From the NCBI RefSeq assembly GCF_026151205.1, contig NC_087079.1:15438445-15502444 (forward strand): a stretch of DNA of 64,000 bases, read 5' to 3'. The notes beneath the pieces are model-generated. The model made no database searches. It saw only the letters and a program-made list of their open reading frames with translations, and was not told where the DNA came from. Below are positions 1 to 64,000 of this stretch, one piece after another (the first letter of the stretch is position 1; every line of letters begins with the position of its first letter). The position numbers and the translations under genes were made by a program. Origin of the DNA: Bolinopsis microptera (lineage: Eukaryota; Ctenophora; Tentaculata; Lobata; Bolinopsidae).

Positions 1-266
1 GGAAAATGAATTATAATTATCATCCCATGTTATTATTTGCATGCTTCTTTTGCTAAATATTTCTTTTATACAAAAGCATTTCTACAAGTTGTCACAGTAC
101 CAATGCCACCACGAAAAAAAAAAACTAGCGCAAAAATCTTTAAATTATGTAATCAAGGCCAAGGGCCAAATCACTTTCCCAAAATATTTGCCATAATCAT
201 ATTTTGTCATATTATTATAATTATTATAATAAATATATCGTAAGGCATTGGCCAACTGCACCATAC

Positions 267-467
267 CTCAACCAACTGGTTAGTGATGTTCTTGGAAAAG
301 TTCCTTATCCGGATATCCCGTCCTTGTCGAGTTAGCTCCGCATAAGGTTTTGTTGGACCGAGGAGAATATTTGGCGTGGTGTGTTTGGAGAAGTTAAAAA
401 CTGGGTCATCTTCAGGAGGAAGACTCAATTCACCTTTTGATTTCTCAACCTTTCTTAATTTTCTGCG
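267..467 (-). CDS. Exon of an unrecognised minus-strand gene, most 3' exon seen
   Basis: A 67-codon open stretch on the minus strand. It lies between a 3' splice site (TTTCAG just upstream of 467) and a GTATGG donor just downstream of 267. Both junctions are phase 0, so it reads in frame from the exon at 961-1214. The peptide is basic at its start (RRKLRKVEKSKGE) and contains the segment KPYAELTRQGRDIRIRNF. I do not recognise the family. The lysine/arginine-rich style resembles uncharacterised, often transposon-related, proteins of cnidarian genomes. The gene appears to continue past the left edge of the window. Exon structure is inferred from splice sites and frame only. Confidence 0.5.
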
Positions 468-960
468 CTGAAATTTGATGTATTAAATATATATATTGGT
501 GCTTTTCAATACAAATAAACCGAGGACTTAATTAGTTTAAATTGGTATGTTATATTTCGTACATATTATAATGTAGTTATATATAATAAATAGTTGTTGC
601 TTGCTTTCCCAAAGAGAGTGCTCAACTGCAGTTAATCATTTAAACTTTTAAAGCATTATATTTCGAAGTTCGAACAACAATCAAATTGTCGGTGAAACAA
701 TCCGTTTCATAATATGTATAAAACAATACGAATCATCAGTGCATCGATGATTAGTATTGTTTTATAGACATTTTTCAATTGTTCGAAATATGTAGCCTAA
801 TTGACTCAATTTATCTGAAAATAATCAATCAACTTAAAAATAAGTGAATATAAACTCAACATTCTCGTCTTATATCCTGATCACGAATATCAATCATGTT
901 GGCCGTTACAAATCAACAGTCATTAATTAATTAATTAATTAATTAGAATTAACGACTTAC

Positions 961-1214
961 ATATTCGGTAATAGCAGTTGAAGCCAACTTCTCGACTCGT
1001 TTGCACACTTTAACTCCTTTCTCGTCCAAAAAAGCTGTTATTATTTGTTTTGGTTTAACTGTAACATACTCCGTCTTTAATTCGGCCTGCAGTGCAAGCA
1101 AAGCTGTACAGGTTAAAATGCAAGGTTTTCGCTTTCTTTTCTTTCCAATACTGAGTGTATCATTAGAAGGGTTGATAGAAAGACTTTCTGATTCTCCCCG
1201 AACAGAACGCTCAC
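961..1214 (-). CDS. Exon of the same unrecognised minus-strand gene
   Basis: A 254-base exon on the minus strand with acceptor ATTTTAG and donor GTAAGT. It enters in phase 1 and leaves in phase 0, which fits the exon copies upstream (1661-1771, 2516-2641, 6186-6311) and the exon at 267-467. The 85 codons start GERSVRGESE and include a basic run (KKRKRKP) that could be a nuclear localisation signal. Then comes a mostly helical-looking stretch ending ASTAITEY. No domain is recognised. The frame is open across the whole exon although the longest plus-strand reading here is a shadow. Confidence 0.5.
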
Positions 1215-1660
1215 CTAAAATATTAGAATGTTGTTTATTAATTTAATATTCAGAACACCATATATTTTTATTTGGAGTCCTAATTAGATAGCCGTATATT
1301 AGGGTAAAATTGAGAAATGCAAGGATTTCTAAATGGTTATTCCAGGGGGTTGCCGATTGTGGAAAAAATATTTGGCCGATTCCAAAAAACTCTTCGGCTA
1401 CTATCAGGAAAGGGTCCAGACTTATTGACTAGAAATGTTCAGAAAGATTGAGATATAATAAGCTTTATAATTTAAATTATTAACTTACAAAGTGTATCTT
1501 AAAGTTTTTTTACTCACCCTGTGCTTGGCCTTACTTACCTTTAAACTTATCCTGTTCTAAATATAGTTGTTTGGTCTTTATTAATGGTTGTATGAAGACA
1601 GAGTATTATATATTATAGTCGATTATGTTTTGCAAATTGGTTAGCAAGATCAGTGCTTAC

Positions 1661-1771
1661 CTCTAGAAATAGACTGCTGCTGGTAACTGTAATCTACAAA
1701 TTCAGCCCCATAGTCAGCAAGAGTCATATTAAATTCTGAGTCTGATTCTTCTGTTGCATCTTCCTGCTTGT
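1661..1771 (-). CDS. Repeated acidic exon, copy A (37 codons)
   Basis: Minus-strand exon bounded by ATTCAG and GTAAGC, length 111 bases, phase 1 at both ends. It encodes an acidic peptide (EDATEESDSEF...QQQSISR). It is the shortest and most diverged of three copies, 5 codons shorter than copies B and C but still in frame. A symmetric 1-1 exon can be duplicated and spliced in series without breaking the frame, so all three could be used together or alternatively. No function is recognised. Confidence 0.45.
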
Positions 1772-1819
1772 CTGAATTATAATTATACGTGTTTTTAATT
1801 ATTATTTAATCTAAAATTT

Positions 1820-2345
1820 GGTTTGACCATATCTCCAATGATGAAGTTCTAAGGCGTGCTGGCGTAAAGTCTATAGACACTTTCATCGGTTCTGCTAGAC
1901 TACAGTGGTAAGGACATGTTGTAAGAATGCCAGAGACTAGGTTACCAAATCTTCTACTGGAGTGGAAACCTAACTATGGAAAACGATCGAGAGGGAGACC
2001 CCGAAAAAGCTGGATGGCCTGTGTACTCGAGGATGCTGCTAACTTTACAGGTGTTGACAACATCAGCCGAGATGCAGTAAGTCAGTTAGCATTGAACCGA
2101 GTGGAATGGAGGAACCTGTTACGCAATACAAGGGATGTGTGTGATACAGGCCACTCCAACGACTAGGAGGAGACCTCTTCTGCTTCATATGTAGCATGTT
2201 ATTCATGTATGTCAATTCAGTAATATAATTATTAACAACACCAATTTTCGGGGCAAAAAATTTGTGCCCCCAAAAATGTTTACATATTTTACAGTTACAT
2301 TACTGTTCCATATAATTCATAAGATGGGCTTCATGATTCTTTATA
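1820..2345 (+). mobile_element. 5'-truncated RTE-like LINE, 3' end copy A
   Basis: From about 1820 the sequence matches the last part of the intact LINE ORF at 42801-45950 (from about 45599). It shares the C-terminal block with MPETR..PN, GKRSRGRPRK and WMACVLEDAA, ending GHSND at 2166. The stop is followed by the same AGGAGGAGACCTCTTC as in the full element. The 3' tail runs into a (TTAAAAC)n tract. Truncation at the 5' end is normal for LINE insertions. It sits between copies A and B of the duplicated exon, so it was amplified with them. Confidence 0.8.
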
Positions 2346-2360
2346 CTTCGCCTCACTTAC

Positions 2361-2407
2361 CTTAAAACTTAAAACTTAAAACTTAAAACTTAAAACTTAA
2401 AACTTAA
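2361..2407 (+). repeat. (TTAAAAC)n microsatellite
   Basis: About seven copies of a 7-base TTAAAAC unit directly after the LINE tail. The same tract recurs at about 6036-6076 behind the second LINE copy. This supports tandem duplication of the whole block. Confidence 0.85.
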
Positions 2408-2515
2408 CATGTTTTATATAGTTGTTTGGTCTTTATTAATGGTTGTATGAAGACAGAGTATTATATATTATAATCGATTATGTTCTGCAAATTGGTTAGC
2501 AAGATCAGTGCTTAC

Positions 2516-2641
2516 CTCTAGAAATAGACTGCTGCTGGTCACTGTAATCTGCAAATTCAGCCTCTGAGTCCGTGTAATGGAAGTCACCAAGTGTCATAAC
2601 ATGTTCTGAGTCTGATTCTTCTGTTGCATCTTCAAGCTTGC
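2516..2641 (-). CDS. Repeated acidic exon, copy B (42 codons)
   Basis: Minus-strand exon of 126 bases with acceptor ATTCAG and donor GTAAGC, phase 1-1. It encodes EDATEESDSEHVMTLGDF followed by a short stretch ending QQQSISR. It is nearly identical to copy C at 6186-6311. It lies in the tandem duplicated block between LINE tail A and the interrupted LINE tail B. Confidence 0.45.
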
Positions 2642-2689
2642 CTGAATTATTATTATACGTGTTTTCAATTATTATTTAATCTAAAATTT

Positions 2690-2870
2690 GGTTTGACCAA
2701 ATCTCCAATGATAAAGTTCTAAGGCGTGCTGGCGTAAAGTCTATAGACACTTTCATCGGTTCTGCTAGACTACAGTGGTAAGGACATGTTGTAAGAATGC
2801 CAGAGACTAGGTTACCAAATCTTCTACTGGAGTGGAAACCTAACTATGGAAATCGATCGAGAGGGAGACC
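2690..2870 (+). mobile_element. RTE-like LINE 3' end copy B, left half (split)
   Basis: Second copy of the LINE C-terminal region, near-identical to 1826-2006. It is interrupted after GGGAGACC at 2863-2870 by a DNA transposon and resumes at 5677. The coding frame is split between the two halves. Confidence 0.85.
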
Positions 2871-3266
2871 GGGGGGGGGGGGTACCAATGGCATAGAATG
2901 GAGAAGAATGGCATAAAAATCATCAAATGGCATAGAAATTTCATGGCATAAATGGAAATTTTGTTTGGCCAATTCTCCATTTATGCCAATTTATGCCATG
3001 AATTTAGGTCTTCATATTTGACCTTTAGGATGACTTTAAATTCGCAAATATTATTAGTACTTGAAAAAGAGACATGTTTCATGCTTTATAACGCTTGGAA
3101 TGATCGTTAAAGTCAAAGATTTATATGACAAATAACTAAATAAAGAAAATAGAAATGTATTATATCAAATATATACCAAACATTTCACTATTCAAGAATA
3201 GCAAATTGTGAGATGTTCAAAATGTACAGAATACAAACATTGACAACACAACGATTTTGAATGTCA

Positions 3267-4301
3267 TCAAGGAACAATGCATCTGATGTATTTGTCTTCG
3301 ACGAGTAGCCAAACATTAGGAGATCCATTGATTAGGCTATGTTCCTGGCAGTAGTACTTCATCGGGCATGACTTATAAGAAATAAATCTAACCACTCCTG
3401 TTGCAAAGTCCTGCTGAGATTTGAAGACTTTAAGAGTTTCTGTACTGCCAGCTTTCAAACCTGTTGAACATCCGCATTCAGGTTGATTGTATATGCGAAC
3501 ATCAGAAGACACTCCAAACGCGTCCCCCTTGAATCTTGAAATACGAGATTTTGTTGATAAAGTGCTTCTTCCTCCATTGAGCGTGAGTGTCTCAAAAGAC
3601 CGGAAGGATAGTGTTCCATATTTATCTGTTGATATCGTTTCTCCATCATCACAATCATCAACTCCAGGTTCTACCTCATAAGCTAAGTCGTCCTCATCCT
3701 CGAGGCATCCAGCTTCATCATCTACAGCTTCCCAAGAAAGTTCTTGGCCATGGACTATTGGCTTCCCACTCCGTTCTTCAGGATCTGCGACTGCGGCGAA
3801 CACAGGGAAATTGTTTCTTTTCCCTTCTCGAATGCAGTCCCTCGATGCCCTGTCCAGCGTTTTTGCCAACTTGCCTAGGCTTATCATACCACCAGTCCAT
3901 TTCACTCGTTCTGCTTTCTGGCCTGTAGATTTAACCTTTTTGAGGTGAACTGTAGGATGCAAAACTGTACTTCCACGTGCATGTGCAATTGCAGATGTGT
4001 CTTCATGTAATGATAAAGCACTGTACACATTCTTTCTCTCCATTCCATGGGCCATAGTTATCGCATCCATATTTCTTGAGCGACCAGATGAAAAAGAAAC
4101 CCGAATAAATGCTAACAGCTGCTCATTCTGATCACTTCCAAGGTAATAAGTGACGATTTCAGCATTAGGGAATTGCTTCTTCAGCAGAGTTAAATACAAA
4201 ACAAGACCGTCACAAGTACATATAAGATCAAGGTACGCCTGATTCGTTATGCTGACAGTTGAGTAATTATTCTCTTTCCAAGTAACGAAAAATGTTTTTT
4301 C
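3267..4301 (-). CDS. Probable C-terminal part of a transposase
   Basis: An open frame of about 344 codons lies inside the transposon. The first stop upstream is at 4302-4304, and there is no ATG before the middle of the frame. It is probably a last exon or a 5'-damaged copy. Near the start it has YYLGSDQNEQLLAFIR, then GRSRNMDAITMAHGMER. GSD..E....R arrangements near the C-terminus are seen in several cut-and-paste transposases, which is my reason for the call. Further on is an acidic stretch (about residues 190-225, many D/E), then cysteines (CGCSTG, CPMKYYC). I cannot name the superfamily or the catalytic triad. What is firm is the open frame in an element with clear termini. Confidence 0.5.
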   Translation of the reverse strand, partial: EKTFFVTWKENNYSTVSITNQAYLDLICTCDGLVLYLTLLKKQFPNAEIVTYYLGSDQNEQLLAFIRVSFSSGRSRNMDAITMAHGMERKNVYSALSLHEDTSAIAHARGSTVLHPTVHLKKVKSTGQKAERVKWTGGMISLGKLAKTLDRASRDCIREGKRNNFPVFAAVADPEERSGKPIVHGQELSWEAVDDEAGCLEDEDDLAYEVEPGVDDCDDGETISTDKYGTLSFRSFETLTLNGGRSTLSTKSRISRFKGDAFGVSSDVRIYNQPECGCSTGLKAGSTETLKVFKSQQDFATGVVRFISYKSCPMKYYCQEHSLINGSPNVWLLVEDKYIRCIVP

Positions 4302-4715
4302 TCAAACAGTTCCATTTTTATTATACTTTATAGTTTAGAGTCTAATTTGGCATGATATCAGATCATGTGATATTACATGGCCCCATGGAGAGCATTGCCA
4401 GAGCAATTGGCCAGAGAGCTCCATAGAAGTAAGGGGCCTACTCTAGCCAACAGCTCTAATACATTTCCTTCCTCAACTTCATTTTCTTCATCTAACTGCT
4501 GCTGCTGCTCAGCAACTACTTGATAGCTGGCACAGTGACGTTTGTCTGCGTAGTGTATCTGTTAGCCTCAATGTTGCCTCAAGGAGAGAAGGTAGCCTCA
4601 ATCCATCCTCACATAAGTTTCGATAAAGTCTCAATAACCTTCAGGCTACAATTACAAGTTTTATAGTGGGTCTATAACATGTTTCCGTACATTAAAGTTA
4701 AAACTTAAAATGCGG

Positions 4716-5122
4716 TCGAATCATTTATTAGCCTCATTTTGGCCTCCTACAAGAAGACTCTGCGATTTCTGAAATGTTGAGCTTGAAGAGGATGAATAAA
4801 TTTTTATTGTTGACACATTAGATAGTCACAATACCGAACATGCTCGAAAATATACACGAAAGTATACTTGTTAGCCTCATTTCACCCTCTCACAAAGTGG
4901 TTAGCCTCATTTTCACCTCGAAAATTTGAAGCTATAATCCGACGGTATTTCATGATCGAATCATTTATAGCCTCGTTTTGGCCTCCTACAAGTAGACTTG
5001 GCGATTTCTGAAATGTTGAGTTTGAAGAGGATGAATCAATCTTTATTGTTGACGTATTAGATAGTCACAATACCGAACCAACTCGAAAATTTACACAAAA
5101 GTATACTTGTTAGCCTCATTTT
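4716..5122 (+). repeat. Diverged direct repeat inside the DNA transposon
   Basis: Two units of about 165 bases (about 4716-4882 and 4956-5121) share TCGAATCATTTAT, GCCTCCTACAAG, GATTTCTGAAATGTTGAG and GATAGTCACAATACCGAAC. The word TTAGCCTCA also recurs throughout 4560-5250. Subterminal or internal repeats like these often hold transposase binding sites. That role is inferred. Confidence 0.7.
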
Positions 5123-5676
5123 CACCTCGAATATTTAAAGCTTAGATCTCGATCAAGTATAATCACTATGGATTATGCTTGCAACTTGGATATCATGGAC
5201 GTAACATGAGAAAGTTCCTTTTGAAAGTGGTGACGCTAATTTGTTAGCCTCAATTGTCCCTCGCAGTTAAATCACTCCTACTGAGTCTAGTGAGTGAGCT
5301 AGGAGGTCGCCGAACATCTCATTTTAAAGCCGTATCGATTTTCTATACGCATACCAAAAATCAAATGCGTAACAAAAACAGAAATGAAATTACAGAAATT
5401 TGACAACATTTTTTGTCAAAAAACGAACTTTTAGGGGTGTTTCTAATGACCAGGGTCAGTACAATAAATAGAGATAAAGGTGGACAGTACTAGTGGGGTG
5501 CAGACTATTCGTTATTAAATTCTCAGTTCAAAGTTTTAAAATTTCATATTTCGAATGGCATAGAATGGAGACAAATGGCATAAAAATCATCAAATGGCAT
5601 AGAAATTTCATGGCATAAATGGAAATTTTGTTTGGCCAATTCTCCATTATGCCATTTATGCCATTGGTACCCCCCC

Positions 5677-6000
5677 GGGAGACCCCGAAAAGGCTGGATG
5701 GCCTGTGTACTCGAGGATGCTGCTAACTTTACAGGTGTTGACAACATCAGCCGAGATGCAATACGTCAGTTAGCATTGAACCGAGTGGAATGGAGGAACC
5801 TGTTACGCAATACAAGGGATGTGTGTGATACAGGCCACTCCAACGACTAGGAGGAGACCTCTTCTGCTTCATATGTAGCATGTATGTCAATTAAGTAATA
5901 TAATTATTAACAACACCAATTTTCGGGGCAAAAAATTTGTGCCCCCAAAAATGTTTACATATTTTACAGTTACATTACTGTTCCAAATAATTCATAGGAT
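5677..6000 (+). mobile_element. RTE-like LINE 3' end copy B, right half
   Basis: Continuation of the LINE tail interrupted at 2870, beginning with the second GGGAGACC. It encodes GRPRKGWMACVLEDAANF and onward to GHSND and a stop at 5848-5850. The AGGAGGAGACC 3' UTR follows, then another (TTAAAAC)n tract at 6036-6076. Confidence 0.8.
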
Positions 6001-6185
6001 AGGCTTTATGATTCTTTATACTTCGCCTCACTTACCTTAAAACTTAAAACTTAAAACTTAAAACTTAAAACTTAACCTGTTTTAAATATAGTTGTTTGGT
6101 CTTTATTAATGGTTGTATGAAGACAGAGTATTATATATTATAATCGATTATGTTCTGCAAATTGGTTAGCAAGATCAGTGCTTAC

Positions 6186-6311
6186 CTCTAGAAATAGACT
6201 GCTGCTGGTCACTGTAATCTACAAATTCAGCCTCTGAGCCCGTGTAATGGAAGTCACCAAGAGTCATAACATGTTCTGAGTCTGATTCTTCTGTTGCATC
6301 TTCAAGCTTGT
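6186..6311 (-). CDS. Repeated acidic exon, copy C (42 codons)
   Basis: Third copy of the 1-1 phase exon, 126 bases, acceptor ATTCAG, donor GTAAGC. It is nearly identical to copy B (a few substitutions, frame kept). It lies just downstream (plus sense) of the second LINE tail. The next sequence is the decayed zinc-finger copy at 6361, so the duplicated gene and the zinc-finger cluster are immediate neighbours. Confidence 0.45.
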
Positions 6312-6360
6312 CTGAATTATTATTATACGTTTTTTTTCAATTATTATTTAATCTAAAATT

Positions 6361-6833
6361 TAGACTACCTTTTTGAGAATATATAATGAGCACTGTTCAC
6401 AATTTAAACGTTTTTCATTAAATGAACTATATGATGTTTCAGAGAACAATATTTCTAGGAGCACAAACAGAAACAAACATAAAATACAAGGATATCATAT
6501 TTTTATATATTATGTACAGTATAAAATGATAACAATTATGATGTAAACTTGCGGGGTATTCTTGAAATTCTCTATTACTTGAGATTCTGAAGAACTTAGT
6601 AGCTCATTAGAATTTATCTGCTCACCAGATATATCCTCACGATGTTCTCGAACATGTTCAATAAAGTACTCATCATAAAGGAAATGAGCTTTACATGTGG
6701 GACAAATAAAACCATGAGACTTCCCGTTGACTTCCTGTAGTTCAGTCTTTATCTCCTTCTTGATAACATAGTCCAGACTCTCAGTCTTCACTTCAACTTT
6801 TACAGTTTCTGATATTCCATCCTGATGTGACAT
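6361..6833 (-). pseudogene. Decayed C2H2 zinc-finger gene, copy 1
   Basis: The minus-strand reading starts at 6833 with the family N-terminus (MSHQDGISETVKVEVKTE) and the first finger (CPTCKAHFL). It then loses the array and runs to a stop at 6510. Remnants of degraded finger DNA lie further on at about 6361-6480. Compared with the intact copies (about 355 residues, ten fingers) it keeps only the leader and one finger. It is probably non-functional as a DNA binder, though the N-terminal part is well preserved. Confidence 0.7.
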
Positions 6834-7869
6834 GTTTATCCTTCCTGTAACATATTCGATAAGTTATACAATGTATTATATAGAACAGCAATACGAGTAC
6901 AAATACAAGGAGTGTCAACTTTACTATTTGAAATGAGGATGGTTCCACAATCAGAAAAGATTTAGAATTAGAATTAGAATTAGAATAAAATTTACACAGC
7001 AATACAATAAAAATAGTAGATAATTTAGAGATGCTTCGATCTGCTTTGCAGGCCATTCAAATCTGTCAAAAACTGTTAATAGAGTGCCCTACTCAGGACT
7101 AAGAATCCAAACATTTTGTAGTATATACTTATATAAATAATAAGCTAATGAGTAAAAAGAATGGTATATTGGTATGGTGGGTTAAAACATCGAACTGTGG
7201 ACATGAAGGTAACCATTTAATTATTACGAAAATTACATAAATACGTACCCACTTTGACAGATAAAGTAAGTTAACTAGACCTTACTAGTCTTAGTACAAG
7301 TGATACTCAGTTATAAGTCTAATCCAAATGAAAATCCGTGGAACCGAAAAGGCCCCGAATACAACAATGGAGCGGTCTATAAGGACCTAATCACGTGACC
7401 CAATAGGCTCACGTGACACGATAGTAAACCCAATAAAGCCCCTCAAGGGTGGTGAACCTAATTAAGAGGTAAGGAAAACCTAATCCTGAAACTAAACAAT
7501 CTCCACAAGATTCCCAAGTAAACATTGCTTGACAGGTATTTAGTAAGGTAAAACATAACAATCCTGAGATTCCGCTGTAAATATCCTAGTTACACGCGAA
7601 GTTACACGTCAATATACGAGGGTACAACACATTTCGTCAGAATTATGTACAATTTTATACAAGTGAGAATTTGGAGAAGTATAGAACCTTTTAAGAAAGT
7701 TGATCGTGGTAATTTTAAAAGTAAGAGAGGCATAACAGTTACAGTTCTATACTTCTTTTAATAAAATGTAAATGAAAACTTTGTGAATTAGTTGGTTTGG
7801 TCAGAAATGCGCATAATCAAGTTATTCCAAAACCTTGGAAATACTTAATATACGTGCAGAAATCACTTG
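6834..7869. other. Intergenic spacer between zinc-finger copies 1 and 2
   Basis: No coding region seen. The first part, next to the ZNF start, shares the conserved leader block of the cluster (a CTGTTACAG-like acceptor and GGATAAACATG on the minus strand). About 6960-7870 is unique to this spacer. It holds two CACGTGA motifs (about 7393 and 7410) that could be E-boxes in a promoter for the minus-strand gene. Confidence 0.4.
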
Positions 7870-8355
7870 TAAAAACTCATCTAGACTAGATTACCAAATC
7901 ATACCGCCAATAAATTATAAAACAGTCAAGTTTTAATATCAAAATTTAATAACAGTAAAACCACTTTGTATTTATTTATTTATATCATCACAAGCTGTTA
8001 ATTATTCAAAGCCCACCTGCACAGGGCCACAAGTAGTTCATTTTCCAGTACATTTAAATTAAAAGGCATACATTTTTTTTACAAGTGCCACACAGTAATC
8101 GTGTGTCCTAACATCAGAGCATCAGGTCGTAAGAAGTATTCCATGTCTGCAGTTGCTCTAGAATAAACTTTTAAATTTGGATGAAATAAAATGTGCATCC
8201 CTCAGCATCAATTATCTAATAAAAGTTAATAGTGACACAAAACCCCTCTTCTTTTACAAAGTTTCTTCTCGATGTGAACTTTTTCGCATTCGTATTTAAC
8301 AAGAATTTATTTATAAGTGTAAGCGAATTTAAAGTCATTGCACTTTAAGGGATTC
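7870..8355 (-). repeat. Zinc-finger unit 3' flank (repeated in the cluster)
   Basis: Sequence just downstream (minus sense) of ZNF copy 2. It is homologous to 11550-11954 and 18300-18710: CCCACCTGCACAGGGCCACA, CTCAGCATCAAT.ATCTAATAA and AGTGACACAAAACT recur in all three. Each zinc-finger gene was therefore duplicated with its 3' flank, as a unit of about 2 kb. These regions probably include the 3' UTRs. Confidence 0.75.
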
Positions 8356-9417
8356 TCAACTGTGTGAACAGTGAACGAGCTTATGTCTAACTAAACTACC
8401 TCTTTGAGAACAAGTAAATGAGCATTCCAAGCATATGAAGGGTTTTTCACCTGAGTGAATTCGCTGATGTTTAACAAGATCACTTTTTTGAGAACAAGCA
8501 TAGGAGCATTCTGTGCACTTGAAGGGTTTCTCCCCTGTGTGAATTCTCTGATGTTTAACAAGATCACTTTTTTGAGAACAAGCATATGAGCATTCCTTGC
8601 ACTTGAAGGGTTTCTCCCCTGTGTGAATTCGCTGATGTTTAACAAGATCACTATTTTGAGAACAAGCATAGGAGCATTCCTTGCATTTGAAGGGTTTCTC
8701 CCCTGTGTGAATACGCTGATGTTGAACTAGATGAGCTTTTCGAACACAAGCATAGGAGCATTCCTTGCACTTGTTGAGTTTCTCCCCTATGTGAGTTCGC
8801 TGATGCACAACTAGATTACCTTTATAATAACTAGCAAATGAGCATTCCTTGCACTTGTAGGATTTCTCCCCTGTGTGAATTCTCTGATGCTTAACTAAAT
8901 TACCTTTTTCAGAACAAGCATATGAGCATTCCTTGCACTTATAGGGTCTCTCCCCTGTGTGAATTCGCCGATGTTTAACAAGATCACATTTTTCAAAATA
9001 AGCATATGAGCACTGTTCACACTTGAAAGGTTTTTCTTTAGAATGAACTCTCCGATGTTTCAAAAATTCAGATTTGTAGGAGCAACAAAAGGAACAAAGA
9101 TCACATTTAAAAGGTTTACTTTCATGTGGTGTATTTTTAGAACTGTTTTCTTTTTGTGATATCCCAGAAGAATTTGTTGGCTCATTAGAAGTTATATTTT
9201 TATCAGCAAAATGCTCAGAGTCATGGTGTTTTCGAATATGTTCAATAAAGTACTCATCGTTAAGGAAATGAGCTTTACATGTGGGACAAACAAAACCATG
9301 TGACTTTCCGTTGACTTCCTGTAGTTCAGTCTTTATCTCCTTCTTGATAACATGGTCCAGAATCTCGGTCTTCACTTCATCTTTTACAGTTTCTGATATT
9401 CCATCCTGATGTGACAT
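8356..9417 (-). CDS. C2H2 zinc-finger protein, copy 2 (353 aa, intact)
   Basis: Probable nuclear DNA-binding transcription regulator. The N-terminal 50 residues are charged and carry repeated psi-K-x-E sumoylation-like sites (VKDE, VKTE, IKKE, IKTE). An isolated finger follows (CPTCKAHFL...HIRKHH), then a serine/asparagine linker, then nine tandem C2H2 fingers with TGEKP linkers. The finger backbone is very uniform (CKECSYAC) while the helix positions that contact DNA vary (QKSDL, VRKAHL, EKGNL). The start is the ATG shared by all five paralogues. A 3' splice site-like CTGCCACAG lies just upstream, so a 5' non-coding exon is likely. No KRAB, BTB or other effector domain is seen. Confidence 0.85.
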   Translation of the reverse strand: MSHQDGISETVKDEVKTEILDHVIKKEIKTELQEVNGKSHGFVCPTCKAHFLNDEYFIEHIRKHHDSEHFADKNITSNEPTNSSGISQKENSSKNTPHESKPFKCDLCSFCCSYKSEFLKHRRVHSKEKPFKCEQCSYAYFEKCDLVKHRRIHTGERPYKCKECSYACSEKGNLVKHQRIHTGEKSYKCKECSFASYYKGNLVVHQRTHIGEKLNKCKECSYACVRKAHLVQHQRIHTGEKPFKCKECSYACSQNSDLVKHQRIHTGEKPFKCKECSYACSQKSDLVKHQRIHTGEKPFKCTECSYACSQKSDLVKHQRIHSGEKPFICLECSFTCSQRGSLVRHKLVHCSHS

Positions 9418-10223
9418 GTTTATCCTTCCTGTGGCAGATTTGATAAGTTATACAATGTATTATATAGAACAGCAATACGAGTACAAGGATTACTAATTTG
9501 ACAGATTGCAATAAGAACAAGAATTTGTATTCATTTTGATGGTTTCTCAGCCCTTTGGAGGGAGCCTATTTTGTTAAAGATACTACCAAGATGGGGCAGG
9601 GAACCCATTGCAGAAAATACTTAAATATTATCATAAATAATATTTTGGTCGATTTTAGTCACTAGCACATTCCTATCAAAATTTTAGAAAAATCAGTAAA
9701 TATGAAAAACGAAAAATGTTCCTAAATTTGTTGTTTGGCTTTGAGGTCCAATAAATCTGAAGAAAAATGAGTAAAAAGATTTTTGAGGTAATCAAAAACT
9801 GCGTCAAAATTCAGAGTACAATTTCATATCAAGCATCAAAACAATCCGATCTTCCCTGACTGACTTTTTGGTTAAAATAAGCCTAAAAGGACAATTTCAG
9901 CTTTTTGACTTTAAAAATTTATAACACACCAGCCTTTTTAGATACGATATCAAGATTTTACACACACCTTGAAATATATGGGAATAGACGGCAAGCAAAA
10001 TTTCAAACCGAGACCGCAAGAAATGATTAAATTATAGCCTCTCCATGAAACAAATTGTGGTTTCCCGAAAATTCCACTCTAACCAGGAAATACTCGATTA
10101 CAAAAATACATATTCTCAGAATAATATTTTTTGGTGTGGAAACGGTGCACTAGATGGTCACTGAACTGCCTATGAGGTCATTTGGGTTGGACGGCACTGA
10201 CCATTGTTTTGGTGTATGCCCCC
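9418..10223. other. Spacer between zinc-finger copies 2 and 3, partly unique
   Basis: The first approximately 100 bases and a diverged stretch to about 9620 match the leader block of the other copies. The remaining 600 bases replace the usual 3' flank of copy 3 and have no counterpart in the cluster. They are probably an insertion. Nothing coding is seen. Confidence 0.5.
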
Positions 10224-11294
10224 TTAAGGGTTCTCACATGTTATGTGAATACGCTGATGTTGGACAAGGCAATCTTTTCGAGAACAAGTATATGAGCATT
10301 CTGTGCACTTGTAAGACTTCTCCCCACTGTGAATTCTCTGATGTTTAATTAAATCACAATTTTTACAACAAGCATATGAGCATTCTTTGCACTTGTAGGG
10401 TTTATCCGCTGTGTGAATTCGCTGATGTTTAACTAGCTGACCTTTTTGAGCACAAGCATAGGAGCACTCCTTGCACTTGTAAGGCTTCTCCCCAGTGTGA
10501 ACTCGCTGATGTTTAATTAAATCACAATTTTGACGACAGGCATATGAGCATTCTTTGCACTTGTAGGGTTTCTCCCCTGTATGAATTCGCTGATGTTTAA
10601 CAAGATAACTTTTTTGAGAACAAATAAATGAGCATTTCTTGCACTTGTAGGGTTTCTCCCCTGTGTGAATTCGCTGATGTCTAATCAAATTACTTTTAAG
10701 AGAACAGGCAAATGAGCACTCCTTGCACATGTAAGGTCTCTCCCCTGTGTGAGTTCGCTGATGTTGAACAAGCTTCCATTTTGTAGCACAAGCATATGAG
10801 CATTCTGTGCACTTGTAAGGTTTCTCCCCTGTATGAGTTCTCTGATGCTTCACTATACTACCTTTTTTAGAACAAGCATATGAGCATTGTTCACATTTGA
10901 AAGATTTTTCTTTAGAATGAATTCTCTGATGTTTCAGAAATTGAGATTTCCAGGAGCAACCAAAGGAACAAAGATCACATTCAAAAGGTTTACTTCCATG
11001 ATGCCGTGTATTTTTAGAACTGTTTTCTTTTTCAGATATCCCAGAAGAACTCGTTGGCTCAATCGAAGTTATCTTTTCACCAGCAAAATGCTCATAGCCA
11101 TGGTGTTCTCGAATATGTTCAATAAAGTGCTCATCGTAAAGGAAATGAGCTTTACATGTGGGACAAAGAAAACCATGTGACTTCCCGTTCACTTCCTGTA
11201 GTTCAGTCTTTATCTCCTTCTTGATACCATGGTCCAGAATCTCAGTCTTCACTTCATCTTTTACAGTTTCTGATATTCCATCCTGATGTGACAT
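10224..11294 (-). CDS. C2H2 zinc-finger protein, copy 3 (356 aa, intact)
   Basis: Paralogue of copy 2 with the same architecture. It has the leader MSHQDGISETVKDEVKTE with several psi-K-x-E sites, one separate N-terminal finger (CPTCKAHFLYDEHF), a linker, and nine tandem fingers joined by TGEKP-type linkers. Differences concentrate in finger helices (TKWKL, RQNCDL, AQKGQL, CKNCDL). This suggests different DNA targets. The coding region is a single exon. The upstream minus-strand CTGTTACAGGAAGGATAAAC matches the other copies, supporting a shared upstream intron boundary. It has lost the usual 3' flank on its 3' side. Confidence 0.85.
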   Translation of the reverse strand: MSHQDGISETVKDEVKTEILDHGIKKEIKTELQEVNGKSHGFLCPTCKAHFLYDEHFIEHIREHHGYEHFAGEKITSIEPTSSSGISEKENSSKNTRHHGSKPFECDLCSFGCSWKSQFLKHQRIHSKEKSFKCEQCSYACSKKGSIVKHQRTHTGEKPYKCTECSYACATKWKLVQHQRTHTGERPYMCKECSFACSLKSNLIRHQRIHTGEKPYKCKKCSFICSQKSYLVKHQRIHTGEKPYKCKECSYACRQNCDLIKHQRVHTGEKPYKCKECSYACAQKGQLVKHQRIHTADKPYKCKECSYACCKNCDLIKHQRIHSGEKSYKCTECSYTCSRKDCLVQHQRIHITCENP

Positions 11295-11954
11295 GTTTAT
11301 CCTTCCTGTAACAGATTCGATAAGTTATACAATGTATTATATAGACCAGCAATACGAGTTCAAATACAAGGAGTGTCAACTTTACTATTTGTAATAGGGA
11401 TACAAATTTGTATTTCTTGGGATGGTTCCACAATTAGAAAGGATTTATTAAGCTATTTCAAAAAGGGCAGGGAAATCCCCTGCAGAACAATGATGGTTCT
11501 AAAAACAGACACTGTAAAATTAATTAGTATTGACTCATCTCAAGTTTACAAAATCATACCTACAATAAATTATAAAACAGTCAAGTTTTAATATCAAAAT
11601 TTAAAAGTAAAACCACTTTGTATAATGATCACACGCTGTTAATTATAAGCCCACCTGCACAGGGCCACAAGCAGTGCATTTTTCCAGTAAATTTAAATTT
11701 AAGGGCCAGATTTAAAAAACACACGTGGTAACACATATTCCGTATCTGCAGTTACTCTAGAATAAACTTTCAAATTTGGATTAAGTAATATTTGCATTCC
11801 TCAGCATCAATAATCTAATAAAAGTTAAAAGTGACACAAAACTACTTTTATTTTCCAACGTTTCCTCTCAATAAGAACTTGTTCGCATTTTTGTTTTAGA
11901 AGAATTGATTTACAAGTGCAGGCGATTTAAAAGTCATTGTATTTTAAGGGATTC
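11295..11954 (-). repeat. Zinc-finger spacer unit (leader block plus next gene's 3' flank)
   Basis: Nearly the same sequence as 18050-18710, in the same order. It shares CTTGGGATGGTTCCACAATT, GGGCAGGGAAATCCCCTGC, ACAGACACTGTAAAATTAAT and CCACCTGCACAGGGCCACA. The long match shows that copies 3/4 and 4/5 are separated by the same duplicated spacer. The duplication predates or spans the LINE insertion in copy 4. Confidence 0.8.
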
Positions 11955-12476
11955 TCACCTGTGTAAACAGTGGACGAGCTTATGTCTAACTAAAGTACCT
12001 CTTTGGGAACAAGCATATGAGCATTCTGTGCACTTGTAAGGTTTCTCCCCTGTGTGAATTCGCTGATGTTTAACTAGATCATTTTTTCTGACACAAGCAT
12101 ATGAGCAATCTTTGCATTTGAAGGGTTTGTCGCCTGTGTGAATTCGCTGATGTTCAACAAGATCATTTTTTTGATAACAAGAATATGAGCAATCTTTGCA
12201 TCTAAAGGGTTTTTCACCTGTGTGAATTCTCTGATGTTGAAATAGGCCACTTTTTCGAGAACAAGCATATGAGCAATCTTTGCATCTAAAGGGTTTTTCA
12301 CCTGTGTGAATTTTCTGATGTTGAAATAGGCCACTTTTTCGAGAACAAGCATATGAGCATTCTGTGCACTTGTAAGGTTTCTCCCCTGTATGAATTCGCT
12401 GATGTTTAACAAGGTCACTTTTTTGAGAACAAGCATATGAGCATTCTTTGCATTTATAGGGTTTCTCCCCTGTGTG
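11955..12476 (-). pseudogene. Zinc-finger copy 4, 3' part (separated by LINE)
   Basis: Six C2H2 fingers and the family C-terminus (GTLVRHKLVHCLHR). It has no start of its own, and the upstream reading runs into antisense LINE sequence. The other part of the gene is at 17506-18049. The break lies in the histidine/linker of a finger and is flanked by TGTG on each side (12473-12476, 17506-17509), the LINE target duplication. Together the parts would make a gene with the family's ten fingers. Each half alone is out of context. Confidence 0.85.
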
Positions 12477-13460
12477 CTTATTGACACAATTGTTCCTAAA
12501 ATACCTTCTCCAGTGAATGATAGGAATATCAAGATTAACTCGTGTCTCATTAGTAAGTATAGCTCTGGTGCTAACCACATTCCAATGCACAGAGATGATG
12601 AGCCTGTGATTGATCCCGAATCTCACATCCTTACGATCTCACTAGGAGCTGCCCGTACCATGTCCTTCTGCAATAATGATGACAGCCAATCAGAAGATCT
12701 CCCCCTTCAGGACAACAGCTTGTTAGTCACAACGAGATATGCGCAGGACTTTTGGAAACACGGGATCCTCCCAGACGAGAATGTCTCCACAGAGAGAGTG
12801 AGCCTGACCTTTAGACACATTTCTCCTCACTTCATCAATTCGACCATCATTCTGGGTGATTCAAACACCTCCAGGATGACATTTGGTGACTCAGTAGGTA
12901 CCTTTGGTCGTTGGGTCCCTGGGAAGCGTGTTTTGGTAGGTCACATGGAGGCTCTCCCTGATGCAATTGAGATTGGCCCTTACCGTAATATTGTCATCCA
13001 TACTGGAATCAACAGTATTAACTCCCGGTCTCATCCACGATCAGAAGCCTACCTCCTCCATGTCCTCGAATCCAAGTGCAGAGACATTACTGAAACCTAC
13101 CCCAAATCCAAAATCCACTTGTCAATGTTACTTCCAACTAGACTAAACTCTCTAAATAGAAAAGTTGAAAGCTTTAATCGGGGCATCCTCGATGTGTCTT
13201 ATCAGCAAAGAAACATTTTTATTATTGATAACTCTATTTTTGGTCGCCAGCTCTCTGATGAGTATGGCAGATGGGATATTGCTGCAAATGGCCCTCTTAC
13301 CTCAGATATTGTCCACCTTGGTAAAAGTGGTATCCGTAAATTTGCTGCGAATATTAAGGAATCTGTAGCTGGCAGAAGGAGTAGCCAGTCTAGAGCACGT
13401 TTTAACACCAGTCAGGGGAACTTCGGCGGAGCGGTAGAGGGTGGTAGGCGCCCACCATAA
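12477..13460 (+). CDS. LINE ORF1: AlkB-like dioxygenase fused to SGNH esterase
   Basis: Residue numbers count the GTG at 12474 as residue 1; that codon belongs to the target duplication, so the real N-terminus is missing. Residues about 20-116 form the core of an AlkB-like 2-oxoglutarate/Fe(II) dioxygenase. They contain CLISKYSSG, the iron ligands H39-x-D41 in MHRDDEP, HILTISLG, the distal iron ligand H96 in FWKHGILP, and the 2-oxoglutarate arginines R108 and R114 in ERVSLTFR. R-x5-R is the AlkB signature. AlkB enzymes remove methyl groups from DNA or RNA bases. Residues about 123-295 form an SGNH/GDSL esterase: ILGDSNTSR (Ser130), HTGINSIN (Gly178, Asn180), DIVHLG (Asp278, His281). The C-terminal 30 residues are basic and glycine-rich. 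Esterase domains are known in CR1 ORF1; the AlkB fusion I infer from motifs. Confidence 0.85.
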   Translation, partial: LIDTIVPKIPSPVNDRNIKINSCLISKYSSGANHIPMHRDDEPVIDPESHILTISLGAARTMSFCNNDDSQSEDLPLQDNSLLVTTRYAQDFWKHGILPDENVSTERVSLTFRHISPHFINSTIILGDSNTSRMTFGDSVGTFGRWVPGKRVLVGHMEALPDAIEIGPYRNIVIHTGINSINSRSHPRSEAYLLHVLESKCRDITETYPKSKIHLSMLLPTRLNSLNRKVESFNRGILDVSYQQRNIFIIDNSIFGRQLSDEYGRWDIAANGPLTSDIVHLGKSGIRKFAANIKESVAGRRSSQSRARFNTSQGNFGGAVEGGRRPP

Positions 13461-13462
13461 TT

Positions 13463-16400
13463 ATGATGATCAAACAACCACAAATTACTAAGAATGTTTG
13501 CAAGGGATGCAATAAATTTATCTCAACACACCACAAAATTTTGAACTGTAGCTCCTGTGGAACAGTTACTCACTCTAAATGTGCCAAAAATCTCTTCCAA
13601 TACAGCCACACCAATGATAGCTGGCAATGCTACATCTGCATCGCCAGCTTACCACAACGGTACTGCCCATTTGCTTCTGCACTTATACGTGACAAACATG
13701 ACCCAGTCCACCTTGATGAAATTGAAGATGTTTCTGAAATCAATGAAATCCATAAAAGCTGTAAAAATTATGATCATAAAAGCTTTAAGAACCTCATAAA
13801 GCTGTATCATAGAAATGGGCAGAACCTTACTGGTATTTTTAACAATATTGATGGAAATGCTGCAAATTTTGATACATTTGTCACAGAAATCTCACAGTAC
13901 AGTCATCCAGTCTCGTTTATTGGCTTGGCTGAGACAAATATTGATGCAAACCTCAAAGACCTGTATAGGATACCCGGTTATCTCTCTGAATACACCAATA
14001 AATTACGTGACAAATCTAAAGGTAGTGGAGTGGGAATTTACATCAATGAGTCACTTACTTACACCCGTATTGACAAACTATGTATGTGTAGCCCTAACCT
14101 TGAATCAGTGTTTGTCTCCATAACAAACGTTGGCAGGCCCCAAACAGTTGGCGTCCTATACAGACCACCTGGTGGATCTGACAAAGATGCCCTACACGAA
14201 TTTGAGAGCCTTCTTAATCAGGTTCCTGATAGGAACGTTATCCTGCTTGGAGATTTCAACTTTAATCTATTTAATAAAGGCTCTGCCAGCTTTGAAAACA
14301 TTTTATATGGAAATAACTTCATCCCACTTATATCACTGGCAACGCACCATAAACCAGGCTGTGTCCCATCGCTTATTGACAATATTCTGACAAACTCCAC
14401 TGACAATATTGTGTCAGCTGGACTACTGGATACCAGGGTTTCGCATCACTCTCCAATTTTCTGTATTCTCGAATGTAGCATACCTGAAGAACCAGAACTT
14501 GACCCTTGTAAACCAAAATACGACTACTGTGAATCTAATATGACCAAGTTCTTAGAAGATATTCAAACAAATTTTTGTGGGCAGGTGTGCTACAACGTAG
14601 AAAACTTTGAAGTTTTTGCAAATAAGATAAAACTTTTGATCGAAGAAAATTTTTTAATTGAATCTGAATCGTTCAAAAAGTCAAAAAGAAATATGATTGC
14701 AAACCCTTGGATCACACCAGGGATCATTGCATCAGTGAAAAAGAAAGAATATCTTTACAAGCAGTGGAAGAGTACAATTAAGGAACCCAACCCTCTTGGA
14801 GACTCTGATCTATACTTAACCTATAGTAAATTCCGTCGACAGTTAAAATACATTATCAGATCTGCCAAGAAATTGTACTATTGCAGAAAATTCTCAAAAG
14901 TCTCAGGTAATATGAAGCAAACATGGGCACTGATCAATGAACTGAGGGGAAAAACAAAAACTGGAATAAAGGCCTCGTTCAAAATAGATGGTAGTTTAGT
15001 AAAAGACAAGCGTGTCATATCGAATGGCTTTAACATGTTCTTCTCTTCCATTGCAGGTAAACTTAATGCGAAGCTCTGCTCCTCCAAACCGATAAGTCGT
15101 GACACAGCTTGCCAGAGGCCCCTTAATTATAAGAACTACTTTAACAAAAGAGTTACCAACAGTATGTTCTTAAACCCCTGTGATTCTGAGGAAATCGAAA
15201 AAATTGTTAAAACCTTCCAGGGTGACAAGGCTAGTGACATATCAATAGCTGTTCTTAAGAAATGTTGCACTACAATCTCTAAGCACCTAGCTGGTTTCCT
15301 AAACTCATTCATGAAGCTGGGTCTATTTCCAAATATTCTCAAAATAGGTAAGGTCACCCCCGTATTTAAGAAAGGAGACCCACAGCTGTTTGATAACTAC
15401 AGGCCTATATCCATTCTACCTATCTTTGGTAAGATATTTGAAAAAGTAATTTACTGCCGACTATATAGCTTCTTTACTTCACATATGGTCATATACGATA
15501 AACAGTTTGGATTCAGATCCAACCACTCAACGGCACATGCCATCAATTACTCCATTGACCACATTCTTAAAAACCTAGAAAGTAAGAATCATGTAATTGG
15601 CATATTCATTGACTTAAGCAAAGCGTTTGACACAATCGACCACAGAAAATTACTTGTCAAACTTGAACACTATGGCATAAGAGGGCCCTGTCTTGACCTA
15701 ATTGAAAGCTATTTGTGTAACCGACAGCAGTATGTTGATTTCCAAAATACACACTCTGATCACTGCAAAATTGAATATGGGGTACCACAGGGATCAGTTC
15801 TAGGCCCTCTCCTCTTCTTACTCTACATTAATGACATTACCAACTCTAGCAAACTTGGACACTTCATACTGTTTGCAGATGACACGAACATATTTGTTGC
15901 TGGAAAAACTGAACAAGAAGCCTATTTGAATGCTAATAAAGTACTTGAATCTGTAAATGACTATATGGAATCTAACTTGCTGCACATTAACCAAAGCAAA
16001 TCGGTCTACATGTTATTCAGACCTGGCCGGTACTCGTCCTGTGCACGTGCTCGTGAATATGGCTCTGAGAACTCACTCACGTTATCAGGCAACACGCTTA
16101 CACGAGTAGATAAAGTGAGATTCCTTGGTGTTATCATAGACCATGAACTATCCTGGGAACCCCAACTAGATAACATAAAAAGTAAACTAACTACAAGTAT
16201 AGCTATAATTAAACGTATTATGAAGTTTATTCCAGAAACAGAGTACCATAAGCTGTATGACTCCCTATTCAAGTCTCATATGAGCTACTGTATCAGTAGC
16301 TGGGGTGGTGTCACACCTTATAGACTATCTAAACTGTTCTCCATCCAAAAAAGATGTGTACGCCTTCTATTTGGAAGCAAACCAAGCTTTGACCGGGCAG

Positions 16401-16909
16401 AGTATTATGAAACATGTGCACGTGCAAGACCATACAGTGAACACATCGCAAAAAGGAGCTTTGCTTTGGAAAACACTAAGCCAATATTCAATACCGAGAA
16501 AATCATGTCAATCCACAACCTGTACACCCAACATATATCCACTGAACTGTTTAAAATCTTGAAACTGCATCAACCTATCTCTCTGACAAGTTTATTCCAA
16601 ACAAGTTCCAGAGCATGTAGCCAAACTATGCGGGTCCCCCGACACAAACTTGAAATTTCTAAACACAATTTTGTCTTCAAAGGTACGACTATATGGAACA
16701 GTTTGGTTGATAAAATATTCGACAAATGCACTCCTAATGAAAACAATGTCATGGTCCCTGGCTCTAGTAAATTTTCCGACCTTTCCTCCCCCATCTCAAT
16801 TATCAAGAGCCGTATCAAAAAGCTCTTACTTGAAACCCAGCAATTGACAACACCTGGGCGTGAAATTGAGTGCCTCCCCCTAAATAGCTGGGGCATTGAA
16901 CCAGCTTAG
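13463..16909 (+). CDS. LINE ORF2: PHD finger, APE endonuclease, reverse transcriptase (1148 aa)
   Basis: Replication protein of the LINE. Residues 13-59 are a PHD finger: C13/C16, C29/C32, H37/C40, C56/C59. An apurinic-like endonuclease follows (about 110-330) with GLAETNID, VGVLYRPPGG, LLGDFNFNLF, PSLIDNIL and SHHSPIF. A linker leads to the reverse transcriptase (about 600-870) with VTPVFKKGD, NYRPISILP, FGFRSNHST, FIDLSKAFDTIDH, GVPQGSVLGP and the catalytic FADDT (FADD at 804-807). The C-terminal region has the usual CR1/L2-type extension. The frame is intact. The ATG is two bases after the ORF1 stop, suggesting reinitiation after termination. Motifs place it in the CR1 group, and the PHD finger is also known from CR1 elements. 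Confidence 0.92.
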   Translation: MMIKQPQITKNVCKGCNKFISTHHKILNCSSCGTVTHSKCAKNLFQYSHTNDSWQCYICIASLPQRYCPFASALIRDKHDPVHLDEIEDVSEINEIHKSCKNYDHKSFKNLIKLYHRNGQNLTGIFNNIDGNAANFDTFVTEISQYSHPVSFIGLAETNIDANLKDLYRIPGYLSEYTNKLRDKSKGSGVGIYINESLTYTRIDKLCMCSPNLESVFVSITNVGRPQTVGVLYRPPGGSDKDALHEFESLLNQVPDRNVILLGDFNFNLFNKGSASFENILYGNNFIPLISLATHHKPGCVPSLIDNILTNSTDNIVSAGLLDTRVSHHSPIFCILECSIPEEPELDPCKPKYDYCESNMTKFLEDIQTNFCGQVCYNVENFEVFANKIKLLIEENFLIESESFKKSKRNMIANPWITPGIIASVKKKEYLYKQWKSTIKEPNPLGDSDLYLTYSKFRRQLKYIIRSAKKLYYCRKFSKVSGNMKQTWALINELRGKTKTGIKASFKIDGSLVKDKRVISNGFNMFFSSIAGKLNAKLCSSKPISRDTACQRPLNYKNYFNKRVTNSMFLNPCDSEEIEKIVKTFQGDKASDISIAVLKKCCTTISKHLAGFLNSFMKLGLFPNILKIGKVTPVFKKGDPQLFDNYRPISILPIFGKIFEKVIYCRLYSFFTSHMVIYDKQFGFRSNHSTAHAINYSIDHILKNLESKNHVIGIFIDLSKAFDTIDHRKLLVKLEHYGIRGPCLDLIESYLCNRQQYVDFQNTHSDHCKIEYGVPQGSVLGPLLFLLYINDITNSSKLGHFILFADDTNIFVAGKTEQEAYLNANKVLESVNDYMESNLLHINQSKSVYMLFRPGRYSSCARAREYGSENSLTLSGNTLTRVDKVRFLGVIIDHELSWEPQLDNIKSKLTTSIAIIKRIMKFIPETEYHKLYDSLFKSHMSYCISSWGGVTPYRLSKLFSIQKRCVRLLFGSKPSFDRAEYYETCARARPYSEHIAKRSFALENTKPIFNTEKIMSIHNLYTQHISTELFKILKLHQPISLTSLFQTSSRACSQTMRVPRHKLEISKHNFVFKGTTIWNSLVDKIFDKCTPNENNVMVPGSSKFSDLSSPISIIKSRIKKLLLETQQLTTPGREIECLPLNSWGIEPA

Positions 16910-17469
16910 TCAATCAGCATCCCATCCCTTGCATACAACTAATTACAAAAGCGCTAATTATACCTGTTTCAAAAGCATCCTGTCTGGAAGTTCCCTGACT
17001 GCCGTGTGAATCTTTGGATCTATTTTTGGATCTATTTTTATATTGATATGATTTTTATATACCTATATATTCCTCGCATAATTTCCATGTCCGCCTGAAC
17101 AAACCTGGCACCATCAAATCTTACTCTAGAAACCCCAGAACTCATCAAGCCTAGTCTGAATTCAAAACTAGTTGACCAGCTACGTACAGTTTCCTGGACA
17201 ACTGGAACCTTTTGGGCCATGCACAAGCCAATAGCATGTATGGTCCTGCAGTGGGGTCTCCTTGTCCTGGGATCTGTGTTTTGATCCGTCTTTTCTTAAA
17301 ATTTTCCATTTGTGTCACTTAGAATCACCTTTTAAAATGTTAATCGACACCACTGGTCCTAGTTAAATTTAGCCATGGCACGACTACTCGAACGTAACAG
17401 TTAAATAGGTGTGACATACTATTATATTCTTATAATTATATCATATGAATTGATTGCACTGCTAATAAA
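16910..17469 (+). other. 3' UTR of the CR1-like LINE
   Basis: About 560 non-coding bases after the ORF2 stop. There is a short duplication TGGATCTATTTTT near 17017-17039. Otherwise no feature is seen before the terminal 18-bp repeats. Confidence 0.75.
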
Positions 17470-17505
17470 TAAAATACTTTGTTTTACTAAAATACTTTGT
17501 TTTAC
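17470..17505 (+). repeat. Terminal 18-bp tandem repeat of the LINE
   Basis: Two exact copies of TAAAATACTTTGTTTTAC that end precisely at the TGTG target duplication. In CR1-group LINEs such 3' repeats form during target-primed reverse transcription. Confidence 0.9.
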
Positions 17506-18049
17506 TGTGAATTCGCTGATGTTTAACAAGGTCACTTTTTTGAGAACAAGCAAATGAACAATCCTTGCACTTGTAGGGCTTCTCTCCTGTGTGAATTCGC
17601 TGATGCCTCACTAGACTACCTTTTTCAGAACAAGCATATGAGCACTGTTCACATTTGAAAGGTTTTTCTTTAGAATGAACTCGCTCATGTTTCAGAAATT
17701 GAGATTTGTAGGAGCAACAAAAGGAACAAAGATCACATTTAAAAGGTTTACTAACATTCGGTGTATTTTTAGAACTGTTTTCTTTTTGTGATATCCCAGA
17801 AGAACTCGTTGGAACATTAGAAGTCATCTTTTCACCAGCAAAATTCTCATTGTCATGGTGTTCTCGAATATGTTCAATAAAGTACTCAACGTAAAGGAAA
17901 TGAGCTTTACATGTGGGACAAAGAAAACCATGTGTCATCCCGTTGACTTCCTGTATTTTAGTCTTTATCTCCTTCTTGATAACATGGTCCAGAATCTCGG
18001 TCTTCACTTCATCTTTTACATTTTGTGATATTTTATCCTGATCTGACAT
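17506..18049 (-). pseudogene. Zinc-finger copy 4, 5' part (separated by LINE)
   Basis: Starts at 18049 with the family leader (MSDQDKISQNVKDEVKTE), the psi-K-x-E sites and the separate N-terminal finger. Three array fingers follow, and the gene is cut at KHQRIH by the LINE. The reading then runs through the LINE's 3' terminal repeats and stops at about 17462, adding a short lysine/tyrosine tail. It could still yield a four-finger protein of about 195 residues. The remaining six fingers are at 11955-12476. Confidence 0.85.
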
Positions 18050-18710
18050 GGTGATCCTTCCTGTAACAGATTTAATAAGTTAGGTATACAATGTATTATA
18101 TAGACCAGCAATACGAGTTCAAACAGAAAAGGAGTGTCAACTTTACTATTTGTAATAGAGATACAAATTTGTATTTCTTGGGATGGTTCCACAATTAGAA
18201 AGGATTTATTAAGCTATTTCAAAAGGGGCAGGGAAATCCCCTGCGGGAAAATGATGGTTCTAAAAACAGACACTGTAAAATTAATTAGTATTGACTCATC
18301 TCAAGATTACAAAATCATACCTCCAATAAATTATTTAAACAGTTTTTTAATATCAAAATTTAAAAGTAAAACCACTTTGTATAATGATCACATGCTGTTA
18401 ATTATAAGCCCACCTGCACAGGGCCACAAGTAGTGCATTTTCCAGTACATTTAAATTAAAGGGCATGATTTAAAAAACACAAGTGGTAACACATATTCCA
18501 TATCTGCAGTTACTCTAGAATAAACTTTCAAATTTTGATTAAATAATATTTGCATCCCTCAGCATCAATAATCTAATAAAAGTTAAAAGTGACACAAAAC
18601 TACTTTTATTTTCCAACGTTTCCTCTCAATAAAAACTTGTTCGCATTTTTGTTTTAGAAGAATTGATTTAAATTTAAATGAATTTAAAGTCCTTGCATTT
18701 TAAGGGATTC
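18050..18710 (-). repeat. Zinc-finger spacer unit between copies 4 and 5
   Basis: Duplicate of 11295-11954: leader block of copy 4 followed by the 3' flank of copy 5. It includes the conserved CTGTTACAGGAAGGATC-type splice acceptor on the minus strand and the ACAATGTATTATATAGACCAG block. No separate gene is seen. Confidence 0.8.
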
Positions 18711-19618
18711 TCACCTGTGTAAACAGTGGACGAGCTTATGTCTAACTAAAGTACCTCTTTGGGAACAAGCATATGAGCATTCTGTGCACTTGTAAGGTTT
18801 CTCCCCTGTGTGAATTCGCTGATGTTTAACTAGATCATTTTTTCTGACACAAGCATATGAGCAATCTATGCATTTGAAGGGTTTGTTGCCTGTGTGAATT
18901 CGCTGATGTTGAACTAAGTGACATTTTTGAGTACAAGCATATGAACATTCCTTGCACTTGTAGAGTTTCTCCCCTGTGTGTTTTCGCTGATGTTCAACTA
19001 GTTGATCTTTTCGAGAACAAGCATATAAGCATTCTCTGCACATGTAGGATTTTTCCCCTGTGTGAATTCGCTGATGTTTAACTAGATCATATTTTCGAAA
19101 ACAAGCATATGAGCAATCCTTGCACTTGTAGTTGTAGGGCTTTTCCTCTTTGTGAGTTCGCTGATGCCTCACTAGATTACCTTTTTTAGAAGAAGTATAT
19201 GAGCACTGTTCACATTTAAAAAGTTTTCCTTTAGAATGAACTCTCTGATGTTTCATAAATTCATATTTGTAGGAAAAAGAAAAGGAACAAAGATCACATT
19301 TAAAAGGTTTACTTCCATGTTTTGTATTTTTAGTAGTACTGTTTTCTTTTTGTGATATCCCAGAATAGAAGAATTCGTTGGCTCATTGGAAGTTATCTTT
19401 TCGCCAGCAAAATGCTCATAGTCATGGTGTTCTCGAATATGTTCAACAAAGTGCTCATCGTAAAGGAAATGAGCTTTACATGTGGGACAAAGAAAACCAT
19501 GTGACTTCCCGTTGACTTCCTGTATTTCAGTCTTTATCTCCTTCTTGATAATATGGTCCAGAATCTCGGTCTTCACTTCAACTTTTACAGTTTCTGATCT
19601 TCTATCCTGACATGACAT
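18711..19618 (-). pseudogene. C2H2 zinc-finger gene, copy 5 (frameshifted)
   Basis: The start at 19618 gives the family leader and N-terminal finger. After a serine codon near 19370 the frame changes, because the sequence reads TTCTATTCTGGG where the other copies read TTCTGGG: a 5-base partial duplication. In the first frame translation ends at 19253. The finger array continues in another frame from about 19256 to 18711 with six clear fingers plus a weak one upstream. One linker (KEEKPYNYKCKDC) has two extra residues. It is either a pseudogene or a sequence error. The array itself is otherwise well kept. Confidence 0.8.
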
Positions 19619-20337
19619 GGTGATCCTTCCTGTGACAGATTTGATAAGTCATACAATGTATTATATAGAACAGCAATTAAAGTACAAACTACAAGCAAGA
19701 CAGACATACATCATACAGATATATATTTCTTCAAATAATTTTTTTAAATATTAACATGCGGCTTAATTTGGTCAGTAAAACACATGTGCAGGGGACCCTG
19801 CTACTTGTATTTATAAAAACTACTTATATTAACAAAACCTCCGTAACACCTTATAGTTATTACAGAGCCAGATTGTAAAAATAGTCAAAACAATTGTTAA
19901 TTTCATTATATGATGAGATACCAATAATTACATCCGACACAAATGACAATTTCATAGAATGTGAAAATTTGGCAGTACATTCTACATGGTGGGTGAGTGG
20001 TGACTCCGTTTATTTCACAAACTTTTGCATGCATGGAAATTTAAAATATCGGCAACATTCAACTGAACTGAGCTACTCTTCAATAAGTAATATGGATATC
20101 TACCTAGTTTGAGAAAGCTTTCAAATATTATTATATTTTCAAATATTTTCAAATATTATTATATGGCAAAAATAGTGTCACAGCGCTTGCAAAATGCGCT
20201 GCGTGACCTTGCAAATTTCATACTTTCTTTACTGGCATGGCAAGTACAGCATCTCAGCACATTTTCATTGAGCAAACGATTCTAAATGTTTAAGCTATGC
20301 AAATTGTATAATGATATTATTGACATAATTTCATAAA
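19619..20337. other. Upstream flank of the zinc-finger cluster
   Basis: The first approximately 60 bases match the leader block of the ZNF copies, including the 3' splice site-like sequence. The rest is unique AT-rich DNA with a short TCAAATATTATTATATTT duplication near 20117-20162. No coding region is supported. Confidence 0.4.
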
Positions 20338-20354
20338 TAATAATAATAATAATA

Positions 20355-20847
20355 TAAGTGTCGGCATGACAAAGTAGCTGCCGCATTGCACTGGAGTCTG
20401 TGCAAGGAATACGGCTTCCCACGCAGTAAAAGGTGGTACGAACACCGGGCAGAGAAGGTGCTGGAGAACGAAAAAGTCAAGATATTGTGGGACTTCCATG
20501 TCCTGTCGGACCACGTTATCGAACACTGCAGACCGGATCTCCTCCTGGTAGACAAGGTAACCAACGCAGCAACCATCATTGACGTTGCAGTCCCAGGAGA
20601 TACCCGGATCCTGGATAGAGAACAAGAAAAGATACTGAAATATCAAGACCTAAAAAGAGAAATTAAGAAGAACTGGAATTTACGAAAGGTCACAATCGTC
20701 CCTGTGGTGATAGGCGCATTAGGAACTATCACCATTAACTTTCGTAAACACCTCGACGCAGTCCACTGCAATCGGAGCATCTCTAATGTCCAGAAGACAG
20801 CTTTGCTTGGATCAGCCAGAATTCTCAGGATGGTCTTAGACATATGA
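20355..20847 (+). CDS. C-terminal fragment of a LINE ORF
   Basis: Reading frame open from about 20355: HDKVAAALHWSLCKEYGF, then WYEHRAEKVLENEKVKILWDF, RPDLLLVDK, IIDVAVPGD, EKILKYQDL, VPVVIGALGT. This block is a common C-terminal region of LINE polyproteins. RPD...D...IDVAV recalls the PD-(D/E)xK pattern of restriction-like endonucleases used by R2-type LINEs; I infer such a fold but cannot confirm it. No reverse transcriptase remains upstream, so the fragment is inactive. Confidence 0.7.
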
Positions 20848-20929
20848 TATTATTGAGAGTATATTACACTGTAGATACTCTATATTTAGTTTATTCTTCA
20901 CTGGATACTGTAATAAACACTTTTTACCT

Positions 20930-21490
20930 GGTCCTCTTATATCTCTTCCCTTGCTATGCAAGCCCTGTCTCTTGTTTATACAATTTTTAACTCGTATATT
21001 GGTAGACTGTGTATTTGTTATGTATTTTATATTATACAGTTTTGTGTACAAGTAATTATTGTTATTTACTGGACTAAGGGGTATACATGTGTTGGAGTTT
21101 TTCTCTTATTTTTCTTCTCTTGCTCTGCATGCCCTGATTCTTGTATAAACATGATGTTTGTTATATTGTATATTCTTGTATTGATTGTGGTATTTTGTGG
21201 GTCAGATTCAGCAATACCCAATGGGTACTTGCTGAATCACTGTTTTATACACTCTGTAACCAGTTCCTGTGTTCCGCCCCTTGCCCTGCAAGCCCTGTTT
21301 CTTGATTATACAGCATTTATTTACCGTGTATTACACTGTAGTATGTAATAAACATTTGTAGTAGTGTAGGATTGTTTGATTTTCTTTTTGCTAGGTTTTA
21401 TAATATTTATTTGTATAATTTGTGATTGTTTCTCCCGGTTTTCTTCCCTTGCATAGCAAGCCCTGTCTCTTGTAAAAACAACCTCGAAAG
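20930..21490 (+). repeat. Four diverged approximately 165-bp repeats in a LINE 3' UTR
   Basis: A motif TTCCCTTGC..TGCAAGCCCTG with TCTTGT and a TATACA-like sequence after it recurs at about 20945, 21115, 21275 and 21440. Spacing is near 165 bases, and identity is moderate. Each motif contains a CTTGC...GCAAG inverted repeat that could form a small hairpin. Confidence 0.7.
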
Positions 21491-21783
21491 ATTTGTAGAT
21501 ACACATAGTCTCTACACCTTTACCCTCTGGTCCCTAGGGTCAGCTGATCCCGGGCCAGAGGAAAACTACCGACTGCCAAGGTTTGACGCCTAGGCAGTCG
21601 AGACCTCTTATTGAGACCCTTTATAATAATAATTTAAACTTATAGATTATAGTGGCACAACAACTTAAAATGCACAGGTGTGCCACGAAAACAAGTCAGG
21701 ATACAAGAAAACCTGAAAGGCAATCCACATTTAGGTTCCAAACCATAGAAAATTGTAAAGACTTGATACACTAAATTACAAGG

Positions 21784-22632
21784 TTAAGGCCACAGGGGGG
21801 GGTCGAGGCCTCAAAAAATGCAAAAAAACATTATGCTTTGAATCAATATATATTTTTGTGGTGCATACTTTGCCACCACTCATTTGTCTGTAGCTATTTT
21901 ACTTTTTTTTATAAATGAGGTTAACCAATTCTCATTTAACATCATTTTTTTGATAAATCGATAATGGAGGGCAGAAATATTGATGCCATTACAAAGTTGA
22001 AAACTACGATAAGCTTTGTTTTTATTGTTTTTGTGTTATTTCAGCAGTTAAACTTTGAAAAATATACAAATAAAGGCAAAATTCTCAAAAATCACATAAC
22101 ATAAAAAACAGTTTTTTGCCTCTCCTGAAAACCTCGAATTTTTGACTTCAAAATCTATCTTCTCCTAGAGTTTTTATCCATTTCACCTCAAATTTGGAAC
22201 TTATGTTCCTGACATGAATTTAAAAGTTTGTTATGTAACGATTGTTGTAATTTTGCTCCTAACTCTTTTTATGAGGTTAACCATTTTAAATTTTGTAACC
22301 CGCACTCATGGTTAACCTCATATCTCAGCTTTGGAGCAAGATATCATAAATCGTTACATAACAAAAACCCAAAATACCTTGAAGAACATTGTTGCCAAGT
22401 TACAAGGTTCTAAGTCATAAACTGAAAAAGAAGATAGATTTTGAACACGATTTCATTTAAAGTTTTCATTTACAATAGAATTACAGGTAAACCTCAAAAT
22501 TCAACGCGCGATATCTTCAAATAGGAAACTTTGTTTTCGGTAAGGACAAAAGCATTTGAAAATTTAGATCGAGCTCTACAACATATCTCAAAATCTCAAA
22601 ATCGACCTCGGACCCCCCCCCTGTGGCCTTAA
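21784..22632. mobile_element. Non-autonomous TTAA element (0.84 kb)
   Basis: Flanked by TTAA (21784-21787 and 22629-22632) with inverted ends GGCCACAGGGGGGG on the left and CCCCCCCTGTGGCC on the right. The match extends to GTCGAGG / CCTCGGAC. TTAA duplications are typical of piggyBac and Kolobok superfamilies. No transposase frame is present. Inside is another inverted pair around GAGGTTAACCATTTT and CATGGTTAACCTC. Confidence 0.8.
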
Positions 22633-22639
22633 GGGTAGG

Positions 22640-24010
22640 TATGCACTTAACAGTAGAAACGTTGAAAAAATAGTAAATTAATTAATATCAAAAGCACGTT
22701 TAAAAAGAAACGTTTTCAGATACACTTTAAAAGATTCCAGTGACATGCAATTCTTAATTTCAAGAGGCAACTCATTCCATAATTTAGGGCCAACTTTCTG
22801 AAACGATCTTTCTCCATACTGTGAATATACTCTAGGTTCAGTCAAATAGATAAGATGATTATAATTGGCATATTTAAATATATCACTCAAATAATCTGGT
22901 CCCATACCATTAAGACATTTATAGACAAGAAGCAATAACTTATATTGAATTCTGTAACTAATAGGCAGCCAATGAAGATCTTTCAGAGTGTCTCCTAGAT
23001 GATCATATTTATATAGTCCTACTATAGCTTTAGCAGCTGCATTCTGAACGAGTTGGTGGATGAGGTTGTCACTAATCCCATAATAAAGAGCATTGCAGTA
23101 GTCCAATTTGCAGACAATGATGCTGTTAATTATAAGCTTGAGCTGAGCTTTACTAAAGAGATATTTTCTCCTTATTACATTCCTAAGGAGTCTGAAACAA
23201 TGCTTTTTGAGGGACATGATTTGAGGCTCAAACCCACATCCAGAAAGTTTTATATTTCCTCCCAGATGCGTTTTTTCTAAACTCTGTGGCCCCAGGGAAA
23301 TTTATTTCGAAATAGGGTGTTTTAGACGACATTTGGCATTAAAGAAATTTGTAGGACAGCAATAGACTGGGATTGAAAAGAATCAAGTACTCACGTAAAT
23401 TTTGTAACTTCACAACAGCAATCTGCATTCTCCAATCAGAATATTTCACTGTGTTCCAAAACTGACAGGATGTTCCTCTTTGATTTTTATACAATCGAAA
23501 TGTTTTCTTCAAAAATTTCTTCAATTAATTTGTCTTTATTCCTAAAAAATATTTTGAAATTTAGGAGTAACTTCTCAAAAATTTCCTCTTTTTCTCAAAA
23601 ATTTCCTCTATTTCCTCTTATTTCCTCCCAGGCTGCCTGGCAAGATGGCGTGTTTCTGGATGTGGGGGCTCAAAAGTAAGATGATGGTCAATTTGAACAC
23701 CAAAGTTCTTTGTTGTGCTGACAAATCTGATACAGGTATCATTTGATAGCTTAACTCCCCCTATACTGACCTGGTTTAGAACTTGAGGTGAGGCGATGAT
23801 AAGTATTTGTGTTTTTCCAGGATTAAGTTGAAGGCAATATTCAACCATCCAGCGCTGTATGGTCCTAGCGCAATTCACAATTTGGATGCCCAGAGGAAAA
23901 CAAATTTACCTGATCACAAGGTTTGAAAGTTTTATATACCTGGTGGTCATCTGCATATCCTTGCACATTGAATCCAGATTTCTCAGTGGTCCTATACAGA
24001 GATCTGATGT
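22640..24010 (-). mobile_element. L2-like LINE remnant, split by a MITE
   Basis: Minus-strand reverse transcriptase pieces. From 24010 down: VQGYADDHQVYKTF (catalytic YADD), then CARTIQRWM, LQLNPGKTQILI, FGVQIDHHLTFEP. After the MITE the frame resumes with MSLKKHCFRLLRNV, LDYCNALYYG, LVQNAAAKAI, LHWLPISYRIQYKLLLLVYK, ending at 22678. Removing the MITE and one target copy joins the frames exactly. These motifs fit the L2/CR1 group. The 5' part is missing and some reading is damaged near 23900. Confidence 0.85.
23233..23666. mobile_element. hAT-type MITE, 434 bp
   Basis: Perfect 14-bp terminal inverted repeats (CCCACATCCAGAAA and TTTCTGGATGTGGG) and a perfect 8-bp target duplication GGCTCAAA (23225-23232 and 23667-23674). 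It interrupts the L2-like reverse transcriptase frame. The eight-base duplication points to hAT mobilisation. No coding sequence is present. Confidence 0.92.
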
Positions 24011-24603
24011 ATATGATATTATATGTTTCCACAGATTCTGAAGTTTCCACAGATTCTGAAGAAGATATTGTAAGAAGGCTTGTGCAATTTTGCCTGAGGT
24101 TTAAGATTCCGGTAAAGGAATAGGAATACAAGGAATACAAGGAATACAAATTTAAAATCTTAAGCTACAATAGTAACTGTTAAGATAATAACAATATCAT
24201 AAGATTTGAATTTATTATATTAATATAACTTAAACTAAAGTGAAAAATAAAGATTTTGACAAAAAATATTTTGTTTACAGTCGCCTTGGTAATGCTGTAA
24301 TGCTTGAGCCAGGCCACTTTGCACTCGTTGTTGCGCGAAAAGAAACAAAAGCGCTGGTACAGTGATTTTCAGTGTTCACATGTACTGGCCAGAGAGTCGA
24401 CGAATTTCTTGCGGTTGTTAAAACACGTAGTGGCAAATCTAGCAACGACTCTCGTGAAATGATCTTTCGGTACCATTTATGCACATGTTGCCGAAATTCC
24501 ATAAACCGACCTTGGATTTCAGGTACATTGCAGCTGGGGTTAAATCTTCCACAAATGTTCTTCCTAAGTGGGGTATTTAAACTGCTGAGTGGGGTATTTA
24601 AAC

Positions 24604-24715
24604 TGCTTGGTACTACTTTGACCATTGTTAATGGTCTGGCCCGGCGCATGCTACTTCGTAGCCCGGGCCATTACTTCGAAGAAATTTAGACGAGTACAGT
24701 AACATCCGTCAAGGT
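24604..24715 (+). repeat. Dispersed repeat, inverted copy at 28926-29034
   Basis: The sequence from GACCATTGTTAATGGTC through CTACTTCGTAGC to ACATCCGTCAAGG matches the reverse complement of 28926-29034 with modest divergence. Both copies contain short palindromes. The copy at 28.9 kb has an inserted element at its TTGACGG end. Confidence 0.7.
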
Positions 24716-25690
24716 ACTACTTTAAAATACCAAGATAATTTCAATTTTAAGGTCTTAGACGCTTCTGGTTATTGGATTGTCAACAATAAAGACAATGTGA
24801 CATCTAACTTAAATTATCTTAATTTAAGTCAGTGTATTCGTTTGATTTTAAGAAACTTTACACCAACCTTGCCTTCCCATGATAAACTTATTGAGAAGTT
24901 ATCATCTTTGATTGAATTATGTTTTGAGGAAAAGAAACTTGATTTTATCAAAATCGACGACCAGTTTCGGGCAAGATGGTTGGGAGTTAATCAATGAAAC
25001 AAGAAATTCAATGAAACAAGAAATTTAATTAATAAGACTAAGTGGTCTTTTACATGTAGTGACCTGATAGATATGTTTAAATTCTTAATGGATAATATCT
25101 ATGTTAAGTTTCGAGGTGTGATATACAGACAGGTAATTGGTATCACAATGGGATGTGATTGTGCTTCTCAGGTCGCTGACGTATTTCTATACTGTACATG
25201 TAGTTAACAATATATCCTGAGAGATAACAAAGTTAAGGTAACAGTATATGCTGACAGTACGAGCATGATTACATTACATTGCAAGTTAAAAACAAGAACC
25301 CTGTGGTTCACACATTGAAACAAAAAAAAAAGGAAGCAACTCACGGTATCACTCTCAGAAGAGACATGTTTCATCATTTACCGGAATTGCAACCAAATAT
25401 ACACAATAAGGTTTGGTACTTTATCCGTACATCCCCTTTAATAGCTACAATAAATTGTCTATAAAATTTACATACATTGAAACATGCTAGTCGATATATT
25501 GATGATTTAACTACCCCTAATAACAGTCATAAGACTGTCGATATAATTTGCAAGGATATTTACCCAGTAGAGTTAAAGATTGTAGTCACAAACTCTAGCA
25601 TTTTATCTACGACTTTTCCGGATTAAGACATTTATATTACGAACAATCGTTTCTACACTAAATTATATGACAAACGACGTGAGGAGGTGC
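24700..25690 (+). mobile_element. Degenerate Penelope-like reverse transcriptase
   Basis: Translated pieces in shifting frames. Near 25060-25205: DLIDMFKFLMDNIYVKF, GVIYRQVIGITMGCDCASQ, which is the RT motif with GxxMG. Near 25490-25680: SRYIDDLTTPNN (the YxDD motif), then IVVTNSSILSTTFPD, a stop, and ITNNRFYTKLYDKRRE. The order and wording fit Penelope-like elements rather than LINEs. Several stops and shifts make it a dead copy. A short GIY-YIG fragment of the same class is at 32611-32760. Confidence 0.65.
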
Positions 25691-25798
25691 GGCTACTGAT
25701 GAGAAGCCTCCTTAAAGTTTATTTGGGTTAGAAATGACATCTGGGTCCCTACCCTCGCACAAGATTATTCTCAATTTTCTTGTTGTGTTCCACAACTA
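25685..25798 (+). repeat. 114-bp direct repeat, copy 1 (possible Penelope terminal repeat)
   Basis: Matches 26075-26188 with about one difference (GAAAT versus GAAAC). It directly follows the Penelope-like RT remnant. It contains CTGATGAG, a later GAAA, GGGTC, and outer GTGCG / CGCAC that can pair. This order recalls the hammerhead ribozymes known from Penelope-like elements. Inner stem pairing is poor in my reading, so the ribozyme is only a candidate. Confidence 0.7.
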
Positions 25799-26074
25799 TA
25801 CTTCTGTATACTTCAGTGATTGGGCTGATGACTCCAGTGAAAGGGCTGGTGACTCTAGTGAAAGTGCTGGTGACGATGAGAAAGACCATAAACCAGGGAT
25901 TCCTTCGGGAGCATGTAAGATTATATCCAAAGTTTGTTCGCCAATGGGGTGTGTCTGGGTGTCAAAGATCTTCAAGGTGGGTGCTACTTGTGATGAACTC
26001 TAGAAGGATGGGTGGTAATACTCGGTCTGGCCGTCTGGAAGCCCATAGAATTCCAGTTCAGAAACCGAGTAAGT

Positions 26075-26188
26075 AGGTGCGGCTACTGATGAGAAGCCTC
26101 CTTAAAGTTTATTTGGGTTAGAAACGACATCTGGGTCCCTACCCTCGCACAAGATTATTCTCAATTTTCTTGTTGTGTTCCACAACTA
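26075..26188 (+). repeat. 114-bp direct repeat, copy 2
   Basis: Second copy of the block at 25685-25798, starting AGGTGCGGCTACTGATGAG and ending GTTCCACAACTA. The spacing between copies is 276 bases. The high identity suggests a recent or conserved repeat. Direct repeats around a Penelope-type remnant fit their tandem terminal-repeat structure. Confidence 0.7.
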
Positions 26189-26298
26189 CTAAAGTCGTCA
26201 CTTTTCCTAACCTTAGATCCAACATACCTGTGAAACCTTCATATGGTATATTTGTAGGCGAACTTTATAGGATATGCAAACCCTCTTCATCATAAATA

Positions 26299-26395
26299 TT
26301 AACGGGTGATACTCGAAAAATATTTGTTCCATATATTCCAGGACCGTCGACAAGTCCAAATCGGCGAGCGTCCTGGTAAGTTGTGAACCTACAAT
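26299..26395 (+). repeat. Terminus of a TTAA element with structured subterminal motif
   Basis: TTAA followed by CGGGTGATACTCG, then a structured block: CCAGGAC and GTCCTGG arms around a small hairpin, then a TAGGTT...AACCTA-type hairpin (here degraded). The same terminus occurs at 59072 (plus), 59796 (minus) and 62955 (plus), and an internal part at 27828-27895 (minus). A matching opposite end for this copy is not certain. Confidence 0.7.
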
Positions 26396-27827
26396 ACGAT
26401 GATATATTTATTATATAATTTATTATATAACTGTAAATTGAACATAGCATGTGTGATGATGTTATGTCATAAGTTTTATTTGTACTTACGTATAACTTAC
26501 TTACTTACGATTATACATGTTTGGGATTCAAAATAACTCGAGTGGAAAAATTGTGTCATAAAATAGTCGTCATACGTTGTATGACCCGCCGCGCACGAGT
26601 GCGCGGCTCCCTTATATTAGGTATCTGCGTAAAAACGACATCTATTCAAAAAGTGACAACCATACTACACATTGAATTAGGCTTTCTTTAAATATCAAAT
26701 TGATTTATTGTAAACTTGTTTACTTTGTAATAAATGGCATAAAATTGAATTTTTGTTTAACTGAATTTTGTTTAACTGACCGTAAAGGTCACAACGTGAT
26801 ACAATAAAATAAGTAATGTGATGCGCATAATTAATAAAACAAAAGTTTAATAAAACAAAAGTTAAATTTATTACCAATTATTCAATCAATACATATCATA
26901 AATTCTAATATTGGAAACACAATGCAGAATGGATGTCTTAAACTATAATTTGTTGTCACTAATAATCTATTTACTTTCAAAGTTGAAATTTAGTCAAGTA
27001 TGAAATGCCACCACATCATAGTTAGGGTAAAATATAATTCTTAAAAATTTTAAAATTAAGAAGATTGCTCTATGACTTAAAATTTAAAATTTAGCTAAAG
27101 ATGTCTAATTTTTAAATAGTTGGTTACAGTTTATGACAGTACTGGCATGACCAAATTTATTGTGGCTGGTAAAAGGACCCAGTCTAGGGCTTTACCGAGC
27201 CCCTGGGGACCACAATGTGATAGGATCAGGCCAGATGTTTCTATGTAGAGCAATTTATTTATTTCGGAGCTATGGTTACGTGGTATAGTTGGTGGTCATG
27301 TTTAAAGGTCAGTTTATCCTTGTGTGCTAATTATCCATCCAGATGCTTAGTGATCACTAGTGAGTAAATCGTGCCCTTCTACATTATATAACGTTTAACT
27401 ATAAATTTGTTTTTACCACAGAAACTGTGGCACTAAGGTCAAGAATTAAAAATTTGTACTCTCATTGATAGTTAAAGCGTTTTTTGTTTTTTTCCCCCAG
27501 CACTACTACACAACAAAAACCTGTCGGCCCACCGAGGAAACACAGTCGCAGAACAAAGAACCCAATTGTGCTCCTCTATTCTGCTATCGTGCGTATTTAC
27601 TATAAACTAGCTAAATGCAGTTGGTAAAATTTTCTGGAATCATTCAAGTCGTTTGATTAGTTTATGTGTCAAAGTAATGTCCATGATAATCATATTTTTG
27701 GATCCCCGGTGGGCAAACACTCGTCCCAAAGGCTAAGGCAAACCTGTCAATGTTTCCCCATACGAAGTAAGGAGAACACATACTCAACCTACAACTCCAC
27801 CCATGGGACGACACAATTGTGAACACT
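26396..27827. other. Non-coding interior between structured repeats
   Basis: AT-rich DNA without a supported gene. At 26571-26612 lies CATACGTTGTATG followed by CCGCCGCGCACGAG, whose inverted match is at 27967-28010. A pyrimidine tract and AG near 27500 look like a 3' splice site followed by about 30 open codons, but nothing else supports an exon. Confidence 0.4.
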
Positions 27828-27895
27828 AACCATTGTAGGTTTTATATAACCTACCTGCTACCAGGACGCGCGCCGAGTTGGACTCGTCGACGGTC
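27828..27895 (-). repeat. Structured TTAA-element motif, truncated copy
   Basis: Minus-strand copy of the block seen at 59708-59760: ACCAGGACGCGCGCCGAG, GGACTCGTCGACGGTC. It lacks the outer CGGGTGATACTCG terminus, and TTAA follows a few bases after the motif. It is probably a decayed or recombined element end. Confidence 0.6.
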
Positions 27896-28063
27896 GGCCT
27901 TAAACCAATTGTATCACGTCGTGACCACTGACCCCTATACTTTATCGTGTTTACAAAAATACAGGAGAGCCGGTCACTCGTACGCGGCGGGCCATACAAC
28001 GTATGACAGTTAGTAAAAGGAACAAAACTATGTTTTATAGCGTGATGAACTACTGTGCCGTTG

Positions 28064-28924
28064 TAGTAGAGGCTCTTACGGGCATTGTCTGCTCGATACG
28101 TTAGGGACCCCAGATACACCTTACTAGACGTATTTTTGACCGTAGAATCGATTGAAAGTGGTTTCAAGATGATTGGACTGATTGTTCTGGGGTAAAATCG
28201 CAAAAAACCGATTTTTGGGCCAAAAATAGGCCAAAAAACCATGTTTTTTGATATTTTGAGCAAGTTAATTTTGTTGGCATGTCGGCAAAACTTGCATAAA
28301 GATAGCTAAAAGACAGCCGCACAAGATTGTATAAAAATAAAACAAATCCCTCTATTTGTTCTGAGGTAAAAATCCAAAAAAGTGGTAAAAATTTTGACTT
28401 TTTTGCTTTAAGTTTGAATAATTTTTTGCAGTTGTATTAAATCAACCCAAAAATAGTCACATCGTGTTTGCCTACATTTTTCCTTTCCGAGAAGTACCCA
28501 CTTCATATACTTAATCGAAGTTTGAATATTGTCACTCCGCAAGCGTTTTTGCCAAATTTTCGACGCGCACTACGCGCAAAAGCATTTAGTTGTTATCAAT
28601 TGGCACCCGCGCGTTCATCATAAATTTCAAACAGCTATAACTCAGCGAGATTATGTCCGTTCTAGCTCATATTTTCACACTAAATAGAAAATAATGTGAT
28701 CTTATTGCTGACAAAATATGGATATAATTACTTTATTTGCCTTAGAATAATAGACTGTCAAAGTTTAAAACGCGCATTGGTATAGCACGTGACTAATAAG
28801 GCCAAATTTATACTTCTTAACATATTATCGATCCTTAGACATCATACTATTGTGTCCAATTAGCGGTTAGGTCTCTAAACTCGTAGCAGAAAACACGTCT
28901 TTTTGCCCGTAAGAGCCTCTACTA
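28064..28924. mobile_element. 861-bp element with 20-bp inverted ends and TTG duplication
   Basis: Ends TAGTAGAGGCTCTTACGGGC and its exact inverse at 28905-28924, flanked by TTG on both sides (28061-28063, 28925-28927). The related sequence near 24700-24715 (inverse) reads continuously through TTGACGG. This supports TTG as the 3-bp target duplication. No transposase is present. Three-base duplications occur in Harbinger and CACTA groups, so the superfamily is open. Confidence 0.75.
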
Positions 28925-28925
28925 T

Positions 28926-30115
28926 TGACGGATGTTACTCTTCTGAATTTCTTCGAAGTAGCGCGCGAAGCTTTCTTCTCGACGGCAAGTGCTACGAAGT
29001 AGCGCGCGCCGGGCAAAACCATTGACAATGGTCAACTGTGCCGCGGCGCGCATCAACAATGCTTCTTGCAACGGTAAATCGGCATAATGTACCATTGAGC
29101 CTTACCAAGCTGCGAATGACATTAAACATTTTCATGATTAATACCGATTTGCCGCTTACATGATAGCCGTGTGTCTACACACATTGCGTGACGCGCTTGT
29201 TTCACAAATAGAATTTCCCGTGCCGCTACTTCGGCGGTCGCGCGCTACTGCAAACAAAAAGGCTCTGCACTTTGGTTAGAAGAGCAAGATTCGCCGCCTT
29301 ATCAAATGTTGACACTGTTTTTAATCTTTCAAAAAAAAAAACAAAAGTAGAAACTCTTTCCAAAATTTAAAGGTAAAACCTAATTAGGTTAAATAAATTC
29401 AAAGGCGCACATTATATTTCCGCCAAAAGCACGTCCAATTTGATACGTATGAAATATGTTTATAACTCCCTTGATTATGCACTAAGTTGGGGTTCCTCCA
29501 CCAAAATTGAACGGGAATCGTTTAAAATTACTTTTGAGGCACCTCGACTTGTAGCGCGATGCAATACTGGATCGCGTGCGCATCCAATAATGCTTCTCGC
29601 AACCACCGGTAGCTATCGGCGAGATGCACCATTGTGCCTCACTGAGCTGCGAAGGATTGACATCGTGAATCAACACCTCGACAAAAGCTTCTCGCGCTAT
29701 TGTGCTTGTTATGGCGAAATAAGTCAGTAGCATCGTTGAGCTTGTTATTCTCTTTCAAAAGTATTCCAAGTGATTTGTATAGGTGCATTTATTAACTTTG
29801 AATACATTGCAAAATAAATTATTTCGATTCAAGAAGTTTGAAAGAAGTTACAACAATGCGCGCAATTTAGGGAGTGTGCTTTTGCATTTTGCGGAGATAT
29901 AAACTGCGCCTATGCTATATTCAAAACGTTTCCGACTTCAATAGAAATTAATAAAAATTTTATATACACAAAAATAAACTTGTATCATACTTGTAGCGCG
30001 ATGCACTACTGGGTCGCGCGCGCGCATCCAATAATGCTTCTCGCAAGATAGATTGGTGAAATGCACCACTGTGCCTCACCGAGCTGCGAAGGATTGACAT
30101 CGTGATCAAGTATCA
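28926..30115 (+). repeat. GC-rich triplicated approximately 110-bp repeat
   Basis: Three related blocks (about 29035-29125, 29548-29668, 29995-30105) share CGCGCATC.A.AATGCTTCT.GCAA, a TGCACCA.TGTGCCTCA-like stretch and AGCTGCGAAGGATTGACATCGTGA (the first diverged). Inverted fragments such as GCGTGACGCGCTTGTTTCACAA (29187) and its inverse near 30355-30385 frame them. Likely decayed transposon sequence; no gene seen. Confidence 0.65.
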
Positions 30116-30119
30116 TACG

Positions 30120-31292
30120 TTTTTAGCTTTTGGAGGAGTTCGCCGCTTTGCATCGACTGTTGCTTTGTTAATTCGCGGAGCAACTATCTGGAATGGTTGA
30201 CATTGTCAATTAAAAGCCTTTTTGTTTATACTTAGCAGCAAAGGGCTACAAGTAGCGCATATTTTATTTAAATTAAGGATTTACATTGACGTTTAAAGAA
30301 CCCCCGTTCCTTGCTCTAACCAGAGCCCTCTCGCTTGCAGTAGCGCACGACTTGTGAAACAATTGCGACTTGTGAAACAAGCGCGTCACGCAGTACGCTT
30401 ATACACATGGCTATGTGAAACCGTTCCCACTTCCTCGCAGCAATTTTGAGTTTTAACTGAACGTGCTAAATCGTTTTTCAGTCTCGAATATCAGTCGATA
30501 TAAGAGATTTTTCTAAAAGGGCCCCTAACAGTTTAAATGTACCTAACTCGATGTCTTATAAATATTTCTACGTTACAGTAGCTTAGGCAATGCAGAGTGG
30601 CAGGAATGGGGGATCAAAACGCTTGGTATGCGGCTAACAATGGCCCACTTACAAACCACCCAAGACATGGCAATGATATCATTTATGCTTAATTTGTCTA
30701 AAACTAACCCTACTGCACTTCTAACATTCTATAAAATCTCTTCTAAAATAGGTATTAAGATGAATTATGTATGTTAATAATTTGCCTGACCTTGTATGTT
30801 GTAAAGAATATGATTAAGTTATTAATAAAACAAATATTTAATAAAACAAATATTTATTTTTACGGCACAATCAAACAATATCAATAATACATAAATCAGG
30901 GGAGGTTTGAGGAGGTTTCAAGTGCCGAAGGCCACTGCTTATCTTTAGGATTTGAGAGTGACCTGTGCTTGAAACCCCCTCAACCATCCACTACGTCAAT
31001 ACAAATATATGTTATACAAATATAGAAAAATATAATAATATAAAATTACTTATTGGTTTAGTTTGGTGACATAGGAGAGCCCAGTTGAGTTTTAGTTTAG
31101 GTTTAGGTTTTAAATCATAGTTTAAAAGGTGAGCCATGTTTCATGGCAGAGAGAGATATCATGTGTGCAGAGCCGTACCGGATTTAGAATTTGAGATATA
31201 ATATAAAGTAGTTACCATGTATTAGGGTCATCTCGATTTTGGAGGGATAGCAAGTGCTTTTTAAGGTTAGATTGGATCATTTGCGGATGATC
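30120..31292. other. Non-coding AT-rich stretch
   Basis: No coding region. An imperfect inverted pair GAGGAGGTTTCAAG (30910) and CTTGAAACCCCCTC (30974) could form a hairpin. TTTAGGTTTAGG near 31100 is a short simple repeat. Confidence 0.4.
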
Positions 31293-32093
31293 CAGTGGCG
31301 TAACGAAGGGCCCCGCTGACCCTGCTGTGCAGGGGGGGGGGGGGGGGGGCCGGGGGGGGGGGGGGGGGGGGGTTGTGCCGTCTTAGGGGGACACCAAATT
31401 GTCGTTTGAATAAATAAATAAAATAAATAAATAAAGTCAATTTTTACAGCACAGCAATATATATCTAAATATCAGATCCTCTGTAATCATAATGTATAAA
31501 AAAAGGAGCTTTTCTCTGTGCTGAAGGATGAATCAAGGCAGATCATGGTTCTGTTAGCAGGCCACCCTAGTTATGGACAATACATATATATAAAATAATT
31601 AAATTATAATTTTAAAATTGTGTCAAGATTGAACTAAAACATAACTCAGGGTAAAATAGACGTATTCCCTTCGTCAAATTAACTATTTACAATACTAAAC
31701 TTAAACGAACTCCGGGTAAAATAAACGTAATCCCTTTGTCAAACTTGCTATTTACAATAAGTTAATAAATTAATACGGTTGAAAATTATTTCATATTCAA
31801 TAACAATGTAGCATCAATATAATTGATACAAATGAGGAGCATACAGTGAGAATTGCACATAACAGGAGGACTGGAGGTATGGAGCAATAATGATTGACAG
31901 TGCACCTTTTCACTGATGTTCCTAATTTCCTGTAATAGCTTAATAGGCATGGAAATACTTTGATTGCAGGGGATAGATTTCGATTGGATTCACTTATGTA
32001 CTGAGATAACTTAACCGAAATAACACCTAATTTGTTAAATTTAAGGGAGGGGCACCTAAAAGGGAGGAGGCGCCAACAGGGGGGCGCCTTGTT

Positions 32094-32126
<33 letters not shown>

Positions 32127-32148
32127 AACTGGCAACGTTATGCCACTG
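31293..32148. mobile_element. hAT-like non-autonomous element 1
   Basis: Inverted ends CAGTGGCGTAAC and GTTATGCCACTG with 8-bp flanks GGATGATC and GAATGATC (7 of 8 identical). CAGTGGCG ends and an 8-bp duplication are characteristic of hAT. Subterminal regions are GGGCCCCGCTGACCC-rich with long G runs (31330-31370, 32097-32122). These are prone to sequencing and assembly error. Confidence 0.88.
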
Positions 32149-32243
32149 GAATGATCTTAAATTAATTGGTAATGCAGCTAACCACTGTAGTGTTGCTAAA
32201 TATATATTGAAGAATTAGACGTTTGGGAAAGTATTTGGCTTTT

Positions 32244-32440
32244 AAAATTTCAAGAAAACAACAAATTTCAAGAAAACAATCCGTGGCTGTATATATACGT
32301 GTCAGAATTAAATTGTGTAAAAAAATTTTATTTTACTTTTTTTACAATTTAATCCTGACACGTATATATACAGCCACGGATCGAGTTTATGTCGGATCGA
32401 GTTTTTGTTTTCTTGAAATTTGTTGTCTTCTTGAAATTTT
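32244..32440. mobile_element. Fold-back (long hairpin) MITE, about 200 bp
   Basis: Nearly the whole segment is inverted repeat. AATTTCAAGAAAACAA (twice on the left) matches TTGTTTTCTTGAAATT on the right. The 27 bases at 32279-32305 are the exact inverse of 32355-32381 apart from the loop side. The transcript would form one long hairpin. Confidence 0.8.
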
Positions 32441-32610
32441 ATTGAATTGTGTTCCTTGACACCAATCATTCAACCAACAGACCGAGAGCACATACTCAAC
32501 AATTTCCTTCCCTTACATCCCTCCTTCTCCAAACCCTTCTTTGGCACAGCATCAAAATTACCCATTCCTCAGCTACCATCCTTTTTCAAATTCCTCACCA
32601 AGACATAACC

Positions 32611-32760
32611 CAATGCTCCTCCAAGTATACCGGCCAGACCTACAGACTCTCAATTCACTGCATGAAAGAACACAAACGATGCTACAGAGTCAACAATGCC
32701 TTTGACAAAACCACAGACAAGGTCAAATCCACCCCTGTCAATGATGCCCTGACTTCTTGA
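32611..32760 (+). pseudogene. GIY-YIG endonuclease fragment (Penelope-like)
   Basis: Frame ending at 32760 with CSSKYTGQTYRLSIHCMKEHKR. This fits the GIY-YIG nuclease segment Y-x-G-Q-T...R/L...EH found at the C-terminus of Penelope-like elements. Only about 50 codons remain. It abuts the hAT element at 32789. Confidence 0.6.
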
Positions 32761-32788
32761 CACTCCATTTCCTGAAACAACTTAGAAG

Positions 32789-33262
32789 CAGTGGCGTAAT
32801 TAAGGGCCCTGCTGACCCTGCTGTACAGGGGGCCGGGGCGCCATCTTAGGGGGGGGGGGGGGGGGGGGGCGCCAAATCCTTTGGATTGTGGGCAAAGGAG
32901 TGTGTGCTGTTCGCTATTGCTCACACCAAACGGCAACCCAGTAAATGTTTTGTATGGACACCGGTCTCCATCACGATACAAAATTAGGATTGTAGAATTT
33001 ATTGTATAACTTTTAGTGCAGTGTGGTGTGGTGCATTAATAGAGTGACAGCCTACTGATTTAGAGTTGTTTTTAAGTTATCATAATGGGTATATTTTTGG
33101 ACCTAAACTGTGCGGTTTGCTCTAGAAACACACTTTTTTAGAGATTTTACCAGCGTATCCTCTAAAATCTCCTAATTAGGGAGGGGCGTCAAAAGGGAAG
33201 ATGGCACCAACAGGGGGCGCTTTTTAGGCGGGAGGGCGTCAACAGGCAACGTTGTGGCACTG
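32789..33262. mobile_element. hAT-like non-autonomous element 2 (474 bp)
   Basis: Left end CAGTGGCGTAAT and right end GTTGTGGCACTG, flanked by CTTAGAAG and CATAGAAG (7 of 8 identical). It shares subterminal sequence with element 1: GGGCCCTGCTGACCCTGCTG, CATCTTAGGGGG and CCAACAGGGGGCGC. It is a shorter member of the same family. Confidence 0.88.
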
Positions 33263-33365
33263 CATAGAAGTCCTCAAATCTCTCACATCAATCAATAGGT
33301 TGTAACATCTTGTAACTCATATTTTATAACAGAACCTGCCACCCTACAGATACAGCAACCTTCCA

Positions 33366-35688
33366 TTAAAGGATGAGGGGACCTTAGAAAAAGTTTTTTT
33401 CTCGTGCAAATCCTTTTATTACATTAATCGTATAAACCACTTTAGTGAAATCCGCAAAGTTGTATTTCATTCGCGCGCCGAGATATCCAGCCAAAACAAT
33501 TTGAACCTGTGACGTCAATTATGTGAGTTGCTCTGATCCGCGCATACAGAAATACAGGTAAAATGAGCGTGCGGGCCGACTAAATTACTAATTAAGAATA
33601 AATTAACAATTTACGATACGAGCCTATAACCAATGGAGAGGAGACTTTTTATGACCGGTTGAAAAAAGAATTATCACCCTACGATAACCATGAGCCGAGA
33701 TACAAGGACATTGACAAATGATACTCACATTAGGCATTCATTATTGCATCTAAATTATTTCACTTGCATTAGGCTTAGAAATTTATTCTCTGGTCAACAG
33801 ATTTCAAATGTTTAATTAATTTGTAGTATGACAGTAAGGTATATAAGAAGTTATTTAATTTTGCTTGGGCTATTATATTGACTAGGTATTGAGGTTTAAT
33901 GATGATATGGAATTTGAATTCTATATAAATTTACACTATGTGGTTGGGGCATTTTGCATAGTAAATATGGTTACTACTCATATATATCATATTATTTGAT
34001 TGGTATTCGATTTCTGATTATTTCTTAGGAATATGATTATTATATCTCAATTTGGCTTTAGGTAGGGTGCCCCGCTAAAAGAACTGGATTCTTCCAGGAA
34101 GCATCCCGTGCACAGACCTTGGTCTACATATATATTAAATTATTAACCATTCATTCTGTATGTGCACGAAAATTTATTTCAATCAATCAAAGATACACCT
34201 GGAATAAGATTAAAGTCACACAGAAAGGCATGTAAATTATGTATATTTATAGCTCCCAACGTAACACCTAGCAACTCCCTGTTTCGTACCACAGTTGATA
34301 TATCAACATGTCATATCAACACAACACGGTCCTAATAACAAGAATTGCACCCGTTCTTTCGTTTTGGCGGACGCTAGATTTCCATTCCACATTTACTATA
34401 AATTTAAATATAAGCTCCAATCAGCTCACTTCAATCTTCATGATAATAATATTGATAAATTATGCATCAAATACGGGAAACACTTGAAATTCAGTTCAAT
34501 TGCCGTAGAACTTAACTTGTATCTGTAATTCAAGAAATTATCAGCAAAGGTAAACTATACTCGTGTACACATCAATACACTACGCGTGCCACGTACAAAT
34601 TGGGCTATTACCTAATATTAATATTATACATTACATGCATCATATACATTAAAACACAGTCGCGCCGCGCATTCATAGATCACAGGCTATCTATACATCA
34701 CATCTCCGCAAGCAATCCTCGCGCGCGCGCAACTTTTTCGTTGCTTGGTAACGAACGGAAGTAAGCAAGGAACACGACATATATTTGACCCACCTACCGC
34801 AATCTCCAAAATCCACGTTTTTCTGCAAAAACCTCCATTCGTAACCTTTCACTATTGCCTTTTTACAAAAGGGTGAAATGGAAAAAATGGATCGGGTAGG
34901 TATGAAATGCATTCCAGTTGGACAAGCACCAAGCACCAAGCTTTTAAGTTCTAACTCACTATGTGACACTACTTATAACGTAAGAAAGATTTGCAACTAT
35001 TACACCAAGCAATATTATACCAAGCATAGCAGACGAACACATCCACATTCGTTACGCTTTACTCTCAAGTCACAGCAAACTAAAACGGTAAATTATAAAT
35101 GAGTGTACAACTAAAGGCCGGTACACGCGCAGTGTCAAACCGCACACGTGCGTACTCAGATAGGACTAGAGGCGCCAAGGGCCAGCTAGTAAAATGTCTT
35201 CTACTACATCATACATTCTTTTTAATTGTGTCCATATCGGGTTTCAAACAAGTCAAAACAAAATAGCAGTTTGTGGTTTAGTTATCGGATGCTACTTATC
35301 TTAGCTATTTATAAATAGAAATAAGGTACTACAACTACAAGAAAGCCTTTCTGAGTTACATTTAACTATTATTATTAAAGAGAATTATTCGTAACTTAGA
35401 CTAATTCAGTGCAACCAAAGATACCGCTCTCGCAAACGCCAAAGGTAACACGATGTAATTAAAACAGAACAGAACAAAATGTTGACACAAGCAAAGGGTG
35501 CGCGCGCACGTTGGTCTTAACACATAAGTGACGTCACAGCCCAAAATTGCTATCAGCCAATAGGAGCGCGGCGTGATATTGCACAAATTATCGATTTCAC
35601 AGTCGGCGTATTTTTTGATTCTACACACTTTCACAGGACTTAAACACGAATATTTGGAAGTAAATTCTAAGGTCCCCTCATCCTTTAA
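33366..35688. mobile_element. 2.3-kb TTAA element
   Basis: TTAA at 33366-33369 and 35685-35688 with inverted ends AGGATGAGGGGACCTTAGAA and its exact inverse. Subterminal sequence is also partly mirrored (TGTGACGTCAATTATGTG on the left; the inverse on the right reads TGTGACGTCACTTATGTG). The interior is AT-rich with a GC-rich CGCGCGCGC patch and shows no transposase frame. It is a piggyBac/Kolobok-type non-autonomous element. Confidence 0.82.
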
Positions 35689-36158
35689 TAGAACTGACCG
35701 TGCCCCTAAATGTAGCTCACGTTGGAACCCCATCTTTCCTAAGATTGCTCCATCCTTAAAGTCTAGGCCATCCCACATTTCCTTCTCATCTACATCAGAT
35801 GCCTTTTTTTTGAAAGTTTCAACAATATTTTACTATAAACAATAATCATTACAAATTTATCACCTTCTTCACTCCACTGTCACAATTACACACCATTAAT
35901 CATTGACACCACTCTAGCATCATAATATATAATGATCTCTTCACCCCATCAACCCCAGCTGAAGACGATTTACACAGGTGTAATAATATAAACATTTTGT
36001 ATCACTTACATGTTTTAAAGAACCCCCTCCAGATAGTGCTATACTGTATAGGTATTGAACATGTTGTCTTCATTGAGTGGAGTATTGATTAGAATAATGG
36101 TGGGAATAATTTTGAACAGCCCTAAATTCTAATTGATAAATTTGCATCCATCAGCAAA
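35689..36158. other. Region upstream of the CEP295-like gene
   Basis: AT-rich, between a TTAA element and the first coding exon. It likely holds promoter and 5' UTR, but I cannot point to a TATA box or initiator with confidence. Confidence 0.35.
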
Positions 36159-39100
36159 ATGCCTCGCTCATTAGTCCCAAGTCCAAATGAAGAAGCATGG
36201 TTTAAAGAAGAAGCAACCCAGAAGCTAAAGATAGAGAGATTAGTTGCTGCCAGGAAGCAGTCCCTCCAATGGTGTAGGCGCAAGACTAACAATCAATCAG
36301 AGAAGAACAGACAAAAACAAATTTCCGTTCAACTACAAGTAAGAATTTCACACTGCATGTTTTATTCAAATGTGATTTGATGGGTTAAGTAGTTGGAAAT
36401 ATTTTATTTCTCTGCAAACTATATATTGTAATCCCAAATAATGATGCATACTAGTTACCTCTTTTAAAAAATAAATCATAAAATCACATGTGTCACTTGA
36501 CTATCATGATCATTGTCTTATTTGATCTCAGTTTGAAAGTAATCGTATTTATCATCCAGGCAACAAAATCAAAGTTATCAGATTTAAAAGAGAAAGGGGA
36601 TGACATCAAGGAAGAACTTGATATTGCAATGGCATCTGTGGGGGAAGCGTTTGATGATGCTGATAAAGAAAATGCTGCGGAGGTAAGTAATTAATTTTAT
36701 TTATCAAATATATTTGAGCTAAAAATTGTAAATTGTTGAAATTTTATTGTTATTTTAAAACACTCAAAACGAAATTTTCATTTTCATTGTTTGCTAATCT
36801 TTTACCGACTTGTTTAGAGGGATGCAAAGAGGGCAAAATTGCTGGAGGACTACAAAACAGCAGCAGCAAAAAGACACAGAGCAGCATTGAAGCAGCTAAA
36901 CGAAGTCAAGGAGCGACAGCGGGCTGAAGAGACACAGTTACTAGAACTAAAGAAGGAGACTAGAGCCCAAGAAAACACCCGGACTAAACAGTAAGTTTTT
37001 ATAAGTTTGGGTTTTTAGTAATTCACATGTCCTGTGAGCCAGATTTCGGCCATTTTAGAACCGTAATAACTTAAATTTCTAGACACAACTAATGTGTAGA
37101 AATAAAAGTTGATCTAATATTTCCAAACCTCCTTTCCATATAGCCTGATATTTCTTATCAATTATCAGATTGTTCATCACATGAGAACAATCTGATAATT
37201 GATAATCAAAATTCTCTCGAAATTGACTTTATAGTTGTTTCTGGTAGAAAGGAGTAATATCTACCAGCTGCTTTTAGTCCCATGGAAAAATATTGTTCCT
37301 AGCCGAAATTATCGCCGGTCTAATATAAGGTCAGCGCTTATGTGTAATTGTATTGCGCGAGCGATTTTCAATCGCAAATTCTGAAAATCGAGTCTAAAAA
37401 TCTATCTTCTCCTACATTTTTTGAGCAATCACCCTGAAACTTTCAGGATATGTTCTAGGGACCATTTAAAAGAGATCGTTCAAGCCGAAATTTTGAGATA
37501 GGCCTTTAAAAAATTTGTATTCAATTTTGAAAATCTTGGACCTCGTTTTTTTACGATTTTTTCAGGTCCAAGATTTTCAAAATTGAATACAAATTTTTTA
37601 AAGGCCTATCTTAAAATTTTGGCTTGAACGATCTCTTCTAAATGGTCCCTAGAACATATCCTGAAAGTTTCAGGGTGATTGCTCAAAAAATGTAGGAGAA
37701 GATAGATTTTTAGACTCGATTTTCAGAATTTGCGATTGAAAATCGCTCGCGCAATACAGTTACGCATCAGCGCTGACCTTAGACCGGCGATAATTTCGGC
37801 TAGGAACAATATTTTTCCATGGGACCAAAAGCAGCTGGTAGATATCACTCCCTTTCTACTAGAAACAACTATAAAGTCAATTTCGAGAGAATTTTGATAA
37901 AGACCCCCCCCCCCCGGCCCCCTTAATTGGCTATGTGCAGGCAAGTTAAATATTAGTTATAACTAATAAGGTGTTAATGATAATACCCTCTAGCTCTTAC
38001 AGGCTGCTGAAAATATAGTTACCTGGTTACCAGGTTACCTGGTTACCAGGTTACCTGGTTACCTGGTTACCTGGTTACCTGGTTACCTGGTTACCTGGTT
38101 ACCTGGTTACCTGGTTGTAACTAATAAGGTGTTAATGATAATACCCTCTGACAGGCTACTGAAAATGCCGCTGCAGAACAGTCAGCCGCTTATAGAAGTA
38201 CCCAGCCTCCAGGCTGCTAAAAAACCAGCTCTGCAAGGTCTGGATGCCTTCACCAAAACATACTATCATCTGCCAGTCAGTGGTATTGGTGTAGTGCATG
38301 AAAGAAGTTTGGCAGTCAAGGAGGCTAAGGATGCCAAAACTCTAGCTTCTGAGGTGGAGAAGATGATGGAAGAATGTCGATCTAAGGTAGCTAGACTTTT
38401 CTTATATTTCTTCATCCGAGTATCTCCTTATTAAGTATCATAATTGCGATATTATTATAGCATAAGCATAAATTCCTGGAATACATAAATAATAGATTCC
38501 ATAAACTGCATTATTTTATATAGAAATGTTCGGAATTTTGAATTATAGGCTTTTGACTTTGCGTGACTGTCGGAATTCCTGATGTTTAATTTATTGGGCA
38601 CATACTCAATTTGCCGATCAATCAATATAATTTTAGTTCCCGATTTTTACACTTGCCAAAAATGTTCGCTTCTAATTATAACAACTAGGAATTCTATCGT
38701 TATTTATGCCGACAGTTACACCAAGAGTGTAACTGTGCCCAAAACATCAGGAATTCCGACAGTCACGCAAAGTTTAGAATTTCCAGGGCCCTGGAAATTC
38801 TAAAATTTGCGTGAAATCTAAAATTAATTCTCTCTTGCACAATAAGATTATCATGACTTTGTCTGTTGTGTAACACTCTATGTTGATATATAAGGGCATT
38901 GGGCATTATTGACGAATTATACCCTTAATAGACTATCATGAAGCAACCATTAAATTTTCTTTACGCACTGCTTCAAAAAGAGCTGTTCTTGACGCATAAG
39001 CTGATGCATAAATTTTGTAGCGATGAGAAAAGTTTTAAGGAAACTTCTTTCATCAGTTTTTCTTCAAAAGGTTTTCTCACAGCTATCTTATTGCTCTCAG

Positions 39101-41056
39101 ACAAGCCAATCTCTGAATCTCCACGCAACCAAATTCCACTCTTAGTAATTTACACGAAACTGCTGATGTGTGCCGACCGTGCATGTTAAGAAAGGAATTA
39201 ATTTTCATAATTTCCGATGCAATTAATAATAATATTGCTTCATATTCAGCTCGTGAGTATTATAAGTATAATTATGCGCAGTGCGATCTTGTAAACCTGT
39301 AAACGGAAATATTCACACTATGTTCCTAACAAAATTCATTTAAATATACATTTTGGCAACCGTTTATGCACTTTAAAATATGTCTAGAAGCCTTGGTGAA
39401 TTTATTCATATAATATAATATATGCGATGTAATGTATGTATTGTTTTACTCTGAAAAAATGAGGTCTCTCAGTCTCATGTACACCTCAGTATACAATATA
39501 CATAACAGTATGATCTAACATGATCTCTGCTATCTAACAGGATTCCCTTCTTTTAGTTGAAGCAGTCAAAGCAGGCGCGTGAGGAGCGAGCGGATGTGAG
39601 AGGGAGTGCTGCACTACAGAAGGTGCAACTAAAGAACGTTCTAGAGGACGTGACGTCACAGCTAGACAGATATGCAGTTTACAACCGGACACGGAAACAG
39701 CCGTCCACGCTGCGTACCAATGTGTTTGCAAGTAATTTAGCGCGGGAAAGTACGCAGAAACAGCACCAAATCGACTTAGAACATGCAGTTGAGGACATCT
39801 TCGACAGGCACACACAGGTGGTGGATATGGTGTTGCCTAGTTCCGTTAAGTTTGAGAATGTTGATTACACCTTAGATACTGTTGAAGAGAAATCAGAGAT
39901 AGGTTCAGTTCTAGAAGAGGAAGTAGCAGATACAAAACCTGAAGCACTCGCGCAAGTAACTGTTTCGTCTCCCTCTATGTCAGATACTAGTCTTGATAAA
40001 GACCCGGCTATTGAGGACAATCTGGCAGCTGGCAGTAGACCTAGTCTCAACCTTTACTTTCCGCTTCATAGTGATCTGAGCTCTGAACAGAGTCCGGATA
40101 GGGCTGATACTATGTGTGAAGCTGAGCGAATCATGCGTAAAACTGAGGAAATAGAGGCTGATTCTACCCATGATACAGGTTTAAGTCATTATACGGTGGA
40201 ACGAGAGGGTAGCATGACTTGTGATACTGGCGAAGATACAATAGATTTAGAGCCTAGACCGATAACCCCACTCGCTGACACAGGGAAGATGTCGCCAATC
40301 CAAATCATTGATCATTCCTTATCCTTTTCAGCATCATCCAATTCCCAAGCGTCCACCTCAACGTTGAAACGTCCTTCCGATACCACAATCTGTAATGAGG
40401 ACAAGATGAAGGACGTCATCGAACAACGTGCATTGGATTTGTCGAGCCTGATAAAAGATCAGCTGAAGCTAAACAGTGAGTTGAAAGCCTTGGGAAAACC
40501 ATTAAATACCTCTGTAAACATCGAAGAAGTAAACCAACCTCCACCTATCTCCTACATAAAAACAACTCCCCACAACTTATCTCTACAATCCAAATACACC
40601 TCTACCCCGTCCACCTCCTCTGGTAAATCATCCTCCTCCTTCGAGGAGATTATACAATCTCTACTAACATCCAGTCAAGTAAGCTCCGATAAGAGTGGCG
40701 GGGTATCCAGAGCCAGTGATTCCCTCTCCCAACATACCCTCTCTCAAAACAGCTCTCTGGTCTCCGAGACACTTCCTCCCGGTCTTGTTGATCACGTGAT
40801 ACCACGTGACCTGCTAACTCCTGGTGTTGTAAAACGGACATCACTGAGTGGAGGAAGTTGGGATCAAAGTAAACTTGCCAGTAGAGACGTGAGTTCAGCG
40901 AGCAGTGGGGGTTCCTCCAGCTCCCAGAGGTGTGGCAAGTTGAAGTCTGAGTCTGTATCATCGGGCCTGTCTGAACTTCAGAAACAGCTGGCCCGGATTA
41001 ACTCTCATTTGAGTGAGATTGAGAAGATTAAAGATACGGATAATTTGATTAAATAA
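36159..41056 (+). CDS. CEP295: CEP295/Ana1-like centriole protein, five exons, 735 aa
   Basis: Exons 36159-36338, 36560-36682, 36818-36990, 38155-38386 and 39557-41056. All have GT-AG junctions with compatible phases (0, 0, 2, 0), giving 735 residues. CEP295/Ana1 drives centriole-to-centrosome conversion and centriole elongation. Support: the N-terminal SPNEEAWFKEEA matches the start of CEP295. The following K/E/R-rich coiled coil has GEAFDDADKENAAERDAKR. TYYHLPVSG, RADVRGSAALQKVQLKNVLE and HQIDLEHAVEDIFDRHTQ align in order with the vertebrate protein. The long last exon is serine-rich and low-complexity and ends in a heptad-like SELQKQLARINSHLSEIEKI. It is much shorter than human CEP295 and has no ALMS motif. 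The start is the ATG in AAAATGCC. Exon 4 has a duplicated acceptor region. Intron 3 holds a giant palindrome. Confidence 0.82.
37155..37205. repeat. Perfect small palindrome
   Basis: Two exact 21-base inverted arms (37155-37175 and 37185-37205) around a 9-base spacer, directly abutting the left arm of the 0.7-kb palindrome. Confidence 0.9.
37203..37901. repeat. Giant palindrome, arms about 340 bp, in CEP295 intron 3
   Basis: The left arm 37203-37543 is the near-exact inverse of 37564-37901, with a 20-base spacer rich in T. Only scattered mismatches separate the arms. The right side continues into a C-run and CCCCCTTAA, which suggests a TTAA-type element end. A matching left TTAA end is missing. 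The intron RNA would fold into one long hairpin. Confidence 0.88.
38022..38116 (+). repeat. TTACCTGG octamer minisatellite
   Basis: About twelve tandem 8-base units TTACCTGG, with two TTACCAGG variants near the start. It is bounded on both sides by copies of AACTAATAAGGTGTTAATG (37965-37983 and 38117-38137). Confidence 0.9.
39187..39556 (+). other. Last part of CEP295 intron 4
   Basis: AT-rich intron sequence ending in a pyrimidine stretch and TTTTAG before exon 5. No other feature seen. Confidence 0.6.
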
Positions 41057-41618
41057 TGATTAATTTTATTAATTAATCACAGATTTGGGAAATAACGATT
41101 AATATTAGACGTTATCGCATTTTAGAAATACAGTATTGAATTTCATTTTATATCAATCAGACTAGACTATTACTCATGAGCAGGCATAATATTCACACAG
41201 CTATGACATAAATTGTTTTTTTTATTTTCACAGACGTCAGAGTTAAATAAATTTGCTTTATATAATTCAGTATGTACAAAGATTTGTATCTATTCTTATC
41301 CTGTATAAATTTACTCACATACATTGCCGTATTTACTGATGACGATATTATTAAAATATTGACTAATTTAAAAAATTAGTTAAACTGACAATGCTGATTA
41401 TATTTAGTTATTCGTTGTGAAGTGAAGGTTGCTTCCAGACATGTGTACTTGAAAACCGTTTTCACTGAAAAATCAGTACGGAGCCACAACTGTAATTTTT
41501 TAAACTTAAAGAAAAACTATATTGTAAATTAATTTTATAAACGTTATGTCCAGTCCTTACCTAGTGTACAAGTACATTTCTGGGATGTTATTAAACTTTA
41601 ATTTATTCAGATATATTT
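41057..41618 (+). other. 3' flank of CEP295
   Basis: Begins with an AT-rich inverted ATTAATTTTATTAATTAAT. AATAAA-like sequences occur around 41245, so the 3' UTR and polyadenylation site probably lie here. No coding seen. Confidence 0.4.
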
Positions 41619-42489
41619 GGGCAATTCCACGATAACGGTAACCAGTAACAAAATAATAAAGTTTGGAGGTGGTTTGGGAGAGATAGAAAATCTTTAAGAT
41701 ATTTGACCATATTTTCAGGGGCAAAAAACCGTTTGTTGATATCTAGCCTAGTTTAAAAACTGTAGCGCGTCAAAGTTGGCTTAAATTTAGTGTATCTTTA
41801 GTGTGAATATCCAGTTATTTTCCGAAAGATTTTAGGGAGCTTTATTAATCGTAGAATTCAATATTTTATCCTGTATATCAACCTAGTGGGCTTCAGATAG
41901 AAGGCCAGCCTAATTTTGAGGGCCAAATTTCTTTACTTTTTGAGTGTCTTATGATCAAATTTTTCCTCTTCGCGTGTGAATAACGCTACCAAATAGTGAA
42001 AAATGTTTTACTGTGGCTACACTATAAGTCTGTTTGATTCGTAACTCTCTCTCTAACGGCAACTTTAGTCATCTATAAAGGTCAGAAAATTTCATTCGTT
42101 TTGTCACACTGGAAGTGCAAAAAGTAGGGGTAGTGTGATTCACAGGTAGCGTAATTCACAGCTTGGTAGTGTAATTTACACAGCGGAAAATTAATAAAAC
42201 AGGTGGTTTAAACGCTTTGTTGTGAAATAAATTGTACTTTCAATACTTCCAGGGCAATTCCAGGGACCTATTTTCAACAACTGCCTGAAAGTGTTGGTAA
42301 TTTAATCAAAATTAGGGTTCCGCCAGGGCAAAATGTGCCACTTTTAGACCATAAATCGTAAAAATAATGATTTTTAAATGGATAAGGACATCAAAATTGA
42401 TTTGAAAGTGTTTTATAGTCATTGTTAGGTCTAAGAACACTTATTTGAGTAATTTAAAGGCTTATTTTCAAGGTGGCAAGAGATTATTT

Positions 42490-45400
42490 ATAATCTCAGG
42501 GAATAGTGATCGTGAAGGCAGTGAAGCCAATAACCTCTCCTATTCCAATGACCATAGTGCGTGATGAAGAATCACATCCTTTTCGAGGTGCTACTATTAA
42601 GCATTGTAATCTGTCCTGGGTGACTCCAGTATAAACAGATGACGTGCAACAAAACACTATGGATCTAGACAGGCAAAGGTCGATAAAAAACCGGGTGCGA
42701 GATGCTGGCAACTTCTCCTCTCTAAAAGTTTGCTACTGAAACATTACACACAAATCAAGGACGGTGTGCTTCTACCTCTGCAAGGTCGGGTGAGACCAGG
42801 ATGACGGCAACTGGGCAAAGCCTCAGGGACCCCAGTGGCCTGATGAGAAGAGTGGTTGCTCGTCATAACAACAGAGTAATTAGTCAACAGATCGCTCATG
42901 TTGACACTGACTTCAGCAAGTCCAATCCTATCAACTACAGCAAACACTCAATGTACTTTGGAACCTGGAATGTTTTATCTTTAGTCAGCTCATCTTCACA
43001 GCTTTATCAACTCAGTCAGAACATTGATCACTACAGTCTTGATATTTTGGGTATTACTGAAACTCATATGCCAGGATCTGGAAGTACACTTTTGGACAAT
43101 GGTAGTCTACTTATTCATTCTGGTAGGGGAGATGGTATCAAAAGGCAAGGGGTTGGCCTATGTCTTTCCAAAAAGGTCAGGAACTCCCTGATCTCTTATG
43201 TACCTACATCAGAGCGGGTCTTAACAGCTAGGTTACACGGCAAACACCTCAACATATCTGTTGTTGTAGCCTACGCTCCGACTGACGGTGCTGATGACGG
43301 AGAGAAAGATCGTTTTTACAACGTTTTATCAGACACGTTTGGTGAACTGCCCCGACATGATCTGAAACTGCTACTGGGTGACTTCAATGGAAAAGTTACT
43401 TCAAACAGATATGGATTCGAGGGAGTTATTGGTGGACAATCTCTCCATAGTTCATCAAGCGACAATGGGACCAGGCTCATGGATTTCTGTGCAGCCAATC
43501 AACTTGTTATTGGTGGAACTCTGTTCCAGCATAGAGACATCCACAAGGGTACATGGCGGTCTCCTAACGGGTTAACTGTGAATCAAATAGATCATATTTG
43601 TATTAGTGGACGATTCCAACACTCGCTACTCGATGTTAAGGTATGTCGTGGGGCTGACATTGGTTCAGATCACTATCTTGTTCGTGGACGGCTGCAAATC
43701 AAACTGCAGTCGGTAGCTAAGATCACTGCTAAAAGGCACGATGTGCCTGCTATCGAACATTTGCGAAACTCGTCTAAGGTTCAAGAGTACAATGTGGCTC
43801 TTCAGAACCGTTTTGATTGTCTGGCTAATGAGGTCAACCTTGAGGACATGTGGGATAATTTCAAGCAGACAGTCACTGATGTCTCGATGGAAGTGCTTGG
43901 AAAGCGTCCCCGGAAGGTTAAAGAACAACACCTTTCGCAAACCTCTAAGAACTTGATAGAGCAACGGGGAATGTTCAAACGGAGGGATCCCACTTCAAAC
44001 GTCAATAGATCAGCCTACTCTAAACTTAATAAATTAGTTAAGAAAAGTTGTAAAATTGACGACAACAACTGGGCTACTAAAATAGCGACTGATCTAGAGG
44101 AGGCTTCTAAGAAAGGCCAGCAAAGGGAAGTTTGGGATAAGATAAAGAAGATTTCTGGGAAAAAGAAGAAGAAAGTGGGTATGTCAGTTAGGGATAAGGA
44201 TGGTCATTTTATTACAGACCCGGACAGTCAGAAGGAAAGGTGGAAGGAGCACTTTACTGAGCTCTTAAATCCTCCACTATCGGATGCCAATCTTGATGAC
44301 CTCGATGGTGTGCCCTCACAACCGAGTTTTGACTACCTTTCTTGTTCTGATGGACCTCCTTCTAGAGATGAGATTAGTTATGCTCTAAAGAAACTGAAGA
44401 ACTGCAAAAGTGCAGGGGTTGATGAGATAACTAATGAACAACTTAAGTATGGTGGAAGTGCTCTTGTTGGCCAACTAGAGCTACTGTTTAAAAAGGTATG
44501 GGAGGAAGAGGTGATCCCTGAGGATTGGCTTAAAGGTGTTATAGTGGTTATCGGAAAGAAGGGAGACACCTCATACTGCTGCAATAATAGGGGTATAACT
44601 CTTAGGGCAACGTCTTCTAAGGTTCTTCAAATGGTTCTTCTTAAGAGGCTGGATGTTGGAATGGAGTGTCTTCTTAGGGAAAATCAGTGTGGGTTCAGAC
44701 GGAACCGCTCATGTATTGATCAGATTTATTCCATCCGCACCATTATTCACAACTGCATTGAGTTTAACATTCCACTTTATGTTAATTTCATTGATTTTAA
44801 GGCAGCGTTTGATTCCATCAGAAGAGAGTTTATTTGGTCAAGCATGAGACACTATGGACTTCCTGAGAAATATGTTAGAATCTTTCAGGCATTCTTCAAC
44901 GGAACCATGAGTGCTGTCAGGGTTAATGGTGAAATGTCTGATTGGTTCTCTGTTAATTCGGGCACTGGACAGGGTGATATCCAGGGCCCCCCTGTATTTA
45001 ATTTTTGTCTGAACTTTGGAATCTTTTTGGCCGAGGTTCACAAGGCAATCAGTCATGGTGCTGTACTGCAAAAGGAACTAAAGGGTGCAGATGAAAAAGT
45101 TATCATGGACAGTGACTACGCTGATGATCTGGCAGTGATGGACAATACTGAAGAAGGGCTGCAAGAGTCCACTGATCTTATAGCTTATTACACCTCTTAT
45201 GCTGGGTTGAAGATCAACGCTAAAAAGACACAATGCATGGCGATCAGCAAGTGTGCGTCCCAGCGACCTTACACCGAAAGAGACAGTATAAAGCTAACAG
45301 TGGAGGGAGAACCTGTTGAACAGGTCAGCAACTTTGTTTATCTTGGTGCCAACATCAGTGGGGATGGTACCATTGACCGAGATCTTGACATCAGGATCCA

Positions 45401-45990
45401 GCGTGCTAATGGTGCATTCCATCAGCTTTGGAAGATATGGAACAGTCGAACTATAAGAACGCCCACCAAGATCCGTATCTACAAGGCTGCTGTTATTACT
45501 ATTCTGTTATATGGAGCCGAAGTGTGGAACACAACAAAGAAGCAGATGAAACGGTTTGAGGTCTTCCATCTGACCTCCCTGAGAAGAATCTTGAAGATAA
45601 AGTGGTTCTTCCATGTCTCCAATGAAGAAGTTCTCAGGCGTGCTGGAATTAAGTCTATCGAAACTTTCATCGGTGCGGCTAGACTAAGGTGGTACGGACA
45701 TGTTGTCAGAATGCCAGAGACGCGGTTTCCCAATTTCTTACTGGATTGGAAACCAAACTATGGAAAGAGACTGAGAGGACGACCCCGCAAAGGCTGGATG
45801 GCCTGTGTACTCGAGGATGCGGCTGAATTTACAGGTGTCGATAACATCAGCAGAGATGCAGTAAAACAGTTGGCTCTAAAGCGAGTGGAATGGAGGAACA
45901 TGCTACGCCGTAGAAGAGATGTGTGTGATGCAGGCCACTCCAACGACTAGGAGGAGACCTCTTCATGTAGCATGTATGTATTTTCAGAAA
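42490..45990 (+). mobile_element. Near full-length RTE-like LINE
   Basis: About 300 bases of 5' leader, one 1049-codon ORF (42801-45950) and a short 3' tail starting AGGAGGAGACCTCTTC. Exact ends are uncertain. One ORF with an N-terminal endonuclease fits RTE-type elements. The 3' fragments at 1820-2345 and 2690-2870/5677-6000 belong to the same family. Confidence 0.75.
42801..45950 (+). CDS. RTE-like LINE endonuclease-reverse transcriptase (1049 aa, intact)
   Basis: An APE-type endonuclease (about residues 50-305) carries FGTWNVLSLV, LGITETHMPG, VVVAYAPTDG, LLLGDFNGKV, QIDHICISGRF and GSDHYLVRG. The reverse transcriptase (about 530-800) carries LKNCKSAGVDEI, PEDWLKGVIVVIGKKGD, NNRGITLRATSSK, QCGFRRNRSC, FIDFKAAFDSI, GTGQGDIQGPP and the catalytic DYADDLAV (YADD at 773-776). 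The C-terminus has WYGHVVRMPETR and GRPRKGWMACVLEDAAEF. The complete open frame and start ATG suggest recent activity. The clade is judged RTE-like from single-ORF layout and C-terminal style; not certain. Confidence 0.88.
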   Translation: MTATGQSLRDPSGLMRRVVARHNNRVISQQIAHVDTDFSKSNPINYSKHSMYFGTWNVLSLVSSSSQLYQLSQNIDHYSLDILGITETHMPGSGSTLLDNGSLLIHSGRGDGIKRQGVGLCLSKKVRNSLISYVPTSERVLTARLHGKHLNISVVVAYAPTDGADDGEKDRFYNVLSDTFGELPRHDLKLLLGDFNGKVTSNRYGFEGVIGGQSLHSSSSDNGTRLMDFCAANQLVIGGTLFQHRDIHKGTWRSPNGLTVNQIDHICISGRFQHSLLDVKVCRGADIGSDHYLVRGRLQIKLQSVAKITAKRHDVPAIEHLRNSSKVQEYNVALQNRFDCLANEVNLEDMWDNFKQTVTDVSMEVLGKRPRKVKEQHLSQTSKNLIEQRGMFKRRDPTSNVNRSAYSKLNKLVKKSCKIDDNNWATKIATDLEEASKKGQQREVWDKIKKISGKKKKKVGMSVRDKDGHFITDPDSQKERWKEHFTELLNPPLSDANLDDLDGVPSQPSFDYLSCSDGPPSRDEISYALKKLKNCKSAGVDEITNEQLKYGGSALVGQLELLFKKVWEEEVIPEDWLKGVIVVIGKKGDTSYCCNNRGITLRATSSKVLQMVLLKRLDVGMECLLRENQCGFRRNRSCIDQIYSIRTIIHNCIEFNIPLYVNFIDFKAAFDSIRREFIWSSMRHYGLPEKYVRIFQAFFNGTMSAVRVNGEMSDWFSVNSGTGQGDIQGPPVFNFCLNFGIFLAEVHKAISHGAVLQKELKGADEKVIMDSDYADDLAVMDNTEEGLQESTDLIAYYTSYAGLKINAKKTQCMAISKCASQRPYTERDSIKLTVEGEPVEQVSNFVYLGANISGDGTIDRDLDIRIQRANGAFHQLWKIWNSRTIRTPTKIRIYKAAVITILLYGAEVWNTTKKQMKRFEVFHLTSLRRILKIKWFFHVSNEEVLRRAGIKSIETFIGAARLRWYGHVVRMPETRFPNFLLDWKPNYGKRLRGRPRKGWMACVLEDAAEFTGVDNISRDAVKQLALKRVEWRNMLRRRRDVCDAGHSND

Positions 45991-47185
45991 ATATCAGCAA
46001 TTTGGGGCTAAAATTACCTTATTTTCTTGTCACGTAACTAAATTTTGCTCAAAAGAGCAGTGTTTTTGCCCCAAAAAATTCTAATTTTTATCAAAAACCA
46101 TGTATAGAGGTATCAAATTAAAGCTCTTGATGACCTCTTCACATTAAAAACACAAAGAAGTAGTTTAGAATTGATATTAGTGATAAAATGGTCTAAAAAT
46201 GGATTAAAAAAGTTCTAAATTTCACCCAATTTCTGTCTAATCATGAACCTTTGAGAGCTCATAAAAAAATCATGCCACAATATTACACTGTACATTTTTC
46301 TAGGATTACTCTAAATGTCCTATACTTACAGATAGATCAACTTATAGATGCTTACCTAAGTTAATTTGCAACTTATTTTTGTAGTTTGTCCTAAAAAATG
46401 GCAAAAAATTGCCAAAAAATGCAATTTTTGACAAAAAATGAGGTAAAATTAATATTTGAGGTCAAATATCCATTTAATCACTCTTAAAACCTTTTTAAAC
46501 GTTATTTTGGGGCAAGATACCCCTAGAATACATGTTTTGTGGTATATCATACCCCTTAGTCATGCCTATCATGTCTTATGTCTACCTCGCATGGGCGCCC
46601 GGACCACTGTGGTATGGCAGTAGGGTGTAATCTACACCATTACCAGTATCTAATTGGACCAATTAGTAGTCAATTTAATTTAAAATCAGTAATAGTCAGT
46701 CTACTTCACCATTTTACAGTAGCAGCAACCAAATTAAGAACAAGCAAACATCAATACAACGCACAAACAGAGCAACTGGGCAGAGTGTGAGTTACACTAC
46801 GTCCAAATGTGAATAACGTTTACTTCCTATATTGTCCCTGTACTACACACATTCCACAAATTTATGTTAGGAAGGACATAGGAAGTTGAAAAAATGTGTA
46901 CTTTATTGTGATCAAGCCTTATTGTAACTTCTGCTATTACACTGGGGCACGAATTGCAATTTTGAGGCAAGATTTCTAAAACACCAAATTATGCCTGTGA
47001 ATAACGCCTACTTTTTAAAATGCTGCTCACATAAAAAGTATAAGAGATAGACATTAAACTTTTGTTGCCACATTATAACAAACGTTTAAACTTCATTCTG
47101 ACTTTATATTATCATGCTGCTAATGTTAGCCTACAATTAGCATGCAATTAAAAGCTAAATGTTGTGCAAAGTGTGAATTACACTA
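45991..47185. other. Right part of the DNA element hosting the LINE
   Basis: AT-rich non-coding sequence with repeated TGTGAATAACG and TGTGAATTACACTACGT-like words. No frame is supported. Confidence 0.5.
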
Positions 47186-47198
47186 CGTGGAATTGCCC

Positions 47199-49628
47199 AT
47201 TTATAAATCACCAGGTACAGTACATGTATTTATTGAAAAGAAACTTAAAATCTAGAAATCAGTTTATACCAACTTTTTGTTTTATTATCACTACAGTTAT
47301 TTTCCTCTCTCACTAAGATCTGAACTAGATTCACAGGTATGCGAAGTATGCGAAATGTATCTATACAAGCCAAGCACACTAATTGTTGTACAGCATACGA
47401 CACACCACTTACTCTATCAACTTTAAGAGCTTTGCGGTTACAAACAAAATGATCACATTCGGTCGACACGTTTCATGTGGTTTAAGTCATTAACAGTGTA
47501 ATTCGTCACAATAACGAGTGTAGTGTGATAAAAAGTTTGACTATAAAATAAGTTTACGTTTTTGATAGTCTCGCTATATCGATTTGGCTTATAATATGTC
47601 TATTATTAGTTTGTTATTTTAAATGCTTTTCGTACAAATTTACAACAAAGTCTTCTTGTTATGTATCCTGGGTTTGGACAGGATATTACCCGCTTAAAAT
47701 ATTTCCATCGCGCCGCGTTACATAATATTCAATAAATGTAATAGATTTGTAGTGTTGTAATTAGTTTTTTTGAAATGGAACAGAACATGTGCGAATGCTC
47801 AATCTCCATTTCAGCAGTAGTATGTAACTATGTAAATGTAATCCATTTACTTTGCAATCGATTAGACTTAAATCGTTAATTATGCTATTACGTAACTTGT
47901 TAAAACGTGCATTTGTATGATTACCGAACAAATATTTCAACATATAATGCAACCTGACCAGAGTCATTATTGTAAAATATTCGCATAGTTTGTTATGCCT
48001 CGTTGATTACATTACTCAATTCCCGATTAGCTTAAATACCGTGACCTGTGTTCAATACAGGCAAACGACTGATATCACAATAATACTCTTTTTAATTATT
48101 TAAGTCATACATGATTATAGAAACTATGTTATTAGCAGGGTGCCAGAATTATTGGCGTGTTTTGAATTTTATGTGTAATATTCTATAATTATTTATTATC
48201 AAACTTTACACAAATCTGAAGTAGTTAACAATAAACGTCCTTTAAACTTTTAAAGATCCGGTTAGTCTACAAAGAAGATCGGTAAGAACATATTGAATGG
48301 CAATAAACTTTAAACTTTAAAAACAAAAACATAAAACGTGTTTAAACATATCATTTAATACAAAAACATAAAACTTCTAAATACATAATGAAAATAAATT
48401 TCTCCATAAAATACGGTTCGAGTCAATATTTCTCAGTTCTGTCAAGCCATCTGTATTCTATAATGAATTAAATGTTTTATGTTTGAACTTTTTCTTAGTT
48501 TTATAATTTTTAATTTTTTGTTTCTACTCCCAAATATTTATGATGATTTGTAGGGATCGTTCAGTGTTCACATTTATGGAAACCAGATTTTGGCCATTAT
48601 GAACCCCAACTTCATCTATAACACAAATAGTTACACAATAGCGCTTTTTAAAGCCCCTCCCTCCAAGGCTTAAGTAATATTATATGAATGATCACTTAAA
48701 TCATATTATTGTAGATGTGTTTTTAATAGGTGTAATGAAAAGTTTATTTATATAATACCAGCTCCTCAGGTTTAATCAAATCAGAGATATTAGAAAACGA
48801 AAGGTTCATTAGTATTACAATATGATAAAATGATCTATGATGCTAGCGGTCCATACTCCATATTAGTCATCAGAATACGGGGTTTGAGAAGGCCGTTAAA
48901 ACGTTTTGCAAGTACGGTAGTCACAGTTCTTGTTCATAATGTCTAATCTCTCGTAATATCATATAATTAGTAATATTATATTACGACGCTTGATTATAAT
49001 TATTCTGCGTTATAGCCACTCCTTATCAGGATAACCAATAAAACCCACTCACGCGTGAATAATTTAACTTAAAATCATATTACTTTAAATTATATTGCTT
49101 TAATGGCTTCTTGACTATAATTGGTAGTAACACTTCGGGTTCGTGATATCATTTTATGACAAAATCGTTTCAAACGAAGTTATGTTGAAATGGTTTAGTT
49201 AATTCATTCTCCTCTCTTCACACCCTTAGTACCATCATCTCACTCTCCTCGCCTCTGTTATTCTGGCTTATCAATTTCTGAAAGTTTTTAATTTCTGGTC
49301 TTCCCTTCCCCAGTTTCTAGCCTCCTCTTAAATTCCTTATAATTAACCTCTCATCCTCTCGAGTTTCTAGGTTCTCAATCTTTTTGGCATATCAATGTAC
49401 CTGGTCTCTCCCATTCCACCATTAATCTTTTGCCAAACCGTCTACGAATATTATCTCATAATCACTTCTAATTGTCCTCTGCAAATTATGTAATTTTCCA
49501 CACAATTCCTAGATATTGTTGAATGTTGATATGCTATCAGATCGTGGGCCGGTTGTTTTCATGATTATAATAGAGACATTATTTTATAACTGCAACTTCT
49601 CCAAGTAGGGAAGTAATAACCGCACAAT
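47199..49628. other. Intergenic stretch between the LINE-bearing element and TSEN54
   Basis: No coding region supported. A segment AATAAATG.AAT.GATTTGTAGTGTTGTAA (about 47730-47760) recurs at about 57727-57758, a dispersed repeat. From 49200 the plus strand is pyrimidine-rich (TCTC, CCTC), possibly promoter-proximal to TSEN54. Confidence 0.4.
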
Positions 49629-50440
49629 ATGTTTGAAGAAGAAGATATCCCACCTGCATCACCCCCAACACCTGAAGTCCTGAAACTATCACAGAAAGTA
49701 AACGAGCTACCCCGGTACACGGCATACAAATACTTCATTCCTGACGAACACTCTGAACGGACAGTACAGATGGCACGAGGTCTGTACGGCACAGTTATAA
49801 AAGAGTTGACCACTAACAGGGAGAAGCATATCTTTAAAGGGGTGCTGAATCTTGAGGATAAGGCGGTGTTCTGTAAGGGCAGGAAAGCTAAGGGCAACGC
49901 GTTCAACAACATGGGAGTGCAGTCTTGTTTGGGGTTTCGTTTTCAGCCGGAGGAGGCTTTGATTCAGTTTGAGTATGGAGTTCTGGAAGTATTTCTGAGT
50001 GAGGAGAGTAAGGTTCCGATGTGTATGCAAGATTTGTATGATATCATGATACCTTGGATTTCCCTTGAGTTCTACCAGGCTTACTGTCATCTTGTTCGGC
50101 TGGGATATATTGTCAAGAGAGCAGATCCAAATATCCCATCAAATAATTCATATCAGAGAAAGAGAGGTTATCAAAACTTCACGTGACGTCATCAAATGAT
50201 ATGACGTCACCGGCTGATAATATCAGAGTACTGAAGGTACGTAAACCTTTATCAGCGCAAACAGACTTTCACGTTGTGATTCTAAAGAGTTGTAGAACTT
50301 TTCCCTCCTTGAAGAATATTCTGGAAATTATTCGGATCGTTGGAAGGACTAGCATTAAAATTGCTAGAGTAACCGATGGCAAGATTTATTTTTATTCTCT
50401 TGCAATGGTTGATTTTCCTGATGCTGACGAAATTTCATAA
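49629..50440 (+). CDS. TSEN54: TSEN54-like tRNA-splicing endonuclease subunit (about 255 aa)
   Basis: Sen54 is a structural subunit of the nuclear tRNA-splicing endonuclease, which removes tRNA introns. The frame 49629-50186 holds the conserved N-terminal Sen54 domain: NNMGVQSCLGFRFQPEEALI, FEYGVLEVF, then FYQAYCHLVRLGYIVKRADP. A second frame to 50440 holds the C-terminal part with TDGKIYFYSLAMVDFP. The frames differ by one base. Splicing a 44-base GT-AG segment (50183-50226) would join them in phase at 256 codons including the stop. A frameshift or sequence error is the alternative. The protein lacks the long middle region of vertebrate TSEN54 (over 500 residues). The start is the first ATG of the frame. 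Confidence 0.8.
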
Positions 50441-51521
50441 AAGAGTTAAAATCTTTCTTTTACCATGTGTATTCTGGTTAGTGGTTATTGTTAAAGATTG
50501 TATTCTGGTTGTTGTTAAAGAAATGGCTCTTTCCCACGCCCTTTTTACGTACGAACCATTTCTTGTTAAAGAATTGTTAAAAATTGTCAAAGAAATGGTT
50601 CATACCCTGCCCACGCCCCACGTACGGTACTCTATTTCTAAATGTTAGTCCCGCAAAATACAATATTTTAAGTTGCAGCACTGAAATTGTACGTCAAATC
50701 ATGAAGTTATCTCATCTTATCTTTAGAAACTGAACTTTGAGAGGTATTATGAACTGCATGAGCTGTTTTTTTATAATGTAATCACAGAATATAAGACAGT
50801 GTATGCCATGAATAAGGTGTGATATGCTCAGGAGGTCGTTACAGAAATTTGAGATGGCACGAGCGTGACACTGCCTTATAACAATTTTACAGTTTTACCA
50901 GCTGCTCAATGCTCATTTGCAAGGGTTTAGTGCTCTAATCGCTATTTAATGTAACTTGCAGTCCTTTTTTGTGTCGAATTGATCTTACAGCTCAACAATT
51001 TCCATAGCACTCTAGTAGTAGTGAATAGATTAATTTGCTCTGTAGCTTATAGTGATATTGTCAGTGACTACTTAACTATTATTAGGTTATATAATAGATT
51101 CATAACCACAACTAATATCACTCTAATTAGTAAAAGTGACTAGACATTTCGAATATATATCTCCAAGAGCGTGTACAACTCTGATTGGGTGTTTAAATGT
51201 TGGCTGGAGCCACCAAATTTAAGTGCCTTTGCTAGTTCACCAGTAACACAGGGTTACAGGGTTAGTGGAGCAACTTGTAGTTTTACACATTGATATTTGT
51301 GTGTGTTCCGACCGGCTCTCCTGTGCAATTATATTTACCTCTCTCATCTCTGTGCGGTATTTTTATGCACTTAATAAGACCGTCCATGGATCTAATGGAT
51401 CTAAATCTTGATGGTGCAAAACTAGAATGCTGATATGAATCGTATTTGATTGTTTGATTTATTGATTATATATCCTTGATTAAATTAACTCAGATACTGT
51501 TTTATATAGCATTAGATAACC
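50441..51521. other. Spacer between TSEN54 and the MOSPD2-like gene
   Basis: Near the start a segment is imperfectly repeated (TTGTTAAAGA.ATGGTTC... and CCCACGCCC..TACGTACG, about 50510-50640). No coding. It probably holds the TSEN54 3' UTR and the promoter of the next gene. Confidence 0.4.
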
Positions 51522-54500
51522 ATGGCAGCAGCACCCATCGCCAAGGATGTAGCCGACGAGATCAGAAACAAGTTTACCGCCCTGGCAACAGACGCCTCAA
51601 AATACTACGAGGCGGATTTGGAGCGCATCAAGACAGATGATAAACTAGTATCACGCTTCCTGGCGCATCAACGAGATGTAAGTAGTACGGTTATGTTACG
51701 TGGTGTTATGACGTCACGTGATTTTATGACGTCACGTGGTGTTATGACGTCACGATGATAAGCTAGCATAATATTATAATCTTACATTGCCTACAATTAA
51801 TCTGAAGCGCACTAAACCAGTGCAGCAGTGCTGTAACCAGCAGGTGGAACAATGAAATAATCTAAGACGGACAGGATAGACCCAGTGTAATTTCATTGTC
51901 TCAGGACAGAACAACCTTGCTATATAATAAACTTTGGGTTGTTAAGAGTTAGAACAAAAAGTTAGAAAACTTCTGGGAAAGTTTTTTTTTAAATTTAAAC
52001 CTTTTGTAATATGCTTTCATTCTTCTTAGCCATATCCTTTTATATGTAGGAACAATTGGTAACTCCCGGCATACGGGTGTGATTAATAATTGTACGGTAA
52101 GAAATACTATAAAACTTTTAAAATGACGGTAAGATATTGCAGTTATTTACTGCACGCACTTTTATTATAAAATTTCCTGATATCAAATCTTTTCTTGATA
52201 TTACATAATGTTATCTCATCAAATAGGGCAAACCTGGCAAACCGAATGTAAGTTCATTGTTCATTTCGTTGCCAATGCCACCATTATTTGTCAACCCTTG
52301 ATTTTTAAACTTTGATTTTATCGAGACACGATCTTCTTTTGATCAAGAGATGCAGTAACAAAACTGTTCTAAAATTCATTAAATGTACGTGTAATAAATG
52401 ATCATTGTTCATAAAAACTGTCATTTAATTTTCATTAAAATGTTCATATAATAAATGTTTATCGAAACTATCTTAAATGTTGTGATGTTACAAATTTATC
52501 AACCAATTACTTGGATGAATTATGAGTGTCATGTAAAATTTGCTATTTATATTGAAGTTTTATCTAAAAACTTTCCTATTTAAAATGTCCCTACGTGAAC
52601 TTAAAAAACTTTATCGGTTATCTATTTTGGTCATATTTGGTATTAGATCTTTAGTTATAAGTATCATATTCTTGCATTAGTATTAACGATATATTATTTT
52701 CAAGCTTATGTTTCCAGTTCTCACCTTTTATTCGAGTAAATTTCTAGGATGTTTAGATTAAACACTGCTGAGTATACTTTTTATCTTAATAGTGGTGTTA
52801 TTAAACTTCAAATTAATATTATTTGTTGTTAAATCAATCCTTGTTTAGTATAAAAGTTACATTTTGTCGGCTGGTAATTATTTGACTATATTTGACCTAA
52901 AATCTCAAATCAACTTACTAAATACACTAAATTCCTGAAATATAAAATTAAATTCCTTTCTCAGGACAAAGATGAGACCGCCAAGATGATCGAGAGTGTA
53001 TTTACGTGGAGGAAGGTGAACTCTGTGAGAGATCTTGACTTCTCCAAGGACCCGGACCATGTGCTAACCTCCATGTACTTCAGGGGACAAGATCTTGATG
53101 GTAAGTTGGTGAAACTGAAACTGTAACTGAAACTGAAACTGAAACTGAAACTAAAACTGAAACTGAAACTGAAACTGTTAATTTGTTTCAGCCCGCCTTT
53201 TTAATTTTGTCTAGTATGAAAATAAATTCGTCAATGTAATGTGAAGTGAGTGAAAGGAAGAACCTTGAAGTTGAGTAAAACGTCTCTGACCAGTGACCTT
53301 GTTGTGATGACAAGGGTAATATCCGGAACATTATTTATAAGTCACACTGTTTTAATGATCCTGGGGCAAAATTTGTAGTGTTCCCGTTTGTTGCGACAAC
53401 GAAAAGGCTCTTATCAAGATTTAAAAATTCCATTATCCTGATAAGGGGCCTTTTCCGTGTCGCAACAAAGATTCATTGATGGTTTACTTTCAGTTTGTAA
53501 GAAAGATTAGGCAGCAGCGTTGTTAAATTTTTAGCTATCTTTTGCTTAGAACTTTAGTATATATTATATATATAATATATGTATGAAATTAAATGTAAAT
53601 TAATGTGAAGTTAGTGAAGGAAGAAAGTAGAATTTTGAGTTGAGTAAAACAGTAAAACGTATTGTTGCCCCTTGAGGATAGTTAAACCCCCGTTAAATCC
53701 CCGTTAAACCCCCGTTAAACCCCCGTTAAACCCCCGTTAAATCCCCGTTAAACCCCCGTTAAATCCCCGTTAAACCCCCGTTAAACCCCCGTTAAATCCC
53801 CGTTAAACCCCCGTTAAACCCCCGTTAAACCCCCGTTAAACCCCCGTTAAATCCCCGTTAAACCCCCGTTAAATCCCCGTTAAACCCCCGTTAAACCCCC
53901 GTTAAATCCCCGTTAAATCCCCGTTAAACCCCCGTTAAACCCCCGTTAAACCCCCGTTAAACCCCCGTTAAACCCCCGTTAAATCCCCGTTAAACCCCCG
54001 TTAAATCCCCGTTAAACCCCCGTTAAACCCCCGTTAAATCCCCGTTAAACCCCCGTTAAACCCCCGTTAAACCCCCGTTAAACCCCCGTTAAATCCCCGT
54101 TAAATCCCCGTTAAATCCCCGTTAAACCCCCGTTAAACCCCGTTAAACCCCCGTTAAACCCCCGTTAAACCCCCGTTAAACCCCCGTTAAACCCCGTTAA
54201 ACCCCCGTTAAATCCCCGTTAAACCCCCGTTAAATCCCCGTTAAACCCCCGTTAAACCCCCGTTAAACCCCCGTTAAACCCCCGTTAAATCCCCGTTAAA
54301 CCCCCGTTAAATCCCCGTTAAACCCCCGTTAAACCCCCGTTAAATCCCCGTTAAATCCCCGTTAAACCCCCGTTAAACCCCCGTTAAACCCCCGTTAAAC
54401 CCCCGTTAAACCCCCGTTAAATCCCCGTTAAACCCCCGTTAAATCCCCGTTAAACCCCCGTTAAACCCCCGTTAAATCCCCGTTAAATCCCCGTTAAACC

Positions 54501-56491
54501 CCCGTTAAATCCCCGTTAAATCCCCGTTAAACCCCCGTTAAACCCCCGTTAAACCCCGTTAAACCCCCGTTAAACCCCCGTTAAACCCCCGTTAAACCCC
54601 CGTTAAACCCCCGTTAAACCCCGTTAAACCCCCGTTAAATCCCCGTTAAACCCCGTTAAATCCCCGTTAAATCCCCGTTAAACCCCCGTTAAACCCCCGT
54701 TAAACCCCCGTTAAACCCCCGTTAAACCCCCGTCTATCCGCAGGTGCTGATGTTCTGTGGGTAGAGCCCAAGTACTTTGACAAGACAAAGAGGGCTGAGT
54801 TTGAGAAGTACCTGATGTGGCTGGTAGAGAATAGACCGGGGGAGGCGGACAGTTCACAGATCACTGTGAGTTCAACTAATGCTGTATTTCATACTCTTAC
54901 ATTTATAATAGGGTTTCTAATTATCATTATGGATTATATTGTGTGCGTCTTGTCTGGATTGTTTAAATATATCAGATGATATTGTCTAGACACCATTGTC
55001 TAGATAAAGCCATGCTATACAACTTTGATACAGATAAGATGTAATTATTCTGTATGTTTCAATGTTAAAATCAAGTAGTATTTCGCAATCTTTCAAGTTT
55101 CAACGTAAGCAACGAAATAATAGGGCCCACAATTAGACCTTATTAGCGGTATTGCTTTCCACAAATGTAATGCTAGTTTTGGAGGATTTCCACAAATCTA
55201 ATGTTAGTTGTGGAGGATTTCCACTAATCTAATGCTAGTTTTGGAGGATTTCCACTAATCTAATGCTAGTTGTGGAGGATTTCCACAAATCTAATGTTAG
55301 TTTTGGAGGATTTCCACAAATCTAATGCTAGTTTTGGAGGATTTCCACAAATCTAATGTTAGTTTTGGAGGATTTCCACAAATCTAATGCTAGTTGTGGA
55401 GGATTTCCACAAATCTAATGCTAGTTGTGGAGGATTTCAACTAACCTAATGTTAGTTGTGGAGGATTTCCACAAATCTAATGCTAGTTTTGGAGAATTTC
55501 CACTAATCTAAACTAATGCTATTGTTGGAGGATTTCCACTAATCTAATGCTAGTTGTGGAGGATTTCCACAAATCTAATGCTAGTTTTGGAGAATTTCCA
55601 CTAATCTAAACTAATGCTATTGTTGGAGGATTTCCACAAATCTAATGCTAGTTGTGGAGGATTTCAACTAATCTAATGTTAGTTGTGGAGGATTTCCACT
55701 AATCTAATGCTAGTTGTGGAGGATTTCAACTAACCTAATGCTAGTTTTGGAGGATTTCCACTAATCTAATGCTAGTTGTGGAAGATTTCCACTATTCTAA
55801 TGGTAGTTTTGGAGGATTTCTCTTGGAAATCTTCCTCAGTCCTAGAGTTATTTGTAGCTCTGTATTTCATTATCATTATATAATACACACAACTAATAAC
55901 TATTCATATGTAGTACACTAATCATTATGCCTATAATGTACACTGTACATGTATTATCCTGCAGATCGTGCTAGCACTAGGCGACGTTGGGTTGACTGAG
56001 GTTGATGTTGAGTTTATAAAGTACTTTATCAACATATTCATGTACTACACAGCTGACGTAATGAAGGTAATCTTTTAACCAGTTCTAGAGTGATTTCTAA
56101 CTTTAATAGGGCGTTTCTCATTGCTGTTTTTAACGGGTTTCCTCATTTTAAAATAATTTAGAGATAATAAGATTTAAACGTTATATACGCCCACGTGCCA
56201 AATTGGAATAATAATGTTGATTAGTGTTTGATAATGTTAATAATAATATATGTTTAATAATATTATGTATGAGATAACTCACAAATTATTCCTCCTTCCC
56301 AGAAAATGATAATCCACAATATGCACTGGTTGCTGAACGGTGTGTGGAAGCTAGTTAGTGTTATGCTTTCTGAGGGGGCCAAAAAACGAGTCCTATTCCT
56401 CAAGAACAAGGAGGTTAACAAGCATATTCCTGAAGCAAGCGTACTGGCCTGCGTTGGGGGTCCTGATCCTTTTAGATATCAAGCTGCTTAG
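51522..56491 (+). CDS. MOSPD2: MOSPD2-like CRAL-TRIO protein, five exons, 234 aa
   Basis: Exons 51522-51677, 52965-53100, 54744-54865, 55965-56066 and 56303-56491, with GT-AG introns in compatible phases (0, 1, 0, 0), give 234 residues. The protein follows the CRAL-TRIO domain of MOSPD2 closely. It has the N-terminal helix with ERIKTDDKLVSRFLAHQRD, DETAKMIESVFTWRK, then LWVEPKYFDKTKRAEFEKY, LALGDVGLTEVDVEFIKYFI, KMIIHNMHWLLNGVWKLV and the end VGGPDPFRYQAA. MOSPD2 is an endoplasmic-reticulum contact-site protein whose CRAL-TRIO domain binds lipid. This copy ends right after that domain, with no MSP domain and no membrane anchor, so it would be soluble. The start ATG is in ACCATGGC, a good context. 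Introns 2 and 3 carry large minisatellites. Confidence 0.82.
51690..51754 (+). promoter_or_regulatory. Tandem CRE/E-box cluster in MOSPD2-like intron 1
   Basis: Three TGACGTCA palindromes (CRE) in about 45 bases, two of them running into CACGTG (E-box) as TGACGTCACGTG, in a 17-19-base repeat starting 30 bases after the exon 1 donor. This could be an intronic enhancer for bZIP and bHLH factors. The sites are seen; the role is inferred. Confidence 0.5.
51755..52964 (+). other. Rest of intron 1 of the MOSPD2-like gene
   Basis: AT-rich, no coding seen; ends with CTTTCTCAG before exon 2. Confidence 0.6.
53103..53178 (+). repeat. (CTGAAA)n microsatellite
   Basis: About eleven hexamer units CTGAAA with one CTAAAA and one CTGTAA variant, starting just after the exon 2 donor. 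Confidence 0.85.
53680..54732 (+). repeat. 11-bp minisatellite, about 96 copies, in MOSPD2-like intron 2
   Basis: Unit GTTAAACCCCC alternating with GTTAAATCCCC; a few units are 10 bases. The C/T variants follow a recurring order, with blocks of about 11-12 units repeating, i.e. a higher-order repeat. The array stops 10 bases before the AG of the exon 3 acceptor, so it supplies most of the pyrimidine tract. The minus strand has regularly spaced G4-5 runs and could form quadruplexes. Confidence 0.95.
55157..55822 (+). repeat. 31-bp minisatellite, about 21 copies, in MOSPD2-like intron 3
   Basis: Unit close to TTGGAGGATTTCCACAAATC plus TAATGCTAGTT, with point variants and a few units carrying an extra CTAAACTAATG-type insertion. 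Confidence 0.93.
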
Positions 56492-57473
56492 TAGGAATTA
56501 ATTAGCTTTACACGATATAATTAATTGGCTGGTTCAACTTTTGGTGCTCTGTTTATGTTAATCTTGCTTTATTGTGCGAACTTATTTGATTGTATACAGT
56601 ATGTGAACATATTATACATTCGTCACTTTCAACAGTTTTGATGCGAAGGAGTAAAATGTATAGTGTTTGATGTGTATTCTTACTGAAATGAATGGAAATA
56701 TCTGATCCTATTAGGCTTGGTATAATAAATTATTTATTGGGGAGATATATTGAGATATATTGAGATATATATATATTGAATCGGGACGGCTTTCTCATGT
56801 TTTGTTATAGAAACGAGTTCTAAGAGTCATCACAGATTTGTTTGTATCACTAATAAAGAATTTAAAACTACGCAACTTTACGTCGTTTCTGGTTCATATT
56901 TGATTTATTACTCATTCGATCATTTTTTCTGGGAAACTAATATTTATTGATTCACTCGTGATACTGTATGTTGATTGCTTTGCCATGTGTTGCTGAATTG
57001 GAAACTTTTAAGAAGACTTTCTATTCCTTTGTAAAGTCGATTTTTAAAAATCAAACAAACTCCGAACGGTGTCAGGTAACTTCAGGTTACTGATAAAACG
57101 TCAAACTAGTCTCTGTAAATATACTGATAAGGGTCGCATCTGGTGATAATATTTCATTACTATACCAGAGCTGTTGTAACGGCCACATTTGAATTTGGTC
57201 ACATAATCGTTCAGTCATAAGCGGAGCGCGCATTGCAATAGCCTTATTGCGCAGCGCCAAAATAGGCAAGCAAGCGACTAGATCGATCGACTCGACCAAC
57301 CACAAACGTAACGAATTAACCTACTTAACTAACTACCTAACTACCTAGTTCAGCTTAGATTCGTTGGCGTAACGAAGGCGACCCCGCTATTTTCGTTCTG
57401 TAAAGCTTTCTGTACTACTGTAGTGATTTTTTCGACCGGAATGAAACTTCGAGCACCTCAATTGTCTCACATG
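56492..57473. other. 3' flank of the MOSPD2-like gene
   Basis: AATAAA-type signals occur near 56723 and 56853 (AATAAAGAATTTAAA), so the 3' end is probably before 56900. At 57364 GTTGGCGTAACGAAGGCGACCCCGC resembles the hAT element ends at 31293, a decayed relic. No coding supported. Confidence 0.45.
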
Positions 57474-57866
57474 CCATCTATAGTTCACCGACTAATTGGT
57501 TTCTGGAGAAGAATTCGGTAAAAACTGTGAAATTTCGGCCCGGGAAAATGCGTCTTCAAAAGCTGAAAATGGGACAAGGTTTGGGAGAATATGATTTTTT
57601 CATTCTGTCGGGTATTTTGACTTCCTCAATTGTGTCATATTTGATACAAGAGAAACGCCATTTTCGGACGTGGGGAGAGTTAGGATTCCTCAAACTACAT
57701 TAAATTATTACCTTCTGTAACGTCCTCAATAAATGCAATTGATTTGTAGTGTTGTAAGTAGTTTAGTCGGCTATCTATAGTTGACCGACTAATTGGTTTC
57801 TGGAGAAGAATTCTGTCAAAACTGTGAAATTTTGGCCCAGGAAAATTCGTCTTCAAAAACTTAATT
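57474..57866 (+). repeat. Dispersed direct repeat, two approximately 97-bp copies
   Basis: Copies at about 57474-57570 and 57768-57865 share ACCGACTAATTGGTTTCTGG, AGAAGAATTC.GT.AAAACTGTG and CGTCTTCAAAA with a few changes. Between them is the GATTTGTAGTGTTGTAAGTAG repeat also found near 47740. Confidence 0.75.
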
Positions 57867-58350
57867 TTATTGTTAATCGAATTAGTTTGGCCAAAATTCT
57901 GGTATTTATATGTAGCATTAAAGTTTTACAAGCTTTGAAGAAATACAGATCTTACAAGTTTGACGTACAACTGTCACAAGTTTTACAATTATTATAGTAA
58001 ATCTTTATATCAGTACAATCCATAACCAGTATAACTTTCCATTCCAAAATTTGATATAATCATAACAAAGCCGAGTTGTGAGAAAAAGGAAAAATATTTA
58101 ACCTTGGGCACTCATAAAATGCCAAAAAATCTACATAATCGACCACCATGATAGTAAACGTGTTGTACTTATTTTTTCACAGACCTAAAAACTGAAATTG
58201 CAGGATATGTTGAATGACGGCCTTAGTATTATCAAAACATGGATAGAATACTCTAACTCTACATATATAACCCTTAGTTCGTACTAATAGTTATAATTAT
58301 TTATGTCACATAAATATTTACATTCTTAATTTGACGAAGTCTTGTTAAAC
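57867..58350. other. Spacer and probable 3' UTR of the Ly6-like gene
   Basis: AT-rich, no coding seen. The side next to 58351 is downstream of the minus-strand Ly6-like gene. Confidence 0.4.
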
Positions 58351-58947
58351 TTAGAGTACGGTGACTGCAAGGAAAGAGACCAGCTGGATGAGAAGGAAAG
58401 AGATGGTCAGTTTACTTCCCGAGGACTCATAGTCGTAGTTATCTTTTTCCCCGTCGTACTCCTCCTCTCCGTCGTCCTGGAATTTCTCCATTCCTTGTGT
58501 GTTGCAGTTATCAGTACTGCAGACATCCACTTTGCAGGAAGTAAAATCAAATGCAGCTTCTGAACTCCCTGTCATGGACTTTTCGATTGCATTACAATAA
58601 GCTTCCTCCAGTGCGGCCTGGTTGTTGGAGTCTACAAACGGTAAAGTTGAGTGTAAACACAATCTTTGGGCCAGTTCAGCTTTTATCGAGACACCGAATA
58701 TATTTGAACCGTAGCTAACGCTTATAGCTGCGCACATATCATACGAGCCTCCGTCATCAGGACAAGCAGTCATGTGGTTTGAGTCACATCGTGGTTGATC
58801 ATCAGTTCCGCCATCTCCGTCATTCATCATTTCGTTCGTGACATCGGAGTCGTACTCCATGGCCACATCTTGGCATTGATAACAGCTGAGAGCCTTGGTA
58901 CAAACCACAATACAACTTGCAGCTATAATAGATAGTATTATCTTCAT
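58351..58947 (-). CDS. Ly6/uPAR-family GPI-anchored surface protein (198 aa)
   Basis: Intronless minus-strand frame. The hydrophobic N-terminal signal peptide (about residues 1-19, MKIILSIIAASCIVVCTKA) leads directly into LSCYQC, the classical start of an LU (three-finger) domain. Further cysteines follow, and the domain closes with CKVDVCSTDNCN, the consensus CxxxxCNxx end. Next is an acidic spacer (DDGEEEYDGEKDNYDYE), a small-residue SSGS omega-site candidate, and a C-terminal hydrophobic tail (LTISFLLIQLVSFLAVTVL), i.e. a GPI-anchor signal. It is therefore predicted on the outer cell surface. An aspartate-rich loop after the first cysteines (SDVTNEMMNDGDGGTDD) enlarges the domain. The ligand is unknown. 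LU proteins are a large, varied family. Confidence 0.85.
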   Translation of the reverse strand: MKIILSIIAASCIVVCTKALSCYQCQDVAMEYDSDVTNEMMNDGDGGTDDQPRCDSNHMTACPDDGGSYDMCAAISVSYGSNIFGVSIKAELAQRLCLHSTLPFVDSNNQAALEEAYCNAIEKSMTGSSEAAFDFTSCKVDVCSTDNCNTQGMEKFQDDGEEEYDGEKDNYDYESSGSKLTISFLLIQLVSFLAVTVL

Positions 58948-59071
58948 CTTCTTTACTTCTGGCTACTGTAAATATATTTTTAATCAATGCCTACCAGAAT
59001 CCAGATATGTAGTATAATCGATCAAAATATATATCACATTTCTTAAAAAATACTCTTGCACACAGTTTGAG

Positions 59072-59796
59072 TTAACGGGTGATACTCGTAAAATATCTGT
59101 TCCATATTCGGCGCGCGTCCTGGTAGGTTGTAAACCTACAAGCACACAGGGACTTATAAATTTAAAATAAGCTTTTTAATTTTATCTATCAGCGATAAAT
59201 ATAAGTTTAAGTTGTCAAAAATTAGCGACCTCCCTGAATTAGTGGAAACGGAACAGTGGAATTCTTGACTAGCAATTTAAATAATGTAATGCTAAAAATT
59301 CTCATGCTGGGCCAGAGAATTGAAAATAGAAGGATTATTTGTTAATAAAAATCGAAGTGAAAATTATGTAACCCTATGTTTTTGAGGACGCTGAACACGA
59401 TAAAACTGGTTATAATTATCATACTTCAGGGCAAATTGCTTTAAAATGCACTAATTGAATGTCATATATGTTATTATAAGCTAAGCGCCTGAGCGGCTTA
59501 TTATCGGGTGGCACCGGTCTCTCTGCCGAATCTCAGTAATTGTAAACAACGACGCCTCTATTTCACAGCCAATGAGCGGGCTTATGAAAGAAAGATCTCA
59601 AGTTGAGAAGATGAACAAATTTTTTCCAAATACAGGGTGTATCCACAAAAAGATTAACCCATTAGGGACGATAGGGTCGTTTACGTGTTACGACCCATAT
59701 TTTCTTGTAGGTTTACAACCTACCAGGACGCGCGCCGAGTTGGACTCGTCGACGGTCAATATATGGAACAGATATATTACGAGTATCACCCGTTAA
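59072..59796. mobile_element. TTAA element with structured ends, 717 bp
   Basis: TTAA at 59072-59075 and 59793-59796. Inverted ends CGGGTGATACTCGTAA / TTACGAGTATCACCCG (right copy ends ATATTACGAG...). Both ends then carry the structured motif with GGCGCGCGTCCTGGTAGG and a TAGGTT..AACCTA hairpin. The left copy has lost the GACGAGTCCAACT portion. No transposase. It is a piggyBac/Kolobok-like non-autonomous family with other ends at 26299 and 62955. Confidence 0.85.
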
Positions 59797-60147
59797 ATAC
59801 TTTCTAGAGGCTATAGATGACAAACCAAAATATTTGATTACACAACTTTTATGCAGTTGCACTGATGTTCAAAATTTATTGGGCTACATTATTTAGTTCG
59901 GAATATGGGCCTAATGAGTAACTAAAAATTAGATAATTAAGTTAATTAGTCGTGATAATTGGAAATTATTCCAATTAACTTCTGGCCTTCACAATTATTG
60001 GGCCATTAAAACTTCACGTTTTAACCCATCAAGTTTAACCACGTCATTAATAGATTAATTATCAGTACCACTACCAATATCATGCGGTTCCACCATCAGT
60101 TAAGTCAGCGTAACAGTTGGTGTAACTTCACTGAAAGACTGATCAGG

Positions 60148-60215
60148 TCTGATGTCACGTGATTATGAGCCTTAGGTCACGTTACTATGACGTCATCAGA
60201 GCTTGTTCTCTGTTT
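60148..60215 (+). repeat. CACGTGA/TGACGTCA-rich repeat, inverted copy at 61738-61812
   Basis: GTCACGTGATTATGA, AGGTCACGT, TGACGTCATCAGAGCTTG here match the inverse of 61738-61812. Each copy contains E-box and CRE-like motifs. Confidence 0.6.
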
Positions 60216-61269
60216 TCCGCTCACTGGACCAGGTGAGCTCACATGCTTGTGAATGTGGAATGTGAGTGTATGTGTACTTAAAAAGTATGACTATGATAGA
60301 ATATAGAACGCAAAATAGTTTACTGCTTAAAAGTTGTATAACAAACGATTCCCGCACCATATAATGACAACACTAACACCATATAATGACAACACAAACT
60401 GTGAAAGAGTGGTCAACGTAAATAAAACGTGGTCAACGTGAATAAAAAAACGTAAATAAAACAACGTAATTAAGACAATGTAAATATAGGAGGCTGAGTC
60501 GCAGAAAATCCTGACTACGTCGCGTAAGATCATATTTTTTAAAGCCAAATGATCTATAAAGGTGGAATTTGCGAAGACGATTCTATGCTTAATGTCAGTC
60601 TGCGACCCAAGACTTTTACTGGACCTCCAGGGATCATTATTTGAACAAAGCACCGCTATCATCTAATTCGATTAGAGAAGCAAGAAATAGACAAACACAC
60701 TCGGTCTTATCTTCAATGAATAGTTTGTGCAAGGGTTAAAATAATAATAATAATTAACTTGCAATAGAGTGGAAAATAAACATATATGCAATGCAATAAA
60801 GATGCAAATTCAATAAACGAATTATTCATTATAATTGTTAGGCTGCAGGCTTGGCTACTCCGTACTCATAGAATAATCCATAACCTTCTAGAATATTCTG
60901 AAATAATATTTATTTTACTTTTAGGTAAAGTGCAGGAAAGTAGTGAGCATAATGATAATCGACGACACATTCCTATCCTATATATTTTTTCGAATATTCA
61001 ACTTTCAGCTACTCTTAAAGTATTAATCGTGCACTATAAAAAGTATTGATCACATAAAATTATAACCCAGTAGCAGTTTCAGATCATGTCGGGGCAGTTC
61101 AAAAAACGTGTCTGATAAAACGTTGTAAAAACGATATTTCTCAGTCATCAGCACCATCAGTCGGAGCGTAGGCTACAACAAACCGCTATGAAGACTTGAA
61201 ATACCGATATAGAAGTCCCGATACAATCCTTGGTAGTCCTTTTCGATATTGATTGAAATCCGTTAATCT
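60216..61269. other. AT-rich intergenic stretch
   Basis: Short tandem duplications ACACCATATAATGACAAC (60356-60391) and ACGTAAATAAAAC/ACGTGAATAAAA (60416-60460). No gene supported. Confidence 0.4.
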
Positions 61270-61607
61270 TAAGCAAATATTTGGATAAATTTCTTTCGTC
61301 TTCTGAACTTGAGATCTTTCATTCATAAGCCCGACTATTAGCTGAGAAATAGTGGCGTCGTTGTTTACAATTACTGAGATTCGGCAGAGAGACTGGTGCC
61401 ATCCGATAAGCCGCTCAGGCGCTTAGCTTATAATAACATCTATGACATTCAAGTGCATTTTAAAGCAATTTGCCCTCGAGTATGTAATGATAATTATAAC
61501 CAGTTTTATCGTGTTCGGCGTCCTCAAAAACATAGGGTTACATGATTTTCGCTTCGATATTCATCAACAAAAAATTCTTCTATATTCAAATCTCTGGCCC
61601 AGCTGCC
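61270..61607 (-). mobile_element. Partial inverted copy of the 59-kb TTAA element
   Basis: The inverse of this segment matches 59305-59640 in order: CTGGGCCAGAG, ATGTAACCCTATG, GATAAAACTGGTTATAATTA, AAGCTAAGCGCCTGAGCGG, CTCTCTGCCGAATCTCAGTA. It is internal sequence only; the TTAA ends are absent. Confidence 0.8.
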
Positions 61608-61836
61608 TGCTGGGTTTCAAAAGGTGATACCTGATCAATATGCAGCAATAATTGCGCAACTCCCATAATTGGATCCAATTACACGCGATACACTAAATTA
61701 TTCCATATAAGGCCTGATCGAGTAGCTCGAGTTCGGAGAGCAAGCTCTGGTGACGTCACAGCCACGTGACCTCAGAGTCAGGTTCATAATTTCACGTGAC
61801 CTTATACCCAATCAATTTGTTCTGGCCTGAACATGA

Positions 61837-62151
61837 AGAGTATCGGTTTTAATTCAACACACTTCACCTCCTGTGGTAAAGTTCTATTTTGACCAGCATT
61901 GTCCGGTAGAAACTGGTACAATTATGATAGAGGGTTTTCATCGTGGATTTAAATCCAGGGTGAATCGACCCAAGCCGACCGTGCAAGAGTACTTCCGTGC
62001 TATTCGGGAGCAGCAGGTAAATTCACTGATTACCATATCGATAGACTGGGTGTTGGAAAAACTCCTTCTAATAAAAGGATTAAAAGGAAAACTTCAGTGG
62101 ACACCTGATTTAAAGTATCTTCAGAGGTTCCCAGTTGCCCGGGATATGTAA
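61837..62151 (+). pseudogene. MULE-like transposase C-terminal fragment
   Basis: Open frame after a stop at 61834-61836: ETGTIMIEGFHRGFKSRV, PKPTVQEYFRAIREQQV. The pattern N/I-EG.H..F+..+....P....++.L+.EQ is typical of the region after the catalytic core in MULE transposases of animals. Only about 100 codons and no catalytic residues remain. The frame ends in a stop near 62149. No host gene is supported here. Confidence 0.5.
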
Positions 62152-62954
62152 TGATTGGTTCCCAGTTGTCAGAGATGATTGGATTTCCCAAGCTTGCATG
62201 TTAATTAGTTAACCAGGTAAAATTGACAGGTTCCCAGTTGTCCGTCAGTCGGTCAACCCCCTGTCACCCGATCTTGAGGTGACGTACGACACCTCGTTGA
62301 CCCAATCAATGTCTGGAAGGCTGCAAATTTTCACATGCCAAATTCACAAGATTCTTAAAGAGTTGTGCGAGATGACGATACATAGAGGCCGCAGAATTAT
62401 GAGGACTACCAGATCCTGGTGGAACCTAAGCGATCCATGATATCATGACAGGCCCTCAGAGAGAGGGAGAGATTGGGATCTGACGGATAATGATCATGAA
62501 TCACTTTACATGACAGTGGACTTTCATGTGACTAAGTTTAACACCTAGCTCTATATTAATATAGCTTTTACAGACGAATCAGACCCTCCACTTTGTACTC
62601 AATTCTTTAAATAAATATAGTTCAATAGTCAATACTGTTGGTGGTACCACTCGTATTTACACTAAAACCTAAGTCGGATGATTACCCACTATACCCAGGC
62701 CAATACAAGATTTTAGATTGGAACAGAAAACAAACCAAACTAACAAAAATCTCGGACAATTCAATGTTCCAATTCGTGTGAAAAGAATATTAAATGCAAA
62801 ACAGCGCACATAATCGTGAAGCTTATACTGAATTCAAATATTTGTGCGTAACATGTACGCGTGATCACTAACTAAAAGCAAAGAAGGCCGAAGAATACCA
62901 AACTCGAGGAACCAACATGCGTAATGCACGCACGAAAATCTTGTTAAATTTTAC
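62152..62954. other. Non-coding stretch after the transposase relic
   Basis: TTCCCAGTTG recurs at about 62130, 62160 and 62231 (GGTTCCCAGTTGTC), a loose repeat. No gene supported. Confidence 0.4.
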
Positions 62955-63060
62955 TTAACGGGTGATACTCGTAAAATATTTGTTTCAAACAGGACCGTCG
63001 ACGAGTTCAAGTGATTCAGCTCTGGTAGGTTATAAACCTACAAAATTTTACCTGCATCAT
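62955..63060 (+). repeat. TTAA-element terminus with structured motif
   Basis: TTAACGGGTGATACTCGTAA, then ACCGTCGACGAGTTCAA, CTCTGGTAGGTTATAAACC. It is a left end of the family at 59072. The opposite end is not found before 64000. Confidence 0.7.
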
Positions 63061-63066
63061 ACTTGT

Positions 63067-63124
63067 TACATGCTTGTTATGCTTGTTATGCTTGTTATGC
63101 TTGTTATGCTTGTTATGCTTGTTG
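63067..63124 (+). repeat. (TGCTTGTTA)n minisatellite
   Basis: Six to seven 9-base TGCTTGTTA units directly behind the TTAA-element end. Confidence 0.92.
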
Positions 63125-64000
63125 TCTTTGATAGTTGGAACATCTAGTCGTGCTCAATCACTTCACATGACATGGGGCTCCGGCTGAAATGCTTTCTTAT
63201 CGAGTTATTGGCGAAAAATGTTTCGATCACCTGACATGACAATATTTCTCGTTAAATTTCTCGTCAAAATTCTCGTTAAATTAGCGTTTTGGTAGTTGAT
63301 TGGGCTAGGTTAGGGGCTTGATTTGTCCGTCAAAACCGCATAGAAGCCGTGTTAAAGTTAGTCATGTAATAGTTCCCCGTAGGGTGATCATTATTACGTA
63401 ATCAGCTGAGGGGGGGGGGGGTTCCGAATGATTACGCTATACGCCTATAGTGTAATTTTGACACAATAGCTACGTGGTAAACTGATTACGGAGAGGGGGG
63501 GGGTAAAAATTTTCCAAAAAATGATTACGTAATATGTGAACGACCCCTTAATCAGGTCATCCAGAAGGTACAGGGGTCGTACTCGTAGTAATAATTTTTA
63601 GCCAATTTTTAAACTCAATTCAAACCTTTGAACAGTTTCTTATGCAAGTCACCAAGTGGGTAAACACTTTTTTACTCGGAACTGAAAATTGTGAACAGAT
63701 AAGATAATGCTATTTTTGACCAAATATGGAATTTTTGAGAGTGACACAAACAATTATTAGCATCAATTTCAAACGAACTGGCAATTGGTATTTAATTGAA
63801 CGGTACACATTTTAAGTGGACATTATTTTAAACAATTCGCAATAGAAATCATAATACTTTATTTAGTTAATATAAAATTGGGAATTGGCAAAACTATTGG
63901 CAGAACAAATCATGAAGACGAAATTTTTTCCCGATCCATGACTCAAAGTGCCGAAGGCACAAAAGAGTCAAGGACAAGGGTTAGCGATCGAGGTTTTTTT
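63125..64000. other. Right-edge non-coding region with G-runs
   Basis: Two ATTACGTAAT-type palindromes beside long G-runs (63398-63421 and 63496-63505), and TGAACGACCCCTTAA, look like a decayed TTAA-type element end. No coding region is supported to the window end. Confidence 0.4.

Follow-up and report, generated by a model that had tools for sequence, protein, structure and literature searches.

The 64,000-nucleotide stretch of the Bolinopsis microptera genome analysed in this study (the window) contains a cluster of C2H2 zinc-finger genes on the minus strand (8356-9417, 10224-11294, 11955-18049, and 18711-19256), three of which have an N-terminal region in common. One member of the cluster is interrupted by a LINE, whose features are listed in Table 1. 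In-silico joining of the flanks after excision of positions 12477-17509, i.e. the LINE and one TGTG, restored an uninterrupted zinc-finger ORF of 353 residues. As sequence of this minus-strand zinc-finger gene adjoins the LINE directly upstream of 12477, this position, taken as the beginning of ORF1 in the first-pass annotation, is the truncation point of the LINE inside the gene and no translation start. Compared with full-length copies elsewhere in the genome, which carry an ORF1 of 685-686 amino acids, the window copy has lost the start codon, approximately the first third of the AlkB domain, a coiled coil, and a PHD-like finger by 5′ truncation. An ORF2 with endonuclease and reverse transcriptase (RT), a short target-site duplication, and the 5′ truncation identify the element and its family as LINEs. 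A second LINE-type endonuclease-RT ORF (1049 amino acids) is located at 42801-45950; across 353 residues of the RT region it shares about 24% identity with ORF2. Also, a short minus-strand ORF at 22678-23217 looks by eye like the C-terminus of a further LINE ORF2.

Table 1. Features of the LINE insertion; positions refer to the window, and fractions in the last column give the share of relatives in which a residue is kept.
Feature	Position	Strand	Evidence or remark
5′-truncated LINE copy, about 5.03 kb	12477..17505	+	ends in two 18-bp 3′ tail units; flank joining restores zinc-finger ORF
Left target-site duplication TGTG (3-4 bp)	12473..12476	.
Right target-site duplication TGTG	17506..17509	.	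first T may be part of the 3′ tail
ORF1 remnant P0001, 327 aa + stop, no native start codon	12477..13460	+	open frame runs from 12474/12477
AlkB (2OG-Fe(II) dioxygenase) domain, C-terminal part	12477..12827	+	PF13532; phmmer to ALKBH2
AlkB iron ligands H and D (HRD, residues 38-40)	12588..12596	+	H 78/79, D 79/79
AlkB distal iron ligand H95	12759..12761	+	78/79
AlkB 2-oxoglutarate motif RVSLTFR (R107, R113)	12795..12815	+	78/79 for each R
SGNH hydrolase (esterase) domain	12834..13370	+
SGNH nucleophile Ser in GDSN (residue 127)	12861..12863	+	79/79
SGNH block III Asn in GIN (residue 177)	13011..13013	+	79/79
SGNH Asp + His in DIVH (residue 277)	13305..13316	+	D 79/79, H 78/79
Basic C-terminal tail, probably disordered	13371..13457	+	sequence; low pLDDT of tail in two relatives
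ORF2 (zinc finger, endonuclease, RT), 1148 aa	13463..16909	+	Pfam RVT_1 6.9e-39, Exo_endo_phos 2.8e-7
Cys-rich zinc finger (PHD/C1-like), ORF2 N-terminus	13499..13639	+	weak Pfam matches under cut-off; similar Cys pattern in ORF2 starts of other subfamilies
AP-type endonuclease domain	13844..14428	+	Pfam
RT domain	15374..16138	+	Pfam, PDB matches
3′ tail, AAAATACTTTGTTTTACT x2, final T at 17506	17471..17505	+	sequence

The HMM search proposed for the N-terminal part of the ORF1 remnant (P0001) gave a clear match to PF13532 (E 6.9e-18; 66 bits at a cut-off of 31.2), covering profile positions 91-194 of 194 and thus only the last half of the domain; the top PDB match was ALKBH2 (phmmer, E 6.7e-10). 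The AlkB-family signature, consisting of the HxD...H iron site and the R-x5-R 2-oxoglutarate (2OG) site, is present in the window copy and in its relatives. All motifs named in the first-pass annotation (HRD, the distal His, and two arginines) were recovered, with its numbering one too high. Its complete AlkB enzyme had to be rejected for the window copy, which is 5′-truncated and unable to make a whole AlkB domain; a complete dioxygenase fold, lacking here, was seen in the predicted model of the relative P0003. Since the curated PF13532 cut-off was exceeded in 10 of 10 genome representatives as well, the AlkB part of the family is, by score, residues, and modelled fold, a PF13532 dioxygenase with predicted demethylase activity.

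In the esterase part of P0001, the GDSN, GIN, and DIVH motifs were found as annotated. The profile search yielded a mixed picture: Pfam gave no match for the SGNH part of P0001, and the family profile reached SGNH proteins of solved structure, among them the zebrafish LINE esterase 4c1b (6e-4). Of the 58 family members aligned, 19 were matched by Lipase_GDSL_2 with E ≤0.01, as were five of ten genome representatives, all five under the curated cut-off (best 30.3 bits vs 32.9). Ser, Gly, Asn, and His (and Asp) of SGNH blocks I, II, III, and V are present, and the fold is of the SGNH type, too. By fold and residues the domain is thus a remote SGNH/GDSL member below the curated Pfam score, and its esterase activity is predicted.

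As annotated, ORF2 with its endonuclease and RT domains begins 2 bp past the ORF1 stop. Its RT matches the R2 and LINE-1 RT structures in the PDB, matches which show a LINE-type RT only. Among 14 genome copies examined closely, the spacing between ORF1 and ORF2 was +2, +5, -4, or -7. In L015-L018, L023, and L029 a shared ATGA holds both the stop of ORF1 and the start of ORF2, in L027 the overlap is 7, and in other subfamilies the ORFs are 2 or 5 bp apart. Such overlaps and tight spacing suggest coupled translation by termination and re-initiation.

In the host genome (264.65 Mb), at least 123 matches to the family were found including the window copy, with some copies represented by two matches; as scoring was limited to the best 122 of 891 candidates, this number is a lower bound biased to intact copies. 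Of the 123 matches listed, 117 had no stop within the matched stretch. For comparison of copies, 20 full stretches and 13 ORF1-only stretches were retrieved, chosen for long open frames. After removal of three repeats (L003, L005, and L008), 41 loci gave 38 distinct copies, which formed 11 clusters or subfamilies at 80% identity; decayed copies are under-represented among the 41 loci because all were located via AlkB-bearing open frames. In every one of the 38 copies, AlkB is fused to SGNH and stands ahead of it. The full ORF1 consists of coiled coil, AlkB, SGNH, and basic tail, preceded in some subfamilies, the window's own included, by a PHD-like finger. A PHD-type Cys/His pattern occurs in 18 of 32 long ORF1s and is hence not universal; in P0099 and its kin, the Pfam PHD scores remained under the cut-off. 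ORF2 homology was present downstream of ORF1 in all 20 full stretches, and both ORFs were long and open in 15 of them, while ORF2 is broken or partial in L012, L022, L026, and L029, and ORF1 of L014 is short from its first ATG.

The window copy itself is young, since its ORF1 shows 0 differences over 873 nucleotides to each of the copies L004, L006, and L011; at the protein level, the genome search also returned matches 100% identical to P0001. The window subfamily was therefore outside the dN/dS set, its copies being too alike, and pairs were drawn from three other copy groups. By NG86 counting over 40 overlapping pairs, the median dN/dS was 0.131 for AlkB (range 0.063-0.200) and 0.100 for SGNH (range 0.035-0.129); for the PHD-coiled coil region it was 0.182 (38 pairs). 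This comparison, which had been proposed for AlkB, reveals purifying selection on AlkB nearly equal in strength to that on the esterase. Low dN/dS and open ORF1 and ORF2 across copies characterize an autonomous-looking LINE family. In the pairs of L023 with L035, L036, and L039, synonymous divergence was 1.4-1.5 in AlkB and 0.3-0.4 in SGNH of the same pair, as if ORF1 segments had been swapped between subfamilies.

Relatives were also frequent among database proteins. A first protein search returned 97 relatives, and a second search 40 rows, many of which were ORF1s of about 610-750 amino acids; the only named matches among the ORF1-like relatives were the Mnemiopsis leidyi proteins P0123 and P0134. 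Both domains are near-complete in 79 of 134 proteins (P0001-P0134 without P0098; >150 residues in both domains), the remainder being mostly incomplete in one domain. Conservation of the catalytic positions, a further check proposed in the first-pass annotation, was evident throughout: all nine residues are intact in 38 of 38 genome copies and in 76 of the 79 proteins, with P0037, P0060, and P0100 missing one or more. Mean pairwise identity within the 79 was 46% for AlkB (minimum 21%) and 51% for SGNH (minimum 26%). The identities of the two domains are correlated (r 0.885; best of 1000 permutations 0.195), and the five AlkB catalytic residues are all among the 23 most conserved of 179 alignment columns. 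A one-off capture or chance resemblance is thus excluded by the fusion in all 38 genome copies from 11 subfamilies and in 79 of the 134 proteins. That the window locus could reflect chance resemblance, misassembly, or a single local capture is of negligible probability in view of the number of genome matches, the 97 proteins from one database search, and the agreement of profile and fold; chance and misassembly were rejected on the genome matches, these 97 relatives, and the 79 two-domain proteins. The family is therefore an abundant LINE family with a conserved pair of enzyme domains, AlkB and SGNH.

Four relatives (P0092, P0094, P0095, and P0096) all end at one place directly after AlkB and have no esterase; in these, Gly replaces the first 2OG arginine, and three of the four have the PHD-like finger. 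They may represent an esterase-less derivative or a domesticated gene. A search for relatives in viral and prokaryote contigs confirmed none. A defence-system reading was discarded, as one PADLOC match, P0099 to CARF_2OG at 1.3e-10, spans only the dioxygenase part.

The family AlkB profile scored best against ALKBH2 (1e-23), followed by ALKBH3 (6e-17), ALKBH8 (3e-10), AlkB (2e-6), and the worm 6mA demethylase NMAD-1 (about 4e-6), while ALKBH5 reached only 0.05. The family is therefore not closest to ALKBH5-type m6A erasers, and the counteraction of m6A marking considered in the first-pass annotation is disfavoured. Also, 78 of 79 proteins have ALKBH2-kind residues following HxD; two of the 38 genome copies deviate with an Arg directly behind the iron Asp. 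The poor ALKBH5 match and the ALKBH2-kind residues weigh against an anti-silencing role in which AlkB would erase m6A, or some other regulatory mark, from RNA of the element or the host. This alternative has a precedent in an orchid Gypsy element, for which such a role was proposed and whose AlkB demethylates m6A RNA in vitro according to the accessible part of PMC9289625; we consider it distinctly unlikely for the LINE and favour an m1A/m3C-type demethylase over an m6A eraser.

Trees were calculated from 57 domains, for which 27 LINE domains and 28 standalone hits had been chosen, with ALKBH3, ALKBH5, and viral domains not included. In the IQ-TREE result, the LINE domains formed a single clade of 29 tips, two of them ORF1-like fragments (bootstrap 85), next to five proteins of the ALKBH2 type (joint bootstrap 99). 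FastTree likewise gave a LINE clade (0.82), but, unlike IQ-TREE, with a sister group that unites the ALKBH2 group with 19 further standalone AlkBs. The simplest reading of these trees would be a single capture of an ALKBH2/3-like domain. The conflict between the trees, the ALKBH2/ALKBH3 tie, and the esterase's weak Pfam score leave the fusion untouched and concern the exact substrate.

ALKBH2 acts mainly in DNA repair, so that the substrate of the LINE AlkB could be DNA; its R110 has been probed in dsDNA complexes, and its finger invades duplex DNA. At the positions which we take to correspond to ALKBH2 residues R110, Y122, N159, and N250, the 27 LINE domains keep the stacking Tyr (Y122) in all cases and Arg (R110) in 24, whereas Asn at the N159 position is found in only six and the N250 position is Ser in all 27. 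The finger segment comprises 9-15 residues compared with 23 in ALKBH2, a shortening which is not LINE-specific, since the standalone relative P0191 has 14. Together, the kept Tyr, the mostly kept R110, and the shortened finger favour single-stranded substrates and m1A/m3C-type chemistry. The same residues bear on a role on the DNA side, in which AlkB would demethylate cDNA or target-site DNA (m1A, m3C, or 6mA) and thereby repair single-stranded intermediates or erase a silencing mark at the new insertion. ALKBH2 and ALKBH3 as closest solved relatives, the kept R110 position, and the PHD-type pattern, which could bring the ORF1 protein (ORF1p) to chromatin, speak for such a role, but the duplex-invading segment is shortened and the NMAD-1 match is poor; overall, we regard it as unlikely.

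Another function to be considered is that the AlkB fold serves mainly as a nucleic-acid-binding module with catalysis being secondary. It would suit an esterase ORF1p without RRM, and the available part of Schneider et al. (PMC3905857) reports no RRM or other structural RNA-binding domain in RepBase esterase ORF1ps. However, binding alone would not keep the iron ligands and 2OG arginines at 78-79 of 79 proteins and in all 38 genome copies, which makes this idea very unlikely.

What is present is a conserved ALKBH2/3-like dioxygenase with full catalytic residues, which is fused to an esterase, evolves under purifying selection, and lies directly before an endonuclease-RT ORF. Both active sites being intact through many recent copies suggests that the LINE removes methyl marks from its own RNA or DNA. 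LINE RNA is coated by ORF1 proteins. In the preferred model, ORF1p would multimerise on the element RNA via coiled coil and basic tail, and AlkB with Fe(II) and 2OG would strip methyls on the Watson-Crick face (m1A, m3C) from either the RNA template or the nascent single-stranded cDNA, which would allow target-primed reverse transcription (TPRT) to reach the 5′ end. The esterase may act in assembly of the ribonucleoprotein (RNP) or in membrane/lipid contact, roles suggested for its zebrafish LINE counterpart in the accessible part of PMC3905857. Commonly used RTs are hindered by m1A and m3C. An engineered R2 enzyme from Bombyx, which is a LINE RT too, is impeded by m1A, and AlkB treatment helps it to a modest degree on intact tRNAs and to a clear degree on 3′ halves (PMC12140624, as far as accessible). 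The economical reading is that a demethylase carried by the LINE keeps template or cDNA copyable. We assign a probability of roughly 55% to this reading, i.e. an ORF1p whose AlkB clears m1A/m3C from RNA template or cDNA for full-length TPRT, with the esterase acting in the RNP or in membrane/lipid contact; what leads from the fold to a substrate, and from there to retrotransposition, is inferred. Somewhat less likely than not is the narrower version, in which a lineage of animal LINEs would bring along an epitranscriptomic eraser of its own to clear RT-blocking m1A/m3C from its RNA at packaging or TPRT.

This is apparently the first LINE encoding a predicted nucleic-acid demethylase, which is stably built into ORF1 across many subfamilies within a single genome. 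In the accessible literature on AlkB/2OG-Fe dioxygenases and non-LTR elements, no description of a LINE-encoded AlkB was found; the portion of the review PMC4982230 available treats ALKBH1. With Repbase and subscription papers outside the scope of this search, novelty is provisional. If the preferred reading is true, host base methylation or alkylation damage of retrotransposon RNA would act as a genuine selective obstacle for retrotransposing LINEs. The family makes it testable whether base methylation of RNA or cDNA limits this process, offers a predicted natural demethylase that evolved alongside a LINE RT, and may explain by what means an ORF1p of the esterase type makes contact with nucleic acid.

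Among known systems, the zebrafish element ZfL2-1 and other CR1/L2 LINEs with type IV ORF1 have the same SGNH esterase in ORF1, a coiled coil, and an endonuclease-RT ORF2, but AlkB is not described for them, whereas the new family has it before the esterase. The classification of Jockey-superfamily LINE ORF1s distinguishes five types and names AlkB nowhere in its main text (PMC4120745, as far as available); by its definition an esterase domain in ORF1 makes the family type IV, with the AlkB ahead of it outside the published type. The orchid (Phalaenopsis) Ty3/Gypsy element with its ALKBH5-like ORF is likewise a retrotransposon with an AlkB-type dioxygenase retained in the family; however, it is an LTR element of a plant with a separate ORF for an ALKBH5/9-like m6A eraser, and an esterase is unmentioned in the accessible text (PMC9289625), while the new family is an animal LINE with an ALKBH2/3-like domain fused within ORF1. 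AlkBs of plant RNA viruses (Alpha-/Betaflexiviridae, Closteroviridae) are also carried by parasites and postulated to repair their own RNA (PMC9289625, same part). Foldseek found AlkB domains like those of the LINE family among viral models; the viral AlkBs reside in replication polyproteins, in contrast to the LINE AlkB, which resides in ORF1 with the esterase. With ALKBH2 and ALKBH3, finally, the LINE AlkB has the fold, the iron and 2OG residues, and the Y122 position in common, and it differs in being transposon-encoded, in its fusion to coiled coil and SGNH, and, relative to ALKBH2, in its shorter finger segment.
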